DNA of 64,000 nt from Gottfriedia acidiceleris. GTDB taxonomy: Bacteria; Bacillota; Bacilli; Bacillales; Bacillaceae_G. The DNA is taken from contig NZ_CP096034.1 of assembly GCF_023115465.1 (NCBI RefSeq), forward strand, positions 2,046,001 through 2,110,000. Direction: 5' to 3'. Shown piece by piece: positions 1 to 64,000 of this stretch. The notes under the pieces were generated by a model. The model was not told the origin of the DNA. It saw only the letters and a list, made by a program, of their open reading frames with translations, and ran no database searches. The stretch's first letter is position 1. The number at the start of each line of letters is the position of its first letter. Made by a program: the position numbers and the translations under genes.

Positions 1-255
1 GTTGTTACTAAAAACTTTTAATCCATGATGTGTTGCTACTGTTAATCCTTCAATATTCCCCGTATATCCGATTCCATGAATATGATCTATTTCAGGTTGT
101 TTGATGGGTTTGTAAAAGGATGTTAATTGGACGCTTATCTGTTTGTTTATTTCTTTTCTATTCTCTTTTTTTACTTCTGGTAAGTTTGATGAGGAGCAGG
201 CTGATAAAAAAAGACTAGTGATTATTATGGAAGATACTATTTTAAATGGTTGCAT
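1..255 (-). CDS. Lipoprotein, F510_1955-type glycosylhydrolase-like (N-terminal part)
   Basis: Reading leftwards from an ATG at 255, the frame stays open to the window edge, giving the first 85 residues of a longer protein. It opens with a short hydrophobic signal and a lipobox (LSAC, Cys at about residue 18), so it should be a lipid-anchored exported protein. Around residue 58 comes DHIHGIGY followed by VATHHGLKVF, a pattern I associate with the F510_1955 family of beta-propeller-like proteins common in Bacillus metal islands. The function of that family is not established. The ribosome site is weak (TTAGGAGTCTAA upstream). The C-terminal part lies outside the window. Confidence 0.6.
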   Translation of the reverse strand, partial: MQPFKIVSSIIITSLFLSACSSSNLPEVKKENRKEINKQISVQLTSFYKPIKQPEIDHIHGIGYTGNIEGLTVATHHGLKVFSNN

Positions 256-306
256 GTTAGACTCCTAATTTTTTTGTATATATGATAACTGTGCAGACTA
301 CCTAAA

Positions 307-846
307 TCATTTATAAAATTTTTTATAAAGTGAGAATAATAAGATTGATACTAAAATGATAAATAACAGTTTACCCATGTTTAGATAAGTTAATAGAACA
401 TTGATTGAATACACTTCTAAAAAAATTGCAGGTAACTTTCCAAGCGTACTACTAATAATAAATAAACCAAATGAAATAGGACTAATTGTTGCAAGTAATG
501 TCACTACACTTGATGGGATAAAAGGGATGAGGCGACCTAAAAGAATGATTGCAAATGATTTTACTTTGGAATTGTTTTCAAATTTTAATAGAAAAGTTGG
601 TATTGAATATCGACGGTTTATTATTATATAACCTTTTCGATAAATCAAAAATGAAACTGAGGCTCCAAGTGATTCACCAATAAAACTTATAATCAAACTC
701 TCTTTTACACCAAATATTTCTATATTAAAAGTTGTTAAAAATGTGCTTGGAATAAATCCAATAATACTAATGACAATATTTAACAATATGCTGATTATTA
801 TGGATAGAATAAAGTGCTCTGAAAGATTTAAGGATAACTCCTGCAT
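307..846 (-). CDS. TVP38/TMEM64 (DedA-like, VTT domain) membrane protein
   Basis: A 179-residue integral membrane protein. The segment GFIPSTFLTTFNIEIFG near residue 31, followed by the GESLGASVSFLIYRKG stretch, is the re-entrant core of the VTT/SNARE-associated (DedA, TVP38/TMEM64) family; these are thought to move lipids or act in membrane homeostasis. Start chosen at ATG 846, since GAGG lies 6 nt upstream, whereas the longer in-frame GTG at 858 would overlap that ribosome site. The protein is a little short for the family (usually about 200 residues). It reads away from the copper genes and may be a single-gene unit. Confidence 0.7.
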   Translation of the reverse strand: MQELSLNLSEHFILSIIISILLNIVISIIGFIPSTFLTTFNIEIFGVKESLIISFIGESLGASVSFLIYRKGYIIINRRYSIPTFLLKFENNSKVKSFAIILLGRLIPFIPSSVVTLLATISPISFGLFIISSTLGKLPAIFLEVYSINVLLTYLNMGKLLFIILVSILLFSLYKKFYK

Positions 847-1023
847 AATATACCTCACTTATTTAATGCTAAAGGTTTTCAGTTAACCTAAAACCATTAT
901 ACACTGGCACTATATTAGCTAATTAATATTAAGCCAATGCCAAATATTGAACATATCGATATCATTCATAAAAGAGCTTTTGGAGAGAACAAAAGAATTG
1001 ATAAACAAAGTTGTTACGAAGTA

Positions 1024-1548
1024 CTACTGGTTTTGATGATCATCACCATGATCATGTTCTTCTTCACCATGAACATCATTGGACATTGATTTAGTTACTT
1101 CATAGTTTAAAAATGATTTAAGCGGTAGAGCAATAACTAATATTAAAATTAATATTACTCCCCACTGTATTCCAGAAACTTTAGTATTGTTTTTATAAAT
1201 GAATCCAAATACTGAAAGAACAAATCCAATAGGAATTAAATAAGTAGCGTATATACCAATATCATTAAAATGTTGAATTCCACCACTAACCATTCCGATC
1301 CCAATTGAAAGGATTAATGAAAATAAGATAATTCTTATAATTTCAGTTAATTTCATTGATTGTCCTTTTTTTGAGAACTCTGATAAGAATGAAGCAAAAG
1401 AAAATAAAATTGCACCAATTATTAAAATTATACTGTAACGAATTGGATCTAGTGGAACGTGTACAATAGATCCCGAAATTAAACCTACCCCTAAAAAGTA
1501 CATCATGTATAGGATGTAAGGTTTAAAAATGTTGTTTATTAAAATCAT
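1024..1548 (-). CDS. Membrane protein with histidine/acidic C-terminal tail, unknown family
   Basis: A 174-residue protein with about five hydrophobic segments. It ends in HGEEEHDHGDDHQNQ, a metal-binding-looking tail. I do not recognise the family. ATG 1548 is preferred because GGGGG sits 5 nt upstream; the TTG at 1560 in the same frame would cover that ribosome site. It is the gene downstream of another membrane protein with a His-rich tail (1742 to 2317), but a terminator lies between them, so it probably has its own promoter. Next to copper genes, a role in metal handling at the membrane is an inference only. Confidence 0.55.
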   Translation of the reverse strand: MILINNIFKPYILYMMYFLGVGLISGSIVHVPLDPIRYSIILIIGAILFSFASFLSEFSKKGQSMKLTEIIRIILFSLILSIGIGMVSGGIQHFNDIGIYATYLIPIGFVLSVFGFIYKNNTKVSGIQWGVILILILVIALPLKSFLNYEVTKSMSNDVHGEEEHDHGDDHQNQ

Positions 1549-1711
1549 AAATACCCCCAAGTACTATTAGTTTTAGTGAATAACTGTTAAACATTCAATG
1601 TTTTCATTTCAAATTCTCTCCAAATGGAAGATATCAAAAAAATGTGCAGAAATTATGCATTAAATAAGATTTAACCCAAAAATAGTTATGCATACCTGGC
1701 TTAAAGTCATA

Positions 1712-1741
1712 ATTAAAAAAGACACCCTGGAGGTGCCTTTT
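1712..1741 (-). terminator. Rho-independent terminator
   Basis: On the minus strand GGCACC-loop-GGGTGTC is followed by TTTTTT, one A/C mismatch in the stem. It sits directly after the stop of the 1742 to 2317 gene. Confidence 0.75.
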
Positions 1742-2317
1742 TTAATGGGAATGTTCATTATGATGAATATTTGTAGTTTTTAGTTGTTCAATGTGTACAA
1801 AAGAAAAATACACGGAAAAAATGAGTAAAAGGCTTGTTATTAATACAATCGGAAAGTGCGAGGAAAATAACTTTGGAAACCTATTACTTACAAACGTTAC
1901 TGAAAAAAACAAAGCGGTACAAGTTATTAATAATAAACAAATTAATAAGAATGTTTTTGCCTCTAAAGGAGTTAGCATAGAAACGGTCATACTCCCCATC
2001 ATTCCAGACATAATTCCTGTAAACAAGCCTTCAATTAGGGCAATAAAGTGAAGGCGCATACCAATAACTAGACCAACTAATCCCGATATTCCCATTGAAA
2101 GTAATAAAGAAATTAAAAAATGCTTTTGTAAAGTTATTGTAGTGATTGCGCCTGTTCCTAATCCTACGGTCATACTTATCATCATTATGTACATCATTAG
2201 ATTCATTTGATCTTTCTTCGCTGGTAGAAAATAAGTTGAAAAGAAAGTAATTAGAATAGATAAAATTATACATGTCCACCCAATTATCAATTTTGATACC
2301 CCCCAAATATCGCTCAT
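1742..2317 (-). CDS. Membrane protein with GMMGSM motif and His-rich C-terminus
   Basis: A 191-residue protein with about six hydrophobic helices, ending HHNEHSH. Residues 98 to 118 contain LFTGIMSGMMGSM followed by MLTP; the same pattern (AAIMGGMMGSM, then MLQP) occurs in the cupredoxin fusion protein encoded at 16364 to 17215, so the two are paralogous over their membrane halves. Methionine pairs at regular spacing would suit a Cu(I) path, but this is inference. ATG 2317 lacks a ribosome site. TTG at 2290 has a GGGGGG run 8 nt before it and may be the true start. It is divergent from csoR and could share copper control. Confidence 0.6.
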   Translation of the reverse strand: MSDIWGVSKLIIGWTCIILSILITFFSTYFLPAKKDQMNLMMYIMMISMTVGLGTGAITTITLQKHFLISLLLSMGISGLVGLVIGMRLHFIALIEGLFTGIMSGMMGSMTVSMLTPLEAKTFLLICLLLITCTALFFSVTFVSNRFPKLFSSHFPIVLITSLLLIFSVYFSFVHIEQLKTTNIHHNEHSH

Positions 2318-2357
2318 TAATATACTATGGACAATATATTATAATTAGAATAAAAAA

Positions 2358-2388
2358 TTGACACCTATACCCCCTAAGAGTATATAAT
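2358..2388 (+). promoter_or_regulatory. csoR-copA-copZ promoter with CsoR-type operator
   Basis: TTGACA (2358 to 2363) and TATATA (2381 to 2386) are 17 bp apart. Between them lies ATACCCC-TAAG-AGTAT, an imperfect C/G-cored dyad like known CsoR operators. Apo-CsoR would block RNA polymerase here until Cu(I) binds. Confidence 0.65.
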
Positions 2389-2405
2389 GTTAGTGAGGTG
2401 ATGGA

Positions 2406-2705
2406 ATGGAACAGTGTCATGACGACCATATGGTCCCTAGAAGTGAAGAAGAAATAAGTGATTTAATGAAACGGCTTCGTAGAATTGAAGGGCAAGTAAG
2501 AGGAATTCAAAAAATGGTAGAAGAAGATCGGTATTGTATCGATATATTAACACAAATTATGGCAGTTGAAGCAGCAATGAAAAAAGTAAGTTTTTCATTA
2601 ATTGAAAGACATGCCAATCATTGTATGGTAAAAGCTGTGAACGAGAATAATGGCGAAGCCTCTGTAAGTGAATTAATGGAAGTAATTAAGCGTTATGTAA
2701 AATAA
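2406..2705 (+). CDS. csoR: Copper-sensing transcriptional repressor CsoR
   Basis: 99 residues of the all-alpha CsoR/RcnR family. The Cu(I) ligand set Cys-His-Cys is present: C44 in the YCIDIL segment, H69 and C73 in [19 protein letters not shown] (residues 23 to 34) is the DNA-contacting helix typical of the family. The N-terminus adds another Cys and three His (residues 4 to 8). It is first in an operon with copA (13 nt gap) and copZ and should repress it, releasing DNA on Cu(I) binding. ATG 2406 follows GAGGTGATGGA. Confidence 0.95.
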
Positions 2706-2718
2706 AGGGGTTGGTAAG

Positions 2719-5112
2719 ATGAGTGAGGCAAAGCAGTTAAAACTAGGTATTGAGGGTATGACTTGTGCTGCATGTGCGACACGAATAGAAAAAAGTTTAA
2801 ATCGGATGGATGGGATAGAAGCGAACGTAAATCTTGCTCTAGAGAAAGCAACCATTACCTACGATAAGAAACAATATCAAACAACTGATTTAATTGATAA
2901 AATTCAAAAAATTGGATATGGAGTTTCGGTAGATAGAACCACATTGGATATAGAAGGTATGACGTGTGCTGCATGTTCTGGACGGATTGAAAAAGTAGTT
3001 GGAAAAATGGATGGTATTGTGAATATAAATGTGAATTTAGCTATGAATACAGCGACAATTGACTATTTACCAGAAGTGCGTTCAATCCAATCGATTATGG
3101 ATAAAATTAATAATATTGGTTATTCGGCATCTGTAAAAAGCGAAAGTACAAATAAAGAAAATGATTCAACTAAAAAGAAAAAGATCCAATTAATTGTTTC
3201 TATTTTACTTTCTATTCCATTACTTTACTCGATGATATCTCATATACCATTCAGTAATAGTATTTGGATGCCACATATAATAATGAATCCATGGTTTCAG
3301 TTAATTTTTGCAACGCCAGTGCAGTTTATTATTGGATGGCACTTTTATGTTGGAGCTTATCGAGCGGTTAGGAACAAAAGTGCAAATATGGATGTACTAG
3401 TTGTCCTTGGAACCTCAGCAGCTTATTTTTATAGTTTGGTTGAAGCACTTAAGACGATCAACAATGAATCATATATGCCACATCTTTATTTTGAAACAAG
3501 TGCTATATTAATCACGTTAGTCTTGCTTGGAAAATATTTTGAACACATTGCAAAGGGAAGAACGACAGAAGCAATCTCTAAATTATTGGAACTTCAAGCC
3601 AAAGTAGCAACAATACTTAAAGATGGAGAAGAATTGAAAGTATCCTTAGAAGATGTGAAAGTAGGAGATATTTTACTTGTTAAACCAGGTGAAAAAATTC
3701 CTGTTGATGGTGTTATTTTATCTGGTATATCCACAGTCGATGAATCAATGATAACAGGTGAATCTTTACCAGTAGATAAGAAAAAAGATGATAAAGTTGT
3801 CGGTGCAACGGTAAATGGTAACGGAGTTTTGACTTTGCGTGCAGAGAAAGTTGGAAAAGAAACTGCATTAGCTAATATTGTGAAAATAGTTGAAGAAGCA
3901 CAAGGTTCAAAAGCTCCTATCCAACGATTGGCGGATCGAATTTCAAATGTTTTCGTTCCAATTGTCATAGGAATTGCAATTTTAACATTTTTACTTTGGT
4001 ATTTTGTATTCGATCAGCAGAATTTACCAAAGGCGATTGAGGTTGGAATTGCTGTTTTAGTAATTGCTTGTCCATGTGCATTAGGTTTAGCGACACCAAC
4101 CTCTATTATGGTTGGAAGTGGAAAAGGCGCAGAACATGGTATTTTGTACAAAGGTGGAGAATATCTAGAGACCACTCAAAAAATAAATGCAGTAATACTT
4201 GATAAAACAGGTACTGTCACAAAAGGTAAACCTGAAGTTACTGATGTGATTAATCAAAATCAACGTAAAGATTTATTAGAACTTGTTGCTAGTGTTGAAA
4301 ATATGTCTGAGCATCCCTTAGCACAAGCCATTGTTCAACATGCTAAAGAACAAAAGATAAAACTGAAGGAAGTAACGAATTTTGTTGCAATCCCAGGTCA
4401 TGGAGTAGAAGCAACTATTGATGAGTTTAATATTTATATCGGTACCAGAAAATTAATGAAAGAAATGAATATTAGAATTACTTCTATTGAAGAGCAATTA
4501 ATAGCTTTAGAGTCTAATGGTAAAACAGGCATGTTAGTAGCAATTAATGGCGAGTTAGAAGGAATCGTAGCTGTTGCAGATACAATCAAAGATTCTTCCG
4601 CTAAAGCAATTCAGGCATTAAAAGATTTGAAAATTGATGTATATATGGTAACAGGAGATAACACTCGCACTGCAAAAGCGATAGCAGAGCAAGTAGGTAT
4701 TGAGCATATTTACGCTGAAGTTCTTCCTGAAAAAAAGGCTGAAATCGTAGCCGATCTACAAAACCGAGGTAAGGTCGTAGCAATGGTTGGAGATGGAATA
4801 AATGATGCTCCAGCTCTTGCAAAAGCTGATATTGGTATGGCAATTGGTACAGGTGCCGATGTTGCAATTGAAACAGCTGACGTTACTTTAGTTGGTGGAG
4901 ATTTATCCCATATACCAAAGGCAATTGCCCTTAGTAAGAAAACGATGAACAATATTCGTCAAAATTTATTTTGGGCATTATTTTATAATAGTTTAGGAAT
5001 ACCTGTTGCAGCATTAGGATTGCTTCAGCCTTGGATTGCAGGGGCAGCAATGGCATTCAGTTCTGTGTCAGTTGTCATAAATGCACTTCGATTAAAACGG
5101 GTGAAAATATAA
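2719..5112 (+). CDS. copA: Cu(I)-exporting P1B-type ATPase CopA
   Basis: 797 residues, the usual length for Bacillus CopA (about 800). Two N-terminal heavy-metal-associated domains carry MTCAAC at residues 14 to 19 and 81 to 86. The membrane CPC motif is at 451 to 453. The phosphorylation site DKTGT begins at D495, the actuator has TGES, and the hinge is GDGINDAP. Together they define a Cu(I) efflux ATPase of the P1B-1 group in the cytoplasmic membrane, supplied by CopZ. An AAAGGGG ribosome site precedes ATG 2719. It lies in the csoR-copA-copZ operon. Confidence 0.97.
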
Positions 5113-5126
5113 GGAGGAAATAAATA

Positions 5127-5327
5127 ATGGAAACAATTTTAAAAGTTGAAGGAATGACTTGTGGTCATTGTAAAGCCGCGGTAACAAAAGCAATGGAAAG
5201 TGTTTCAGACACAAAAAACATTGAAGTTAATTTAGAAGGAAAACAAGTAACATTTCACCATACAACTCCAGAAACAGTTGAAAAAGTGAAAGAAGCTATT
5301 GAGGATCAAGGATACGATATCGTTTAA
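5127..5327 (+). CDS. copZ: Copper chaperone CopZ
   Basis: 66-residue single heavy-metal-associated domain (ferredoxin-like fold) with the MTCGHC metal loop, C12 and C15; the His between them is typical of bacterial CopZ. It carries Cu(I) to the N-terminal domains of CopA. AAGGAGG precedes the ATG, 14 nt after copA. The operon ends here at a strong hairpin. Confidence 0.95.
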   Translation: METILKVEGMTCGHCKAAVTKAMESVSDTKNIEVNLEGKQVTFHHTTPETVEKVKEAIEDQGYDIV

Positions 5328-5330
5328 AAC

Positions 5331-5363
5331 CCAAAAAAGAACGGACGGATGTTCGTTCTTTTT
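5331..5363. terminator. Bidirectional terminator between copZ and the ccdA-like gene
   Basis: AAAAAAGAACG, a 9-nt loop, then CGTTCTTTTTT. The A and T runs on both sides let it serve both convergent transcripts. Confidence 0.85.
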
Positions 5364-5370
5364 TAATACC

Positions 5371-6087
5371 CTACAACCAATATATATAGGCGTCATATAA
5401 ACCGAGTAATATTAAGCCATATCCAAATAATTTCTGAACATAACCACCTACTACTCTACCTTTTTTCAATAAATAACTTTGTAAGTTAAATGTATCAATA
5501 AAAAACATAAATAGAAGTAAAGGGATGGCAGTACCCATCGCAAATAATAAAGGTAATAAATACCCTATAATACTCGTGAATGAAAGTGGCATCAGTGTAA
5601 AGAAAAATAATGAGAACATTGTTGGGCAAAATGCCAGTGAAAACAATATTCCAATGATAAAGTAATTTGATTTAGCAGTAAATCTGAAAATAGGTTTATA
5701 TAAAAGAATTTTTGCTAATTGTTTATTAAAGAAGCCTAGTAATAGTAGTCCTGATAATATAATAGTTAAACCCATTAGTTTTCTAGTATAAGGAAATAAG
5801 AAAACAATATTACTAGAAAATTGACGACCAAACCACCAAGTTAATCCTCCAAGCACGCCAAATGCTACTATCTTTCCTAAAATAAATTTGAACATATTTT
5901 TCCATGGAATTGTTTTCTTTAAAGTATCATTGCTAATAATCATAATAACACCCATGTTCCCAGTTAACTGACATGGGGCAAGGGTCCCTACTACCCCTAA
6001 GACAAATGCTGCAATAATTGGGATAGACTTTGTTGCATAAAATACATTTATCAAATAATTCATTAAATCATATAACCAGCTAGTCAA
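5371..6087 (-). CDS. CcdA/DsbD-like thiol-redox membrane protein
   Basis: 238 residues with six or more transmembrane helices. Two cysteine motifs in hydrophobic context, GTLAPCQLTGNMG (about residue 34) and AFCPTMFSLFF (about residue 152), match the CcdA/DsbD transmembrane family, which passes reducing equivalents across the membrane. In Bacillus this subtype is often found next to copper genes, where keeping exported thiols reduced would matter. TTG at 6087 is the start: AAAGGAG lies 7 nt upstream. It converges on copZ. Confidence 0.7.
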   Translation of the reverse strand: MTSWLYDLMNYLINVFYATKSIPIIAAFVLGVVGTLAPCQLTGNMGVIMIISNDTLKKTIPWKNMFKFILGKIVAFGVLGGLTWWFGRQFSSNIVFLFPYTRKLMGLTIILSGLLLLGFFNKQLAKILLYKPIFRFTAKSNYFIIGILFSLAFCPTMFSLFFFTLMPLSFTSIIGYLLPLLFAMGTAIPLLLFMFFIDTFNLQSYLLKKGRVVGGYVQKLFGYGLILLGLYDAYIYWL

Positions 6088-6461
6088 TGTATTCTCCTTT
6101 AATGTAATGCATCTATTTATAGTTATAGTTTATAAAATAAATGTGTAAATTCAGTGTAGAAAAGGTATCGAAACTGCGAACAAATAAATGTAGTATACTA
6201 TCAAAATACGAGCTAACCATTAACATTGGAAAGATTATTATAACCATATTCTTTATTTAAAGGCATGTATCTTCCCACAAAGACATTAAATCGATTGTAT
6301 AAATTGATACATTAAATAACAACTGTATCTACTGATTATTCACAAATCGTTCACAAATAAGATAGAAATCTTAATATTTTTATTATTTTTATTCTTAAAT
6401 TATGAAAGCATAAATTATAATTAATTAGGTTTTTAAGATTTTAATTGGAAGGAATTACACA
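6088..6461. other. Intergenic, no gene recognised
   Basis: Very AT-rich. Apart from the probable upstream regions of the two flanking genes I see no open frame or clear dyad here. Confidence 0.5.
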
Positions 6462-6521
6462 ATGACCGTTTTAAATATTTGGTTAGCATTTGGAGCAGGG
6501 TTACAAATTATATGCTTATGA
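6462..6521 (+). CDS. Putative 19-residue hydrophobic peptide
   Basis: ATG 6462 has a good ribosome site (GGAAGGA, 8 nt upstream). The frame codes for 19 residues, TVLNIWLAFGAGLQIICL after the Met, and then stops at TGA. About 50 nt further a strong terminator follows. It could be a small membrane peptide, a leader peptide, or the first codons of a lost membrane gene. The next frames show no continuation. Function unknown. Confidence 0.35.
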   Translation: MTVLNIWLAFGAGLQIICL

Positions 6522-6569
6522 GAACACTACTAATTTGGTGTAAATTTAAATAGTAATAAGAGTAAAATA

Positions 6570-6612
6570 ATTAGGCTTGGTTTCTTTTTCAGAACCAAGC
6601 CTAATTATTTAT
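6570..6612 (+). terminator. Strong terminator hairpin
   Basis: AATTAGGCTTGGTT, a 10-nt loop, then AACCAAGCCTAATT and TTATTAAATT. The 14-bp stem is perfect although no long gene precedes it on the plus strand. Confidence 0.75.
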
Positions 6613-6738
6613 TAAATTGAAATAACTGTAAGTTATAGTAAATAAAATTTACTTTTCAAATTTGAACAATTATTAAAAGCTTAATACAGTTAATCACTTC
6701 TATATATATCTGCAAATATTATCTTCTTATTTTTATAC

Positions 6739-7083
6739 TTACATCGCATAGTTACGACAATCTTTAGCGCATTCCATGCACATTTGAGCACACATCTGAG
6801 ATTCGTGATCGGTATATTTTAAACATTCTTTAGCGCAAGCATCACATATAAATGAACAAGTATGACATAAAGATTTTGAATACATACTATGACGTGCCAT
6901 ATATTTCATACAGAGTTCACAAATATCTGCGCAGTCACGCAATAAATTAAGTTGCACTTTTCTGGATTGAATATCTGGTTTTTCAAGTAACATCATACAC
7001 ATATGTTCACACATCATGGCACAGTCGTGAAGACTTTTCATTGTTTTTGCATGCATTTGTTGCATATCTGGTCTATACTCCAT
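6739..7083 (-). CDS. Four-helix-bundle copper storage protein (Csp3/YhjQ type)
   Basis: 114 residues with 15 cysteines spaced for the inside of a four-helix bundle: CxxxC pairs along each helix (for example DCADICELC and CHTCSFICDAC) and many Met and His at the open end. This is the DUF326/Csp family; its cytosolic member Csp3 (YhjQ in B. subtilis) holds many Cu(I) ions in its core. No signal peptide is present, so it should be cytosolic. AAAGGGGTGG lies 7 nt before the ATG. It complements the csoR-copAZ efflux system next door. Confidence 0.85.
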   Translation of the reverse strand: MEYRPDMQQMHAKTMKSLHDCAMMCEHMCMMLLEKPDIQSRKVQLNLLRDCADICELCMKYMARHSMYSKSLCHTCSFICDACAKECLKYTDHESQMCAQMCMECAKDCRNYAM

Positions 7084-7177
7084 TCTTCATCCACCCCTTT
7101 CGTTAATCATTAAACTGTATGATTAATCTAATATTGTTATACATTTATTAAATGAATGGATCTGAAAGAGTAAATGA

Positions 7178-7207
7178 TTGACAATTATTACGATATCGTA
7201 ATAATAT
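7178..7207 (+). promoter_or_regulatory. Promoter with 22-bp perfect palindromic operator
   Basis: TTGACA at 7178 to 7183 and TAATAT at 7202 to 7207 are 18 bp apart. A perfect 22-bp palindrome centred on CGATATCG fills 7184 to 7205, exactly between the two promoter boxes. The same core recurs at 7757 to 7774 before the next gene, so it is most likely the site of the MarR protein encoded at 7247. Confidence 0.75.
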
Positions 7208-7246
7208 GATCTTAGGGGAGAAGATTTTTATGAATAGGAGAAAACT

Positions 7247-7720
7247 ATGGACCAATTAATATCGCTCTTCCTTAAAAATGCTTTAAAACCTATGTTTATT
7301 AATCAGGAGATATTCGAGATTGAAAAATCATTGACGCGTTCGGAAATAATTGCTCTTCTTATGTTAAGACAGAGAAACGAATCAACTATGTCTCAATTAG
7401 CCTCTGATTTAGGAATTCCAGTTAGTACAGTTACAAATATTAGTCAGAGACTTATTAAGCGGGGGCTCATTGAACGTAATCAAGATCCGAATGATAAGCG
7501 AGTGATATTAGTAACTCTTACAAAAGATGGAGAAACAATCGCAATTCGGGTTTTAAATGTTATTAAAAGCATTTTACAAAGAGTAGAAGATGCCCTTACA
7601 CCAGAGGAATTACAACAATTTATCCCATTGATTCTAAAGGTTGCTAATGCATTACAGAGTTCAACTAATTCAATAAATCAAAAGAAAGAAACATCTAGAA
7701 AGATACAAATCGAAGAATAG
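7247..7720 (+). CDS. MarR-family transcriptional regulator
   Basis: 157 residues with a winged helix-turn-helix: the recognition part runs through MSQLASDLGIPVSTVTNIS (residues 48 to 66) and the wing carries DPNDKRVILVTLT. It lacks cysteines, so a thiol-based sensor is unlikely. AGGAGA lies 6 nt before ATG 7247. Paired identical palindromes, one over its own promoter and one upstream of the following ArsA-like gene, point to autoregulation and control of that gene. The inducer cannot be read from sequence. Confidence 0.85.
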   Translation: MDQLISLFLKNALKPMFINQEIFEIEKSLTRSEIIALLMLRQRNESTMSQLASDLGIPVSTVTNISQRLIKRGLIERNQDPNDKRVILVTLTKDGETIAIRVLNVIKSILQRVEDALTPEELQQFIPLILKVANALQSSTNSINQKKETSRKIQIEE

Positions 7721-7756
7721 AAACTTGGTTTAAACCAAGTTTTATTTTTAGAAATA

Positions 7757-7774
7757 TATTACGATATCGTAATA
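7757..7774 (+). promoter_or_regulatory. Second copy of the MarR palindrome
   Basis: 18-bp palindrome with the same CGATATCG core as at 7184 to 7205, 70 nt upstream of the ArsA-like ATPase start and just after the marR stop codon. Confidence 0.7.
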
Positions 7775-7843
7775 ATTTTAAAGGTGCCAATATTTTTTGC
7801 CAGAAGCGTAATTTATCGTATTTAACTTTAGGAGGAAAAGGAA

Positions 7844-9043
7844 ATGAGAATTATTGTTTACACTGGTAAAGGTGGAGTCGGTAAAACAAGTATTGCAGCA
7901 GCGACAGCAGTTCAACTAGCTTCACAAGGACTAAAAACATTAGTTATGAGTACGGATGCTGCACATAATTTAAGAGATTCATTTCAAATAGATGAGATAG
8001 GATCTGAGCTTACTCAAATTGCTGATTTTCTCTGGGCACAAGAAATAGATAATTTAAAAGAAACTGAGAAAAATTGGAGTGCTATACAGACTTGGTTGAG
8101 TGGAGTATTGTCTTGGACTAAGTTAGAGGATGTAAACGCAGAGGAAATGATGGCTTTTCCAGGAATGGATGAACTTTTTAGTCTATTGAAGATTATAGAT
8201 CACGCAGAAAGTGGGCAATTTGATGTATTGATTATCGATTGTGCGCCCACTGGTGAAACATTACGTTTACTTAGTTATCCGAATGTATTAATTTGGTGGC
8301 TGACTAAAGTTTTTCCACACCAACGTCGTTTGTTGAAATTGGCTCGCCCAGTAGCTAAGGTAGTGACTGGTGGCTTGAAACTTCCCGATGATGAAGTACT
8401 AAATGACATAGAGAAATTGGTTAAGAAAGTTATACAGGTACAGGATTTACTATTAGATAAAAATATTACATCCGTCCGTATTGTTCTAAATCCAGAGAAA
8501 ATGATCATTACTGAGGCACAAAGAGCTTTTACCTATTTGAATCTATATAGCCTGAATACTGATGCAATTATAGTTAACCGAGTATTGCCTAAGGAAGCAG
8601 AGGGCAGTTATTTTGATGGTTGGAGAAAGATTCAAAAACAATATGAAGAAGTGATTAATCAATCATTCCAGCCTTTGCCTATTTTACGGGTGCCATTGAT
8701 GAAATCAGAAGTTACAGGAATAGCTTCTTTAAAAGAGTTAGCACAAATAATGTTTAAAAATGTGGATCCTTCTGAAATTCTATATACAGGTAAGATAGAA
8801 GAAGTAATAAAAGAAGAAGACAAAAATGTACTGTATTTAACACTACCATTTATTGATAAATCAGATTTAGATCTAACTCAACGAGGAGACGAATTAACGA
8901 TTCAAGCTGGTTCGTATCGTAGAAAGGTTTACTTACCTAGAGTATTAGTAGGTCGACCTATTCAGGGAGCAAGATTTGTTGAGCAAAGACTTCGAATTGT
9001 TTTTGGTGAACGAACTTCAAATAACGATGAAGGAGTTGAATAA
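7844..9043 (+). CDS. ArsA/Get3-family ATPase with C-terminal HSP20-like domain
   Basis: 399 residues. The deviant Walker A GKGGVGKT is at residues 8 to 15, and STDAAHN and DCAPTGE are switch elements of the ArsA/Get3 (TRC40) family. It has only one ATPase half and lacks the metalloid cysteines of true ArsA. After about residue 325 comes a beta-rich tail (LTLPFIDKSDLDL to LRIVFGE), the HSP20-like ArsA C-terminal domain. Members of this group are known from cyanobacteria and Gram-positives without a clear role. The gene is under a MarR palindrome and is followed by a small gene 2 nt downstream. Confidence 0.8.
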   Translation: MRIIVYTGKGGVGKTSIAAATAVQLASQGLKTLVMSTDAAHNLRDSFQIDEIGSELTQIADFLWAQEIDNLKETEKNWSAIQTWLSGVLSWTKLEDVNAEEMMAFPGMDELFSLLKIIDHAESGQFDVLIIDCAPTGETLRLLSYPNVLIWWLTKVFPHQRRLLKLARPVAKVVTGGLKLPDDEVLNDIEKLVKKVIQVQDLLLDKNITSVRIVLNPEKMIITEAQRAFTYLNLYSLNTDAIIVNRVLPKEAEGSYFDGWRKIQKQYEEVINQSFQPLPILRVPLMKSEVTGIASLKELAQIMFKNVDPSEILYTGKIEEVIKEEDKNVLYLTLPFIDKSDLDLTQRGDELTIQAGSYRRKVYLPRVLVGRPIQGARFVEQRLRIVFGERTSNNDEGVE

Positions 9044-9045
9044 GT

Positions 9046-9267
9046 ATGATAGAGCGTGAGAGGATGCATGGTTTGATTGACCAGTTGTTTGATTTACGGA
9101 AAGAGATACAAAGCAGTTTCATCCCAGAAGCCTCTAAACGACATTTTAGTAATGCAAAAAAAGAAATTTTATTAGGGATTAGAAATATTATAGATAATAA
9201 AATTAATATTATTGAAAGTGAAGAAAAGGAAAACGTAACTGGTAAAAAAATTGTAATTGATGATTAA
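9046..9267 (+). CDS. Small conserved partner of the ArsA-like ATPase
   Basis: 73 residues, charged and probably helical: the core LIDQLFDLRKEIQSSFIPEA leads to a helix with KKEILLGIRNIIDN. No cysteine and no membrane segment. ATG 9046 lies 2 nt after the ATPase stop, so the two are translationally coupled, which suggests partner proteins. I do not recognise a named family. Confidence 0.6.
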   Translation: MIERERMHGLIDQLFDLRKEIQSSFIPEASKRHFSNAKKEILLGIRNIIDNKINIIESEEKENVTGKKIVIDD

Positions 9268-9319
9268 TATAAAGTAACTTACTAGACTCAATAATAAAAG
9301 GTATGACTAATAAGAAGCT

Positions 9320-9345
9320 GAAGCCCAACTTGGGTTTCTTTTTTT
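9320..9345 (+). terminator. Terminator of the marR-ArsA-like unit
   Basis: GAAGCCC-AACTT-GGGTTTC followed by seven T. Confidence 0.7.
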
Positions 9346-9382
9346 GTACAAAAAGTTGATAAATAAAAAGAAAATTAGTTGC

Positions 9383-9474
9383 AAAATACAAATAAAAAGA
9401 ATATAAATAAATTATAAACAATATATTAATTGCAGAGTAAGTAAAATATTTAATTGTAAAATACAAATAAAAAG
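9383..9474 (+). repeat. Two copies of a 17-bp direct repeat
   Basis: AAAATACAAATAAAAAG occurs at 9383 to 9399 and 9458 to 9474, 75 bp apart; the second copy runs into the ribosome site of the next gene. It could be chance in AT-rich DNA or a regulatory site. Confidence 0.45.
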
Positions 9475-9486
9475 GAGATGGTTTTA

Positions 9487-10614
9487 ATGTTAGATGTTAT
9501 TATTATCGGTTCGGGTCCATTTGGTATTTCGATAGCAGCCCATACAATTGGGAGTAATCTTGACTACAAATTATTTGGCTATCCAATGGATTTTTGGAGA
9601 AACAAAATGCCACAAGATATGTTCATTCGTACACCTCATGAATTTGTCAGCTTTTCAGATCCAAAAGATGAATTAACAGTCCAACAATTTTCATTAGAAA
9701 CTGGAATTGAGCTTGTTACACCACTACCTAGACCAATTTTTGTTGAGTATGCAAATTGGTTTGCACAAAAAGCAGGAATTGAATTTACAACTGAATTAAT
9801 TACTAAAGTTGAACATAAAAAAGATTACTATGAAGTTACTTCAGAAAGTGGCGAACGATATTTAACAAAAAACGTTATTGTTGCAACTGGTGTAGAACAT
9901 TATAAGCACCTTCCAAACATCTTAAAAGAATTTCCTTCAAATTTAGTTTCTCACACATCAGGATATACGAGCTTTGCACAATTTAAAGGGAAAAAAGTAG
10001 TCGTTCTTGGTAGTGGTCAGAGTGCATGGGAAGCAGCTGGATTACTGCATAGAGAGGGTGCAGATATTGAATTAGTTTATCGAAAAGAAGGACCGAACTA
10101 TGCAGGAAGTAGAGAAAATGAAATTGCGCTTCGTGATGTAGGGGATGTTTTTTATAATTTACCAATTGAAGATAAGAAAGAAGGTTGGGGTCAGTCTCCA
10201 GGAAGTGTTGCTCATTTCTTAAAACCATATGTCGAAGGAATTGTACCTCAAACAGGAGGAGTGAGTGTAGACCGTATTGAACAATTAAATGATGATGAAC
10301 TACGAATCTACTTATCAAATGGAGCTGAAAAAACAGTTAATCATATTATTGCAGCAACAGGATTTCATATAAACCTAGATAAAGCACCATTTTTTGATCA
10401 TAAAATACTTTCAGCAATTGAACGTGAAGAAGGTTTCAATCAATTTCCTAAGCTAAGTGAATCATTTGAATCAAGTTTACCAGGTTTATACTTTGCAGGA
10501 CCTTTGTCTTCTCATAGCCATGGTCCTACGTTCCGATTTATTTTAGGATTAAGAAAAAATGCATTTTCAATTATTCCTTCAATTGCTAAAAAGAATAAAG
10601 CAGCTTCAGTTTAA
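9487..10614 (+). CDS. FAD/NAD(P)-dependent oxidoreductase (flavin monooxygenase-like)
   Basis: 375 residues. The N-terminal FAD-binding GSGPFG follows the first beta strand. A second nucleotide-binding motif, GSGQSAWEA, lies at about residue 175, and ATGF near residue 295 is the conserved linker of flavin monooxygenase-like enzymes. Start taken as ATG 9487 (AAGGAG 9 nt upstream); the ATG at 9478 touches that ribosome site. It heads an operon with an MFS exporter, a MarR regulator and an ArsN1-like acetyltransferase, so oxidation of a toxic compound, perhaps an organoarsenical, is plausible but unproven. Confidence 0.75.
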   Translation: MLDVIIIGSGPFGISIAAHTIGSNLDYKLFGYPMDFWRNKMPQDMFIRTPHEFVSFSDPKDELTVQQFSLETGIELVTPLPRPIFVEYANWFAQKAGIEFTTELITKVEHKKDYYEVTSESGERYLTKNVIVATGVEHYKHLPNILKEFPSNLVSHTSGYTSFAQFKGKKVVVLGSGQSAWEAAGLLHREGADIELVYRKEGPNYAGSRENEIALRDVGDVFYNLPIEDKKEGWGQSPGSVAHFLKPYVEGIVPQTGGVSVDRIEQLNDDELRIYLSNGAEKTVNHIIAATGFHINLDKAPFFDHKILSAIEREEGFNQFPKLSESFESSLPGLYFAGPLSSHSHGPTFRFILGLRKNAFSIIPSIAKKNKAASV

Positions 10615-10622
10615 GCTTCAAG

Positions 10623-11861
10623 ATGAAGGCAAGTATAGCTTTTAATAAGAAATCATTCATGATTGAATTAATTCCAGTACTTTCGATTGTTTTTATCTTA
10701 ACTATTGGGACTGGAGTTGTTGCCCCGTTACTAGCCTCTTATTCCCTAACAATGGGTGCAAATGGACTTTGGGTGGGGGGAATTTACAGTGGATTTTATA
10801 TAGTTCGATTTATTGTCGGATCACCGATTGGGATAATAGCAGATCGAATAGGTCCAAAGTGGTTACTTACAATAAGTTTAGGAATCTATCCATTTATTGC
10901 TCTGTCATATTACTTTTCCAATAGCTTAGTTACATTATTCGGTGCAAGGCTATTACATGGTCTTGCTTCTGCAATGTTATTACCGATGGCGATGACTTAC
11001 ATAGGTGATGTTACACCAAGAGGAAAAGAAGGTTCGTATATGGGATTGTATAATACAGTACTATTTCTGGCGAACGGAATCGGACCGATATTAGGTGGAT
11101 GGGTTACTGATCGGTGGAACGTAAAATCGGCTTTCCTATTATTATTTGTTTTATCGATTGCAACTTTAATATTAATTTTTACAACTGTCACTACAACAAG
11201 AAAAAGTATTTGTTTGAATAAGGAGAAAGACACAATCAAGAAAATATCAACTAAAATATGGAAGAATGGGAATATCTTCTCCCTTGCTAGTACTTATTTT
11301 GCAACTGCTGTTTTGATTATGTTTATTGTTTCATTTTTCCCGTTATTTGGTATAGAAAAGCATTTTTCTACTTTACAAATAGGGATTTTAATTGCAGTTT
11401 ACAATGTTACAGTTGGTTTATTCCAATTACCTCTAGGAAAACTTGCCGATAAGTACGAAAAGACTAGATTGCTATTAGGTTCATGTATAGGGATAGCAGT
11501 CTTACTATTTATCATTCCTAAGCAAGAAACTTTTACATTGATATGTGTTACCATATTAATCTTTTCACTCTTAACAGCATTAGCGATAGCAAGCTCTTCA
11601 GCCCTTGCATCTGAATCAGGTAAGAGATATGGAATGGGCAAAACAATGGGATTATTAAGCTCTGCAACAAGTTTAGGGATGATTATTGGACCGTTACTTT
11701 CTGGATTTATTATTCAGACATACCCCGTTTCATGGATCTTCTATGCAATAAGTGGATTTTGGTTGATCAGTGCAGTTATTATAAAATATCAATATAAGAA
11801 AAAGAAACACAAATGGAGTGCTGTTAAAGATGAGAGAATTTTTTCAAACGATCACACGTAG
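10623..11861 (+). CDS. MFS drug/proton antiporter (DHA1 type)
   Basis: 412 residues with 12 hydrophobic segments. The loop 2-3 motif appears as GIIADRIGPKW, and NGIGPILGGWVTDR near the fifth helix is the antiporter motif C of drug exporters. It lies 8 nt after the oxidoreductase, and its 3' end overlaps the next gene by 32 nt, so all are one operon. The substrate is unknown; the gene neighbourhood hints at an arsenical or a related toxic metabolite. Confidence 0.85.
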   Translation: MKASIAFNKKSFMIELIPVLSIVFILTIGTGVVAPLLASYSLTMGANGLWVGGIYSGFYIVRFIVGSPIGIIADRIGPKWLLTISLGIYPFIALSYYFSNSLVTLFGARLLHGLASAMLLPMAMTYIGDVTPRGKEGSYMGLYNTVLFLANGIGPILGGWVTDRWNVKSAFLLLFVLSIATLILIFTTVTTTRKSICLNKEKDTIKKISTKIWKNGNIFSLASTYFATAVLIMFIVSFFPLFGIEKHFSTLQIGILIAVYNVTVGLFQLPLGKLADKYEKTRLLLGSCIGIAVLLFIIPKQETFTLICVTILIFSLLTALAIASSSALASESGKRYGMGKTMGLLSSATSLGMIIGPLLSGFIIQTYPVSWIFYAISGFWLISAVIIKYQYKKKKHKWSAVKDERIFSNDHT

Positions 11862-12282
11862 TTTTGGTTTACTTAATAAATTTTGTTGTTCAGTTGATGG
11901 ATTAGATTTTTCAGTTGTTCAAAGTCACATTTTATATGAAATAGATACAAAGGAAAATCCATCTATTCAACAAGTAGCAGATTTACTTGGAATAGATGTG
12001 ACAACCTTTAGCAGACAGATTCAAACACTTGCCAAAATGGATTTAGTTAAGAAGATTCCTTCACCAGAAGATAAACGAGTAACAAATCTTGCTTTAACCG
12101 AAAAAGGGAAGAGGGTTGCAAAAGATATCGATCGACAAGTGAACGATTATTTAAACGATATTTTCTTACAAATGAATGATTTTGAACGAGATACAGTTCA
12201 ACGGTCAATCAAGTTTTTAGCAGATGTTATGAATCGCTCAAGATTAGAGGATAGAAAAGATTGTGAAGATACTACATGTTAA
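11830..12282 (+). CDS. MarR-family regulator with N- and C-terminal cysteines
   Basis: 150 residues. The winged helix appears as IQQVADLLGIDVTTFSRQIQTL and the wing as SPEDKRVTNLALT. Unlike the MarR at 7247 it has a CC pair near residue 16 and ends DCEDTTC, so a thiol or metalloid could be sensed. ATG 11830 is preferred over GTG 11818, because GGAG at 11815 fits the ATG. It overlaps the MFS gene and is followed by the ArsN1-like gene, 17 nt later. Confidence 0.8.
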   Translation: MREFFQTITRSFGLLNKFCCSVDGLDFSVVQSHILYEIDTKENPSIQQVADLLGIDVTTFSRQIQTLAKMDLVKKIPSPEDKRVTNLALTEKGKRVAKDIDRQVNDYLNDIFLQMNDFERDTVQRSIKFLADVMNRSRLEDRKDCEDTTC

Positions 12283-12299
12283 GTAGGGAGAGTATGTTA

Positions 12300-12800
12300 A
12301 TGAAGGATGTAGATATTCGTCTTGCAAATGAAAATGATTTAGAATCGATTCAGCGGATTTATAATCAAGGGATCGAGGATCGAATTGCTACGTTAGAAAC
12401 TGAACCGAAAGATTTAATGTATATGAAGGAATGGTATGGAAATCATCAAGGACGTTTTAAAGTAATTGTTGTAGAAAATGAAGAGGCAGTTATCGGTTGG
12501 GCTTCATTGAATCAGTATAATGGTAGATGTGCATACAACGGAGTTGCGGACCTATCAATCTATATTTCTAGAGATTATAGGGGAAAAGGTGTAGGAAGCT
12601 TATTACTTGAATCACTTGAACAACTAGCTAAAGAAAATGATTTTCATAAAATTGTATTATTTACTTTCTCATTCAATGGGTTAGGGCAAGGATTGTATCG
12701 TAAAAAAGGCTATCGCGAAGTAGGCGTGTTCAAGAATCAGGGGATTTTAGATGGAGAGTTTGTTGACGTAATGGCAATGGAAAAGATAATTGCGCAATAG
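12300..12800 (+). CDS. GNAT acetyltransferase, ArsN1/phosphinothricin-acetyltransferase type
   Basis: 166 residues. IYNQGIEDRIATLETEP near residue 22 is the substrate-side signature of phosphinothricin acetyltransferases and of ArsN1, which acetylates the antibiotic arsinothricin. RDYRGKGVGSLL is the acetyl-CoA loop, and FSFNGLGQGLYRKKGY follows. ATG 12300 has GGGAG 9 nt upstream. Being in an island rich in ars genes favours ArsN1, although a general PAT-like enzyme cannot be excluded from sequence alone. Confidence 0.75.
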   Translation: MKDVDIRLANENDLESIQRIYNQGIEDRIATLETEPKDLMYMKEWYGNHQGRFKVIVVENEEAVIGWASLNQYNGRCAYNGVADLSIYISRDYRGKGVGSLLLESLEQLAKENDFHKIVLFTFSFNGLGQGLYRKKGYREVGVFKNQGILDGEFVDVMAMEKIIAQ

Positions 12801-12834
12801 TTACTTATAGAATTTTAAATAATAAGGATTATGT

Positions 12835-12930
12835 TATAATAAAATTAATAAAAAGGGTGATGGAGTTCACCTTTAACCGCTAAGGACTCCTGCTAGTACA
12901 TTTTACTGGCAGGAGTCCTCGTTTTTTTTA
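12835..12930 (+). promoter_or_regulatory. Fluoride-riboswitch-like (crcB) leader with terminator
   Basis: After a TATAAT box (12835 to 12840) comes GGTGATGGAGTTCACC (12856 to 12871), the hallmark first hairpin of the crcB fluoride riboswitch. Its GGAGT (12862 to 12866) can form the pseudoknot with ACTCC at 12886 to 12890. The same ACTCC strand is the 5' arm of a 15-bp terminator (12884 to 12918) followed by eight T, so ligand binding would stop termination. The usual small P3 hairpin between them seems to be missing. The gene controlled is a MATE pump. Assignment rests on my recall of the B. cereus crcB leader. Confidence 0.6.
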
Positions 12931-12972
12931 GGATTTAAGCTGGGATCGTACTACTAAGACAAGGTGGTCAAT

Positions 12973-14298
12973 GTGAAAATAAATTCTTATTCAAAAACAC
13001 TTTTGATTTTAGCCATTCCAGCCATTACCGAGAGTCTTCTTCAGAGTATGGTTGGATTTGTTGATACCTTTTTTGTATCGAAAATAGGTTTAAAAGAAGT
13101 AGCAGCAGTAGGTATTTCGAATGCGATTCTTCAAATTTATTTTGCTGTATTTCTAGCAATTGGAACGGCTTCGACTGTATTTGTTTCCCGTTATTACGGG
13201 GCGAATGATAAAGAAAAAGTAAAAACCATCGCTTCACAATCAATGATTTTAACACTTTTTGTTGGAGCGTTCTTTGGAGTAATCTCATTTTTCTTTTCTG
13301 TTCCAATCTTGAAAGTGATGGGTGCAGATAAGGACGTATTAGAAATTGGTTCAGTGTACTTTCGAATCGTTGCAACCCCATCGATTTTAATGTCAATGAT
13401 GTTTACCATTGGGGCAATTTTAAGGGGATCAGGTGATACAAGGACCCCTATGCGTGTAGGGGTTTCGATGAATGTTGTTCATATGATTTTGGATTATCTC
13501 TTGATTTTTGGTGTATTTTTTGAAGGGTTTGGAATTAGGGGAGCAGCTTTATCCAGTGTACTCGCACGATTGTTTGGTGTCATTTTATTACTCCGCCAAT
13601 TATTAAAAAAAGAAATCATTTCTCGAAATCTGAAAGAATGGAAAATGAAACTAGATGTGATTCAAGATTTAGTGAAATTAGGATTACCTGCATCAATTGA
13701 ACGTTTATTTATGCGTTTTGGACAAATTATTTACTTTGGTATGATTATCCGAATGGGAACAGAAGTTTACGCAGCCCATACATTGGCAGGAAATTTTACG
13801 ATCTTTGCGTCGGTTATTGGAACGGGTTTTGCCGTTGCAACAACCACGTTAGTCGGAAAAAGCATTGGCTCAGGACAAATTGAAAATGCAAGGAAATATA
13901 GTCAGTCATCAATAACTTTAATGTCTCTATCCATGACCATAACACTCTTCATCACATGTTTGCTTTCTTCTCAAATCAGTCCAATCTTCACAACTGATAG
14001 TGAGGTCATTGGTTTGATTACGACTGTTCTTGTCATTGATATGATTACTCAACCCGCAACTGCGGTTGTTGCTTCTTTGACAGCAACATTGCAAGCTGGC
14101 GGGGATACTAAGTTTCCGATGTATATGACAGCAATTGGTATATGGGCTATTCGCACAGTAGGGGTTTATTTACTAGGAGTTTACTTTGGATTTGGACTTG
14201 TTGGGGTTTGGATTTCGATTGCGATAGATAATTATTTACGAGCAATATTATTATTTTTACGCTATCGTTCTTTTAAATGGATTAAAAGTTTAGAATAG
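12973..14298 (+). CDS. MATE-family cation/drug antiporter
   Basis: 441 residues, 12 predicted helices arranged as two MatE halves. The N-terminal half shows PAITESLLQSMVGFVDTFFV and the conserved GSGDTRTPM; the second half shows the matching AGGDTKFPM. Start taken as GTG 12973 with AAGGTGG 5 nt upstream; GTG 12964 would lie inside that ribosome site. The transcript passes through the riboswitch-like leader at 12850 to 12930. The exported compound is unknown. If the leader really senses fluoride, the substrate question becomes interesting. Confidence 0.85.
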   Translation: MKINSYSKTLLILAIPAITESLLQSMVGFVDTFFVSKIGLKEVAAVGISNAILQIYFAVFLAIGTASTVFVSRYYGANDKEKVKTIASQSMILTLFVGAFFGVISFFFSVPILKVMGADKDVLEIGSVYFRIVATPSILMSMMFTIGAILRGSGDTRTPMRVGVSMNVVHMILDYLLIFGVFFEGFGIRGAALSSVLARLFGVILLLRQLLKKEIISRNLKEWKMKLDVIQDLVKLGLPASIERLFMRFGQIIYFGMIIRMGTEVYAAHTLAGNFTIFASVIGTGFAVATTTLVGKSIGSGQIENARKYSQSSITLMSLSMTITLFITCLLSSQISPIFTTDSEVIGLITTVLVIDMITQPATAVVASLTATLQAGGDTKFPMYMTAIGIWAIRTVGVYLLGVYFGFGLVGVWISIAIDNYLRAILLFLRYRSFKWIKSLE

Positions 14299-14316
14299 TC
14301 ATAAGGTGAGAAGAAA

Positions 14317-14698
14317 ATGGGAAATGTATTGGTGAAGTTAAAAGAAACTTCAAAAAAAAATAAAACAAGAAATATTTGTACTGATTGAAGCCTACAAACA
14401 TCCTAAGGTATCTTGGTATGTAAAACTAATAGCATTATTAATTATAGGGTACGCTCTAAGTCCAATTGACTTAATTCCTGACTTCATACCAGTTTTTGGA
14501 TATTTGGATGACATCATGCTAATACCACTGGGAATCTCTTTCGTTTTAAATTTGATTCCAAAAGGAATACTTGATGAATGCCGTGAAAAAGTAAGGAATT
14601 CAGAAAAGGTAAAAAAGAAAAGCTGGATAGCAGGTATTATTATCATGTGTATATGGATTAGTCTAATTGTTTGGATATACAATATTTTTTTTAATTAA
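14317..14698 (+). pseudogene. DUF1232 (YkvA-type) membrane protein with a frameshift in an A9 tract
   Basis: ATG 14317 (GGTGAGAAG upstream) starts a frame that runs into nine A (14352 to 14360) and then stops at 14386. Removing one A joins it to the frame running from 14360 to 14698, which contains ALSPIDLIPDFIPVFGYLDD, the DUF1232 signature, and a C-terminal membrane helix. The product would be about 126 residues. Transcriptional slippage on the A tract, a true mutation, or a sequencing error would all fit. Confidence 0.75.
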
Positions 14699-14718
14699 TA
14701 GTACGAATACATGACCTA

Positions 14719-14757
14719 AAAAAAGCAGAGCTTATTTAAACTCTGCTTTTTGTTTTT
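14719..14757 (+). terminator. Terminator
   Basis: AAAAAGCAGAG-loop-CTCTGCTTTTT followed by GTTTTTTT. Confidence 0.8.
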
Positions 14758-14894
14758 TTGAGTACATTGATGCTTATTAAAAAAATTCAACTATAATTAT
14801 TAGAAAAATGATAATAATTGGAACTGTGATTGAATCTTTAATAATCAAACTGCTTATGATCATTTAAAAAAGGGGAGGGTGTTTTGTTCATTAT

Positions 14895-15224
14895 TTAGGA
14901 TAAATTGAATTCTACTTTAAGAAGTTCAATTGTTGCTTCGTTACCTGTTAAATCTAACTTAACCACGTCTGATTCTCCGCTTACATGAAGAGAAAAGTTA
15001 ATGAAGGGGCAGCAACGGTTTTCAAAAGACACCCATTCAACAATTTTTAAAAGTATTGAAGAGTGATTGGGATATATAAAAGTATAACCAGAGTTTGTTT
15101 TTTCAACTTTTACATTTGTAGTTAATTCTTTTCGAAGTTCATCGTACTTAATTCTTTCCTGCTGATCGAAAACAGAAATATTGCAAGCAATTAATGAAGT
15201 ACAACAACAACTACATTTAGTCAT
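14895..15224 (-). CDS. Cysteine-rich small protein of the CCPF type
   Basis: 109 residues. It opens MTKCSCCCTSLIAC and later has WVSFENRCCPFINFSL followed by LDLTGNEAT; the CCPF block with a following LTG is a conserved pattern I have seen in proteins near mercury and metal regulators, without known function. ATG 15224 was chosen because AGAGGATGA lies 8 nt upstream and overlaps the longer ATG at 15236. It lies downstream of a broken MerT-like gene on the same strand, and both are read from the MerR-type promoter at 15505 to 15535. Confidence 0.65.
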   Translation of the reverse strand: MTKCSCCCTSLIACNISVFDQQERIKYDELRKELTTNVKVEKTNSGYTFIYPNHSSILLKIVEWVSFENRCCPFINFSLHVSGESDVVKLDLTGNEATIELLKVEFNLS

Positions 15225-15245
15225 ATGGTTTATCATCCTCTAACA

Positions 15246-15479
15246 TTATTTATGAGAACAGTTTGGAGCAGAACAGTTGCATCCTTTTTCAGGACTACAT
15301 TTAGGATTTCTTTTTAATAATATCTAAATGATTAATGAAATAGAGAGTAGAGCGATTCCCCATTTCCAAAATCCAAGACTGATTCCTGTGATACCTGCTA
15401 ATGCAACCAATATAGAAGGTAGTAAGCAACAAAGGGCACATAAACCAATGAACCCAATTCCAGCTAAAAATTTTTTCAA
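15246..15479 (-). pseudogene. Small MerT/MerF-like membrane protein interrupted by an amber codon
   Basis: From TTG 15479 (AGGAGG 7 nt upstream) the frame gives KKFLAGIGFIGLCALCCLLP, a helix with paired cysteines as in mercuric-ion transport proteins, then a second helix. TAG at 15326 to 15324 stops it after 51 residues. The frame then stays open for 25 codons encoding KCSPEKGCNCSAPNCSHK, a cysteine-rich tail, to TAA at 15246. The tail is clearly the natural end, so this is a point nonsense mutation, or a truncated but perhaps still working two-helix protein. Confidence 0.65.
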
Positions 15480-15504
15480 GTCATTTCCTCCTTTCTATAA
15501 TTAA

Positions 15505-15535
15505 AGTATAATTGTTAAAGTTAACTTTAAGTCAA
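15505..15535 (-). promoter_or_regulatory. MerR-type promoter with 19-bp spacer
   Basis: On the minus strand TTGACT (15535 to 15530) and TATACT (15510 to 15505) are 19 bp apart, the over-long spacing that MerR-family activators untwist. A perfect 16-bp dyad centred on GTTAAC (15515 to 15530) lies in the spacer. It drives the MerT-like and CCPF genes. Confidence 0.8.
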
Positions 15536-15546
15536 GAGGTGATATG

Positions 15547-15951
15547 ATGGAGACATATAAATTAATCGGTGAGTTAGCGAAAGAGGCTGATATTAATCCA
15601 TCTGCGATCCGTTATTATGAATCAATAGGTATGTTACCTAACCCTAAACGAATTAATGGTCAAAGAAGATATAATATCCAAGTATTGGATCAACTAAAGT
15701 TTATCAAAACGGCGCAGTTAGCTGGTTTTAGTAACCAAGAAATTATTACGCTTTTGGAAGGTTTTGACGAACAGGACTCTCCATCTGAGAGATGGAAGCA
15801 AATGGCATTGAAGAAGCGTTCAGAATTAGAAGTAAAAAAGAAACAAATTGATACAATGATGACCATCTTGAATAATGGATTAGATTGTAAATGCCATACA
15901 TGGTCAGAATGTTTTTCAAAAGTAAATCCAGACGGTACGTGTAATAGTTGA
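15547..15951 (+). CDS. MerR-family metal-responsive activator
   Basis: 134 residues. The N-terminal winged helix reads [19 protein letters not shown], with GMLPNPKR and NGQRRY in the wing, typical of MerR. A dimerisation helix follows, and then a metal loop [11 protein letters not shown] (C115, C117, C123 counting from the first of two adjacent Met codons). The third MerR mercury cysteine, normally near position 80, is absent, so the ligand is probably not a standard Hg(II) site. It is divergent from the MerT-like and CCPF genes, whose promoter has the 19-bp spacer. ATG 15547 fits the AGAGGT site better than ATG 15544. Confidence 0.85.
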
Positions 15952-15971
15952 GTTTGATTGGAGGACCAAGA

Positions 15972-16298
15972 TTGATTACAGCAGTTCTAATTTTTTTGTT
16001 AGCTGGTTTAGCGGAAATAGGCGGAGGATACTTAGTATGGTTATGGTTAAGAGAGGGACAATCTGCATATTTAGGTTTAATTGGTGGTATTGTTTTAGCT
16101 CTGTACGGTGTAATTGCTACTTTTCAAATCTTTCCTTCTTTTGGAAGGGTTTATGCCGCTTATGGTGGAGTTTTTATCGTATTATCTATTCTTTGGGGAT
16201 GGGGTGTGGACAAGAAATCTCCAGACTTATATGATTGGTTGGGTGCACTTATTTGTTTAATTGGTGTTTCTGTTATTCTATGGGCACCACGAAATTAG
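15972..16298 (+). CDS. YnfA family (UPF0060) small membrane protein
   Basis: 108 residues, exactly the family length, with four hydrophobic helices. [19 protein letters not shown] and [17 protein letters not shown] are signature stretches of YnfA. The family resembles small multidrug resistance pumps. Start is TTG 15972 with GGAGGA 6 nt upstream; a longer frame from 15948 overlaps the merR stop codon and covers the ribosome site. It is probably co-transcribed with merR. Confidence 0.9.
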
Positions 16299-16329
16299 TA
16301 TATAAACTTTTTAACTAGAATACATATAT

Positions 16330-16360
16330 AATCCCCCTTGTATTAATAGGGGGATTGTTT
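16330..16360 (+). terminator. Terminator after ynfA
   Basis: AATCCCCC-loop-GGGGGATT followed by GTTTTGTTT. Confidence 0.75.
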
Positions 16361-16363
16361 TGT

Positions 16364-17215
16364 TTATTTGACTGTAATTGTACCTTTAAACATACCCATG
16401 CCACATTCATAATGATAAACGCCTGGTTTTAAAGGTTTAATATGTACGTAGTTGTCTGCGTTTTTGTTTAAAGATAAATTTAGGTCAAGTTCTTTCGATA
16501 AGATGATACTTGCACAAACATCTTCTTTTGGTGTTTTAAAATTAATAATTATTGGCTTTCCAGCTTCAACTACAAGATTATTTGGAAAATAACCATCAAC
16601 TTTTACATTAATCGTTTGAATGCTACTACTTGTTTCCGTAAATTGGATGTCTTTTACTTCAGGTGCATCTGTTCTACTTGCAAATAAGGTTCCTTTTCCG
16701 AATACAAATACACCCATGAAAACTAACAGTACAACTAAAACAATTGGGTTTGCGATTAATGGTTTTTTTACTGATGTTTCCTGTTTTTTGTGGCTTGTTT
16801 CTTCACTAATTAAGCGAATCAGAATAACAAAAACAAAAACAAATAAAATATCAATGAAATAGACCATAAAATCAATTGATTTTGGTTGTAACATCACACC
16901 TAACATTGATCCCATCATTCCACCCATAATGGCTGCTGTTACACCATCTAGTGAAGCCATCAGTGAAACAGGTCTTCCGTTTAAATAGCCAATGATGATC
17001 CCGATTGTAATCGAAGCAATTGTAGGTATGGTTAAATCTTTCGTGTGCGCGAAGGTTCCCAAAATCGTCCCTAAAGCAATGCTTGTCATCATTGAGTTTG
17101 TCATGCTGATCATCATTCCAGTCATGCAGGTGATTTTTTGTTTATTTCGGTACGTATAGTAGATTACATAACTTGATAAGAGTGCAATTAACGTAATACT
17201 AGCTGGTATTAGCAT
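16364..17215 (-). CDS. Membrane protein fused to a C-terminal cupredoxin domain
   Basis: 283 residues. The N-terminal part has about five helices rich in Met, with AAIMGGMMGSM and MLQP, homologous to the protein encoded at 1742 to 2317. After another helix near residue 190 comes an extracellular beta-rich domain ending YHYECGMGMFKGTITVK; Cys-x-Met-x-Met with the nearby His is a cupredoxin-like copper site, and VCASIIL may add a ligand. ATG 17215 was chosen (GGAGG 13 nt upstream, a long spacing). Its likely task is binding copper outside the membrane; this is inferred from domain and context. Confidence 0.75.
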   Translation of the reverse strand: MLIPASITLIALLSSYVIYYTYRNKQKITCMTGMMISMTNSMMTSIALGTILGTFAHTKDLTIPTIASITIGIIIGYLNGRPVSLMASLDGVTAAIMGGMMGSMLGVMLQPKSIDFMVYFIDILFVFVFVILIRLISEETSHKKQETSVKKPLIANPIVLVVLLVFMGVFVFGKGTLFASRTDAPEVKDIQFTETSSSIQTINVKVDGYFPNNLVVEAGKPIIINFKTPKEDVCASIILSKELDLNLSLNKNADNYVHIKPLKPGVYHYECGMGMFKGTITVK

Positions 17216-17509
17216 ATGTATTTTTTTTCCTCCAATGATAAAGTACTCTATTGAGCACAAACTAAGTAAATTATATATTTAAATGTTATTGAAAACCAGT
17301 TAACAATTTTTGACATCTATTGTTCAGCTAACTCATGAAATAGTTTTATAAGAGTGGAAAAGAACCTTCAATTTGAAATTCTTTTTTCTATTGTCGATAA
17401 TATTGTCATATGTAACTTCACATAAAAAGAATATGCATTCACATATTTCTTTGTTTCTTTTATACTTAAAAGGAATCATGTAAGGTATTCCGAAAGTAGG
17501 ATGAGTAAA

Positions 17510-17905
17510 ATGATTGAAAATAAAGCATTATTAAAAATTCTAGGACCGTTGGAACTTGAAGTAATGAAAGTTATCTGGACTAGAAATGAAGTAACGGTTC
17601 AAAATGTGTTATCAGAATTAAATAAGCAAAATAGCTATGCTTATACAACTATTATGACAATAATGAATCGACTAGATAAAAAAGGAATTCTCACACGTAG
17701 TAAACTGGGAAAAGGATACGTATATAAACCATGTTACAGTGCAAATGAACTTATTCAACAAAATTCCTCTGAGCAAGTGGAACATCTCCTTCATCATTAT
17801 GGAGACATTGCTATTACACAGTTTGTAGATGCTGTTGGTCATAACCCTGATCAGCTTAATAAGCTGAAGGAACTAATCCAAAAGTTAGAGCAGGGTGAAA
17901 AATAA
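17510..17905 (+). CDS. BlaI/MecI/CopY-family repressor
   Basis: 131 residues. LGPLELEVMKVIW, TVQNVLSELNKQNSYAYTTIMTIMNRL and the wing KLGKGYVYKP are the Penicillinase_R winged-helix signature. The C-terminal dimer part lacks the CxC metal site of CopY. ATG 17510 lies 9 nt after AAGTAGG and is preferred to ATG 17501. The stop codon overlaps the next start in TAATG, so it is coupled to an M56 protease-type sensor. Together they form a BlaI/BlaR1-like switch. Matching TACTAC-N6-GTAGTA dyads lie downstream at 18756 and 18799. Confidence 0.9.
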   Translation: MIENKALLKILGPLELEVMKVIWTRNEVTVQNVLSELNKQNSYAYTTIMTIMNRLDKKGILTRSKLGKGYVYKPCYSANELIQQNSSEQVEHLLHHYGDIAITQFVDAVGHNPDQLNKLKELIQKLEQGEK

Positions 17906-18738
17906 TGTCACGATTATATCAAACTTCAAATATATACATTTGGTTAATAAGTGTAATTACTCTGTTTATCGGATTTTGCTCTGTTTCTCATTATCACATG
18001 ATGAAGAGTTGTATGTATCAGATATTGGAATGTTGTAACATTCAGCACTATCATTTACTTTTGTTTATCTTGATTACTTTAGGGATTCTTTTTGTATGTT
18101 CCGCTATGTACTTTTTATATCTATCAAAAAAAACGCAAAAATTTGTTTCTAAACTAAATTTATACAATACAGTCAGTTACGAATCAGACATAATCAAGGT
18201 CTTCCAACAAAAATATTCTATACAAGTTCAGGTTGTAGATTTTACGCAACCTTTAGCTTTCACGCACGGATTAATTCATCCTCAAATCCTAGTTAGTGCT
18301 AGCTTAATAGACTTATTACAACCACATGAATTAGAGGCTGTATTGGAACATGAATATTATCATTGCCTAAACAGAGATCCATTTAAATTATCAATATTGC
18401 TTAGCTTAGCACAAGTGTTTTCATTCTTACCAATCTCTCAGAAGTTGTATGAACGTTATATGATAGAAAAAGAAATAAAAGCAGATACTTTTGCGATTCA
18501 TAAAGTAGGAATTAAGGCTGTTGCATCAGCATTATACAAATTAATGACAAATGTACCTTCTTCTTCATTTGCAACGGTACACTTTCAGAACCATTCTATT
18601 CAAGATACGAATACAAGGATAGAGGTTCTTCTCACGGGAACATATAAACGTCCATCCATTTCTACGTTTGAGTGGATGAGAACCACCATTCATATTCTAA
18701 TTATTACTTTCATAATAGGATGTGTGTCAGTTTTGTGA
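17905..18738 (+). CDS. M56-family membrane metalloprotease (BlaR1-like sensor)
   Basis: 277 residues with two N-terminal helices, then a zinc-protease core with HEYYH (HExxH) and the second-ligand segment EIKADTFAI, then a last helix. It is the membrane protease part of BlaR1/MecR1, without the penicillin-binding sensor domain. The loop between the first two helices is rich in Cys, His and Met (HYHMMKSCMYQILECCNIQHYH), which could bind copper directly. It would cleave the BlaI-type repressor encoded just upstream. No beta-lactamase gene is nearby. Confidence 0.85.
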   Translation: MSRLYQTSNIYIWLISVITLFIGFCSVSHYHMMKSCMYQILECCNIQHYHLLLFILITLGILFVCSAMYFLYLSKKTQKFVSKLNLYNTVSYESDIIKVFQQKYSIQVQVVDFTQPLAFTHGLIHPQILVSASLIDLLQPHELEAVLEHEYYHCLNRDPFKLSILLSLAQVFSFLPISQKLYERYMIEKEIKADTFAIHKVGIKAVASALYKLMTNVPSSSFATVHFQNHSIQDTNTRIEVLLTGTYKRPSISTFEWMRTTIHILIITFIIGCVSVL

Positions 18739-18750
18739 ACTTATCTCCTT

Positions 18751-18778
18751 TCAAATACTACGGATATGTAGTATTTGA
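18751..18778. promoter_or_regulatory. Upstream BlaI-type operator dyad
   Basis: A perfect 11-bp inverted repeat containing TACTAC-N6-GTAGTA (18756 to 18773), immediately upstream of the -35 box at 18779. The shape is like BlaI/MecI operators. Confidence 0.6.
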
Positions 18779-18816
18779 TTGACTAAAAAGCAACCACCTA
18801 CTACAATGTTGTAGTA
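18779..18816 (+). promoter_or_regulatory. Promoter of the Met/Cys repeat gene with second operator over the -10
   Basis: TTGACT (18779 to 18784) and TACAAT (18802 to 18807) are 17 bp apart. The second TACTAC-N6-GTAGTA (18799 to 18816) covers the -10 box, with the same half-sites and spacing as the copy at 18756. Confidence 0.65.
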
Positions 18817-18830
18817 GGTGGTTGTTTTTT
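18791..18830 (+). terminator. Terminator of blaI-M56, overlapping the next promoter
   Basis: A perfect 15-bp stem (CAACCACCTACTACA with its complement), a 4-nt loop and six T. The same bases form the second operator. Confidence 0.8.
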
Positions 18831-18864
18831 CATCTATACATAAGACAATTGAGGAGAGAAAATA

Positions 18865-19380
18865 ATGAAAAAGATAATAGTAGGTTCAACACTTGTTGCA
18901 TTAATGGCTTTTGGGGGAAATGCTTTTGCAGCTAGTCCAACTGAAGTGAAATCTGTGAATACTGCAACTTCTGCGTCGAAAACAATGAGTATGGAAGATT
19001 GTATGGAAATGATGAAAGCTATGGGTATGAGTGAGAAAGATTGCATGAAAATGATGAAAGACTGCATGGCTATGGGTATCAGTGCGGAAGATTGCATGAA
19101 AATGATGAAAGATTGCATGGCTATGGGTATGAGTGCGAAGGATTGCATGAAAATGATGAAAGACTGTATGGCTATGGGTATGAGTGCGGACGATTGCGTG
19201 AAAATGATGAAAGACTGTATGGCTATGGGCATGAGTGAGAAAGATTGCATGAAAATGATGAAAGACTGCATGGCTATGGGTATGAGTGCGGAAGACTGCA
19301 TGAAAATGATGAAAGATTGCATGGATATGGGTATGAGTGCAAAAGATTGTATGAAAATGATGAAAAACATGCAAAAATAA
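18865..19380 (+). CDS. Secreted Met/Cys-rich repeat protein (putative Cu(I) binder)
   Basis: 171 residues. The first 22 are a classical signal peptide ending AFA. After a short linker, residues 41 to 171 consist of eight units, six of them full 17-mers, of the form MSxxDCMKMMKDCMAMG; there are 14 Cys and about five Met per unit. Such thioether and thiol spacing suits many Cu(I) ions in the cell wall space. I know no named family with this repeat. GAGGAG precedes the ATG. It sits behind a promoter with BlaI-type dyads, so the BlaI/M56 pair probably controls it. Confidence 0.75.
   Translation: MKKIIVGSTLVALMAFGGNAFAASPTEVKSVNTATSASKTMSMEDCMEMMKAMGMSEKDCMKMMKDCMAMGISAEDCMKMMKDCMAMGMSAKDCMKMMKDCMAMGMSADDCVKMMKDCMAMGMSEKDCMKMMKDCMAMGMSAEDCMKMMKDCMDMGMSAKDCMKMMKNMQK
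19021..19360 (+). repeat. Tandem 51-bp coding repeats
   Basis: DNA-level tandem repeats, about 6.7 units of 51 bp, coding for the 17-residue Met/Cys units. Copies differ mainly at the two residues before each DC pair, so unit number may vary between strains. Confidence 0.85.
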
Positions 19381-19413
19381 ATAAAAAAAGAACTGGTTAC
19401 TTTTATAATATGT

Positions 19414-19466
19414 CCCCTATATAGTAGACACTTATAAAAAAGTCTACATATAGGGTACTTTTTTTG
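19414..19466 (+). terminator. Terminator
   Basis: CCCTATATAGTAGAC pairs with GTCTACATATAGGG with one bulged A; a long T run follows. Confidence 0.8.
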
Positions 19467-19680
19467 TATAAATAATTCTTTCTATTAAATAAGCATAGAG
19501 AAATACGTATATCAAAGTAGCCGAAACTGTCCAAAATATCATAGCTTGTTCAACTACCCATATGTTAATTGAACAAGCAGTAGGAGCTTCACGGTGTTAT
19601 TATACCTTTATAGTAAACAGTAAAATGTCTTCGGTGCCAATCGAACAGCATACAATCATGAATATATGGCTGTGAAATTA
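19467..19680. other. Intergenic with one inverted repeat
   Basis: No gene recognised. GCTTGTTCAA (19544 to 19553) and TTGAACAAGC (19569 to 19578) form a perfect 10-bp inverted repeat of unknown meaning. Confidence 0.45.
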
Positions 19681-20025
19681 TCACGTGAGGATTTTAATAT
19701 CAACTATTGAGTCGAAAGAAAATAACTGCTTCTGATTATACTTATCCATGAACTGAAATGTATCCGTTAGGTGATCTACTTTGAGAATATGACCTACTTC
19801 TGTGTAAATATAGCCTTTATTCCAGTGTTTCAAGGCAATCTGATTATTTAATTCAAGAGCTTCTATTAAAATAAAATTAATTCGTTCCTTCTCATCATCT
19901 TCTAAAATAGGTTTAGGCATTTTTCGTTGATCTTCAATAATATTAGCGAGTCCCTTGAATTGTTGCGGTATTGAAGCGAATGGCTGCCACTTTTTAATCG
20001 TTCTTCCCAACTGATTGTGTTTCAT
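19681..20025 (-). CDS. YolD-like protein
   Basis: 114 residues. RTIKKWQPFASIPQQFKGL at the N-terminus and the closing KQLFSFDSIVDI are the YolD-like family pattern. YolD proteins are encoded with UvrX/YqjW Y-family polymerases and are thought to act with them like UmuD partners. The ATG overlaps the uvrX stop in TAATG, so it is the second gene of an SOS operon. Confidence 0.9.
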   Translation of the reverse strand: MKHNQLGRTIKKWQPFASIPQQFKGLANIIEDQRKMPKPILEDDEKERINFILIEALELNNQIALKHWNKGYIYTEVGHILKVDHLTDTFQFMDKYNQKQLFSFDSIVDIKILT

Positions 20026-21296
20026 TATGCAAGATGACCTCCAATCTTTTTATTATTATGTCGAATCGTACTATAATCCAAGTAGCTTACAGCTCTTAGA
20101 ATACTGTTTTTACCGTACTTTCTACGGATTCCATCCATTGCAGCAGTAAGTTTTTTATCTTTTAATCGATTGTTTTCATTTGTAAATAATGATAATTGTT
20201 CGTATTCCGTAGAAACGAAATTTTTAAGAGATATTGATATTGTTCTTACGGCTTCATTAGTATAATTTTGATTCAGAATTTTTAAGCAAACTTGGTACCA
20301 TTCTTTCGTTAAATCGGTAGGGCGATCAATCGTCATGCTTTGACTAAATCCACCGCCTTGACTGTACCCAATTCCAAAATGAATCGTTCTGCATAAGTTT
20401 TTTAGACTCCTTAATCGGTAACAAACTTCTTCAAGTTGCTCTAATATGAGTACAGGAATTTCATGCGATTTATAATCTCTTAAAAGTACTTGGCTCTTTC
20501 CAATCGATTTATCCGCAGGTTTAAAGTTCTTCATTTCAGCTATACGTGAATAGTCAATACCATTTGCATGTAGATGTAATTCAGTTCCCATTACATTACC
20601 AAATCTTTGAATTAATATTTTTTTCGGAAATCTTGCTAATTCACCAATTGTTGTAATCCCTAATCTGTTAAGCTTTTCTTCCGTCTTTTTTGCGATTCCC
20701 CAAAACTTACTGAGAGGTTCTATTTTCCACATTTTCGTCTGCACGTCATCATATGTCCACTGCGCAATACCGCTAGGAACTTTCTTACTTTCGATATCCA
20801 TACATATTTTTGCTAGTAAAAGGTTACACGAAATTCCAATTGAACTAAAAATACCAAAAGTATTTAAAATATCCTGTTGAATTGTATAAGCCAATTCGAG
20901 CGGAGGCATTTTATGAATACGATCATAGCCATTTAATTGAAGAGCCATTTCATCAATCGAATATTGCATGTAATCGATAGGAGCAACATATTTTGTGAGA
21001 AGTAATTCAGCAATTTGATTTGAAATTTTTACATACGTAGCCATAGAAGGGTTAACAATATGGATATCTTTTTGTCTAGGTATTTCATACAAACGATTGC
21101 CAGTTGCTATACCCAATTTTTTCATTTCAGGAGTAGCTGCCAATACCACAGAACCTTCTCTAGATGTATCTCCAACTACTGCAAGTTTCACTTTTAATGG
21201 ATCTAAGCCTAATAAACGACAACTAACAGAAGCAAAAAAGGACTTCATATCAATAAAAAATATTATGTCATTCGGAAACATTGAATAATCGTACAT
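20025..21296 (-). CDS. uvrX: Y-family DNA polymerase, UvrX/YqjW type
   Basis: 423 residues. FFIDMKSFFASV carries the first catalytic Asp, and YSIDE the second acidic pair; the finger, thumb and little-finger domains follow at the usual length for UvrX/YqjW. It is an error-prone translesion polymerase. ATG 21296 has GAGGTGA 5 nt upstream; a longer frame to 21341 has no ribosome site. A LexA box lies 20 to 32 nt upstream. UvrX-YolD pairs are common on plasmids, prophages and islands. Confidence 0.9.
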   Translation of the reverse strand: MYDYSMFPNDIIFFIDMKSFFASVSCRLLGLDPLKVKLAVVGDTSREGSVVLAATPEMKKLGIATGNRLYEIPRQKDIHIVNPSMATYVKISNQIAELLLTKYVAPIDYMQYSIDEMALQLNGYDRIHKMPPLELAYTIQQDILNTFGIFSSIGISCNLLLAKICMDIESKKVPSGIAQWTYDDVQTKMWKIEPLSKFWGIAKKTEEKLNRLGITTIGELARFPKKILIQRFGNVMGTELHLHANGIDYSRIAEMKNFKPADKSIGKSQVLLRDYKSHEIPVLILEQLEEVCYRLRSLKNLCRTIHFGIGYSQGGGFSQSMTIDRPTDLTKEWYQVCLKILNQNYTNEAVRTISISLKNFVSTEYEQLSLFTNENNRLKDKKLTAAMDGIRRKYGKNSILRAVSYLDYSTIRHNNKKIGGHLA

Positions 21297-21316
21297 GGTT
21301 TTCACCTCATATTTAA

Positions 21317-21349
21317 GAACTAATGTTCTTATTATATACAAACAAACGT
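21317..21349 (-). promoter_or_regulatory. LexA (SOS) box and -10 of uvrX-yolD
   Basis: GAACTAATGTTC (21317 to 21328) is a perfect Gram-positive LexA core, GAAC-N4-GTTC. TATAAT is just upstream on the minus strand. A second site, AAAC-N4-GTTC, with one mismatch, lies at about 21338 to 21349. Confidence 0.8.
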
Positions 21350-21514
21350 TCTTTTAGTAGTAATATTTTATGGGGTTTTTTAGAAAAAGTGATAAAAACA
21401 GAATACTTGTTCTAGTTTACTGAGAGGTGTAAGGAATAACAAATGGGAATTAAACATGTAAAGTTAATGTAAATTCACCTCAAATATGTTGATATATTAA
21501 TTTTTTGTTGTTAA

Positions 21515-21546
21515 TATAAGCACATAGTTATATAAGCGAATGGTTA
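21515..21546 (+). promoter_or_regulatory. ars operon operator, tandem 16-bp repeats
   Basis: TATAAGCACATAGTTA (21515 to 21530) is followed at once by TATAAGCGAATGGTTA (21531 to 21546): two direct copies with three differences, 25 bp before arsR. They most likely bind ArsR and overlap the promoter (TATATAAG at about 21529). Confidence 0.6.
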
Positions 21547-21570
21547 TATTGGAGGAGAGGAGGATAAAAT

Positions 21571-21921
21571 ATGGTGACTTCAACAATATCGATTGGAGAT
21601 GTATCTGACATATTTAAATTACTAAGTGATAAAACTCGATTATCAATTGTTGCCATTTTAGATCAACAGGAATGTTGTGTGTGTGAATTTGTAGAGGCTT
21701 TTGATATGAGTCAACCAGCTATTAGTCAACATTTACGCAAATTAAAAGTTGGTGGAATTCTAAATGAAACAAAAAAAGGTCAATGGGTTTACTATTCTTT
21801 AAATAAAGAATCAGTGTTCTATTCAATGATTCACAATATTCTAGAACACACACCAGCACAAACAGAACTAATCGAAAAATTAATCAAAAACAGTCCTGTT
21901 AGACAAAAATGTTGTGAGTAA
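21571..21921 (+). CDS. arsR: ArsR/SmtB arsenite-responsive repressor
   Basis: 116 residues. The winged helix has SDKTRLSIVAIL and MSQPAISQHLRKLKVGGI. The As(III) site ECCVCEF (C35, C36, C38) corresponds to ELCVCDL of the E. coli protein, and there is an additional CC pair at the C-terminus. First gene of the ars operon, with AGGAGGATAAAAT before the ATG. It should leave the tandem operator when As(III) or Sb(III) binds. Confidence 0.95.
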   Translation: MVTSTISIGDVSDIFKLLSDKTRLSIVAILDQQECCVCEFVEAFDMSQPAISQHLRKLKVGGILNETKKGQWVYYSLNKESVFYSMIHNILEHTPAQTELIEKLIKNSPVRQKCCE

Positions 21922-21973
21922 TTTTATTGTTAATTTTTATTTTTAGGTTTTGGGGAGAGGGAGAAAAATATTT

Positions 21974-22612
21974 ATGAAAAAACAGCTTACTGCTGAGTTT
22001 CTAGGTACGTACTTTTTAGTATTAGCTGGAACAGGAGCAATAGTCATAAATAAGCTGACTGGGGACCTTACACATGTAGGAGTAGCATTAACATTTGGCT
22101 TAGTAGTATCAGCATTGATTTTCGCATTTGGACATATATCAGGTGCACATTTTAATCCAGCAGTTACTATTGGTTTTTTACTATTAAAGAAAATAGATAA
22201 CAAAACTGCTCTAAAATATATCCTCGTTCAATGTATCGGTGCTGTTTTAGCAAGTTTTACGATCTGTTATCTGTTTGGAAATGTAGCATATTTAGGTGCT
22301 ACGTTACCGCGTGGTAGCTCACAACAAGCATTTATTTTAGAATTTTTATTAACATTTTTGTTAGTATTGGTAATCTTTTCATCTGCACTTCATAAAAAAG
22401 CTAATACATCATTCGCTGCCATAGCAATTGGTGCAACAGTAGGATTAGAAGCAATGTTTGGAGGACCAATTACTGGTGCTTCGATGAACCCAGCACGATC
22501 ATTAGCACCTGCAATTGTGTCTGGAAATGTTTCGACTTTATGGATTTACTTAATTGCAACAACATTGGGTGCAATTGCTGCTACTTATATTTATAAAATA
22601 ATACAAGAATAG
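21974..22612 (+). CDS. Aquaporin/aquaglyceroporin of the ars operon (AqpS-like)
   Basis: 213 residues, six helices, with the two half-helix motifs FNPAV and MNPARS. In ars operons such channels (AqpS of Sinorhizobium) let arsenite leave the cell down its gradient after ArsC reduction. Start is ATG 21974, since GGGAG lies 12 nt upstream; an upstream TTG in frame covers the ribosome site. It takes the place where ArsB or Acr3 would normally be encoded. Confidence 0.85.
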   Translation: MKKQLTAEFLGTYFLVLAGTGAIVINKLTGDLTHVGVALTFGLVVSALIFAFGHISGAHFNPAVTIGFLLLKKIDNKTALKYILVQCIGAVLASFTICYLFGNVAYLGATLPRGSSQQAFILEFLLTFLLVLVIFSSALHKKANTSFAAIAIGATVGLEAMFGGPITGASMNPARSLAPAIVSGNVSTLWIYLIATTLGAIAATYIYKIIQE

Positions 22613-22624
22613 AGGGAACTTATT

Positions 22625-23026
22625 ATGGAAAAGAAAACAATCTACTTTTTATGCACAGGTAACTCTTGCCGTAGCCAAATGGCAGAAGCGTGGGGTAAAA
22701 AATATTTAGGAAACGAATGGAATGTTTTATCTGCGGGGATTGAGGCGCATGGTGTAAATCCGAATGCTATTAAAGCTATGGACGAAGTAGGAATTGATAT
22801 TCGCAACCAAACTTCTGACATAATCGATAATGAAATCTTAAATAATGCAGATTTAGTTGTTACACTTTGCGGTCATGCGAACGATGTATGTCCAGTAACA
22901 CCACCACATGTAAAACGCGAGCACTGGGGATTCGATGATCCAGCTGGTCAAGAATGGACAGTATTCCAAAACGTACGTGACCAAATTGGTGATCGTATTA
23001 AAAAGTTCGCTGAAACTGGTGAGTAA
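22625..23026 (+). CDS. arsC: Arsenate reductase, thioredoxin-coupled
   Basis: 133 residues with the low-molecular-weight phosphatase fold. The catalytic triad of cysteines is complete: C10 in CTGNSCRS (P-loop), C82 and C89 in [10 protein letters not shown]. It reduces arsenate to arsenite with electrons from thioredoxin. It follows the aquaporin by 12 nt. A hairpin after it partly separates it from arsD. Confidence 0.97.
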
Positions 23027-23041
23027 TTAATTATTGAACTA

Positions 23042-23072
23042 AATAGCCGAGGAATATTCTCGGCTATTTTTT
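23042..23072 (+). terminator. Internal (partial) terminator between arsC and arsD
   Basis: AATAGCCGAG, 7-nt loop, CTCGGCTATT and TTTT. It lies inside the apparent operon, so it probably lowers expression of the distal genes. Confidence 0.7.
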
Positions 23073-23089
23073 ATAGGAGGATTTCATAA

Positions 23090-23446
23090 ATGAAAAAAAT
23101 AGAAATATTTGACCCAGCAATGTGTTGTTCAACTGGTGTTTGCGGTCCAAGTGTCGATCCAGATTTAATTAGAATGAGTTTGGCAGTTCATAACCTTCAA
23201 CAAAATGGAGTGGACATCAAACGCTATAACCTAGCTTCAGAGCCTGGGATGTTTACAGAAAATAAACTGGTAAACGATTTACTTCAATCAAAAGGTGCAG
23301 ATGTATTACCACTGGTACTTGTTGATGGTAAAGTTTTTAAAGAAAGTGTTTATCCAAGTAACGAAGAATTTGCTGAACTAACTGGCATTTCATTAGAAGA
23401 TTTAGGAAAGAAAAAAGTTGTACGCTTAAATTTAAATGTAAAGTAA
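23090..23446 (+). CDS. arsD: ArsD arsenic metallochaperone
   Basis: 118 residues. MCCSTGVCG carries the three ligands C12, C13 and C18 that bind As(III) and hand it to ArsA. The thioredoxin-like fold ends LPLVLVDGKVFKESVYPS, also typical. It is followed 19 nt later by arsA. Confidence 0.95.
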   Translation: MKKIEIFDPAMCCSTGVCGPSVDPDLIRMSLAVHNLQQNGVDIKRYNLASEPGMFTENKLVNDLLQSKGADVLPLVLVDGKVFKESVYPSNEEFAELTGISLEDLGKKKVVRLNLNVK

Positions 23447-23465
23447 TTAGGAAGAAGTGACAGAA

Positions 23466-25232
23466 ATGAAACAGTTTAATTTAGCTGAACTAAACTTAAC
23501 ACCATTTTTATTCTTTACTGGAAAAGGCGGAGTAGGAAAAACATCAACTGCTTGTGCAACTGCTATTGCTTTAGCTGACCAAGGGAAAAAAATATTACTT
23601 GTTAGTACAGATCCTGCATCTAATTTACAAGATGTTTTTGGGATAACATTAACTAATAAACCAAAACAAGTACCTTCGGTAAGTAATCTTTTTGTAGCAA
23701 ATTTAGACCCCGAAACGGCAGCTCTTGAATACAAAGAGAAAATCATTGGACCGTATCGTGATAAACTACCTGAAGCTTTAGTAAATCAAATGGAAGAGCA
23801 ACTTTCAGGAGCTTGTACAGTTGAAATAGCTGCATTTGATGAATTCACTTCGCTTCTAACAAATAAAAATTTAATCGATCAATATGATCATATTATCTTT
23901 GATACAGCACCAACAGGACATACACTTCGTTTACTTCAATTGCCAACTGCTTGGAATGGATTTTTAGAAGAAAGTACTCATGGAGCGTCGTGTTTAGGAC
24001 CATTAGCTGGACTTGCAGATAAGAAAAAATCTTATGAAGCAACAGTTCAAGCTTTATCTGATATAAAACAAACAATACTAATTCTTGTAACAAGACCAGA
24101 TGAATCACCTCTTAATGAGGCAGCTAGAGCTTCTTTAGAATTAAAAGAATTGGGTATTTCTAATCAATTGCTAGTGATAAATGGTTTACTAAGTGACAAA
24201 ATTATAGACGACGAAATTTCAATCGCTTTTTATGAACGACAACAATCAGCATTAGAAAAAATACCGAATGATTTAAAAGAATTACCTCAATATATAATTC
24301 CATTAATGCCATTTAATGTTACGGGAATAGAGAATCTGCGTAAAATGTTCCATTATAATCAATTCACTTTAGTGAAACCAGTGGATGATATGGACATTTC
24401 TTATGAAGTGTTTAATACATTAATTGATGATTTAATTCAACAAGATCAACGTGTTGTGTTTACTATGGGTAAAGGTGGCGTTGGAAAAACTACGATCGCA
24501 GCTGCCATTGCAGTGGCTTTAGCAGAACGTGGAAAAAAAGTCCATTTAACAACAACAGATCCAGCAGCCCATTTAGAATATGTCATGAAAGAAAATGAAC
24601 AACATTCGAATCTTTCTGTCAGTAAAATTGATCCAAAACTTGAAATTCAGAATTATAAACAAGAAGTTTTGTCTTCCTCTATGGAGATGTTAGACGAAGA
24701 AGGATTAGCTTATTTAGAAGAAGATTTACGTTCTCCGTGTACTGAGGAAATCGCTGTCTTCCGAAAATTTGCAGAGATTGTTGAAAAGGCTAATGATGAA
24801 ATAATAGTGATTGATACAGCTCCTACTGGACATACACTTTTATTATTAGATGCTACTCAAACTTATCATCAAGAAATCCAAAGGTCTCAAGGAGACGTAC
24901 CTGAATCTGTAAAAAATTTATTACCTAGATTGAGGAATCCAAAAGAAACAACGGTAGTTATTGTGACATTAGCAGAAGCAACCCCTGTTTTTGAAGCGAA
25001 CCGATTAAAACAAGATTTATTACGTGCTAGTATTCAACCAAAATGGTGGGTAATCAATCAGAGTCTATATGCGACTAAAACAATTGATCCAATCTTAAGT
25101 GGTAGAGCATCTTCAGAAGCACAATGGATCAAAGAAGTCCAAAAATATTCTTCTAATAATTGTGTGATTGTCCCATGGCAAAAACATGAAATCAAAGGGT
25201 ATGAAGAGCTACAAAAATTAACAATAAAATAA
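23466..25232 (+). CDS. arsA: Arsenite-stimulated ATPase ArsA (two-domain)
   Basis: 588 residues, like the R773 ArsA (583). Two GKGGVGKT P-loops lie at residues 19 to 26 and 335 to 342. The metalloid cysteines are recognisable in GACTVEIAAF, ASCLGPLAG and SPCTEEIAVF. It normally powers ArsB or Acr3 in the membrane, but neither gene is present in this window. ATG 23466 is preferred to GTG 23457, which touches the GGAAG ribosome site. Confidence 0.95.
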   Translation: MKQFNLAELNLTPFLFFTGKGGVGKTSTACATAIALADQGKKILLVSTDPASNLQDVFGITLTNKPKQVPSVSNLFVANLDPETAALEYKEKIIGPYRDKLPEALVNQMEEQLSGACTVEIAAFDEFTSLLTNKNLIDQYDHIIFDTAPTGHTLRLLQLPTAWNGFLEESTHGASCLGPLAGLADKKKSYEATVQALSDIKQTILILVTRPDESPLNEAARASLELKELGISNQLLVINGLLSDKIIDDEISIAFYERQQSALEKIPNDLKELPQYIIPLMPFNVTGIENLRKMFHYNQFTLVKPVDDMDISYEVFNTLIDDLIQQDQRVVFTMGKGGVGKTTIAAAIAVALAERGKKVHLTTTDPAAHLEYVMKENEQHSNLSVSKIDPKLEIQNYKQEVLSSSMEMLDEEGLAYLEEDLRSPCTEEIAVFRKFAEIVEKANDEIIVIDTAPTGHTLLLLDATQTYHQEIQRSQGDVPESVKNLLPRLRNPKETTVVIVTLAEATPVFEANRLKQDLLRASIQPKWWVINQSLYATKTIDPILSGRASSEAQWIKEVQKYSSNNCVIVPWQKHEIKGYEELQKLTIK

Positions 25233-25253
25233 GTGAAAACGAGGGAGAAAATA

Positions 25254-25535
25254 ATGATTATTACAGATAAAGCAAAAATGTTTATTGAAAATGTTATGAA
25301 ACAAAATAATGTAGATACTTTACGTTTTGCATCTAATGGAGAAGGTTGCTGCGGACCAAGTTGGGGTGTAGAACTTGCGCCTGCTGAATCAGCTGATGTA
25401 GTACAAACAATTAATGGTTTAAATGTTGCAATTGCACCTTCTATTATTGAAATAGTAAGTGATGTAACTCTTGATTTACAAGGTGAAGGTGAAGATGCAG
25501 GATTAGTGATTCAAGGTGGAAGTAGTTGTTGCTAA
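25254..25535 (+). CDS. CC/Se-motif IscA/HesB-like small protein
   Basis: 93 residues. NGEGCCGPSWGVEL and the C-terminal GGSSCC resemble the HesB/IscA-like 'CC/Se motif' family, in which one cysteine of the first pair can be selenocysteine. Start is ATG 25254, with GGGAG upstream; the in-frame GTG 25233 overlaps the arsA stop. Inside the ars operon it could bind As(III) or deliver Fe-S; neither is shown. Confidence 0.7.
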   Translation: MIITDKAKMFIENVMKQNNVDTLRFASNGEGCCGPSWGVELAPAESADVVQTINGLNVAIAPSIIEIVSDVTLDLQGEGEDAGLVIQGGSSCC

Positions 25536-25577
25536 GAAAGCAATATTTAGAGTTAGATATTATTTGGAGGATTAATT

Positions 25578-26003
25578 ATGTCTAAAAATTATCACGAATT
25601 ATTAAAAGAACGCATTTATATAGGTGGAGCAGACGATGTAGAAGATTTATTAAAGAATGAAAAAATTGATGTTATCTATGATTTAAGAGCAGAAGCTCCA
25701 GAAGTAGAATCAAAATATAATCGTGTGCATAGTCCTATTGTTGATGATGCAGAGAATCAAGATGAATCTATTAAGAAGTCAATTGATCATGTAATTAGTG
25801 CATATAACGAAGGAAAGAATTTATATTTCCACTGCCAAGGTGGTAGTAACCGAACTGGAACTGTTGCAGTAGGTACATTATTAATGTTAGGTAAAGCATC
25901 TACAATTGAAGAAGCAGAACAAATTGCTAAAACGGCAAGACCTAAGATTAATGTAAAACCTGAAATGAAAGAAGCTTTAAAAAGATTATTTCCACATGCA
26001 TAA
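25578..26003 (+). CDS. Dual-specificity phosphatase-like protein
   Basis: 141 residues. HCQGGSNRTG is the Cys-x5-Arg P-loop of dual-specificity and tyrosine phosphatases, and VIYDLRAEAPEVE gives the general-acid loop region. It lies between the CC-motif gene and the sigma factor in the ars operon. A phosphatase or an arsenate-using variant are both possible; the substrate is unknown. Confidence 0.75.
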   Translation: MSKNYHELLKERIYIGGADDVEDLLKNEKIDVIYDLRAEAPEVESKYNRVHSPIVDDAENQDESIKKSIDHVISAYNEGKNLYFHCQGGSNRTGTVAVGTLLMLGKASTIEEAEQIAKTARPKINVKPEMKEALKRLFPHA

Positions 26004-26033
26004 ACTAAATCGTTGAATTTAGATTTAAGGTTT

Positions 26034-26068
26034 AAAAGGTATTCATATTTTTAATGAATACCTTTTTT
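26034..26068 (+). terminator. Terminator after the phosphatase gene
   Basis: AAAAGGTATTCAT, 7-nt loop, ATGAATACCTTTTTT. It separates the ars core from the sigma factor and arsM. Confidence 0.75.
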
Positions 26069-26107
26069 AAAATAAACATAGTAAGTGTTTTAAGGAGAGG
26101 ATAAATC

Positions 26108-26656
26108 GTGACAATTCAAACTGAAGCGCTTTGGAATGAATTTAATGAGCGACTTTTATTCTTTATTAAAGGTAAAATTAACAATAAAGCAGATGCCGAT
26201 GATATTCTTCAAAATGTGTTTTTGAAAATTCATCAAAACTTAGGTGAGTTAAAGGAAGAAAAAAATCTGAAATCATGGATCTTTACAATCGCTAGAAACT
26301 CAATCATAGATTATTATCGTTCATCAAAGGTAACAGAAGAGTTTAAAGAAGAGTTAGAAAAAGTAATTGAAAGTGGCGAAGATAATTTTAATGAAGAGAT
26401 TACTTGTTGTATTGACGATTTTATTAATCTCCTACCTGAAAAATATCAAGAAACAATTCGACTTTATGAGTTTGAAGAGATGAAACATAAAGAAATTGCT
26501 GAGAGATTAGAACTATCAGTTTCTGCTTCTAAATCCAGAGTTCAACGTGGGAGAAATCAGCTTAAATTATTACTTGAAGAATGTTGTAAGTTTCAAATTG
26601 ATAAATACGGTAACATCCTGGATTATCAACAAAAAAATATTTGTTGTGATAAATAA
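26108..26656 (+). CDS. Sigma-70 family factor, SigZ-like, with three CC pairs
   Basis: 182 residues. Region 2 has ADADDILQNVFLKIH and SWIFTIARNSIIDYYR; region 4 has LPEKYQETIRLYEFEEMKHKEIAERL and SASKSRVQRGR. The C-terminus, EECCKFQIDKYGNILDYQ, is the SigZ-type tail. CC pairs at TCCID, EECCK and NICCDK suggest thiol chemistry, perhaps metalloid sensing without an anti-sigma factor. GTG start with AAGGAGAGG upstream. Its regulon may include arsM next to it; this is inference. Confidence 0.8.
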   Translation: MTIQTEALWNEFNERLLFFIKGKINNKADADDILQNVFLKIHQNLGELKEEKNLKSWIFTIARNSIIDYYRSSKVTEEFKEELEKVIESGEDNFNEEITCCIDDFINLLPEKYQETIRLYEFEEMKHKEIAERLELSVSASKSRVQRGRNQLKLLLEECCKFQIDKYGNILDYQQKNICCDK

Positions 26657-26743
26657 GAAAAAAGTTACTAAATTCTGCGACCTTTTTTCATTTATTACGT
26701 CTTACTAAGTGAAAGACAATATAAATGAAAGAGGGTAATTGTT

Positions 26744-27538
26744 ATGAAAGAATTAGAAAAAGATAGTATCCGCCAAACAGTGCGTGATAATTATAAAAAG
26801 GTTGCTTTAAATGTATTGGAAAAAGACTGCTGTGGAACGACTGACTGCTGCTCTTCCACTGATAATACGTTAAGTAACTACACAAATAAACTAGGGTATT
26901 CAAATGAGGAGCTACAATCAGTCCCTGAGGGATCGAACATGGGGCTAGGATGTGGAAATCCACAAGCTATTGCAAACATTAAACCTGAAGAAACTGTACT
27001 TGATTTAGGAAGCGGTGGAGGATTTGATTGTTTTCTAGCTGCACGCAAAGTTGGTGAAAGTGGAAGAGTAATTGGAGTTGATATGACTCCTGAAATGATT
27101 AGTAAAGCAAGATTAAATGCAGAGAAAAATTCATTTAAAAATGTTGAATTCCGATTAGGTGAGATAGAAAATTTACCAGTTGCTAATGACTCTGTCGATG
27201 TTATTATTTCGAACTGTGTAATTAATTTATCACCAGATAAAAATCGTGTTTTTCAAGAAGCATACCGTGTATTGAAAAAAGGTGGACGCTTAGCTATTTC
27301 TGATATTGTTCTCACAGCTGATTTACCTGATGATATTCGTAATGACTTGAGCTTCTATTCAGGGTGTATTTCAGGATCTTCTTATATTAAAGATTTAGAG
27401 CAGTACCTTCAATTGGCAGGATTTAATGCAATAAGGATTGTTCCAAAAGATGATTCACATGAGTTTATTAAGGAATGGGCACCAGGTCGTAATGTACAGG
27501 ATTATATTGTCTCAGCAGTGATTGAAGCAGTTAAATAA
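26744..27538 (+). CDS. arsM: Arsenite S-adenosylmethionine methyltransferase ArsM
   Basis: 264 residues. The SAM motif DLGSGGGFDCFLAARKVG is present, and the conserved ArsM cysteines are C70 (LGCGNP), C158 (SNCVINLS) and C208 (SGCISG), with two CC pairs at 29/30 and 35/36. It methylates As(III) to mono-, di- and trimethyl forms, some volatile. Last gene of the cluster, with a strong terminator behind. Confidence 0.95.
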   Translation: MKELEKDSIRQTVRDNYKKVALNVLEKDCCGTTDCCSSTDNTLSNYTNKLGYSNEELQSVPEGSNMGLGCGNPQAIANIKPEETVLDLGSGGGFDCFLAARKVGESGRVIGVDMTPEMISKARLNAEKNSFKNVEFRLGEIENLPVANDSVDVIISNCVINLSPDKNRVFQEAYRVLKKGGRLAISDIVLTADLPDDIRNDLSFYSGCISGSSYIKDLEQYLQLAGFNAIRIVPKDDSHEFIKEWAPGRNVQDYIVSAVIEAVK

Positions 27539-27542
27539 AGTT

Positions 27543-27583
27543 TAAAAAAAGAGGTAGCTTTACTTTGCTACCTCTTTTTTAAA
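27543..27583. terminator. Terminator after arsM
   Basis: AAAAAAGAGGTAGC, loop, GCTACCTCTTTTTT. Symmetric A and T runs make it usable in both directions. Confidence 0.85.
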
Positions 27584-27672
27584 CTACATCTAGCACTAGG
27601 TACATTTTTAATTATTTTATGCCCATTATCAAATGGTGCTAAAGGATTAAGTATACTCTATTAATGTACTTT

Positions 27673-29072
27673 TCAAATTTCCAAACAGTCTTCTATTTTC
27701 ATCAAATCATGTAAAAAAAAGTCCTCTTTTTTATGACAATTAACCGAATAAAATAAATCTAACACAGAGGGATTCTCAAGTTTATGAAATATATGTGCCT
27801 GTGAAAATCCTAAAACATTTTTATCTTTAATTAGTAATTTTAAATGTTCTTTTTCTTTTCCGAAATATTGAGATGATGCTATTTTGGTTGCATTACTTTT
27901 AAAAATTGGTTTTGGCATACCCATTCCATAAGGTTCTAAAATAGGTAAATCAGACATCAATTCTATAGGAAATGTGTTGATTGGAATATTACTGATATAA
28001 AATTGTTGTGGTGTACAAATTTGTTGTTTTGTCGCTTCTTTTTGTATGTTTGTACGAAATAAATTAACCTGTTTATCAGTTAAACTAATTGAAAATCCAG
28101 CAGCCATTGGATGTCCACCGAATTTCTTCAATAAATTTTCACAACCAGAAATACAATTAATAATTGAAAATTGACTTCCCTGTAAACTTCTTGCAGATCC
28201 AGTACCGTCACTTGATATAACAATTGTTGGTTTTTTGTAATAGTTAGAAGCTCTGGAGGCAAGAATCCCTATAATCCCTTTGTGAAAATCTCCGTTTATC
28301 ACTAAAACGTCATCGTTTAGTAAATTTTCACTCTGTATTTTTTCTTGAATCGTCAAGAATTGTTCTGCTGTTACTTTTTTTCGTTTGTCATTTAATGCAA
28401 TTAGTTGATCAATTTCTTCATTAGTTGGATCAGTAGAACGTAGAATGGCAGCAGCAAAATTTGGGTCTCCAATTCGTCCGCACGCATTAAAAATCGGACC
28501 CAAAGTAAAGCCAAATGTTGAACTATCAACTGTTTTAATCCTTAATTTATCTATTATTTTTTTGAATGCAGGATGAGGATGATTTTTTATTTTTCGTAAT
28601 CCGTGCCAACAGATAATTCGGTTTTCTCCAATTAATGGCACGACATCTGCAATTGTTCCTAAAGTTGCTAAGTCGAAAAATTTAAAAGATTCACCAATCC
28701 ATTCTCTTTTTAACTTAAGATAAATAGCTTGTACTAGCTTTAATGCAACCCCTGCTCCACATAAGTGAGGATTCGGATAGTGGTTGTCAATACGTTTGGG
28801 ATTGATAAAAGCCAAACAATTAGGTCTCCCATTTAATACTTCGTGATGATCAGTGACAATCACATCAATTCCTTTTATTTTCGCTGCTTTTAAAGCATCA
28901 TGTGCACTTGACCCATTATCAACTGTAATAATCAATGAATAAGATTTTGAAAGGCTGTTAACTATTTCCTTTGATAATCCGTAACCCTCTGTTCTTAAAG
29001 GTAATCGTGTGTCTACATGCCCACCCAATTCAAATAAAGCCTGGCTTAATATAGTCGAAGAAGTCATCCCAT
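27673..29072 (-). CDS. recJ: recJ-like exonuclease, second exon
   Basis: C-terminal 466 residues of a RecJ-type single-strand-specific 5'-3' exonuclease. GMTSSTILSQALFELGG begins right after the intron; IITVDNGSS, VTDHHE, AGVALKLVQA, GTIADVVPL and FGGHPMAAGFS are DHH/DHHA1 motifs. Joined with exon 1 (29950 to 30223) the frame is continuous across GAT TGC G|AT GGG and gives 557 residues, close to E. coli RecJ (577) and shorter than B. subtilis RecJ. Reading the intron as coding would add a false N-terminus to about 29124. No separate start codon with a ribosome site exists, so function depends on splicing. Confidence 0.85.
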
Positions 29073-29949
29073 ATAGTGATAGGTAAGCCTTTGATATGAC
29101 TCTCTGGCTTTTCCCCCACTCCACACCGTACGTGACAGTTTCCCGTCATACGGCGTTCCATCGATAGCATAGTAAGATATATTAATCTACACAGCTTTAC
29201 AAGTTTGAACTTGGCATAGTCATCGTCCCTTTATAATTATGAAACGTCCTCTTAGTCTTGCTCGAAACTATGATTGAAATGTTTTATTTTGCTGTGTACT
29301 TATTTACTACTATACAACCGACTCGAGCCTATCCCTCCACAGCTTATTATCACTGCTTCATAGGTACTGTGGCTCTACTTTCACTCAGACTAACCAACTT
29401 ATAGCAAATCGCCTTTCGTTTGGACTGTTTCATAGGTGGTTATACCTCCACATCCTGAGCTTCCCACGTTCCAATTACCTTTATCCGTTCTATATGCCCT
29501 TAGATTTCTTCTATAGTCCTGCATGCTTGACTCTGCCAGTAACAGAGTATGGATTTTCATAACTGCGGATTTTTACTCATCCACACATGCGATAGCTTTG
29601 CTACCTATTACATTTCTGTAATATCTATGTTTAGACCTGTACATTCGAAGATTCGTCAGTGGATTACTCCACATTCTAATCATAGGCAATTTATAGGACT
29701 CCCAGTCTATAGGATACACCATCCACCTCTGGACAGCTTTCGTGTGACATATAGGCAGTCACTTACGGTATCTCTCAACTGACTTCACCGAGCTTCACAC
29801 TAAGGACTTTATAACCAAAGCCTAAAGCATGTCGGAGTATCAGAGGAAGCATTTCAAGGCGTTACCCTATCATTCTACTTCTAAGATTATCAGTTCTCCA
29901 TTAACCATTGTTAATGTGCCTAAACTTTTCATTTAGGGACGTGTCGCAC
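29073..29949 (-). mobile_element. ORF-less group II intron in recJ
   Basis: 877 nt on the recJ sense strand. The 5' end is GTGCGAC (consensus GUGYG) at 29949; the 3' end is CACTAT (consensus AY) at 29073. Domain V is evident at 29121 to 29159, and the A at 29080, eight nt from the 3' end, is a candidate branch point. No reverse transcriptase frame is present. The exon flank ATTGCG can pair with CGCAGT inside the intron (plus strand 29562 to 29567), a candidate EBS1. Exact removal restores GDYDCDGMTSST, the RecJ motif I. Confidence 0.88.
29121..29159 (-). ncRNA. Group II intron domain V
   Basis: On the minus strand GGAACGCCGTATGACG, GGAAAC loop region, then TGTCACGTACGGTGTGG: a 34-nt type hairpin with the CGC form of the catalytic triad and the GNAAA-type tetraloop area, as in many bacterial introns. 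Confidence 0.85.
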
Positions 29950-30223
29950 CGCAATCATAGTCTCCAAATACTAGAATCTGTTCTTGTCGTGCAATAGCTT
30001 GTAAGATTCGAGGGACTGCAATACTCATTTCATCTAGTAAAAATGGATGATGCATCGAATCAAGAGAAGGAATGAGAAAGTCTCCTAGTATTTTAGATGT
30101 ATTTATCCCTAAATGGAATAAATGTTGGGTAATGATTGGGTGAAGACAATATTGTGATGAGAGGTAGCGAATCATTGCAAATTCTGTTTCATCGTCAATT
30201 GGCTTGATTTTATTCCAATTCAT
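29950..30223 (-). CDS. recJ: recJ-like exonuclease, first exon
   Basis: 91 codons plus one base. It holds the N-terminal cap (from MNWNKIKP) and ends VFGDYDC just before the intron. ATG 30223 has GGAGG 9 nt upstream. Without splicing the ribosome would read a few intron codons (GATRP) and stop at 29933, leaving a useless peptide. It is the only start for the split gene. Confidence 0.85.
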
Positions 30224-30449
30224 TTCAAAGCCTCCAAATTAAATGTCTTACATATAGAATAGACGATATCAAAAGTAATTATTCTTTATTAAAAATATTT
30301 TGTTTTTATATAAAAACAAACGGAGTGGATGCTCAAAAAATAGTGGAGTAATAGTAGAGCGGACTAAAGTGGTTAAAATTTTCAACCGATTAATAATAAT
30401 CTAAACGAAATTAACTTATCCATTTTGAAAAGAGTGGTAAAAAATATTT
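30224..30449. other. Intergenic, nothing recognised
   Basis: Upstream region of recJ; AT-rich, with no open frame or clear dyad before the large terminator at 30450. Confidence 0.4.
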
Positions 30450-30517
30450 AAAAAGAACGGTTTAATTTAACAGCAAGTAATGGTTACTTGTTAAATTAAA
30501 CCGTTCTTTTTTTTGCA
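30450..30517. terminator. Long double-stem terminator
   Basis: About 28 paired bases: AAAAAGAACGGTTTAATT at the base and AAGTAA-TGG-TTACTT at the top, with a 2-nt bulge, then eight T. Both strands have A/T runs. Confidence 0.8.
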
Positions 30518-30677
30518 TATAGTAACGGCTTGCCTATTAGCGATATGTCTTTTTTTGAAATGACATATGAACACAGGCAAGCATACACTACATATAATTT
30601 AATACGGTATGTGCGAAAGCACCTAACCGCCCTGTATATAACATCAAGACCAATACAAAAGGGAAGGGCGGGGTAGC

Positions 30678-30827
30678 ATGGTAAACTATGATTCAAAGAA
30701 TAACAGTGCTACATCAGCTCCTAATAAACCCGTTGGCACAGTTATTCTACGAAATAAACCAAATATCAATTTAATAGCGAGAAGTGTTTTGATAGCCTTT
30801 AAAAACGGTACTACAGTAAAAAAGTAG
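30678..30827 (+). CDS. Putative 49-residue small protein
   Basis: ATG 30678 follows GGGGTAGC. The frame codes for 49 residues (VNYDSKNNSATSAPNKPVG at the start, FKNGTTVKK at the end), basic and without a membrane helix. A terminator overlaps its last codons and continues past the stop. It lies between the island and the kamA stump. No family recognised; it could be chance. Confidence 0.35.
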   Translation: MVNYDSKNNSATSAPNKPVGTVILRNKPNINLIARSVLIAFKNGTTVKK

Positions 30828-30840
30828 TCCGTTTTTTTTT
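30801..30840 (+). terminator. Terminator
   Basis: AAAAACGG(T)ACTAC, loop, GTAGTCCGTTTTTTTTT; one bulged T. Confidence 0.7.
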
Positions 30841-30936
30841 ATTTCTGATCTTTTTCTGGATTATGTAAAGTGGATTAATCTAATAAAAATTCAATTAATA
30901 AAGTTACAGTTTTAAGTACATTATTTAAAAAATTTA

Positions 30937-31350
30937 GTACCTACATTTGTAGTAGATGCACCAGGCGGAGGTGGTAAAATCTCACTTCAACCAAACTATA
31001 TCGTCTCTCAAAGCAGTAAAAAAACAGTACTAAGAAATTTTGAGGGTGTCATCACATCCTACCCAGAGCCTGAAAACTATAAAGAGGATACTGCAGAAGA
31101 GTATTTTTCACTAGTTTACCCTGATTATTTAAATAAGGCAGCTAAGGTTGGGATTGCTAGTATCATGAATGATCAAGTACAAAGTCTTATTCCTTCAGAT
31201 TTAGAAAGAATGAAAAAGAGAGAACAATATCAAACAGATCCAACACATAGTTCATTAAAAAATAAACGAGAAAAAAGGGATGAATTAAAAGAGAAAAAGT
31301 TTCAATCACAAATTCAAAAAATGGATGGAAGTGTAAAGAAAGATGAATAA
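30937..31350 (+). pseudogene. kamA: kamA 3' fragment (lysine 2,3-aminomutase)
   Basis: The frame ending at 31350 begins abruptly with VPTFVVDAPGGGGKISLQPNY, the C-terminal domain of KamA (YodO), and continues for 137 residues to its natural end. About 330 N-terminal residues, including the radical-SAM CxxxCxxC part, are missing. The DNA left of 30937 is unrelated. The stop overlaps the start of yokU, as expected for the intact yodO-yokU arrangement. Left behind by insertion or deletion at the island border. Confidence 0.85.
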
Positions 31351-31633
31351 TACTTTAAAATGTGATTGGTGCGGTGAGGAGAATGTACAGGAAACAAAAG
31401 CAGTTGTACACTGGGAATTACCAGATGGTTCCCGAGCAATTACAATTACAGGAGTACCATCATTTCATTGTGATCAGTGTAAATTTACCTATCAAAAGGA
31501 AGAGATAGTCAAATCGATAGAAGATCAGTTATTTCTCATTTCAACAAAATTACTTCCGGTTTCAGTCACATTTGATGAATTAATGAAGCAGCCGAGATTA
31601 TTAAAAAGAAATTATTTTGACTTCTCGTCATAG
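31343..31633 (+). CDS. yokU: YokU family protein
   Basis: 96 residues. CDWCGEEN and CDQCKFTYQ form a two-part zinc ribbon (CxxC twice), and WELPDGSRAITITGVP between them matches YokU. The family is linked to kamA in B. subtilis and this order is kept. Function unknown. Confidence 0.85.
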   Translation: MNNTLKCDWCGEENVQETKAVVHWELPDGSRAITITGVPSFHCDQCKFTYQKEEIVKSIEDQLFLISTKLLPVSVTFDELMKQPRLLKRNYFDFSS

Positions 31634-31741
31634 AACGAGTATTTTTAAAATATAAAATAAATCTGTTATTATATAAAGCATAGTCAAAAAGTAATAATTT
31701 GGAAAAAGAGACAAAATAAATAATAAAACTGAGGGAGAATC

Positions 31742-31960
31742 ATGAGAAAGTCATTTTACCATTATATGATGAAACATAGAAACTATAAAATTCCTAATGA
31801 AATTGGAAAATTGGCAGATCATCTTTTTAATGATCACTCATTTCCAAAACATTCTTCAAGCTATGACGAAATTAGCTCGTATTTAGAATTTGATGGAACT
31901 TTCCATCAATCGATGAGCGTTTTTGATGAAGCATGGAACTTATATTTAGAAGATCAATAA
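31742..31960 (+). CDS. yozE: YozE family (UPF0346) protein
   Basis: 72 residues. SFYHYMMKHRNYK, NDHSFPKHSSSYDEISSYLE and FDEAWNLYLE match YozE throughout. Small three-helix protein of unknown function. GAGGGAG lies before the ATG. Confidence 0.92.
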   Translation: MRKSFYHYMMKHRNYKIPNEIGKLADHLFNDHSFPKHSSSYDEISSYLEFDGTFHQSMSVFDEAWNLYLEDQ

Positions 31961-31999
31961 GATGTGACTTAGTTTAACCTAAGTTGCATCTTTTTTTAA
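31961..31999 (+). terminator. Terminator after yozE
   Basis: GATGTGACTTAG, loop, CTAAGTTGCATC with two wobble pairs, then seven T. Confidence 0.7.
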
Positions 32000-32192
32000 T
32001 TGCCACTTTTTCAAACTATCCCATTAATTTATTGATTCTACCATTTCTGAAACTAGCTATTCATTTCTTACCTACAAAATAGGCTAATCCCTTTTTTTAT
32101 TTACTATGAAAATGACAGACAATTATCTATTGGTTGCATAGTATACAGTAAAAACGAATTAGTCACGACGTATGGAGAAGGAGGTAAGAAGT

Positions 32193-32278
32193 ATGACAAA
32201 GAAAAAACAACCAAAATATAACGTAGATGATATTGTCGTGATTACGTTATATGGTACTGTCGGTAAGATAACAAATAT
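32193..32278 (+). pseudogene. yodN: yodN 5' fragment
   Basis: ATG 32193 (GAGAAGGAGG upstream) begins TKKKQPKYNVDDIVVITLYG, the YodN N-terminus, and the match ends after GKITNI, at the left edge of an integrated element. The frame runs on with foreign codons to TAG at 32347, overlapping the recombinase start. The rest of yodN is found at 37012 to 37594. Confidence 0.85.
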
Positions 32279-32285
32279 AAACTTT
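32265..32285 (+). other. attL candidate
   Basis: AAGATAACAAATATAAACTT region; shares AAATAT and close flanks with the right end at 36998 to 37018. Serine recombinases need only a short shared core. Confidence 0.65.
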
Positions 32286-32341
32286 CTATTTTTATTGGGA
32301 ATTCATCACTTACGTAAAATGTATAATGCTAAGGTGATTCC

Positions 32342-33811
32342 ATGTTAGCAGCTATTTATCTCAGACTCTCAAGAAATGAAGAGCAAAAAGATGTAGATGA
32401 AGTTCTTCTTAATCATAAAAATGCTTTGATTAAGCTTGCCAATCAGCATAATTTAAAATATATCATTTTTCAGGAAATCTCGAGTGGTGTGAATACGGAT
32501 CGTGAACAATTAAATTTATTGCTTAAGAAAATACATGAATTTGATTATTTAATTATTATGGATATAGATCGTCTTTCACGTGATAATGCACATGCGGAAC
32601 AAATCAAACAATTATTAATTTTAAATGATATTAAACTATTAACCCCACAAGGTAAAATCGATTTATCCCAGGAAACGAATGAAATGTTATTTTCATTTCA
32701 AGCAGTATTGGCTAATTTTGAATATAAGCAGATAAAGAAGCGGTTATCAAGAGGTAGATTAGCAGCAGCGGAGCAAGGAAAATGGGTAATGAGTAATAAG
32801 ACCCCACTAGGGTATCGTAAAAATTCGGAAAAAAAATTAGAAATCATTGAAGATGAAGCGAAGATCATTCGATTAATATTCGATAAATCGTTAGAAAAAG
32901 TTTCAGTAAATGAAATAGCTCGGCAATTAAATAGGTTAAATTGGAGGAGTAGGCAAGGTAAAATCCTTACTACATCACATATTAGCCAATTACGTACGAA
33001 TCCTGTATATTATGGGGCCATACAGGCAAAAAGACGTATTCATAATAAGATTATTGATGAAGTTTTTATTGAAAATGCTCATGAGGCTATCATAACAAAG
33101 GAGCAATTTTTTGCCGTCCAAACTATATTAGAAAATCATAAAAATGTTTATTTTCAAAACCGAAAAGCAATCCGTAGATTACAAAATTTATTATACTGCA
33201 ATTGCTGTGGGCGGAAGCGATATATTCAAAAAGATCGTTCAAATATTGATTTTATTAAATCATGTTCATATAAAATATCAAACAATCAATGTAAAGATCG
33301 AGGCTATAAATATCAATTAGTTGAAGAATTTGTTTTAAAAAGCATTAAAGAAAAAAAATCAGAGCTAAAGAAAGCGCTAAAAATGCTAGATTCTCAGAAA
33401 ACAATCGAACTAGAACAAAGATTAACGACTGAACTCGTCTCATTAATTAAACAAAAAGATAAAATTAAAAAACGACAAAATAACGTTAGAGAAATGAGAA
33501 TGGATGCAGAAATTACTAAAGAGGAATATGAAGAACTAAAAAATGAACTAATCGGCCAAATGAATCAACTGAACGAGCAAATTGAATCCTATCAGACCCA
33601 AATAGAGAATTTAAGAAACAAAAACGATGAGCGTCAAAAAATAGAGAAGATCATTGAAACGCTAGACAATTTAGAAGTCATCGATCCTGAAATATGTAAT
33701 CAATTTTTAAAATCTTTTATTAATAAAATATGGTTTAGTAGTAATATGGATTCAAGTCATGATACTACTCGAAGTAAGGAAATTGCCACTATTAAAATAG
33801 AATGGATCTAA
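32342..33811 (+). CDS. Large serine recombinase (integrase)
   Basis: 489 residues. The resolvase domain has IYLRLSR with catalytic S10 and MDIDRLSRD. The recombinase domain follows (TPLGYRKN, NPVYYGAIQAKRR). A zinc ribbon appears as CNCCGRKR with later Cys, then a long coiled coil (about residues 330 to 440). This is the architecture of phage and element integrases such as SprA-like proteins. AAGGTGA lies 5 nt before the ATG. It lies next to attL and should carry out integration into yodN. Confidence 0.93.
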   Translation: MLAAIYLRLSRNEEQKDVDEVLLNHKNALIKLANQHNLKYIIFQEISSGVNTDREQLNLLLKKIHEFDYLIIMDIDRLSRDNAHAEQIKQLLILNDIKLLTPQGKIDLSQETNEMLFSFQAVLANFEYKQIKKRLSRGRLAAAEQGKWVMSNKTPLGYRKNSEKKLEIIEDEAKIIRLIFDKSLEKVSVNEIARQLNRLNWRSRQGKILTTSHISQLRTNPVYYGAIQAKRRIHNKIIDEVFIENAHEAIITKEQFFAVQTILENHKNVYFQNRKAIRRLQNLLYCNCCGRKRYIQKDRSNIDFIKSCSYKISNNQCKDRGYKYQLVEEFVLKSIKEKKSELKKALKMLDSQKTIELEQRLTTELVSLIKQKDKIKKRQNNVREMRMDAEITKEEYEELKNELIGQMNQLNEQIESYQTQIENLRNKNDERQKIEKIIETLDNLEVIDPEICNQFLKSFINKIWFSSNMDSSHDTTRSKEIATIKIEWI

Positions 33812-33882
33812 TGCATCAATTAACATTCTATGAAACGACAAAACTAACCATATTCGGTTTTTAAGAATCTTAAAGTTAAAAT

Positions 33883-33931
33883 AAAAAAGTTCAGTTTACC
33901 ATCTTCGAAAAGATCGAACTGAACTTTTTTG
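33883..33931. terminator. Bidirectional terminator
   Basis: AAAAAAGTTCAGTT with AACTGAACTTTTTT, and a small inner hairpin ATCT-TCGAAA-AGAT. It serves the convergent recombinase and membrane-protein genes. Confidence 0.8.
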
Positions 33932-33947
33932 TAGTGATTTTAAAAAT

Positions 33948-34571
33948 TTATCTGTTATTGATTAATTGAACTAATTCATTAAAATATTTTTCTGCTTCCT
34001 TGGTACTTCTTGCACATTTTAACCTTCTCATTAAAAAATTGTAATGAAAATCAACTTCTCCATTTGTTGCATCATTTGTACTGTCATCTTCATTATTTAG
34101 TTCGATCCCATCGACAACACCAGTATCTGTTTGATGCATATTTCCCTTGTTATAAGCTGGGGCACTTGTCTTTTTGTTCTCATTTTTCTCTTTCTCCATT
34201 TCCTCAAGCGTTGAACTAAAATCAATGATTTTGTTATTAACGTTTTTATCAACCAATTTTTCTAAATAAGCACCGCCGCTAACTCCACAAATAAAAGCAT
34301 AAATGATAATTGATACAGGAGTTTGATCATTTGTCGTTAAAACAGCAATAAGGTATGATATACAACCTGCCATAGCTCCAAGAATTATTTCACGCTTAGA
34401 ACCAAGTGAATATCTTTCTCTACCATCAGAATCTTTAAACCGATAACTTCTAATGTAGCCCTCATTAGCTAATAATATATTGGCATAACCACCGATCGCA
34501 CCAATTAATATTGATAGAAAGGTCAGGAATAAATCATTAGACGATAATGTATTCAGCCAATTCTCGTACAT
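33948..34571 (-). CDS. DUF4257-like membrane protein
   Basis: 207 residues. Three hydrophobic helices in the first 110 residues (ILIGAIGGYANILLANEG; REIILGAMAGCISYLIAVL; IIIYAFICGVSGG) resemble the short DUF4257 domain proteins of Bacillus. The C-terminal half is polar, acidic and probably cytosolic. GGGAGGG before the ATG. Function unknown; cargo of the yodN element. Confidence 0.5.
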   Translation of the reverse strand: MYENWLNTLSSNDLFLTFLSILIGAIGGYANILLANEGYIRSYRFKDSDGRERYSLGSKREIILGAMAGCISYLIAVLTTNDQTPVSIIIYAFICGVSGGAYLEKLVDKNVNNKIIDFSSTLEEMEKEKNENKKTSAPAYNKGNMHQTDTGVVDGIELNNEDDSTNDATNGEVDFHYNFLMRRLKCARSTKEAEKYFNELVQLINNR

Positions 34572-34719
34572 ATTGGTACCCTCCCGTTTATGTTAACTAT
34601 AGGGTGGCTTTTTTTAGAATAGTACAATTAGATGAAATACGTTGATAAAGCTTTTTTTATTTACAAAAACTGTACCAGCAAGCTGAAAATAGGTTGATCT
34701 AATTCGATAGATATTAATT

Positions 34720-35502
34720 TTAAGTCTTAACGGGTTCACGTTTAGTTAAAAAGGAGCGAATCGTTTGATTAAATTTTTCCGCAGCTTCCATTTTTGTTAC
34801 ATGGCCTGTATTTTTGAAAATAACTAATTTTGAATTAGGAATACTTTTATGCATGACTAATTGGAGCCATACTGGCGTAATCGGATCATACTGACCACCA
34901 ATAATAAGTGTTGGAACCTTTATATTTGGTAACAATTCTCTATTATCAACCTTAAAACATTCTCTCATCGACCTGTCATATCCTTCTGGGTTTGGACGAT
35001 AATATTGTTTAAATTGTTGTAATGATTCTTCTTCCCATGAAAAAAGGCAAGTTCTTGCTGTCATCTCTTTTATCTGTTGGGATGTGAAAATTTTTGAACG
35101 AAACTCTTTATAATGAATAAACCATAATCCTAGTAATCTTGGCGCAAAATGAAATGTACTGACTAGGATTAAAGAGCGACATCTTTCAGGTGCTTGGCGG
35201 TACATCTCTTGTGCAACAGTCCCACCCATAGATAAGCCTAATATATGCGCGCTTCCAATTCCTAACTCATCCATTAAATCAAGTACATCTTTGGCGAAAT
35301 TTTTAATTGAGATGCCTTCAGTTAAATCATTTTCTCCATGGCCACGCAAATCAGGAATAATTAAATCGAACTCATTCGCTAATTCATATTGTTTAAACCA
35401 GCTTTCTTTTACTTCACCAAGACCATGAATTAATACGAGAGGTTCTCCAGTACCTAACCGGTCATAATACAGTTTGATACTTTCGGTTTTAATAACGTAC
35501 AA
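34720..35502 (-). CDS. Alpha/beta hydrolase
   Basis: 260 residues. The oxyanion HGLGEVKESW, the nucleophile elbow GLSMGG, the acid in GGQYDPITP and the base in NTGHVTKMEA complete a catalytic triad. Start is TTG 35502 with AAAGGAG 8 nt upstream. It is divergent from phaQP on the yodN element, so an esterase or an intracellular PHB-depolymerase-like role is a fair guess, but the family is too broad to decide. Confidence 0.8.
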   Translation of the reverse strand: MYVIKTESIKLYYDRLGTGEPLVLIHGLGEVKESWFKQYELANEFDLIIPDLRGHGENDLTEGISIKNFAKDVLDLMDELGIGSAHILGLSMGGTVAQEMYRQAPERCRSLILVSTFHFAPRLLGLWFIHYKEFRSKIFTSQQIKEMTARTCLFSWEEESLQQFKQYYRPNPEGYDRSMRECFKVDNRELLPNIKVPTLIIGGQYDPITPVWLQLVMHKSIPNSKLVIFKNTGHVTKMEAAEKFNQTIRSFLTKREPVKT

Positions 35503-35661
35503 CTTTATCACTCCTTTGTATTTTTTACTAAAATATTTAACGAATAAACGCTATGTTTGAAGTTTTTTGAAAATTTATAATAAATTATATTTACTATATT
35601 GACCCTATATTCATATATGTGTAAAATACACCTATTAGATTTTTATATAGAGGTGTTACCA

Positions 35662-36084
35662 ATGAACAATGATAAAGATAAAAATATTACTCCATCAAAA
35701 AATTTTATTATGCCTTTTATTCTTCTACTCCTTAGTCGGATGACACTTCATGGCTATGATCTAATTCAAAAGCTCCACGCATTCGGGTTTCAAACACTTG
35801 ACCAAGGAAATTTATATCGATTATTAAGACAACTAGAGAAAGAAAATCTTGTACAATCAAAATGGGATACGAAAGGAAGCGGACCTGCTAAGCGCTGTTA
35901 TTCAATTACAGAAGCTGGGAAGGCATACTTAACAAGTAACGCAAGACAACTCGAACTATATCAATCAATGCTTGATCAATTTTTCAAAATGTACACTAGT
36001 TTTCTTGAGCTCTACATTCCTCCATTACAAAGAGAGGCTAAAATAGAGAAAAATTCGAAATCAAAAGAGGAGGAAGAAGTTTGA
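35662..36084 (+). CDS. phaQ: PHB-responsive repressor PhaQ (PadR family)
   Basis: 140 residues. NFIMPFILLLLSRMTLHGYDLIQKL opens a PadR-type winged helix, and QGNLYRLLRQLEKENLVQSKW and GPAKRCYSITEAG follow as in Bacillus PhaQ. PhaQ represses phaP and itself, and is released by PHB. ATG 35662 follows AGAGGTG; longer frame to 35599 lacks a site. The stop overlaps the next gene's start by 4 nt. No phaRBC genes are in the window. Confidence 0.85.
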   Translation: MNNDKDKNITPSKNFIMPFILLLLSRMTLHGYDLIQKLHAFGFQTLDQGNLYRLLRQLEKENLVQSKWDTKGSGPAKRCYSITEAGKAYLTSNARQLELYQSMLDQFFKMYTSFLELYIPPLQREAKIEKNSKSKEEEEV

Positions 36085-36653
36085 CGTTAAAGAAAGCTTC
36101 AAAATCAAAGGCAGAAGTTCAAAAAATTAAAGACCAGAAAGTAGAAAAATATTTTATGAATCCTTTTTTTAATACGCTCTGGGATCAATACGAAAGTAGT
36201 TTTACATACATAAGAGACAGTAGAGAACAAAGGTTAGATTCGTTTATAAAAGTATTAAAAGAAACAAGGAAATTTAACGAGGAATATCGTAATGCAGTAA
36301 ATGGTTTATTTGAAGAAATAAAGTATCTTAATCATCATTTAAAAGCAAATACATTAAGAATTAAAATAGATGAATCTTCAGAAATTCAATCAAGTGTTAA
36401 TCTATTTGAAGAAACGGTAAATAAATTTGGTGAGTTACTATCTACGCCGTTAAAAGCCTCAATCGAGTTTATTGAAAGGGTAGAAGAGCAATATGAACAA
36501 ACTGGAAATTACTACATAGAGGGTTTAAAGGAAAGAGAGCGAGAATGGTCATCTTTAAATGAACATTACTTGCAATCTTTAAGAGCAGCACATACAAACT
36601 TTAACCATCAAATAGAGGATCGGTTTAAACTGTTTACATCTTTTAGTAAATAA
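36081..36653 (+). CDS. phaP: PHA granule-associated protein PhaP (phasin-like)
   Basis: 190 residues, almost all helical and rich in Glu, Lys and aromatic residues (for example NPFFNTLWDQYESSFTYI), without membrane segment. It is encoded directly after phaQ with a TTGA overlap (TTG 36081, GGAGGAAG upstream), as phaQ-phaP are in B. megaterium. It would coat polyhydroxyalkanoate granules. The identification leans on the gene order as much as on sequence. Confidence 0.7.
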   Translation: MTLKKASKSKAEVQKIKDQKVEKYFMNPFFNTLWDQYESSFTYIRDSREQRLDSFIKVLKETRKFNEEYRNAVNGLFEEIKYLNHHLKANTLRIKIDESSEIQSSVNLFEETVNKFGELLSTPLKASIEFIERVEEQYEQTGNYYIEGLKEREREWSSLNEHYLQSLRAAHTNFNHQIEDRFKLFTSFSK

Positions 36654-36682
36654 GTAATGTTTAGTCCTTTGTATTCAGACTA

Positions 36683-36719
36683 AAAACAACTCATTAAAAT
36701 CAGAAGAGTTGTTTTTTTT
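36683..36719 (+). terminator. Terminator after phaP
   Basis: AAAACAACTC, loop, GAGTTGTTTTTTT. Confidence 0.8.
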
Positions 36720-36818
36720 ATGCAATATTGTTTTTCTTATAGCCAGTTTGGTCGATTAAAATACCCACCTCGAACTATAGACAAGACCTTTGAATAGTCT
36801 ATAGAGGGGTGTTTCTTC

Positions 36819-36950
36819 ATGAATAAGTTTAAATATGAAGAAATTGGAACGTTAAATGTAAAACTTGCTGCAGAAGCATTACTAAAATTAACTTTAAAAA
36901 TAAAAAATGACGATATAAAAATAAAGACATCTGATAAGCCACTCACGTAA
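36819..36950 (+). CDS. Putative 43-residue small protein with a hairpin in its leader
   Basis: ATG 36819 starts NKFKYEEIGTLNVKLAAEA and ends at TAA 36950; a terminator overlaps the stop, which supports a real short gene. The leader has CTATAGAC (36776 to 36783) and GTCTATAG (36797 to 36804), a hairpin next to the AGAGGGGTG ribosome site. Last gene of the yodN element, close to attR. Function unknown. Confidence 0.55.
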   Translation: MNKFKYEEIGTLNVKLAAEALLKLTLKIKNDDIKIKTSDKPLT

Positions 36951-36972
36951 AACTTACTTGAGTGTTTTTTTT
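36940..36972 (+). terminator. Terminator at the right end of the element
   Basis: CACTCA, loop, TGAGTG, then eight T. It insulates the element from the flanking yodN remnant. Confidence 0.7.
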
Positions 36973-36997
36973 GTCTAAAATAGCCAATAAAAATAGA

Positions 36998-37018
36998 AAG
37001 TTAATAAATATTAAACTG
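36998..37018 (+). other. attR candidate
   Basis: AAGTTAATAAATATTAAACT region; AAATAT at 37006 to 37011 is shared with the left end. Confidence 0.65.
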
Positions 37019-37594
37019 ATGGATGGCGTTTTTGTTTATGAAGTCAATAATCATGACGGACTTTATGTTGAGAATACTCTTCAGCTTCTCAACGAATATG
37101 ATGGGAAAAAACTTGAAAAAGAATGGATAGAAGTAAATTATTCATTTTCTTTCGGGGATCTTGTTCAAGTCAATGGCTATGAAAAAGAAATTTTTCGAAT
37201 TGTTGGGTACCGTACAGAGGTTTGGCGATATAAAAATGACGCGTGGGAAGATACAATATACGAATTAGCGCGTATTACTGATGGAGAATGGTTAGAAGCC
37301 GATGAAACAGATTTAACCTTAATTGCATCAGCACAAACTGCAAATGCAATTCTAAAAAAACTAAGAAATGATAAAAATGGCATTACAAAATTAGACTTAG
37401 AAAAACTTCGCTCAATGAATGATTTTAATAAAAACAGAAATAAAACAACAAAACAAGAAATAATTGATGGATTATTAGATATATATAATGATTACGCTGT
37501 TTTATATTCAATCTTCCAAGACGAAGAATATAAAATTGTGATGGATCTAGTGCTTAAAAATTTAAATAAATTCTCAGAGAAGAAAACAAATTGA
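37012..37594 (+). pseudogene. yodN: yodN 3' fragment
   Basis: Continues the YodN sequence from KLMDGVFVYEVNNHDGLYVE to the end, with FRIVGYRTEVWRYKNDAWED and YELARITDGEWLEA as conserved stretches. An in-frame start within element DNA at 36962 has no ribosome site. YodN itself is of unknown function. It is followed, as in B. subtilis, by yozD and yodM. Confidence 0.85.
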
Positions 37595-37607
37595 GAGAGA
37601 GGATATT

Positions 37608-37763
37608 CTACAATAATTGTAGAATTATATGAATCATAAAAGGTATGCCTATCCCTATTAAAATAAAAAATGCAATTGTCGTCAGTTTTTCAACGGCTTC
37701 TTCAAATAGTTCATCATTAACCATAATTTCTTTTAAATTAGCTAGCTTGTCCATTTTTATCAT
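37608..37763 (-). CDS. Small membrane protein, 51 residues
   Basis: ATG 37763 with AAAGGAGCGAG upstream. The first 28 residues are polar (MDKLANLKEIMVNDELFEEA), the rest one hydrophobic helix (IAFFILIGIGIPFMIHIILQLL). The stop lies in a TTCTACAAT-ATTGTAGAA type inverted repeat. The good ribosome site and helix favour a real gene. Family unknown. Confidence 0.6.
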   Translation of the reverse strand: MIKMDKLANLKEIMVNDELFEEAVEKLTTIAFFILIGIGIPFMIHIILQLL

Positions 37764-37916
37764 TGGAATCTCGCTCCTTTAACATGTTTTAATTGAATAT
37801 ATGCTTGTCAATGTTGTATTATGCTAAAGGTTACATATTAATATTTTTTTGTGCTTGGTAAGGTTTTTTTCATATTTTCTCATTTTTCACATATTAACTA
37901 GTAAGGGGTGATGCTA

Positions 37917-38093
37917 GTGAAAGAAATTGAGGTAGTTATTGATACGGAAGAAATAGCAGAATTTTTCTATCAACAGCTCATTCAGCGGGGTTATGTTCCT
38001 GAGGAAGAGGAAATTGAGGAACTAGCGGATATTACTTTTGAGTACTTACTGGAAAAATGTATGATTGATGAAATTGATGAGGAAGAAGAATAG
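37917..38093 (+). CDS. yozD: YozD family protein
   Basis: 58 residues, the family length. KEIEVVIDTEEIAEFFYQQL, the RRGY-like QRGYVPEEEE and the acidic end match YozD. Start is GTG 37917, 6 nt after GGGGTGA; earlier GTG/ATG codons lie in the ribosome site. Function unknown. Confidence 0.9.
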   Translation: MKEIEVVIDTEEIAEFFYQQLIQRGYVPEEEEIEELADITFEYLLEKCMIDEIDEEEE

Positions 38094-38098
38094 TCATG

Positions 38099-38135
38099 AA
38101 AGTGACGACGGGAGCTCTCGTCGTTTTTCTTTGTG
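38099..38135 (+). terminator. Terminator after yozD
   Basis: ACGACGGGAG-CTCTCGTCGT, then TTTTTCTTT. Confidence 0.75.
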
Positions 38136-38191
38136 TATCCAAAGTACAAGCCATTAAGTTGCATTAACTGGTATATATATTGGAGGATTAT

Positions 38192-38815
38192 ATGAAAAAA
38201 AATAATTGGATACTAATTTTTACTTCTATTTTTCTATTTGTTATTTTAGGACTTATTTATGATTCAAACATGATTCGAAGTTTGGACGATTCAGCGTTTA
38301 AATTCTTTGAATTCATTCGAACAGATGCACTAGATTCATTTTGTTATTTTTTAAGAGATTTTGGTTCTTCAAAAATGTATTTAACATTTGCTGTCATTGT
38401 TTTAGTTTATTCAATTTTACGTAAGCGTATTTGGACTGGTTTATCATTAATTATTACAATATTGACAGCTAGAGTGGTTGTTTCCTTTTTAAAAGATCTA
38501 TATGAAAGACCAAGACCAAGTTCAATGTACTATGTAGAAAGTGGATTTAGTTTCCCTAGCGGTCATGCAGTTATGGCAACATCCTTCTTTCTAACTTTAG
38601 GCTTTATTTTAATTGTCATTCAACCTGAAATGATGAAACATAAAAAAATGATTCAATTTATCGTTCTTTTAATGATATTTTTAATATCAATGAGTAGAAT
38701 TTATCTACATGTACATCATTTTTCAGATATTATTGCTGGATGGCTAGTAGGATATGCATGGTACAGTATTTGTAAAAATATATTTATTAATTTACATGAA
38801 AGAAAACAGCTTTAA
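38192..38815 (+). CDS. yodM: PAP2-family membrane phosphatase YodM
   Basis: 207 residues with six helices. KDLYERPRP, FPSGHAV and SRIYLHVHHFSD are the three catalytic motifs of the PAP2/lipid phosphatase family, acting on phosphatidylglycerol phosphate or undecaprenyl pyrophosphate type substrates on the outer membrane face. ATG 38192 with GGAGG 6 nt upstream. Position after yozD agrees with YodM. Confidence 0.88.
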   Translation: MKKNNWILIFTSIFLFVILGLIYDSNMIRSLDDSAFKFFEFIRTDALDSFCYFLRDFGSSKMYLTFAVIVLVYSILRKRIWTGLSLIITILTARVVVSFLKDLYERPRPSSMYYVESGFSFPSGHAVMATSFFLTLGFILIVIQPEMMKHKKMIQFIVLLMIFLISMSRIYLHVHHFSDIIAGWLVGYAWYSICKNIFINLHERKQL

Positions 38816-38829
38816 CTAAATAGGAAAAA

Positions 38830-38870
38830 ATGACACCTATCATCGAGATGATGTAGGTGTTTCTTTTTGG
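38830..38870 (+). terminator. Terminator after yodM
   Basis: GACACCTATCATC-GAG-ATGATGTAGGTGTTTCTTTTT. Confidence 0.75.
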
Positions 38871-39021
38871 TTCCCGATAGTGCCTTTAGGAAATCGAACA
38901 ACATCTTCAATGCAATTAAGTACAATAAATACCTCATGAGATGTATATGATCTAAATCAAGTCCAAATTTGTTATAAATGTTAAAGACAAGTAAACCAGG
39001 AATTAGGATATGCATACGAAA

Positions 39022-39047
39022 ACCACAAGGCTCATTCACCTTGTGGT
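39022..39047 (-). terminator. Hairpin downstream of the thioredoxin gene
   Basis: ACCACAAGG (39022 to 39030) pairs with CCTTGTGGT (39039 to 39047); on the minus strand only four T follow. The stretch 38871 to 39107 otherwise holds nothing I can support. Confidence 0.5.
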
Positions 39048-39107
39048 CTAATTTATTTTATTTAAATTTTAGGGATAATCCTATTCACATCAAGATTTAA
39101 CTTGATA

Positions 39108-39425
39108 TTATTCAAAAGTTGTTAAAAATTCTTCGACTGATTCTGGTGTTTTTGCATTTGCGCTATGTAAGTGACCAATTTTTTCGCCATCTTTAAATAC
39201 AAGTAAGCTTGGAATTCCCATTACTTGTTGTTGACTAGCGATTTCAGGAAATTCGTCACGATCCATTGTATACCAAGTAAAGGATGGGTGCTCTTCAATT
39301 ACGTCTCCGATAAAAGCATCTAAACGTGTACAATCAGGACACCAAGTTGCATAAAATTTCACCACGATTGGCTTTTCACTTTTAATTATTTCCTCATATT
39401 TTTTTACGTCTTCTATTTTTTCCAT
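39108..39425 (-). CDS. Thioredoxin-family protein
   Basis: 105 residues with the thioredoxin fold. The active site is ATWCPDCTR, a CPDC variant rather than the CGPC of TrxA, and cis-Pro appears in GIPSLLVFKDG. It is probably a cytosolic thiol reductant or bacilliredoxin-like helper. Single gene with AGGAGG before the ATG. Confidence 0.88.
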   Translation of the reverse strand: MEKIEDVKKYEEIIKSEKPIVVKFYATWCPDCTRLDAFIGDVIEEHPSFTWYTMDRDEFPEIASQQQVMGIPSLLVFKDGEKIGHLHSANAKTPESVEEFLTTFE

Positions 39426-39529
39426 AATTGCCTCCTAAAGCTTTAATAAGTTTATTTTGAATCATATTAATTAGTATTTCAATTATTTTAACTTAATAAT
39501 TCATTTTTATAATTAATGTGATTAAAAAG

Positions 39530-39547
39530 CATACAAACGTTCGTATG
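39530..39547. promoter_or_regulatory. Inverted repeat upstream of sbcD
   Basis: CATAC-N8-GTATG with AAACGTTC inside; one mismatch in an 18-bp dyad. It resembles but does not match a LexA box. Confidence 0.4.
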
Positions 39548-39627
39548 TTGATGTAAAATATAAGATAGAAAAGTTGTTCTATAAATTTAATATCAATGAA
39601 AGTAAATAAAATGATGAGGTGTATTTA

Positions 39628-40782
39628 ATGAAGTTTATTCATACAGCAGATTGGCACCTTGGTAAAATTGTACATGGTGTACATATGACAGAAGACCAAC
39701 GATTTATATTAGATGAATTCATTTCAATCATTAAAGATGAAAAGCCAGATGCAGTTGTTATAGCAGGTGATTTATATGATAAAAGTATATCTCCAACTGA
39801 AGCGATTGAACTATTAAATGAGGTATTCCATAAAATTGTAATTGAATGTAATACGCCCATCCTTGCGATTGCTGGAAATCATGATAGCGCTGAACGAATT
39901 GAATTTGGTAGCCGTTTTATGGAAAAAGAAGGCTTATATCTAGTAGGAAAATTTCAAACTCCATTTAAGAAAGTTATTCTGAATGATGATGATGGTGAAG
40001 TTCATTTTTATTTAATTCCATATGCCGAACCGAGTATTGTACGTTTTATTTTACAAAACGATGATATTCATTCACATGATGACGCTATGAAAGCAATCAT
40101 AAATAAAATAAGAGATGAAGAATTAGACCCATCAGTACGAAATGTATTTGTTGGACATGCATTTGTTACAAATAATGGTGAGCCTTCAGATGAGGAGACA
40201 GAGGGTGAACGAACACTCTCCATCGGTGGAGCTGAATACGTATCACATCATAATTTTAAACATTTTAACTATACAGCCCTAGGACATTTACATCGGGCAC
40301 ATTTTGTAGGAAATCAATCAATTCGTTATTCTGGATCACCTTTAAAGTACTCACTTTCTGAAGAAAACCATAAAAAAGGCTGCTTAATTGTTGAAATAAA
40401 AGCTGACGGTGAGCTATCAGTCGTTAAGAAAGATTTTCATCCAAAACGAGATTTAAGATCGATTGAAGGAACAATTGAGGAAATCAGACAGCATTCTGTG
40501 AATGATGATTATGTATTTGTAAAATTAACTGATGAGCATATGGTAGTACATCCGATGGAGCAAATCAGAACAGTTTATCCAAATGCAATGCATGTTAGTC
40601 GAAAACGAACGACATTACAAACAGATAAAACAAATCAGCTGAGTTTAGTGGAAAAACAATCAAAAAATCAACTTGAGTTGTTCCAATCTTTTTATAAAGA
40701 AATGAAAAATGAAGATTTGAAAATTGAAGATGAACAATACATGAAAGAGATTATTCAAGAAATCTTTGTAAGGGAGGAATAG
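39628..40782 (+). CDS. sbcD: Nuclease SbcCD subunit D
   Basis: 384 residues. HTADWHLGK, GDLYDK, AGNHDS, VGHAF and GHLHRAH are the five phosphoesterase motifs of Mre11/SbcD, binding two Mn(II). It works with SbcC on hairpins and blocked DNA ends. ATG 39628 is chosen (GAGGTG upstream) over the GTG at 39619. The stop is 2 nt before sbcC. Confidence 0.95.
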   Translation: MKFIHTADWHLGKIVHGVHMTEDQRFILDEFISIIKDEKPDAVVIAGDLYDKSISPTEAIELLNEVFHKIVIECNTPILAIAGNHDSAERIEFGSRFMEKEGLYLVGKFQTPFKKVILNDDDGEVHFYLIPYAEPSIVRFILQNDDIHSHDDAMKAIINKIRDEELDPSVRNVFVGHAFVTNNGEPSDEETEGERTLSIGGAEYVSHHNFKHFNYTALGHLHRAHFVGNQSIRYSGSPLKYSLSEENHKKGCLIVEIKADGELSVVKKDFHPKRDLRSIEGTIEEIRQHSVNDDYVFVKLTDEHMVVHPMEQIRTVYPNAMHVSRKRTTLQTDKTNQLSLVEKQSKNQLELFQSFYKEMKNEDLKIEDEQYMKEIIQEIFVREE

Positions 40783-40784
40783 AT

Positions 40785-43700
40785 TTGAAGCCATTAAAAG
40801 TAGTACTTCACGCATTTGGACCTTACAAGGATAAGGTATATGTTGACTTTAGTCGACTAAACGAAAAAGGACTATTTGCAATAACTGGTCCAACCGGTGC
40901 AGGTAAAACAACAATATTTGATGGAATTTGTTTTGCTCTTTTTGGTGAGGCGAGCGGTGAAAATAGGAATGACCAAACATTGCTTCGAAGTCATTTTGCT
41001 GATGATGATCTATATACTAGTGTTGAATTGACATTTGAATTAAAAGGAAACCATTATAATATTTTTAGACAAAAGGGTCATCAAAAGAAGCAAAATAAAG
41101 GTATTACAGGCGATAAAATCGAGTTTTATAAAATTGAGAATGAAGAAAAAGTACCTTATTGCCAGGAATTTAACAAAACTTCAATCGTCAATAAAAAAGT
41201 AGAAGAATTATTAGGAATCAATGCAGATCAATTTAAACAAATCGTATTACTTCCTCAAGGTGAATTTAGAAAATTATTAGTTTCGGATACAAAAGAAAAG
41301 GAAGAAATTTTGCGAAAAATTTTCAGAACTGAACTATTTGAAAAAGTAACTGAAACTCTAAATTTAGCTCGAAAAAAAATGGAAAGTAAATTTACTAATT
41401 TAAAGCAAAAAATCGTTATTAAATTAGAAGTGATTGAAAAATTGTTAAGCGAAAAAGGAATTCAAATTGCTGACGAATCTCAAATTAATCTTCATATTGT
41501 TAATGAGATTTTGACTGAACATATAGTAAGTATATTGGATGATTTAAAAAGACTTGAAGAAAATGAGAAAATGCAAAAATCACAATTAGAAGTTAGTCAG
41601 CAAAAGCTATTTTCAGCAGAAGTCCATAATAAAAATATTGATCGATTAATTGAAGTAATTGAATTAATAACAATGTTAAAAGGTCAAGAGTTAGAAATAG
41701 AAGATAAAAAAGTAAAAATAAAATTAGCCACAAATGCTGAAAAAGTATTGCCTATAAAAACTGAACTTGAGAAACTAAAAAATTCACTTCAAGTAACGAA
41801 CGATAAATTATTATTTGAAATAGATAGTTTAAAAGAAACAATTATTAAAATTGAAAAAATCTCTGCGGAAGTAGCTACATTACCTGAAGATCAAAAAAAA
41901 TTAGGTAGCTTAGAAAGCCAATTGAGTAATTTATTAGCGTTAAAAGAAGATGTCGATCAATTTCAAAACCACAAGGTAGCGTTTCATACTAAGTCGAAAC
42001 AGATTCTATTATTTGAAAATGAAGAAAAGACATTACAAGATGGTTTAAAGAAAGCGAACGATGAATTAAATCAATTAAAACAGCAACTAAATGATTTAGA
42101 AGGTGTTCATGATCAATGGGCAAAACTCTCCTTATTAAACAAGGAAATTAAACTAAAAGGTGGGTTTGCTAAACGAATCTTTATTGCAAAAAAAGAATTA
42201 GAGCAAAAACGAAATGAATATCAAATAAAAAATTTAGACCATATAAAGCTAAAAAATGAATTGGACAGAATTGAAAGTGAAATGCATCTGCAAAAAGCCG
42301 CTTTTTTAGCAAAAGATTTAAGAGATCAAGAGCAATGTCCAGTTTGTGGAAGCACACATCACCCATCACTTGCTAAATTTAATGGAACTGTCAATGAAGA
42401 AGAAGCAGAAAAATTGAAAATACAAGTAAATCAATTTCAGACTGAACTAGCAACAATTCAAGGAGAAATAAAAAGTAAAGAAAACTCATTAAAAATTGAT
42501 GAACAATCATTTTTTGAAGAGCATGGACAATTTGATTTTACAAATGAAGGTCTTAAAACACTTGCTAATGAGTTTAATGAAAATGAATCAAACTTAAAAA
42601 GTCTGACTGAGAAAAAAGCTGTTTTCGAAAAGATTAATAATGTAATAAAAACAAAAGAACAATTAATGAGGGATTTAACCGTAAAAGTTACTGAAAAGAC
42701 TGAGGCAATGAATAAGTTTACGAATGAATTAAATGAATTAAAAATTCAGATCGTACAAATTGAATCAAAATTACCGGAATCTTTAAGAACACTTGAGAAA
42801 TGGCAATTGGAAAAAAATGAAATTGAAAAAAATATAGCACTATTAAAAGCTAAAATTTCAAAAATTGAAGAAGAATTTAGCATCCTAACTGAACAGAAGA
42901 CGGTTAAAGTGACTACTCGCACTCATCTTGAGAAAGAAGTTTTAAAATTAAATGAAGAGATTCAATCAACAACGATTCTTTATCATGAAAAACTAGCTGA
43001 GTACGACTTTAATGGTGAATCAGAGTTTATAAGTGCAATTGATTCTATTCGAATGATTGATCAATATCGAAATGATTTATCAATGTTCGAGGAGAATCTT
43101 CAAAGATTAAGTACAGAAAAAGAGTTGCTAGAAAAACAAGTTCAATCGATGGAAAAAATTGATGTAAGTGAACTTAAAATGAAGGTACAGGAAATTACTC
43201 AGCATTTAGACGCGATCGTTAACGAGATGATCCGTATTCAAGAATTAAATAAGCGATTAAGTCAATTGAAAAGTGACCTAAAAATCTATCAAGAGGATTT
43301 TGTAAAAACTGAACAAAAATTAGCAGGCTTAACTGATTTATATAAAGTTACAAAAGGCGATAATGATAAAATGATTTCGTTTGAGCGATATGTCTTATTG
43401 GATTACTTTGAACAAATTATTGAATCGGCAAATATTCGACTTGATCATTTATCAAATGGCCAATTTCAATTGCAACGAAAAGATGCAGTTGAAAAAGGTA
43501 GGAAACAAAGTGGATTAGGACTGGAAGTGTATGATTCCTATACAGGTCTGGCTAGGGATGTAAAAACACTATCTGGTGGAGAGCAGTTTAATGCATCACT
43601 TTGTTTAGCTCTAGGGATGGCAGATATTATTCAAGCACATAAAGGCGGTGTATCAATTGATACGTTGTTTATAGATGAAGGATTTGGATCACTAGATGAT

Positions 43701-43865
43701 GAATTATTATCAAAAGCAATTGATACACTTATTCAGCTTCAAAAATCTGGCCGATTAATTGGCGTTATTTCCCATGTGCAAGATGTAAAGGATGCAATGC
43801 CTGCAGTAATTGAAGTTCATAAAACGAACAAAGGATATTCAGAGTTATCAATTTTAATTAAATAA
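40785..43865 (+). CDS. sbcC: Nuclease SbcCD subunit C
   Basis: 1026 residues. Walker A GPTGAGKT is at 35 to 42, a long coiled coil follows on both sides of the zinc hook CPVC (C518 and C521), and the C-terminal signature LSGGEQFNASL, Walker B TLFIDEGFGSLDD end the ATPase head. It belongs to the SMC/Rad50 family. TTG start with AGGGAGG upstream. Slightly shorter than B. subtilis SbcC, the difference being in the coil. Confidence 0.95.
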   Translation: MKPLKVVLHAFGPYKDKVYVDFSRLNEKGLFAITGPTGAGKTTIFDGICFALFGEASGENRNDQTLLRSHFADDDLYTSVELTFELKGNHYNIFRQKGHQKKQNKGITGDKIEFYKIENEEKVPYCQEFNKTSIVNKKVEELLGINADQFKQIVLLPQGEFRKLLVSDTKEKEEILRKIFRTELFEKVTETLNLARKKMESKFTNLKQKIVIKLEVIEKLLSEKGIQIADESQINLHIVNEILTEHIVSILDDLKRLEENEKMQKSQLEVSQQKLFSAEVHNKNIDRLIEVIELITMLKGQELEIEDKKVKIKLATNAEKVLPIKTELEKLKNSLQVTNDKLLFEIDSLKETIIKIEKISAEVATLPEDQKKLGSLESQLSNLLALKEDVDQFQNHKVAFHTKSKQILLFENEEKTLQDGLKKANDELNQLKQQLNDLEGVHDQWAKLSLLNKEIKLKGGFAKRIFIAKKELEQKRNEYQIKNLDHIKLKNELDRIESEMHLQKAAFLAKDLRDQEQCPVCGSTHHPSLAKFNGTVNEEEAEKLKIQVNQFQTELATIQGEIKSKENSLKIDEQSFFEEHGQFDFTNEGLKTLANEFNENESNLKSLTEKKAVFEKINNVIKTKEQLMRDLTVKVTEKTEAMNKFTNELNELKIQIVQIESKLPESLRTLEKWQLEKNEIEKNIALLKAKISKIEEEFSILTEQKTVKVTTRTHLEKEVLKLNEEIQSTTILYHEKLAEYDFNGESEFISAIDSIRMIDQYRNDLSMFEENLQRLSTEKELLEKQVQSMEKIDVSELKMKVQEITQHLDAIVNEMIRIQELNKRLSQLKSDLKIYQEDFVKTEQKLAGLTDLYKVTKGDNDKMISFERYVLLDYFEQIIESANIRLDHLSNGQFQLQRKDAVEKGRKQSGLGLEVYDSYTGLARDVKTLSGGEQFNASLCLALGMADIIQAHKGGVSIDTLFIDEGFGSLDDELLSKAIDTLIQLQKSGRLIGVISHVQDVKDAMPAVIEVHKTNKGYSELSILIK

Positions 43866-43874
43866 AGCAGTAAG

Positions 43875-43907
43875 AGCCGGAAACTAAGCGTATGTTTCCG
43901 GTTTTTT
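43875..43907 (+). terminator. Terminator after sbcC
   Basis: GCCGGAAAC, loop, GTTTCCGGTTTTTT. Confidence 0.85.
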
Positions 43908-44032
43908 ATTTTTACTAAAAAGAGTTCTACTAGAATTTTTTTGAATTAAATATAGTTATCTGTAAATACATTAAAAATATAAATTCTTATTTTACTGTTT
44001 AATGGAGGGGATTAGCAATAGTTGACATAGTA

Positions 44033-44102
44033 TTGCATATTTAAACAAGAATAGATATAATGATTAAAAATCTAAATATATTAAATTTTCAATAAATTTA
44101 TT
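44033..44102 (+). promoter_or_regulatory. Promoter and ArgR/AhrC-like box of the ABC operon
   Basis: TTGCAT (44033 to 44038) and TATAAT (44056 to 44061) are 17 bp apart. Downstream AATAAATTTATT (44091 to 44102) is a perfect 12-bp palindrome resembling an ARG box, which would suit an arginine transporter. Confidence 0.5.
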
Positions 44103-44150
44103 CGAATCAGAAATTTATTACATAAATCAAAAATAATTGGGGGTATTGAA

Positions 44151-44960
44151 ATGAAAAATGTTAAAAAACTATCGTTTGCATTTGCTGTGACGACAGCTCT
44201 TATTTTATCAGGTTGTGGTAAGGATGCTAAAACAAGCGGAAAAGCAGACAAACCATTACGAGTTGTTACTGATGCTGCTTATGCGCCATTTGAATATCTT
44301 AATAACGGTAAAATAGTAGGATTCGATGTTGATTTTACTAATGCAGTTGCGAAAGAAGCTGGGGTAAAAATCAAAATTGTGAATACTGGATGGGACCCAT
44401 TATTTGCTGAAATTGGTGGGAAAACTGCTGATATTGGTATGTCTTCTATTTCCATCAATGCAGATCGTGAGAAAACATATGATTTTACAACTCCTTATTT
44501 TCTTTCGATTAATAAAATCCTAGTTCCTGAGGGTAGTAGTATTAAATCAGCTGCAGATTTAAAAGGTAAAGTTGTAGCAGTGCAAAATGGTACAACAGGA
44601 CAAGAAGCTGTTGAAAAAATGTTTGGTAAAAACAATAAAAATCTTAAAAAATTCGAAAATAACAATTTAGCAATTTTAGAGCTTCTTAGTGGAGGAGCTG
44701 ATGCAGTAGTTGCGGACAATGGTGTTTTAGAAGCATATGCAAAAAATAATCCAGATAAAAAGCTAGTTGTTATTGATGATAAAAATAGCTTTGAACCTGA
44801 ATATTACGGACTATTACTTCAAGATGGAAGTAAATTAAAAGGTAAACTTGATAAAGCAATTAAAGAAGTAGTGAACAATGGTACTTATGAAAAAATTTAT
44901 AAAGAGCATTTTGGATCAGAGCCAGATCTTGAAACATTAAAAGCAGAAGAAAATAAATAG
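44151..44960 (+). CDS. artP: Amino acid ABC transporter substrate-binding lipoprotein (ArtP-like)
   Basis: 269 residues. Signal with lipobox LSGC (Cys at about 22), then a type II periplasmic binding fold: VTDAAYAPFEYLNNGKIVGFDVD, DIGMSSISINADREKTYDFTTPY and VQNGTTGQEA are typical of polar and basic amino acid binders. The two following genes are its permease and ATPase. ArtPQR (arginine) fits the family and the ARG-like box; other amino acids are possible. A hairpin after it explains higher expression of the binding protein. Confidence 0.8.
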   Translation: MKNVKKLSFAFAVTTALILSGCGKDAKTSGKADKPLRVVTDAAYAPFEYLNNGKIVGFDVDFTNAVAKEAGVKIKIVNTGWDPLFAEIGGKTADIGMSSISINADREKTYDFTTPYFLSINKILVPEGSSIKSAADLKGKVVAVQNGTTGQEAVEKMFGKNNKNLKKFENNNLAILELLSGGADAVVADNGVLEAYAKNNPDKKLVVIDDKNSFEPEYYGLLLQDGSKLKGKLDKAIKEVVNNGTYEKIYKEHFGSEPDLETLKAEENK

Positions 44961-44968
44961 GAAATTAA

Positions 44969-45005
44969 AAATTGCGTAACAGGCATTTGTGTTACGCAAT
45001 TTTAT
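44969..45005 (+). terminator. Partial terminator between binding protein and permease
   Basis: AAATTGCGTAAC, 10-nt loop, GTTACGCAATTTTA; short T run, so leaky. Confidence 0.75.
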
Positions 45006-45023
45006 CTAAATGGGGGAAAAGAA

Positions 45024-45680
45024 ATGGGATTTGATTTTGGAATTATAAAAGAATACATACCGTTTTTCCTAAAAGGAACTGCATTAACAATTGGCTTATC
45101 TTTTGCAGGAATATTCTTAGGTACAATAATTGGACTATTTATTGGATTAGGTAAAATGCAATCAAATAAATGGTTTGCATTACCCTTTGTTTGGTATATC
45201 AATTTCTTTAGAGGAACACCGCTATTTGTACAAATTCTATTAATACACTTTGGGGTAGTTCCGTATTTTATAGGGGAGACAAACGCAATAGCGGCCGCAA
45301 TCATTGCACTATCATTAAATGCAGCAGCTTATATTGCAGAAATCTTTCGTGCTGGGATTCAATCAATCGATAAGGGGCAAATGGAGGCTTCTCGTTCTTT
45401 AGGAATGACGCATGTACAAGCTATGAAACATGTTATTTTACCTCAAGCTGTAAAACGTATGATCCCTCCACTTGGAAACGAATTTATTGTCTTAATTAAG
45501 GAATCTTCAATTGCAGCTATTATTGCTGCACCTGAACTTATGTATTGGAGTAGAGCAATGCAAGGGCAGTATTATAAAGTGTGGGAGCCGTACATATCTG
45601 CTGCTGTAATCTATTTAGTCCTAACATTAACATTAAGCTTTGTTTTAAATCGCATTGAAAGAAGGTTGACTACGGGATGA
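45024..45680 (+). CDS. artQ: Amino acid ABC transporter permease (ArtQ-like)
   Basis: 218 residues, five helices. [20 protein letters not shown] and the coupling segment [22 protein letters not shown] are the His/Glu/Gln/Arg permease signature. Its end overlaps the ATPase gene by 4 nt. Confidence 0.9.
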
Positions 45681-46399
45681 TTAAAGTAGAAAAATTAAAA
45701 AAATCATTTGGTTCGCTAGAAGTATTAAAAGATATCAACATTACAATTCAACCACGTGAAGTTTGCGTTGTAATCGGTCCTTCTGGTTCTGGTAAATCAA
45801 CCTTCCTTCGATGTTTAAATATGTTGGAAACAATAACAGCGGGTAAAGTTTTTATCGAAGACGTCGATCTTACAGATAAAAAGACAAATATAAATAAAAT
45901 TCGTACTGAAGTAGGCATGGTATTCCAACATTTTAATCTATTTCCACATTTAACAGTTATAGAAAATATTACTCTAGCACCTAAAAAAGTAAGAAATCGA
46001 GCGAATGATTTTGCTAAAACGAAAGCACTTGAACTTTTAAAAAAAGTCGGGCTTTCAGATAAAGCAAATGTATATCCTGATTCATTATCTGGAGGACAAA
46101 AACAACGTGTTGCGATTGCAAGGGCACTTGCAATGGAACCAAAAATTATGTTATTCGACGAACCTACGTCCGCTTTAGATCCCGAAATGGTCGGAGAAGT
46201 TTTAGAGGTTATGAAACAACTAGCTAAAGAAGGAATGACAATGGTCATCGTTACACACGAAATGGGATTTGCTCGTGAAGTTGGTGATCGCGTAATCTTT
46301 ATGGATCAAGGTTACATAGTAGAAGAAAACAGTCCTTTGCAAATATTTGATTTCCCAAAACACGAGCGTACGAAAAGCTTTTTAAGTAAAGTTTTATAA
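45677..46399 (+). CDS. artR: Amino acid ABC transporter ATPase (ArtR-like)
   Basis: 240 residues. Walker [11 protein letters not shown]-loop [10 protein letters not shown], signature LSGGQKQR, Walker [15 protein letters not shown] and the switch H in VTHEMG are all intact. It powers the permease encoded upstream. ATGA overlap with the permease gene. Confidence 0.95.
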
Positions 46400-46417
46400 G
46401 GAAGATATTAAATAGAT

Positions 46418-46458
46418 GAGGTTATCCCGACTTTTTTTAGGGAAGCCTCTTTTTTTAT
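46418..46458 (+). terminator. Terminator after artR
   Basis: GAGGTTATCCC, loop, GGGAAGCCTC, then seven T; internal mismatches. Confidence 0.65.
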
Positions 46459-46531
46459 GTCATAGGAGATTTAGTATTCAGTCTGGCTGGAAATAAAATC
46501 TTCGTGATTCGGAAATAACGAATTCAAATGT

Positions 46532-46683
46532 GCAAATAAACGATGAAAAGTTGCAAATTAAGGACTAACTGCAAATAAATTTGGAGAATCGCAAATCAAA
46601 ATGACAGAACAGCAATTACATATGTCAAAACAGCAAATAAAATCAATAGAACAGCAATTAAATCCGTAAGTATTGCAAATAAG
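46532..46683. repeat. Phased GCAAAT/GCAATT repeat array
   Basis: Eight GCAAAT or GCAATT starts at 46532, 46553, 46571, 46591, 46612, 46633, 46654 and 46675, spaced 21, 18, 20, 21, 21, 21 and 21 bp, about two helix turns. Spacers are poorly conserved apart from a recurring (A)GAACA or AAAACA before the motif. No gene covers it. The surrounding 46459 to 46972 holds nothing else I can name. Confidence 0.7.
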
Positions 46684-46972
46684 AGTAAGAATTACTCATA
46701 CCAGTTAGAGTATTATAACGTGATTACTGTATAATAGTAGATTATTTAATGGAAAACTAGCAAATATCACCTAATTATTTCTAAATCGCTTAAATAGTTG
46801 ATAAAAACCATCTAATTATGAGTTAAAAAGAAGCAATAGGTCATCTAGATCCCCTTTTAGATTGGAGAGAAAAGGTCTCGAATCCTATTTTATTAATCGA
46901 AGTGTTTTCTTTTCATTCTTTTCGGAATATTATGCTAAAATTTATTTAAGACAAAAAAAGGAGTGTAGGACA

Positions 46973-47902
46973 ATGGAAATTCAAAGAATTCTAGTAACTA
47001 GCCGAATTCATCATAAGCTAAAAGATCTAATTGAATCTCATAATCTATCAAAAGAGTTTCGTTTTTTACCTGAAGATGAAGTAACAAAAGAGGATTATGA
47101 GTGGGCTGATACATTTGTTGGTTTTCGTCCAACACCAAATTTTGAATTTGGAAACATAAAGTGGATCCATTCATTAGCAGCGGGCGTAGATAGTTTCATG
47201 AAAATTAAATGGAAAAATGATGTACTTTTAACGCGAACGATTGATGTTTTTGGTCCGAAAATGAGTCAATATTGTTTAAGTTACATACTCCAAGATTCAC
47301 AATTACATGAACAATTTTCAAATTTACAGAATGAAAATAAGTGGGAATTTCATATTCCAAAATCTTTAGAAGACCAAAAAGTTGTCATTTATGGTACAGG
47401 AGAAATTGGAGGACATATTGGTAAGGTTTTATCAAGCTTAGGAATGAAAGTATATGGCGTTTCTATGAGTGGTAATCAAAAACAATATTTTGAAAAAATA
47501 GTTCCGTTCCAAGAAGCATCTACAATTTTAGATCAGACAGATTGGATTATTAGTGTTCTTCCGTCTACGAATGAAACTAAAAATATATTAGATATGAATA
47601 CATTTAAACAGTTAAATAATGTAGGGTTTATAAATGTTGGTAGAGGAGCAACTGTATGTGAGGACTCTTTAAAGGAAGCTTTGAATAATGGGTATATACG
47701 AAAAGCTATTTTAGATGTTTTTGCCGTTGAACCACTTCCAGCCGAATCTGAATTGTGGCAAATGCCTAATGTAAAAATAACTCCACATATTTCGGCTGTT
47801 ACTTTACCAAATGATGGTGTAAAATGTTTTGTCAATACACTTTCAACATTAGAAAATAACGGGAAATTAAGAAATGTAGTGAAGATTGAAAAGGGATATT
47901 AA
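46973..47902 (+). CDS. D-isomer 2-hydroxyacid dehydrogenase family protein
   Basis: 309 residues. NAD-binding GTGEIGGHIG is near residue 145; FINVGRGATV, DVFAVEPLP and the catalytic His in TPHISAV are conserved. Subtype resembles glyoxylate/hydroxypyruvate reductase-like enzymes with a divergent N-terminal half. ATG 46973 follows AAGGAG; the open frame extends upstream to 46862 without a site. Confidence 0.85.
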   Translation: MEIQRILVTSRIHHKLKDLIESHNLSKEFRFLPEDEVTKEDYEWADTFVGFRPTPNFEFGNIKWIHSLAAGVDSFMKIKWKNDVLLTRTIDVFGPKMSQYCLSYILQDSQLHEQFSNLQNENKWEFHIPKSLEDQKVVIYGTGEIGGHIGKVLSSLGMKVYGVSMSGNQKQYFEKIVPFQEASTILDQTDWIISVLPSTNETKNILDMNTFKQLNNVGFINVGRGATVCEDSLKEALNNGYIRKAILDVFAVEPLPAESELWQMPNVKITPHISAVTLPNDGVKCFVNTLSTLENNGKLRNVVKIEKGY

Positions 47903-48157
47903 TTTTATGATGTAGAATGGGGATAATTTGCCAAAGGCCGCCATGCAATAAGTAGTTAAATTTTTCATTTCCCATTAAAAAATTATAAATTTGCAGCTAT
48001 GAAGGGGACTTGACGTAGTTGTAAATTTTAGGAATTAAGGATAAGTACAACAACGCCACTGTCTTTCTTAAAGCACGCCAATCGTTGAGTTTTCTTTATT
48101 ATCACAAACATGTTAGGATATACAGGTAACAAATTGATAAAAAAGGAGAATACAAAA

Positions 48158-48469
48158 ATGGCAATTATTGACGTTTCAATCGTACCAATTGGCACAGAAA
48201 CACCTAGTGTAAGTGCGTATGTAGCAAATATACATAAAGTTCTAGAAAAGTATAATGGCGAAGTGAAATTCCAACTTACACCAATGAATACAATTATTGA
48301 AGGCGAATTACCGTTATTATTAAAAGTTGTACAAGAAATGCATGAGGTACCATTTGAAAATGGAATTTCAAGAGTTGCAACGACTATTCGAATTGATGAT
48401 CGTCGCGATAAGAAGAGCACAATGGAAGGTAAATTAGCTTCTGTTCAAGCAAAACTTGAACTAAACTAA
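48158..48469 (+). CDS. MTH1187/YqgV family thiamine-binding protein
   Basis: 103 residues. AIIDVSIVPIGTETPSVSAYVA, the TPMNTIIEGEL turn and RVATTIRIDDRRDK match the MTH1187/YkoF-related small ferredoxin-like family (YqgV in B. subtilis), which bind thiamine-like compounds. ATG 48158 with AAAGGAG. Single gene with terminator. Confidence 0.85.
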   Translation: MAIIDVSIVPIGTETPSVSAYVANIHKVLEKYNGEVKFQLTPMNTIIEGELPLLLKVVQEMHEVPFENGISRVATTIRIDDRRDKKSTMEGKLASVQAKLELN

Positions 48470-48480
48470 TTTTGACTTGA

Positions 48481-48524
48481 TAAAGTGACTTGATAGGTTT
48501 AACAACTTATCGTCACTTTTTTTT
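48481..48524 (+). terminator. Terminator
   Basis: AAAGTGACTTGATAG, loop, CTTATCGTCACTTTTTTTT. Confidence 0.75.
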
Positions 48525-48593
48525 GTGATTTGAAAATAATCGCGTGATTATTTTGAATATTCTCTTGAAATTCCAAAATTTAGTTGATAAACT

Positions 48594-48611
48594 AAACTAA
48601 TCAGTCAGTTT
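48594..48611. promoter_or_regulatory. TetR operator, copy 1
   Basis: AAACTAATCAGTCAGTTT; 15 of 18 bases are shared with the site at 49365. It lies 33 nt before the tetR start. Confidence 0.65.
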
Positions 48612-48643
48612 AAATATATTTAGTGAGTAAAGGAATGTGTTCA

Positions 48644-49258
48644 ATGCCAAAAGTCTCAGATGATTACAAAGAACGCAAAAGAGAGAGTCTTCTTGAAAGT
48701 GCATTAAAATGTTTTGGAGAAAAAGGATATCATTCGACTACAATGGATGATATTGTTGCATATTCCAAAACGAGTAAAGGGCTAATCTATAATTATTTTA
48801 AAAGTAAGGAAGAGCTCTATTTAACGTTAATGCAAGAAAGAACAGTCCAAACTTTTGAAAAAATTAATCAACGATTCCAAACTATTAGTTCGTCAAAAGA
48901 TAAGCTAAAAGAGCTATTTCAAATGTATAGTGAAATTTCATTAACAGAAAAATGGCGAAATATGATTAGAGTCCATATGGAGTTTTGGATTAATTCAGCT
49001 AGGCATGAAAATCTACAAGCCATTATGATTGAAAGGTACAAAAATCAATACCGATTATTTTTAAGTGAAATTATTAAACAAGGAATAGCAACTGGTGAAT
49101 TTAAGAAATCAATCGATCCTGATATTATTTCTAGTTTGTTTTGGGCTAATATCGATGGCATTTGTTTACATTATTCAGTTGTAGAAGAAGATGAAATTTA
49201 CAAAGCACAATTTAAAGCCGCAGAAGAAATGATTATGTCTTATATAGTTCAAAATTAA
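48644..49258 (+). CDS. TetR/AcrR-family regulator
   Basis: 204 residues. The N-terminal helix-turn-helix reads ALKCFGEKGYHSTTMDDIVAYSKTSKGLIYNYFKSKEELY, a textbook TetR domain. The ligand domain is of the YfiR type. ATG 48644 lies 9 nt after AAAGGA. Matching 18-bp sites before it and before the following MFS gene suggest it controls both. Confidence 0.9.
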   Translation: MPKVSDDYKERKRESLLESALKCFGEKGYHSTTMDDIVAYSKTSKGLIYNYFKSKEELYLTLMQERTVQTFEKINQRFQTISSSKDKLKELFQMYSEISLTEKWRNMIRVHMEFWINSARHENLQAIMIERYKNQYRLFLSEIIKQGIATGEFKKSIDPDIISSLFWANIDGICLHYSVVEEDEIYKAQFKAAEEMIMSYIVQN

Positions 49259-49364
49259 AGTTTTTGGTAGAGAAGGTGAATACTTTCCTACCAAGACTTT
49301 AAATTCAGAAAATTTTTTATGTTAAAAATAAAGCAAACAACATACACTAATCATAGAATAAAAT

Positions 49365-49382
49365 AAACTTAATAGTCAGTTT
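49365..49382. promoter_or_regulatory. TetR operator, copy 2
   Basis: AAACTTAATAGTCAGTTT, upstream of AAGGAGG and the start remnant of the MFS gene. Confidence 0.65.
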
Positions 49383-49404
49383 TAATTGAAAAGGAGGTAT
49401 TACG

Positions 49405-49449
49405 ATGAATGCAGTCCAAATTAGAATTATTTTTTTGTCTATGTATTAA
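49405..49449 (+). pseudogene. Start remnant of the MFS gene
   Basis: ATG 49405 has the best ribosome site of the region (AAAGGAGG) but codes only 14 residues (NAVQIRIIFLSMY) before TAA. The MFS frame downstream, readable from about 49473, has no matching start. Base loss between the two is likely. Confidence 0.5.
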
Positions 49450-49544
49450 TAAGTGTGTCTGTTTAATTTTAGTAGAATGAAGGGATTATAGTTGGAAAGA
49501 AAGTCTATTTTTTATATACAAAGGCGTTCTCGGATATAGGTAGT

Positions 49545-50720
49545 ATGATGGAATTAGTTGTAATGAATGCAGTAATCTACTCGATGACGAAAAGTACATC
49601 ATGGCTGGCTGCGGTTTTAGCCCTACGAGTTTGTGGAGGCATTTTAACAAGTTTATTTTCTGGTGTATTTGCCGATCGATATAATCGAAGAAAGCTAATG
49701 ATATTTAGCGATATTACTAGAGGAATAAGTATTCTTACCTTATGTATTTTCCCTTCACCATTAATGTTTGCAATTGTAGCATTTATCATTGGTGCATTAG
49801 GAAGCTTTTTTTCAGTTAGTTTTAGTGCAGATTTACCACAAATATTTGGTGAAGAAAATATTTTAAAAATAAACGCTTTTATTTCGCGCCTTGCTGCAAT
49901 TAGTATGGTTATTGGATTTTTAGGATCAGCATTCTTATCAACGGTTGTAGATTATCGTGTAATCATCGGAATAGATGCCCTTTCTTATTTCTTATCCGCA
50001 TTTGTTCTAATCTTTTATAAATGGGAAAATACGGTTAAAAAAGGTGTCAACAATCAATGGAAACAACTATTTAATGATTTGAAAGAAGTAAAAACATATG
50101 TGCTAATTAAACCGCTATTAGTATTTGTATTCATTGTATTTTTATTTCAAACATTCTCAACAAGCTCTCATAATGTCGGAGTACCAATATTAGCAGAAAA
50201 AATTAGCACAGAACATGCAACATTTTACCAAGGACTGATTTGGGGAACTTGGGGTATTGGAGGAATCCTATCGACTTTTTTAATCCCAAAGGTCTCTTGG
50301 TTAAAAAAACATTATCTATTTATGTATTACGGAACTTCAGTTTTAACATCAATTGGCTTCATTTTATTTTTATCGAATCAAATTTTATGGGTAGTATTTT
50401 TCTTCGCATTTTTTACAGGCTTTTTTGATAATGCAGCAGGTACTTATTTTTCAACAATGATTCAAAAAACCGAAAATTCTATAAGAGGTAGAATCTTTGG
50501 AGTCGCAAATTTGTTAAATAGGGTTGGTTTTACGATCGGTTTTGTAGCTGCATCACCATTATTATCATTTTTATCAATGCCACATCTTTTTTGGTTGTTT
50601 CATGGTAGTCTAATCATTATGATTTTATGTGTAACTAGTTACTTACTAATTAAGAAAAAAATTGCTTTTAACTATGAGCAAATTCAACAAAATGAAAATG
50701 AACTCATCATTTCTAAATAA
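49545..50720 (+). CDS. MFS transporter, N-terminus probably lost
   Basis: 391 residues from ATG 49545, but the homology seems to begin earlier in frame (KAFSDIGS), where no start codon or ribosome site exists. The loop motif GVFADRYNRRKLM and RGRIFGVANLLNRVGFTIG belong to the MFS_3/enterobactin-exporter-like group. First helix appears missing. It could be inactive, or translated weakly from 49545. It follows tetR and has the same operator upstream. Confidence 0.65.
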   Translation: MMELVVMNAVIYSMTKSTSWLAAVLALRVCGGILTSLFSGVFADRYNRRKLMIFSDITRGISILTLCIFPSPLMFAIVAFIIGALGSFFSVSFSADLPQIFGEENILKINAFISRLAAISMVIGFLGSAFLSTVVDYRVIIGIDALSYFLSAFVLIFYKWENTVKKGVNNQWKQLFNDLKEVKTYVLIKPLLVFVFIVFLFQTFSTSSHNVGVPILAEKISTEHATFYQGLIWGTWGIGGILSTFLIPKVSWLKKHYLFMYYGTSVLTSIGFILFLSNQILWVVFFFAFFTGFFDNAAGTYFSTMIQKTENSIRGRIFGVANLLNRVGFTIGFVAASPLLSFLSMPHLFWLFHGSLIIMILCVTSYLLIKKKIAFNYEQIQQNENELIISK

Positions 50721-50736
50721 AAAAGGACGTGTTTAT

Positions 50737-51624
50737 ATGGAAACAAATTTGAAGAAGAATATTGAGCTAGAAAAAATAAATTATTTTAGATGTAGCGAAG
50801 TAGACGTTGAATTAGCTTATCAAGCATTTTCCATAGGTTTTTCAGATTATATCGTTAAATTCAATTATTCTAAGGAACAGTTTGTAAATTTGTTTTTTGG
50901 TCCAGAAGGTAACAAACCTGAGCACTCTTTCGTTGCAATTTATGAAAATGAAGCGGTAGGTGTGATTTTAGGCGGGATTAAAATGTATGAATCGATTAAA
51001 ACAATGCGATGTGGTACATTGGCAATTAGTCCAGATTATAGGGGATTAGGTGTTAGCCAAAAATTATTTGAACTGCATAAAGAAGAAGCAGAGAAAAACG
51101 AGTGCAAACAACTATTCCTAGAAGTAATTGTAGGAAATGATCGAGCAATTAATTTTTATAATAAACTTGGATACGAAAAGATTTATGACCTTACTTATTT
51201 TTCTAAATCAGATTTAACAAGTTTACACCAAATACAATTACATCCTAGTTCAGAAATAAATAAAGTTGACTTTAAAACTTTCAAGGAAACAATTACAATA
51301 TGGGACTATCATATAAACTGGCAAAATGATATTGATTATTTAGAAAAACTAACTAATTTTAGTTATTTTCTAGCTAAAGTTAACGATGAAAATGTTGGTG
51401 CTTTAGCAGTTAATGAAAATGGTAGAATAAGCGTCCTGATAGTTGATAAAGTTTACCGTAATCAAAAAATAGCAACTTCTTTATTACAATCTGCGGCTAG
51501 TGATCTAAATTTAAAATCTTTTTCAACTTCAATCCCAAATAACAATAGCCTTGAAGGTTTCTTGCATAAACTAGAATTTAAGAAAGAAAAAATAGCTCAA
51601 TATGAAATGTACAAAATGATTTAG
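50737..51624 (+). CDS. Tandem GNAT acetyltransferase
   Basis: 295 residues with two GNAT domains. The first has TLAISPDYRGLGVSQKLFELH and ends with FYNKLGYEKI; the second has VDKVYRNQKIATSLLQSA and FLHKLEF, with a weaker acetyl-CoA loop. ATG 50737 follows AAAGGACGTG; it lies 16 nt after the MFS stop, so it may be co-transcribed. Substrate unknown. Confidence 0.8.
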   Translation: METNLKKNIELEKINYFRCSEVDVELAYQAFSIGFSDYIVKFNYSKEQFVNLFFGPEGNKPEHSFVAIYENEAVGVILGGIKMYESIKTMRCGTLAISPDYRGLGVSQKLFELHKEEAEKNECKQLFLEVIVGNDRAINFYNKLGYEKIYDLTYFSKSDLTSLHQIQLHPSSEINKVDFKTFKETITIWDYHINWQNDIDYLEKLTNFSYFLAKVNDENVGALAVNENGRISVLIVDKVYRNQKIATSLLQSAASDLNLKSFSTSIPNNNSLEGFLHKLEFKKEKIAQYEMYKMI

Positions 51625-51743
51625 GATAAGAAGGAAACCCGTAAAATGATCTTCACTTAAGAATTTGTACATTAGCCTATTACATGACCTTGCTCCTAAA
51701 TGAGCTAATCTCCGTAAATTAGATAGTATGGAGGTGATTTATA

Positions 51744-51983
51744 ATGTATGATTATCGTCAACAAAATGAGCAACCATATTATCCATATTCCGGAGTACCG
51801 CAACAAGAAGATGAAAGATTTTTCCCATTTTTCTTTCCTTTTTTACTTGGTGCAGCGGCATTTGGCCCATGGGGCTGGGGAAGACCTTGGGGATTTTATC
51901 ATCCATGGGGTTGGGGCCGTCCATGGGGCTGGGGAAGACCTTGGGGATTTTATCGTCCATGGGGCTGGGGAAGACGTTGGTAA
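51744..51983 (+). CDS. Gly/Trp-rich repeat protein (WGWGRPWG)
   Basis: 79 residues. After a polar Tyr/Gln-rich N-terminus and one hydrophobic stretch (FFPFFFPFLLGAAAFG), the rest is WGWGRPWGFY-type repeats with an 18-residue period visible also in DNA (54 bp, at 51868 and 51922). Similar short aromatic repeat proteins in Bacillus are spore coat or surface proteins; that is inference. GGAGGTGAT precedes the ATG. Confidence 0.7.
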   Translation: MYDYRQQNEQPYYPYSGVPQQEDERFFPFFFPFLLGAAAFGPWGWGRPWGFYHPWGWGRPWGWGRPWGFYRPWGWGRRW

Positions 51984-52011
51984 ATTGGTAAATTAAAATA
52001 ATATTGAAATT

Positions 52012-52050
52012 GGTGTCTCCTAGGTCATTGTACTTTTGAGACACCTTTTT
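52012..52050 (+). terminator. Terminator
   Basis: GGTGTCTC, 18-nt loop, GAGACACCTTTTT. Confidence 0.75.
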
Positions 52051-52074
52051 ATGTTTAAAAAAACGCTTAATTCA

Positions 52075-52112
52075 AAAAATATCCCACAAGGAACATAAGT
52101 GCCTTGTGGGGA
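52075..52112 (-). terminator. Terminator of the lrgAB-like operon
   Basis: On the minus strand CCCCACAAGGC, loop, CCTTGTGGG, then ATATTTTTTG. Confidence 0.75.
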
Positions 52113-52115
52113 GTT

Positions 52116-52805
52116 TTATTTCAATAATAATTTTATGAAAAAGGGAATAAGAATAGAGGCAAATATCGCACTAAGCGTCATTGCTATCGAACTTATTGCT
52201 TGTTCAATTTTTCCATATTCTGCTGCTTTTGCTGTACCTACTCCATGTGATGAGATTCCATACGATGCACCAATCGCAACAGGGTGGTCTATTTTAAGTT
52301 TTGATAGAATAGCAGGACCAAACATTGATCCTGAAATACCAGCAATCATTACATATACAACCGTTAAAGACGGAATACCACCGATCATTGAAGTAATCCC
52401 CATAGCTAAAGGGGTTGTAACTGATTTTGCTGCTAAAGAAAGCATGATGATTTTTTTTAATCCGAGCCATAGTGATAAGTATACACCTGAAAGTAGACCG
52501 ACGATCGTACCAGCCATTACACTAACTACTATGGACATACAATGTTTCTTTAATGTTGCCCGATGCTCGTATAATGGATAGGCAAAAGAAACAACAGCAG
52601 GACCTAAAAGTAAATTAATCCATTTTCCTCCAAGCATATACGAATCATATGTAATGTGAAGATTTACAAGAATGATGATAATAACTGTAGTAGAAGTAAC
52701 AATCGGAATCAGTAACGAGTATGTGAATTTAGCGTACAATTTTTTAGCAAGAATATAACAAAAAATCGTTATGAGGATAAATAGTAAACTTTTAATGTCC
52801 TTCAT
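52116..52805 (-). CDS. LrgB/CidB family membrane protein
   Basis: 229 residues with about seven helices. LGPAVVSFAYPLYEHRATLKKH and KSVTTPLAMGITSMIGG, plus the final SHGVGTAKA, are the LrgB signature. These proteins pair with holin-like LrgA/CidA and affect murein hydrolase release or carry small organic acids. ATG 52805 has GGGAGGG upstream; it overlaps the preceding gene by 14 nt. Confidence 0.92.
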   Translation of the reverse strand: MKDIKSLLFILITIFCYILAKKLYAKFTYSLLIPIVTSTTVIIIILVNLHITYDSYMLGGKWINLLLGPAVVSFAYPLYEHRATLKKHCMSIVVSVMAGTIVGLLSGVYLSLWLGLKKIIMLSLAAKSVTTPLAMGITSMIGGIPSLTVVYVMIAGISGSMFGPAILSKLKIDHPVAIGASYGISSHGVGTAKAAEYGKIEQAISSIAMTLSAIFASILIPFFIKLLLK

Positions 52806-53199
52806 TCGTATCCCTCCCAATTAATAAATCTTTTGTTTGTTTTTTATGGGCTTTCGAAGTAAGATACGAACTAATGCTTGCAGTAATAGTAAATACAACT
52901 GCTGTACTAACTAATACGATTATAATAGAAATTAAACCGTGAAAATTTAAAATAGAAGAATAATTCATTATCCCTACAGTAGCTGGAATAAACAAAAGGG
53001 TTAAATGCTTACTTAAAAAATTACTCCCATTTCGAATCCATTTTACGTTAAAGAATGGTATAAATAGTAAACAAAATAATAACAGCATACCAATAATACT
53101 TCCCGGAATAATTAGATGAAATTGTTGCTGAATACTATTTCCAATAAAAAATAATAAGTAAAGAAAGCTTATTTGAACAATCAATTTTACAAAATTCAT
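52792..53199 (-). CDS. CidA/LrgA family holin-like protein
   Basis: 135 residues, four helices. IPGSIIGMLLLFCLLF and LLFIPATVGIMNY are the CidA/LrgA pattern. ATG 53199 lies 8 nt after AAAGGA; the open frame reaches 53304 without a site. First gene of the pair with LrgB. The polar C-terminus is longer than in most members. Confidence 0.88.
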   Translation of the reverse strand: MNFVKLIVQISFLYLLFFIGNSIQQQFHLIIPGSIIGMLLLFCLLFIPFFNVKWIRNGSNFLSKHLTLLFIPATVGIMNYSSILNFHGLISIIIVLVSTAVVFTITASISSYLTSKAHKKQTKDLLIGRDTNEGH

Positions 53200-53361
53200 T
53201 TTCAACATCCTTTGATTCTTACTAACTAATAGACTATTAATCTTATTATTGTACAATAAATTATGGCGAAAATGTGAACTTTTTTCGTTATGATAAAAAT
53301 GCATCTTTTTCTAAAAAAGATTATAATAGTTTTATCATATAAATAGAGGAAGTTATATAAT

Positions 53362-53982
53362 ATGAAATCATTTGTAGCGTTCGATTTTGAAACGGCAAAT
53401 TACAATCGACATAGCATTTGTGCTGCCGGTTTTGTATTTGTTGAAGAAGGAGTAATTGTTGATCAAGTTTACTCACTAATTAATCCTGAAGAAGAATTTT
53501 ATTCGATGAATATTTCAGTGCACGGAATTAGGCCAAGAGATGTACAAGGTGCACTTCTTTTCCCAGAATTTTATGAAACTATTAAAGATAAAATTGAGGG
53601 GAAAACATTAGTTGCACATAATCTAGCATTTGATGGTTATGCATTAAAAGATAATTTATCAAGATATGGTGTACCTTCAGCTTTAAATAATTTACTATGT
53701 TCACTACAGCTTGCTAAGAAGGTATTGCCAAAACAATCCCGTTATTCTTTAGATACTTTATCAAATCAATTTGGTATTTTATTAGAACATCATCACCATG
53801 CATTAGCGGATGCGGAAAGCTGTGCGAAAATATTTCTTCATTTAACGAAGGAATATGAAATCTCATCATTTGAAGAGTTATATGAGAAAACTTCAATTTA
53901 TTATGGGCAAATTCATCAGTTTGATTATCGTTCATCATTAGTAAAACCGAAACCTAAACGTAAATTGGAGAAGAAAGTATGA
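53362..53982 (+). CDS. DnaQ-like 3'-5' exonuclease
   Basis: 206 residues. VAFDFETAN is motif I (DxE), VAHNLAFD motif II and HHALADAE motif III of the DEDDh exonuclease group. Short single-domain form. It overlaps the ExoA gene by 4 nt (ATGA), so they form a DNA repair pair. AGAGGAAG before the ATG. Confidence 0.88.
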   Translation: MKSFVAFDFETANYNRHSICAAGFVFVEEGVIVDQVYSLINPEEEFYSMNISVHGIRPRDVQGALLFPEFYETIKDKIEGKTLVAHNLAFDGYALKDNLSRYGVPSALNNLLCSLQLAKKVLPKQSRYSLDTLSNQFGILLEHHHHALADAESCAKIFLHLTKEYEISSFEELYEKTSIYYGQIHQFDYRSSLVKPKPKRKLEKKV

Positions 53983-54743
53983 AATTAATATCTTGGAATG
54001 TAAATGGAATAAGAGCATGTGTACAAAAGGGATTTTTAGATTATTTTAAAGAACAAAAAGCGGATCTATTTTGTATACAAGAAACGAAGTGCCAAGAAGA
54101 TCAAATAACGTTGGAATTAGACGGTTATTATCAATTTTGGCATTCTGCAGTAAGAAAGGGTTATTCAGGTACTGCAATTTTTTCGAAACATAAACCTTTA
54201 AATGTAAGTTTTGGATTTAATGGTAAAGAAGAAGATCTAGAAGGTAGGGTATTAACCTTAGAATTCGATAAATTTTATATGGTAAATGTTTATACACCTA
54301 ATTCTCAGCGAGATTTAGCTAGACTACCAATAAGATTAAAATGGGAAGATGATTTTAAAAACTATTTAAATAAGCTCGATGAACATAAACCTGTCATCCT
54401 ATGTGGGGATTTAAATGTCGCACATAATGAAATTGATTTAGCAAATCCAAAATCAAATCGTACGAATTCTGGCTTTACGGAAGAAGAACGGGGTAAAATG
54501 ACCGCATTATTAGAAAGTGGTTTTACTGACAGCTTTCGATTTTTAAATCCAACTAAAGAAGGTTCATATAGTTGGTGGTCTTATATGGCAAAAGTCCGTG
54601 AACGAAATATTGGATGGCGTATTGATTATTTTATTATTTCAAATAGACTTCAAAATGAGCTAATAAATTCAGAAATTCACACTCACATTATGGGAAGTGA
54701 CCACTGTCCCGTTGTTTTAACGATGGAAGATTCAATCATTTAA
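53979..54743 (+). CDS. exoA: Exodeoxyribonuclease III / AP endonuclease ExoA
   Basis: 254 residues (B. subtilis ExoA 252). LISWNVNGIRA, CIQETKCQ, NVYTPNSQ, CGDLNVAHNEIDLANP and MGSDHCPV are the EEP-fold motifs with catalytic Asp, Asn and His. It cuts at abasic sites in base excision repair. Coupled to the exonuclease gene before it. Confidence 0.96.
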   Translation: MKLISWNVNGIRACVQKGFLDYFKEQKADLFCIQETKCQEDQITLELDGYYQFWHSAVRKGYSGTAIFSKHKPLNVSFGFNGKEEDLEGRVLTLEFDKFYMVNVYTPNSQRDLARLPIRLKWEDDFKNYLNKLDEHKPVILCGDLNVAHNEIDLANPKSNRTNSGFTEEERGKMTALLESGFTDSFRFLNPTKEGSYSWWSYMAKVRERNIGWRIDYFIISNRLQNELINSEIHTHIMGSDHCPVVLTMEDSII

Positions 54744-54768
54744 ATATAGACAAAGTACAAAAATTTGA

Positions 54769-54903
54769 TTTTCAGACTGATTGCAAGCGCTTGTCTTTCA
54801 AGGCGCCAAGCCTGGTAAGGAGCGGAGTTACCCATAGAGGGTAATGAGCACCGCTCAACAGGCGAAGCAACAAAGAAAGCGAGCGTTTGTCAACAGTCTG
54901 AAA
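54769..54903 (+). ncRNA. Multi-stem structured RNA candidate
   Basis: An outer 10-bp stem (TTTCAGACTG 54770 to 54779 with CAGTCTGAAA 54894 to 54903) encloses a second stem (CAAGCGCTTGTCTTTC side with GAAAGCGAGCGTTTGT, several G-U pairs), then GCCTG with CAGGC (54810/54859), GAGCGG with CCGCTC (54820/54851) and TTACCC with GGGTAA. A terminator follows at once. Such nesting is far beyond chance in AT-rich DNA. GC content is visibly higher than around it. It may be a small RNA, a leader, or a dispersed structured repeat such as the Bacillus bcr elements. Confidence 0.65.
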
Positions 54904-54936
54904 GCTCTAAGGTTTTAGAGCTTTCTTTTTTTATAT
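54903..54936 (+). terminator. Terminator after the structured RNA
   Basis: AGCTCTAA-GGTT-TTAGAGCT, then TTCTTTTTTT. Confidence 0.85.
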
Positions 54937-55043
54937 AGGCATTTAGTAAATCAACGAGAAGCAATTGTGCGTAAACTAAAGTTAGGACAAAGTATTAAAT
55001 TGTTTGTAATACTACCTAAAAGTAGAAAAGGAAGTGGATTCCT

Positions 55044-55661
55044 ATGAGTATAAAATGGCTAGAATGGGCACAGAGAATCCAAGCAATTTCTCAAGCAGGA
55101 TTGACCTTTACGAAAGATGTTTTTGATAAAGAAAGGTATGAAGAACTAAGACATATAAGTGCTGATATTTTAAATCATTATTCAGAATTACAAATTGAAG
55201 AAATCGAAGGATTGTTTCGCAACGAACGGGGGTATCCCACACCAAAGCTTGATGTTAGAGGTGTCGTTTTTAAAAACGGTAAACTATTATTAGTAAAAGA
55301 AAAGCTAGAAAATAAATGGTCTTTACCAGGTGGTTTTTGTGACGTTGGATTGTCAGCTTCAGAAAATGTAGTAAAAGAAATTTTTGAAGAATCAGGCTAT
55401 AAAGTTGAAGTGAAGAAACTACTAGCAGTTTTAGACATGACAAAGCACGACCATCCACCTCATTCATATCACTACTACAAATTATTTATACAATGTGAAA
55501 TTGTTGGTGGTAATCCCTCAATTGGAATAGAAACAAGCGATATTGATTTCTTTGATAAAGAGCATTTACCAGAGCTCTCTCTCAATCGAAATACTGCTTC
55601 TCAATTAGAATTAATGTTTGAATATTATCAAAATCCTAATAAAGAAACTTGTTTTGATTAA
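55044..55661 (+). CDS. Nudix hydrolase with N-terminal NUDIX_N_2 domain
   Basis: 205 residues. The N-terminal helical part (WLEWAQRIQAISQAGLTF) is the NUDIX_N_2 domain. The Nudix box runs GGFCDVGLSASENVVKEIFEE, where the usual REVxEE Arg is a Lys (VKEIFEE). The group acts on ADP-ribose or similar nucleoside diphosphates. AAAGGAAGTGG before the ATG. Confidence 0.88.
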   Translation: MSIKWLEWAQRIQAISQAGLTFTKDVFDKERYEELRHISADILNHYSELQIEEIEGLFRNERGYPTPKLDVRGVVFKNGKLLLVKEKLENKWSLPGGFCDVGLSASENVVKEIFEESGYKVEVKKLLAVLDMTKHDHPPHSYHYYKLFIQCEIVGGNPSIGIETSDIDFFDKEHLPELSLNRNTASQLELMFEYYQNPNKETCFD

Positions 55662-55708
55662 AGATCATTTTAAAAAATAGATAAGATGTTAAATATAAAT
55701 CATTTTTG

Positions 55709-55737
55709 AGTTGCTAAAGCAGCTCGATTTTGTTTTA
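55709..55737 (+). terminator. Terminator after the Nudix gene
   Basis: GAGTTGCT-AA-AGCAGCTC, then GATTTTGTTTT; tiny loop. Confidence 0.6.
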
Positions 55738-55839
55738 AAGGGGACAAAGTTTTAAAAATGATTTGAACGAATGAAAAATATACATATTTAGAATTAAATT
55801 AAAAGGAATTTACTAAAGCAACTTGAGAGGGGAAATGAT

Positions 55840-56775
55840 TTGAAAACAAATTCTATGAACTATGTAAAATTCGAAAATGAATTAAAGAAAGAACGCATTT
55901 CAACTTGTCTTATTTATCAAAATGGAGAAATTAAATATAATTTTTATAAAAATTATAAAAGCGAAACAAAACTATTCAAAATCAATTCTGTTACGAAAAG
56001 TGTATTATCGATGTTAATAGGAATTGCAATTGATAAAGGATTTATAGAGAGTGTTGAAGTACCAATATCTAAATTTTTTCCGAATATTGAAACGAAAAAA
56101 AGTGAAATTACGATCGAACATTTGCTCACAATGACACCTGGATATGATTGGCAAGAGTGGGGAGAATGGGGTGGGCGTCCATTTCCAATGATTAATAGTA
56201 AAGACTGGATCCAATATGTACTTGAAAAAGAAATGGTTAATAATCCAGGTGAAAAAATGATTTATGATTCTGGAGCATCTCAAGTACTAAGTGCAATTAT
56301 TCAGAAGGTAACGGATGAAAAACTATCTATTTTCGCAAAACGAATGTTATTTGATCCGTTAGGCATTAAAGAGTTTATTTGGCATGAAGATTCAAAAGGA
56401 ATTAATATTGGGGGATTTGGCTTAAGTTTAACGACAGATGATCTACTAAAGCTAGGAATATTAATGATGCAAAAAGGAAAATGGAATAATAGACAAATTA
56501 TTTCAAGTGAGTGGATTGAAAAATCAACAAAAGCGAAGTACCTTACATATCGGAATGTTGGTTCATATGCCTATCATTGGTGGGTGCTTGAAAATAATGA
56601 ATTAAAGGATCTTGATTCAACGATTTATTTTGCCATGGGTTATGGAGGCCAATTCATTTTTATTTCACCAAAAAATCAATTCGTAGCTGTTTTTACAAGT
56701 GCAAAATATATCAATACTTTTACCCCATTAAAAATCATTCAAAAATACTATCCTTTCATATTAACTAGTGAATAG
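55840..56775 (+). CDS. Serine hydrolase, class C beta-lactamase-like
   Basis: 311 residues. SVTKS (catalytic S50 and K53) is the SxxK motif, YDSGAS gives the second motif (Tyr general base), and HLLTMTPGYDW is typical of the esterase/beta-lactamase family (Pfam Beta-lactamase). No signal peptide, so cytosolic; an esterase or peptidase is more likely than a drug-inactivating enzyme. TTG 55840 start, GAGGGG 9 nt upstream. Confidence 0.85.
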   Translation: MKTNSMNYVKFENELKKERISTCLIYQNGEIKYNFYKNYKSETKLFKINSVTKSVLSMLIGIAIDKGFIESVEVPISKFFPNIETKKSEITIEHLLTMTPGYDWQEWGEWGGRPFPMINSKDWIQYVLEKEMVNNPGEKMIYDSGASQVLSAIIQKVTDEKLSIFAKRMLFDPLGIKEFIWHEDSKGINIGGFGLSLTTDDLLKLGILMMQKGKWNNRQIISSEWIEKSTKAKYLTYRNVGSYAYHWWVLENNELKDLDSTIYFAMGYGGQFIFISPKNQFVAVFTSAKYINTFTPLKIIQKYYPFILTSE

Positions 56776-57015
56776 GGCTGGAAATGAAAGTAAAATTGGC
56801 TACACAGACCAAGAATTAATAATCCATGATGATTGCGCTACTCTTTCATTTAATCTTATTTAAAATACCCTTTGTCCGGTCATTCCTATTCCTACCTCAA
56901 AATTTTGTATGATTTTTTAATTTGAAAATAGGATTTTACTTAAAAAATGTCGAATTAAGTAATTAGAAAATATAAATAACAACTTGATAATAGCTCCAAG
57001 AAGGGATGAAGATTG

Positions 57016-57633
57016 ATGTTTTTGGTAACAGAAGACTTCAAAACGTTTATTAGGAAATATCCAATCACTACAATAATGGTTGGTTTATGTACTATCTTAG
57101 CGATTATTACGACATTTTTAGGTGGGTATACGATTGAAAATATCATCAATTTAGGTGGTTATCAGCACGAATTAGTAAAACAAGGTGAGATATGGAGACT
57201 TTTTACTTATGCATTTATGCACGGTAGCTACGCTCATTTTTTTATGAATATGACTTTTATGATTATTTTAGGTAGACCATTAGAAAGAGCGTTAGGTTCA
57301 GTTAAATTCTTATTATTTTATTTATTATCGGTTATTCTTACAGGACTTATTATTAATTTTAATTATTCGCCTAATACAGTTGAGACTGGGGCATCCGGTG
57401 TAGGCTATGCTTTTTTAGGGATGTATTTATTTATTACTTTATTTAGAAAAAACATGCTCTTTTCAGATGATCGTAAGTTTGTCATAACATTTTTAGGAAT
57501 TGGATTACTATCTTCATTAATTATCCCGTCGACAAGTTTAACTGGTCACTTGGCAGGTATGGTTATCGGTTTTATTATAACTCCTCTATTATTAAAAAAG
57601 AGTGCAAGGTTTCAAAACGCTGTTAATGTTTAG
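57016..57633 (+). CDS. Rhomboid-family intramembrane protease
   Basis: 205 residues with six helices. YAFMHGSYAHFFMNM is the first conserved block (His and Asn), GASGVGYAFLGMY carries the catalytic Ser, and LTGHLAGMVIGF the catalytic His. Short single-unit type, with no zinc finger or TPR. ATG 57016 with AAGGGATG upstream; a TTG just before is less likely. Confidence 0.92.
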   Translation: MFLVTEDFKTFIRKYPITTIMVGLCTILAIITTFLGGYTIENIINLGGYQHELVKQGEIWRLFTYAFMHGSYAHFFMNMTFMIILGRPLERALGSVKFLLFYLLSVILTGLIINFNYSPNTVETGASGVGYAFLGMYLFITLFRKNMLFSDDRKFVITFLGIGLLSSLIIPSTSLTGHLAGMVIGFIITPLLLKKSARFQNAVNV

Positions 57634-57681
57634 AATACATATATGAGAATATTTTTTAACAATATATACTATTTTCAAAGC

Positions 57682-57713
57682 AAACCTAGTTCTTGATTGG
57701 ACTAGGTTTTTTT
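57682..57713 (+). terminator. Terminator after the rhomboid gene
   Basis: AAACCTAGT, loop, ACTAGGTTTTTTT. Confidence 0.8.
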
Positions 57714-57864
57714 GACTTTGTTTTGGTTAAAAGTTAACGTTGATTATTGTTGTTTTCCATATTTTTGACGTTGAGAAACGTAAGTCTATAAGTTAAAATA
57801 ACCTTAAGTTAATTATTCTAAGATAATAATTAAGTGTGGATATAAAACCAGAAAGGTTTTGTCA

Positions 57865-58149
57865 ATGCAGAAAACCCTGAGAAGACACAAAAAATTCTCG
57901 TTCTATGCACTTTCATATTACTTCTTGTTCGGTGTTATTTGGATTATTTAGTGGTTTGCATTTTTACACTTTATTAATAAAAAAAAGTAAAGTAGTTATT
58001 TCAGTAGAAGACCGTTAAAAAAGACCGTTAAAAATTGTAAATACGCACAAGGTTATTTCTATAGTAAACCATTACCTGTTGCGGATTTAGAAAATAAGTT
58101 TTATGACCAGCTTAAATACGCCAAAAATATTAGGAGTGTTGGCTTATGA
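57865..58149 (+). pseudogene. Decayed EAL-domain (c-di-GMP phosphodiesterase) gene
   Basis: ATG 57865 gives the membrane start of such proteins (KFSFYALSYYFLFGVIW), stopped by TAG at 57949 and readable on in a shifted frame. From about 58024 another frame gives CKYAQGYFYSKPLPVADLE, the end of an EAL domain, to TGA 58149, overlapping the next ATG as in an operon. The catalytic middle is gone. The repeat GACCGTTAAAAA occurs twice (58009 and 58022) at the join, a possible deletion scar. Confidence 0.7.
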
Positions 58150-59783
58150 ACCGTAAACGTATCCCATTATTGTTGGTCATCTTAGTATCAATCATTTTTG
58201 TAGGTAGTTCACTTTATTATTTTAATAAAACTGAAACAACTAAGTTTGAAAAAAGCTTTAATATTGATTATCACAACATACAAGATTATTCAAAAACAGG
58301 TTCTGATTTCACTGAAGTTTTAAAAATCTATTCAAATGAATTTTTAAATAAAGATGAAAGTAATAATGCCGCAAAAGACACGAGTTACATCCATTATGAT
58401 CCGATAAAAAAAGAGTTCAATAGTGATTCAATCAAAGATACTCTGAGTGAAAATAAAAAAGGGAATATTACAGGTATCGGAAAGCCAAATGATAATCCTG
58501 TGAAATTTAAGGAAATTTTGTTGGCTGATCGATTAAATAACTATTTTTCAGAAATATATAGTTCGTATCCTGAAATTACTTGGATTTATTATACAAGCAT
58601 CTCTGGGTTTAATAATTTATATCCTTTTGTACCGTCGAATGAATTTAAATTTTCAAATGAATTATTAAAAGAAGAAAGTACGACATTAGGAACAATCGAA
58701 ACAAATCCGTATCGCAAACCTTATTGGAGCAGTCCTTATTTGGACAGTGCAGGAAAAGGGATGATGGTAACAGTATCTTCACCTGTTGATTATAAACAAA
58801 GATATGTTGGATCAATTTCAATTGATATTACCTTTGAAAATTTAAGTAGAGAATTAAATAAAGATTATACAGCAATTTTATCTGACAATGAGGGAAATAT
58901 CATAGCTTCTTCAAATAAAGAATTTTTATCATCTAATAAAATCATAAATATGACAAAATTAGATCAAAAGTTTTCTAAAGGATCTTTAGCTAAAATAAAT
59001 ACAATGCAGAATGAAACACTCACAACGATAAACGGCATGAAAGTGCTAAAATGTGATTTTCCAGGTACGGACTGGACGTTTTATTATATTTTGACAACCT
59101 CAGCTTTGCTAAAAATCATTGGCATGAAGATTCTACCAATACTATTTATCACAATTCTTTTAGTATGGATTACTTGGATAGCTGAAAAAAGAATGGATGC
59201 TGAAAAAAAATTAAAGTTATTAGTAAATGATTTAGAATTTAAGAAAAACGAGTTAGAAGATCTTTCATCAAAGGATCCTTTAACTGGAGTTTTAAATCGA
59301 AGAGGGCTCCACGACTTGATCCTATCTGATTTAGAAAAAACAACTGAAACGGAATTAAACTGCTCATTTTTGATTTTTGATATCGATAATTTTAAAAAAA
59401 TTAATGATCAATATGGGCATACAATGGGAGATTTTGTATTAAATCAGAGTGCTAAACTAATTAAAGAATTGATTCGTAATGATGATTATTTAGGACGATG
59501 GGGTGGCGAAGAGTTTTTAATCGTATTACCCAATACACCGTTTAATCAATCGAAAGAAATAGCTGAAAGACTTAGATGTGCGATTGAGGAACACGTATTT
59601 CATTTCGAAAGTATAAACATACACGTAACGATGACCTTTGGATTGGCGAGATTTAACTCTAAAAAGGGTGTTGTTGAAAGTATTAATCGTGCTGATAAGG
59701 CTATGTATGTAGGAAAACAAAACGGGAAAAATTGTGTTATTTGTTACGAAGATTTGAACGGTGAAACACCTTCTAGTTTATAG
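58146..59783 (+). CDS. Membrane diguanylate cyclase with Cache sensor domain
   Basis: 545 residues. One helix at the N-terminus, an extracellular Cache domain (PYRKPYWSSPYLDSAGKGMM, then YVGSISIDITFENL), a second helix near residue 335, a short coiled linker, and a GGDEF domain. The active site is GGEEF at 453 to 457; DPLTGVLNRRG begins the domain. It makes c-di-GMP in response to an external ligand. No RxxD inhibitory site is obvious before the GGEEF. Its former EAL partner upstream is destroyed. Confidence 0.9.
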   Translation: MNRKRIPLLLVILVSIIFVGSSLYYFNKTETTKFEKSFNIDYHNIQDYSKTGSDFTEVLKIYSNEFLNKDESNNAAKDTSYIHYDPIKKEFNSDSIKDTLSENKKGNITGIGKPNDNPVKFKEILLADRLNNYFSEIYSSYPEITWIYYTSISGFNNLYPFVPSNEFKFSNELLKEESTTLGTIETNPYRKPYWSSPYLDSAGKGMMVTVSSPVDYKQRYVGSISIDITFENLSRELNKDYTAILSDNEGNIIASSNKEFLSSNKIINMTKLDQKFSKGSLAKINTMQNETLTTINGMKVLKCDFPGTDWTFYYILTTSALLKIIGMKILPILFITILLVWITWIAEKRMDAEKKLKLLVNDLEFKKNELEDLSSKDPLTGVLNRRGLHDLILSDLEKTTETELNCSFLIFDIDNFKKINDQYGHTMGDFVLNQSAKLIKELIRNDDYLGRWGGEEFLIVLPNTPFNQSKEIAERLRCAIEEHVFHFESINIHVTMTFGLARFNSKKGVVESINRADKAMYVGKQNGKNCVICYEDLNGETPSSL

Positions 59784-59798
59784 AAGGTGTTTCTTTTG
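59763..59798 (+). terminator. Terminator overlapping the cyclase stop
   Basis: GAAACACCTTCTA-GTTTA-TAGAAGGTGTTTCTTTT. Confidence 0.8.
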
Positions 59799-59983
59799 TT
59801 AGATTGATCTTTTTAATTTAAGGCTTTGTTATAAAGATTGTTGATTTTCTTATGCAACTATATGGAAGTTTAGTTCAATAAGGTTTAATTTTATAACTTC
59901 ATTAGTACCTAGAGAAGGAAAAATCATTAAAAGGTAGAATTTACATATTATGGAAAAAATGAGAAGGTTTTGAGGAGATGTAT

Positions 59984-60276
59984 ATGTTGATAGATTACGG
60001 ATTATTGATTATAGGTATAGCAATTTTTACTTGTGGCTTACCTAATCGCTGTAAAAAAACAAACATGGTTGTTAGCTGGTTTTAATGAGAAAATGATTAA
60101 AAATAAGTCCTTGTTAGGTAAAGTAGTAGGTGGATGTTTTTTTTCTGCCTTTCAGCTTATTAATAATTTTCTATAGTTTTACTGACTATCCTTATGAGGT
60201 AACGGTTCTTATAATAATAATGTTGATTTTATTAACAATGGTGTACTTATTTATCAATAGAAAATTAATCGATTAA
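59984..60276 (+). pseudogene. DUF3784 membrane protein with two frameshifts
   Basis: GAGGAGATG precedes ATG 59984. The first frame (LIDYGLLIIGIAIF) shifts near 60030 into LLVAYLIAVKKQTWLLAGFN and KNKSLLGKVVGG, and again at a T8 tract (60139 to 60146) into LLIIFYSFTDYPYEVTVL, ending ID at TAA 60276. Read together these make a normal DUF3784 protein of about 97 residues with three helices. It is clearly decayed. Confidence 0.7.
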
Positions 60277-60351
60277 TTCAACTAAAGCATGCATTAGTTG
60301 AACAAATGCTTTTAGCCGATTCGGTCATTTAACTGTAAGGAGGAATTGATC

Positions 60352-60555
60352 ATGAAGGAAAAGTTAGATAGTATCTTTTTAAATAGTGCAAACTCACAGG
60401 TAGAATTGTATAGTTCTATTGCTAGTATAATCCTTGGAGTAATTATTTTCTTTGTAGCACTTCACTTTAAGAAAAAGCAAAAGAACTGGTGGGTAATCGT
60501 TTCATTGATTGGGATGGTTGCGATTATCATCAATGGTGTAAAACTAATTAATTAA
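60352..60555 (+). CDS. Small membrane protein, 67 residues
   Basis: ATG 60352 with AGGAGG 8 nt upstream. A polar start (KEKLDSIFLNSANSQVELYS) is followed by two hydrophobic helices separated by KKKQKNWW. No family recognised. It follows the broken DUF3784 gene and ends before a terminator. Confidence 0.6.
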   Translation: MKEKLDSIFLNSANSQVELYSSIASIILGVIIFFVALHFKKKQKNWWVIVSLIGMVAIIINGVKLIN

Positions 60556-60582
60556 AGAAGTTCGGTAAGCGGAACTGAAAGT

Positions 60583-60618
60583 AAGCGTCAGACTATGCCC
60601 GTGGTTTGGCGCTTTTTT
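60583..60618 (+). terminator. Terminator
   Basis: AAGCGTCAGAC, loop, GTTTGGCGCTTTTTT with two wobble pairs. Confidence 0.65.
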
Positions 60619-60625
60619 CTATTAA

Positions 60626-60745
60626 ACATTGGCGGGTGGGAATTCTGGAAGAGAATTTTATTTTGAATTAGATGTATACGGTTCTTGGGATAAAAAATCA
60701 TTAAATAAAAACAGTATTGAAATGATTTATGTCTGTAAGAAGTGA
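60626..60745 (+). pseudogene. C-terminal coding fragment
   Basis: An open stretch without start codon reads GGNSGREFYFELDVYGSWDKK and ends IYVCKK at TGA 60745. It looks like the tail of an acidic or lipoprotein-type gene. The remainder up to 60922 holds a weak hairpin (60855 to 60883) and nothing else clear. Confidence 0.35.
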
Positions 60746-60922
60746 ATGAACTTATTCAACTACCTTGGGAGTACGATATAAACTTCTATTCACTGTTGTG
60801 AATCTGAGGATTCATGGATGGCTAACGCATGCTTTAGTTGTATAAGAAAAAGCAAAGACTACTATTTTTGTGGTCTTATTCTTTTGTACAAAAATCAACA
60901 ATTTACTTTAACAGAGCCTAAT

Positions 60923-61432
60923 TTAAAAATCATATAGATTTATAATCCTGTCTGCCGTTTGACGGTTTCTACATAATTTGTAGATATCATTAAAAAATCG
61001 TTCAACTTCATTAGGAGTACGCGGAATTGGTATTTTTACTTGAAGTGAACCAAATACTTGTTTAAAATAAGCTTTTCGTTCAGCGTTTTTACCGTCACGT
61101 TTCAATGGATTATATTTCCAAACTAAAGAAAATTGTCCATCTTGCTCACTAATTTCTCTTATTTCTGCAGCGGTTGTTGATTTATTTTCAACATATATGA
61201 CTAAATAAAAATTTTCATTTCGATGCCAGTCGATTAATAGTAAATAATAGCTTTCTTCTTCGACTTTCCTTAAGTGAAACGCTGAAACAATCGGTTTTCC
61301 GTTTGTCCATTGTTGAAAATTTAGTAATGTATTGAAAGTTGTTGGTATTTCTTCAATATTAAATAAAGAATTATTTGAAACCATCCAATTTTTAATCTGA
61401 TTTGAAATACTGATTGCAAATTCTTTTTTCAT
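60923..61432 (-). CDS. Hypothetical protein, unknown family
   Basis: 169 residues, soluble, with mixed alpha/beta pattern (YYLLLIDWHRNENFYLVIYVE; EQDGQFSLVWKYNPLKRDGKN). GAGGTAGAAG precedes the ATG. The basic C-terminal half resembles nucleic acid-binding proteins only loosely. I do not recognise it. Confidence 0.6.
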   Translation of the reverse strand: MKKEFAISISNQIKNWMVSNNSLFNIEEIPTTFNTLLNFQQWTNGKPIVSAFHLRKVEEESYYLLLIDWHRNENFYLVIYVENKSTTAAEIREISEQDGQFSLVWKYNPLKRDGKNAERKAYFKQVFGSLQVKIPIPRTPNEVERFFNDIYKLCRNRQTADRIINLYDF

Positions 61433-61582
61433 CTTCTACCTCAACGATTAATTTAGTCCTTTTTATTATCATATCATCAATTTCAGTCTAATAAAATTCC
61501 TCCTTGTCATAATCTACCATCTATAAGTTAAAGTCCAAATACTCATATTATTAATGATGATTTAACTAAGGAGGATTTTATA

Positions 61583-61735
61583 ATGGCAAGAGGTAAAAGC
61601 TTTAATCATAAGAAAAAAGGTCATGAACCAACTCATCCAAAAGGAACACTAGTCGCACCTGAAGACCGTAAACATGAAGATCGAGAAGAAGATTATATTG
61701 TAACAGAAGAAGCATTTAAAAATCGTATTCAATAA
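61583..61735 (+). CDS. Small charged protein, 50 residues
   Basis: ATG 61583 with AAGGAGG upstream and a terminator downstream. ARGKSFNHKKKGHEPTHPKG followed by an acidic half (EDRKHEDREEDYIVTEEAF). The length and composition suggest a small spore or stress protein of Bacillus; no named family is certain. Confidence 0.65.
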   Translation: MARGKSFNHKKKGHEPTHPKGTLVAPEDRKHEDREEDYIVTEEAFKNRIQ

Positions 61736-61741
61736 AAATTG

Positions 61742-61787
61742 ATAAAAATGGGACTCAGATTTTATAGATTTGAGTCCATTTTTATTT
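61742..61787. terminator. Bidirectional terminator
   Basis: AAAAATGGGACTCA, loop, TTGAGTCCATTTTT between the convergent small gene and lysK. Confidence 0.75.
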
Positions 61788-61800
61788 TAGCTACCTTATA

Positions 61801-63369
61801 TTAACTTTCGTTGAAGTTTAATAAATTGATTAGCTGATTTTTATTCACTACTTGAAACAACAATGGAATAGGTGGTCCACTTGTTCTATTTAAAACAAGC
61901 TGATAAATCATTGTGAAAAAAGTTTTTTGATTTGCTTTCATTATTTTTTTATCTTCATGATAACAAATCGCATATAATTCTTTCATTAATTCAGTTTGAT
62001 CTAGGGCCTCATTATTTAATAGATAGCTACATAAATTTTTCAGCCAAAATTTCTGACCTTCAGTTAAAGAGTGATAAAATCCAATACCTTGTTTTTCGTT
62101 TATCATGCTATTTTTTTGTGGATTGTATTTTTTAATCCAATATTCTGCCATAAGACTAATTTTCTCTATTTCAATGGATGAGTAATTTTCTCCATTATTA
62201 ACAAATATGTCTTTTAATAAATCTACATTGTAATTAATGAGAGGCAGAACGTTAGCTACATGATTAAATTTTGGATATTTTTTATCAATTTTGCCAATAT
62301 GTGCAAATTCGACCGATTGGCAAATATCTAAATAGTGTAAAGATTGATCAATATAATTTGATTGATACCGTTCAAATTCTGAATAGTTTTTAATCACATC
62401 TTCATCTAGACCAATATTAAATGCTGCTGTTGGTTTATATTTAGCAAACATAAAGAGAATCACTTCTGGTAAATAGATTTCCAATAACTCAGCAGGTGTT
62501 ATTAAATTACCAGTGGAGCTCGACATTTTTTGGTTTTGACCTTTTATTCCAATAAACTCATACGGTGTATAATGAGGTGCATCATAGTCAAATATGGCTT
62601 TAGCAATTTCTTTTGAAACATTGTAACTACCGGTTTCAGATGAATGATCTCTTCCACCAGGTTCAAATACAACGTCTTCTTTCATCCACCTCATAGCCCA
62701 ATCAAATTTCCATTTTAATTTAATATTGTCTGCAACTTCTACAGATAATTGATTTGAAAATCCACAGCGACAAGTATAATGTAAAGTTTTGCTTTCCTTA
62801 TTATATTGGGTTATTGAAGGATCATCTTTCTCGCAATTTTCACAGTAAAGAGTAATAGGGTAAAAATCATTACGTTCTTGTTCATTTGGCATGCTTGTTT
62901 TGAACTTCATTAAAATATTATAAATTTCTTTTCTTTTCTCAATAGCATGTATTATGTCTTCATTGTATCTACCAGATTTGTATTCTTTACTTTGATAAAT
63001 AAACTCAACCTCAATGCCTAGTTCACATAAGGAATTTTCAAATTCTGTTTCAAAGTGTTCAGCGTATGTTGAGTGACAGCCATATGGATCAGGAATATTT
63101 GAATAAGCTTTCCCTATAAAACGATGATAAGTTGGATCAATTTTATTCGGGACCTTCCTAAAACGATCAAAATCATCCCAAGAAAAGATAAATCTTGTTT
63201 TCTTACCTAAATTATTTAAAGCTTTCACAACAAAATAAGTTGTAATGATCTCACGAAAATTTCCAATATGAACCGACCCCGATGGACTTATGCCAGATGC
63301 ACATACATAAGTTTCTTTATTTGGATATTTTTCAATTAATTCATTTGCGATTTTAATTGCCCAATGCAT
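61801..63369 (-). CDS. lysK: Class I lysyl-tRNA synthetase
   Basis: 522 residues. ASGISPSGSVHIGN holds the HIGH-type motif (H34-I-G-N) and QKMSSSTGN is the KMSKS motif, both of class I LysRS, unrelated to the usual class II LysS. A zinc-ribbon-like CENCEKDD with CRCGF lies between. ATG 63369 follows GAGGTGA. Bacilli such as B. cereus carry it as a second LysRS beside class II; whether LysS exists here is not visible. A T-box leader regulates it. Confidence 0.93.
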   Translation of the reverse strand: MHWAIKIANELIEKYPNKETYVCASGISPSGSVHIGNFREIITTYFVVKALNNLGKKTRFIFSWDDFDRFRKVPNKIDPTYHRFIGKAYSNIPDPYGCHSTYAEHFETEFENSLCELGIEVEFIYQSKEYKSGRYNEDIIHAIEKRKEIYNILMKFKTSMPNEQERNDFYPITLYCENCEKDDPSITQYNKESKTLHYTCRCGFSNQLSVEVADNIKLKWKFDWAMRWMKEDVVFEPGGRDHSSETGSYNVSKEIAKAIFDYDAPHYTPYEFIGIKGQNQKMSSSTGNLITPAELLEIYLPEVILFMFAKYKPTAAFNIGLDEDVIKNYSEFERYQSNYIDQSLHYLDICQSVEFAHIGKIDKKYPKFNHVANVLPLINYNVDLLKDIFVNNGENYSSIEIEKISLMAEYWIKKYNPQKNSMINEKQGIGFYHSLTEGQKFWLKNLCSYLLNNEALDQTELMKELYAICYHEDKKIMKANQKTFFTMIYQLVLNRTSGPPIPLLFQVVNKNQLINLLNFNES

Positions 63370-63399
63370 GTTTTCACCTCAAAATTTTTTATTTAACTT

Positions 63400-63700
63400 T
63401 CAAATTGCAAATAAAAAAACTCCCACCCCCAAGATTTAATCATCTTGAGGACGAGAGTTTGTTAACTTCGTGGTACCACCCCAGTTTATTGATATGTTAC
63501 CATACCAACCTCATTTAGGTACGGCACGAATGCTTATACCCTATCTCTATAACGGGAGAACCCGGCGTACCATCCCTAAAGTGAACTTTAGTTCCATACG
63601 AAGCTCCAAGTCTTTTTACATAAAGTTCATTATTACTCCTTTTTCAGCAAACAGGAGCTCTCTGTAAATAATTTTAGCTTTACTACTTTTCTCTTCATAG
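63400..63700 (-). promoter_or_regulatory. T-box leader of lysK
   Basis: The minus strand carries the T-box core GGGGTGGTACCACGAA (plus 63467 to 63482), whose GG pairs with uncharged tRNA acceptor ends. Next comes a terminator (plus 63412 to 63463: ACTCTCGTCCTCAAGAT with its complement, then TTTTTTT), which the T-box can disrupt. Upstream lies the AGAGAGCTCC stem I region. The specifier codon, expected AAA or AAG, was not assigned with certainty. Confidence 0.88.
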
Positions 63701-63730
63701 CTTTTAAATTTCGAAATATTAATTGTTATT

Positions 63731-63759
63731 ATATTAATCAAAACAATATTAATTGTCAA
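63731..63759 (-). promoter_or_regulatory. lysK promoter
   Basis: TTGACA (63759 to 63754) and TAATAT (63736 to 63731) with 17-bp spacing on the minus strand, just upstream of the T-box leader. Confidence 0.75.
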
Positions 63760-63814
63760 TTAAATTTAAAGTTGAATAAACTAGTTTAAATACTGTTTGA
63801 ATGGAGGTGCCAAA

Positions 63815-64000
63815 TTGAGGGATTTAGTTGATGATTTACCCCTAATCGGTGCGTATTTTTTATTATTTGGTACAACAACGGCGGCTGTTGGTATTTCAAG
63901 TAAAAAGATCGTTAGTGAAAACTTTGGTAGAAGTTTATTCGCTAAAGGTAATGCAATCGAAGCATTTGGCAACAGTATTCAAGCTATTGGAAGAGAAAAA
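63815..64000 (+). CDS. Repetitive DUF6944-like protein (N-terminal part)
   Basis: TTG 63815 follows GGAGGTG by 5 nt. 62 residues are visible to the window edge: one hydrophobic helix (IGAYFLLFGTTTAAVG) and then a repeating pattern of NAIEAFGNSIQAIG, as in the repetitive Bacillus proteins labelled DUF6944. Function unknown and the family call is tentative. Confidence 0.5.
   Translation, partial: MRDLVDDLPLIGAYFLLFGTTTAAVGISSKKIVSENFGRSLFAKGNAIEAFGNSIQAIGREK

Follow-up and report, generated by a model that had tools for sequence, protein, structure and literature searches.

An ORF-less group II intron in the metal-binding motif of an accessory recJ gene of Gottfriedia acidiceleris and its kin in replication and repair genes of Bacillales

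An accessory recJ gene of Gottfriedia acidiceleris is interrupted, in the last Asp codon of its GDYDxD metal-binding motif, by a group II intron of 877 nt which carries no reverse transcriptase (RT) ORF. The stretch of DNA analysed, called here the window, covers 64,000 nucleotides (positions 2,046,001 to 2,110,000 of contig NZ_CP096034.1, assembly GCF_023115465.1), and coordinates refer to it unless a genome position or a locus is named. The account as a whole is considered highly probable: the intron would have entered by retrohoming, RecJ would be restored by splicing of the mRNA, a maturase would act in trans, and the intron would belong to a group often found in motif codons.

The intron, read directly from the sequence, occupies positions 29073-29949 of the minus strand and has GTGCG...CTAT ends (start GTGCGACACG and end CCTATCACTAT, from 29949 down to 29073). 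It separates a recJ-type exon 1 (29950-30223, minus strand), which has its ATG at 30223 and ends one base into the codon for the last Asp of GDYDxD, from a recJ-type exon 2 (27673-29072, minus strand) assigned by domain matches and by the empty-site alignment described below. Exon 1 closes with ..GACTATGATTGCG and exon 2 opens with ATGGGATGACTTC, giving ..GATTGCG|ATGGGATG.. as the predicted spliced junction. After removal of the intron, a single frame of 557 amino acids with GDYDCDGMTSST is obtained. With cmscan at gathering thresholds, two Rfam models were matched over their whole length on the minus strand: RF02004 (group-II-D1D4-5; 180.8 bits for a threshold of 34.5) in the 5' ribozyme part at 29898-29691, and RF00029 (62.1 bits for a threshold of 40) in domains V and VI at 29158-29073. 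No RT-sized ORF was found among the four ORFs of at least 40 amino acids lying wholly within the intron (48-77 amino acids); the longest, of 77 amino acids, is on the opposite strand. Only 191 nt separate intron nucleotide 600 from domain V, the end of domain III being counted. The first-pass annotation, made from the letters alone, had proposed an ORF-less group II intron with these boundaries and a domain V, a frame kept on exact removal and a recJ-type host cut in its catalytic motif; the covariance models, the lack of an RT-sized ORF, the boundaries to the base, the 557-residue frame and the DHH-family domains with a restored GDYDxDG confirm it on each of these points.

Other structural properties are in agreement with this assignment. 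The ends conform to the 5' GUGYG and 3' AY of group II introns and are fixed by the empty site of a congener (G002). The folding of the intron gives z = -3.42 relative to 20 shuffles, and over the first 640 nt of 14 introns a consensus of 155 predicted pairs was obtained, 108 of which have at least one compensatory change. The A at 29080 (minus strand), bulged in domain VI as judged by eye and 8th base from the 3' end, is the predicted branch point by analogy with group II biology.

Exon recognition could be followed by taking as EBS1 the six bases ahead of the [TC]ATGAA that is conserved in domain I. For the window intron this gives CGCAGT (29562-29567, minus strand), which pairs 6/6, with one G-U, with IBS1 ATTGCG, the final six bases of the exon (29950-29955, minus strand); among 1669 exon hexamers this EBS1 has 2 full matches, IBS1 itself being one of them. 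EBS2 CATAG (29625-29629, minus strand) is complementary to IBS2 CTATG (29956-29960, minus strand) at 5/5 positions, a pairing found by eye. In 15 introns, own EBS1-IBS1 pairs reach a mean of 5.8/6 (12 introns at 6 and three at 5), whereas crossed pairs average 3.09; a value as high was found in 0/20000 permutations, with five pcrA rows that are non-independent and a register picked after seeing the alignment; the 11 other offsets score 2.1-3.1. EBS1 was scored in these 15 introns and then in 16 of 18, as two pcrA introns of genome G152 lack the anchor. For the RT-bearing intron of the window genome, the start was shifted by one base after reading of the sequence, before the EBS1 scoring. The recJ introns of the window and of G152 each reach 6/6 with differing exons (ATTGCG-CGCAGT and ACGCAG-CTGCGT, respectively).

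The interrupted gene is an accessory RecJ paralog located near arsenic genes. Exon 2 contains the DHH, DHHA1 and RecJ OB domains (PF01368, PF02272 and PF17768) and by itself scores 354.6 with TIGR00644, under the cut-off of 396.9; the GDYDxDG motif is restored when the exons are joined, the intron cutting the last Asp codon as G|AT. The housekeeping recJ was rejected as host, a separate and uninterrupted long RecJ being found in 13/13 genomes of the genus (open frames of 785-796 amino acids), including the window genome with 796 amino acids. Exon 2 is 33-35% identical to the long RecJs of its genus, and the short recJ-type gene is present in 2/13 of these genomes. The first-pass annotation made nuclease activity depend on splicing aided by a maturase made elsewhere; because a separate uninterrupted long RecJ exists, this does not apply to the whole cell, whose RecJ activity need not rely on splicing. 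The six nearest recJ relatives, from named Bacillales (L015-L020), are 42-52% identical with an intact GDYDxDG, and the stretches fetched around them gave no group II match. RecJ relatives in plasmid and phage records are all less than 60% identical (161/161 and 162/162 matching records, respectively). Carriage of the intron by recorded plasmids or phages was also considered and rejected: 0/367 matching plasmid records and 0/13 matching phage records have one place covering 80% of the intron, in a test where an RT ORF between the intron halves can stop the pieces from being joined.

Around the gene lie arsenic genes, among them matches to plasmid genes annotated as arsA and arsC, together with genes for a Y-family polymerase and a serine recombinase. 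The region may be an integrative element. Promoter and terminator scans remained at chance level (13 for 13.4 expected and 1 for 1.4 expected, respectively). Elsewhere in the window, a T-box leader at 63444-63707 lies upstream of ORF 61801-63369, presumably a class I lysyl-tRNA synthetase from the look of its sequence, and a fluoride riboswitch (12847-12899) directly precedes a transporter ORF (12964-14298) which we assume to be MATE-like. At 18865-19380, a 51-nt direct repeat (reported as seven overlapping 147-nt copies) is contained in an ORF of Met/Cys/Asp-rich repeats (MKDCMAMGMS).

The empty site was found in the congener G002, in which the relative of the gene is uninterrupted and the last base of exon 1 (locus 2883) is followed without gap by the first base of exon 2 (2882). 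The joined window gene is 90.3% identical to it over 1662 nt; exon 1 is 92.3% identical at the nucleotide level and exon 2 is 92% identical at the protein level. The dN/dS ratio between the two genes is 0.097, a value in which much of the substitution may predate the insertion. With L015 as outgroup, 23 synonymous and 4 replacement changes fall on the window branch and 18 and 7, respectively, on the G002 branch. Over its 11.3 kb, the G002 contig shares with the window only the gene and the sequence just upstream (E 1e-10); the arsenic genes of the window are therefore absent from it.

A search for an intron-encoded protein, proposed in the first-pass annotation, returned one RT in the window genome, which belongs to a related intron at a distance of about 62 kb. 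This ORF of 600 residues (L011:2799-4601) is the single RVT_1 match of the genome and scores 334.6 bits with TIGR04416 (cut-off 300); the intron that contains it spans L011:2043-4745, which corresponds to 2.138-2.141 Mb of the genome. In the RT tree it shares a clade (100/99) with those of G307, G108 and the virD4 intron of G313. In the tree of 16 introns, the RNAs nearest to the window intron after the recJ intron of G152 are those of G307, the virD4 intron of G313 and G108. A clade of all 11 kin RTs is supported at 100/99 and joins the single class B reference at 58/89. The same genome has an apparently chimeric intron (L011:11925-13177): its 5' half matches RF02001, another RNA class, whereas in its 3' half it is similar to the end of the RT gene and to domain V of the nearby full intron.

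Domain IV of the window intron contains an 18-base motif, TTCGAGCAAGACTAAGAG (29249-29266, minus strand), which agrees at 17/18 positions with a motif that precedes the RT start codon of kin introns; 0/2000 shuffles equalled it. From its position, this motif would correspond to DIVa, which binds the maturase. The motif, defined after seeing the alignments, is present at 12-18 of 18 positions in the RT-bearing introns (n=11), including 14/18 in that of the window genome, and is kept in the ORF-less introns of G228 (17/18) and G249 (16/18). It is absent in the four ORF-less introns of G152, whose 10-12/18 is the chance level. The window intron would thus likely need a maturase made elsewhere in the genome. 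Two points on specificity weigh against the match with the RT found: alignment between the RNA of the RT-bearing intron and that of the window intron is confined to short stretches (83, 29 and 22 nt), and the motif of the RT-bearing intron reaches only 14/18.

Splicing without a cognate maturase, by self-splicing in vivo or with the aid of a general RNA chaperone or an unrelated maturase, is an alternative that we regard as somewhat unlikely for the window intron. ORF-less kin persist in the pcrA gene of G228 (on one contig) and in the pcrA and recJ genes of G152 despite RTs that fall outside the kin clade, and neither G228 nor G152 yielded another close pcrA at E 1e-30. In G152, G228 and G249 (a draft), ORF-less kin are present and the RTs found lie out of this clade, so that a close maturase may be dispensable; the one RT of G152 and two of the four RTs of G228 were placed in the tree, all outside the clade, and the other two of G228 share 32-33% identity with the RT of the window genome (BLAST). 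The lack of the DIVa-like motif in the four G152 introns agrees with the same possibility, for which a precedent was proposed, in a passage of a 2015 review, with C.te.I1 of Clostridium tetani (PMC4424553). On the other hand, the window intron retains the motif and its genome has an RT of the kin clade. Moreover, the pcrA introns of G228 and of the RT-bearing G291 differ by branches of 0.0014 each; the loss of the ORF in G228 is therefore recent and its motif (17/18) may be a leftover. Dependence on a maturase in trans is the best reading for the window intron, and maturase-independent splicing is a live option for the kin.

Intron DNA matches were obtained at E <=1e-12 in 52/397 Bacillales genomes, the window genome being counted. 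In that genome, the search for other copies recommended by the first-pass annotation gave one full copy and two partial loci, and a multi-copy intron was thus rejected, the two loci being 78% identical at nt 790-872 only. The best match beyond the window genome is an ORF-less intron of 976 nt in G152, which cuts a canonical recJ at exactly this codon. G152 belongs to another family, and this interrupted gene is the only recJ found in it; its neighbours are presumably apt- and relA-like. By exact junction patterns, the recJ insertion was detected only in G000 and G152 among 397 genomes, the pcrA insertion (DEYQD) in 6/397 and the polC insertion (PDIDL) in 8/397. As the patterns allow no mismatches and are of unequal strictness, these 2, 6 and 8 are lower bounds. 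Together they represent 15 distinct genomes of 397, and the earlier statement that sense insertions in conserved genes are rare is too strong for this group.

Pfam searches of separate exons identified the host for one copy each of PcrA (L147), PolC (L149) and a VirB4-like protein (L143); the VirD4-like match L152 has no Pfam match and is under the NCBIfam cut-off, and the remaining kin hosts were identified by translation and motif. At the junctions worked on both sides by eye (the two recJ, pcrA, polC and VirB4-like), the intron is placed after the first base of the codon. Three ORF-less introns divide pcrA of G152 into four exons; they lie in the codons that follow TFTNKA, DEYQD and ERRLAY. 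The distance between junction and domain V indicates the length of an RT-bearing intron for seven polC copies and a shorter one for G047 (about 1.3 kb). Among 18 copies, 14 are in motif codons of recJ, pcrA, polC or VirB4/VirD4-like genes and 4 are in no recognised motif (those of G307, G108, an Enterococcus mundtii plasmid and the RT-bearing intron of the window genome). Motif-codon sites are thus frequent and are not the rule, in a set which is non-random, being made of the best BLAST hits and the G152 pcrA introns. From the 15 regions fetched, three were dropped: L144, without a 5' end, and L151 and L155, with a match near domain V only.

Some neighbouring cases were noted apart from this set. 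In G152, a UvrD-family helicase gene (L176:1207-4817), which we believe to be addA-like, is cut after VGDVKQSI by a different group II intron with its own RT. In G249, an RT-bearing group II intron (L178:521-3702) is found beside pieces of a Y-family polymerase-like gene, recognised by translation only, and the kin intron of Enterococcus mundtii (L110) likewise ends at the start of an annotated Y-family polymerase gene.

In the tree of 16 introns, copies group by site: polC (100/100), pcrA motif II (99/98), VirB4/VirD4 (100/99) and the recJ pair (99/99). This grouping argues against independent insertions of similar introns at the two recJ sites, an explanation which we judge unlikely and by which a single recJ-site lineage would not exist. 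In its favour, the recJ genes are of different types (33-35% between window exon 2 and the long RecJs of its genus) and the hosts of different families; moreover, in the tree of 18 introns, where the two very divergent G152 introns omitted from the 16-row tree are added, the recJ pair is nearest by path but unsupported.

An inactivating insertion, with an intron that does not splice and an accessory recJ that is a pseudogene in this strain, could be tolerated thanks to the uninterrupted long RecJ but appears quite improbable, both exons being open, the window branch (23 synonymous/4 replacement) and the dN/dS of 0.097 speaking for constraint, the boundaries, domain V and exon pairings being intact, and the sister intron occupying the only recJ found in G152. 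Given the exact G002 empty site, the intact exon pairings and other signals, and the dN/dS, neither an assembly artefact nor the simply broken gene named by the first-pass annotation as the refuting case is likely.

In the preferred account, an ORF-less, class-B-like intron reached an accessory recJ of the arsenic-gene region, presumably by retrohoming, and came to lie in the G|AT codon of its GDYDxD motif. In splicing, the exon would be recognised through EBS1/IBS1 and EBS2/IBS2, branching would start from A29080, domain V would provide the catalysis, and the two group II transesterifications would free an mRNA coding for a restored RecJ. Splicing is likely, owing to the presence of the EBS/IBS pairings, the branch A and the domain-IV motif shared with the kin; it would most likely be assisted in trans by the sole group II maturase found in the genome, that of the related intron about 62 kb away, since the intron has no RT/maturase ORF and yet has kept this motif. 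Many members of its group reside in codons for catalytic motifs of DNA replication and repair proteins; its sister occupies the same codon of the housekeeping recJ in another Bacillales family. More tentatively, and a little short of a reading that we would favour, Bacillales would harbour site-specific intron lineages that live in active-site codons of genes for replication and repair (RecJ GDYDxD, PcrA helicase motifs, PolC PDIDLN), in the style of inteins and organellar introns. These lineages would move between homologs and paralogs with a joint change of EBS and IBS, and would repeatedly lose the RT and, in G152, also the maturase-binding motif, important genes being then spliced without a cognate maturase.

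According to passages of the 2015 review (PMC4424553), bacterial group II introns are mostly outside housekeeping genes, class B is confined to Firmicutes, and ORF-less introns are uncommon and almost always occur along with a related RT. Within one order, the kin set offers exceptions to both the avoidance of housekeeping genes and the company of a related RT. It also forms a natural series, from RT-bearing introns to ORF-less introns with the domain-IV motif and then without it, in genes where splicing should matter; with it, the step by which a mobile retroelement becomes an intron that only splices would be open to tests in bacteria. Among the matches listed for open-access PMC (titles, abstract starts and term counts), no description of intron insertions in recJ, pcrA or polC was apparent.

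Among known introns, the closest comparison is B.psf.I1, located in a plasmid DNA primase gene and listed as class B in a passage of PMC3261151, which also describes class B introns of the B. cereus group; the shared traits are the Bacillota hosts and a homing into coding genes which is presumed for the window intron. The domain V region of the window intron is 92.7% identical to that of B.psf.I1 over 55 nt, this being the one class B reference used, and the RT of B.psf.I1 is 36% identical to the window-genome RT and 32-41% to the 11 kin RTs. Unlike B.psf.I1, the window intron has no RT ORF and stops right after domain VI, whereas B.psf.I1 has a 3' extension and, in the stretch searched, no DIVa-like motif (10/18). 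A precedent for ORF deletion with trans-acting RTs is provided by Thermosynechococcus elongatus, where, as in the window, the domain-IV ORF is deleted, EBS/IBS pairing is good and candidate trans RTs are in the same genome, according to excerpts of PMC2882425. The same excerpts report in T. elongatus 17 ORF-less copies derived from one ORF deletion, few of them inside genes; by contrast, the window has one copy, in an active-site codon, with ORF-less kin at recJ, pcrA and virB4. C.te.I1 is likewise ORF-less, but the C. tetani genome is described, in the passage concerned, as without a related RT (PMC4424553), whereas the window genome has one. Phage group II introns also include ORF-less ones, for which an RT in trans was proposed (excerpt of PMC12350094). 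Protein-splicing elements are lodged in the same class of genes, an analogy without homology. A group II intron is reportedly present in recA of Geobacillus kaustophilus, again a DNA-repair gene of a Bacillales bacterium but a different gene. The window intron thus adds to the known class of ORF-less group II introns, and the set of motif-codon insertions to which it belongs is the interesting part.
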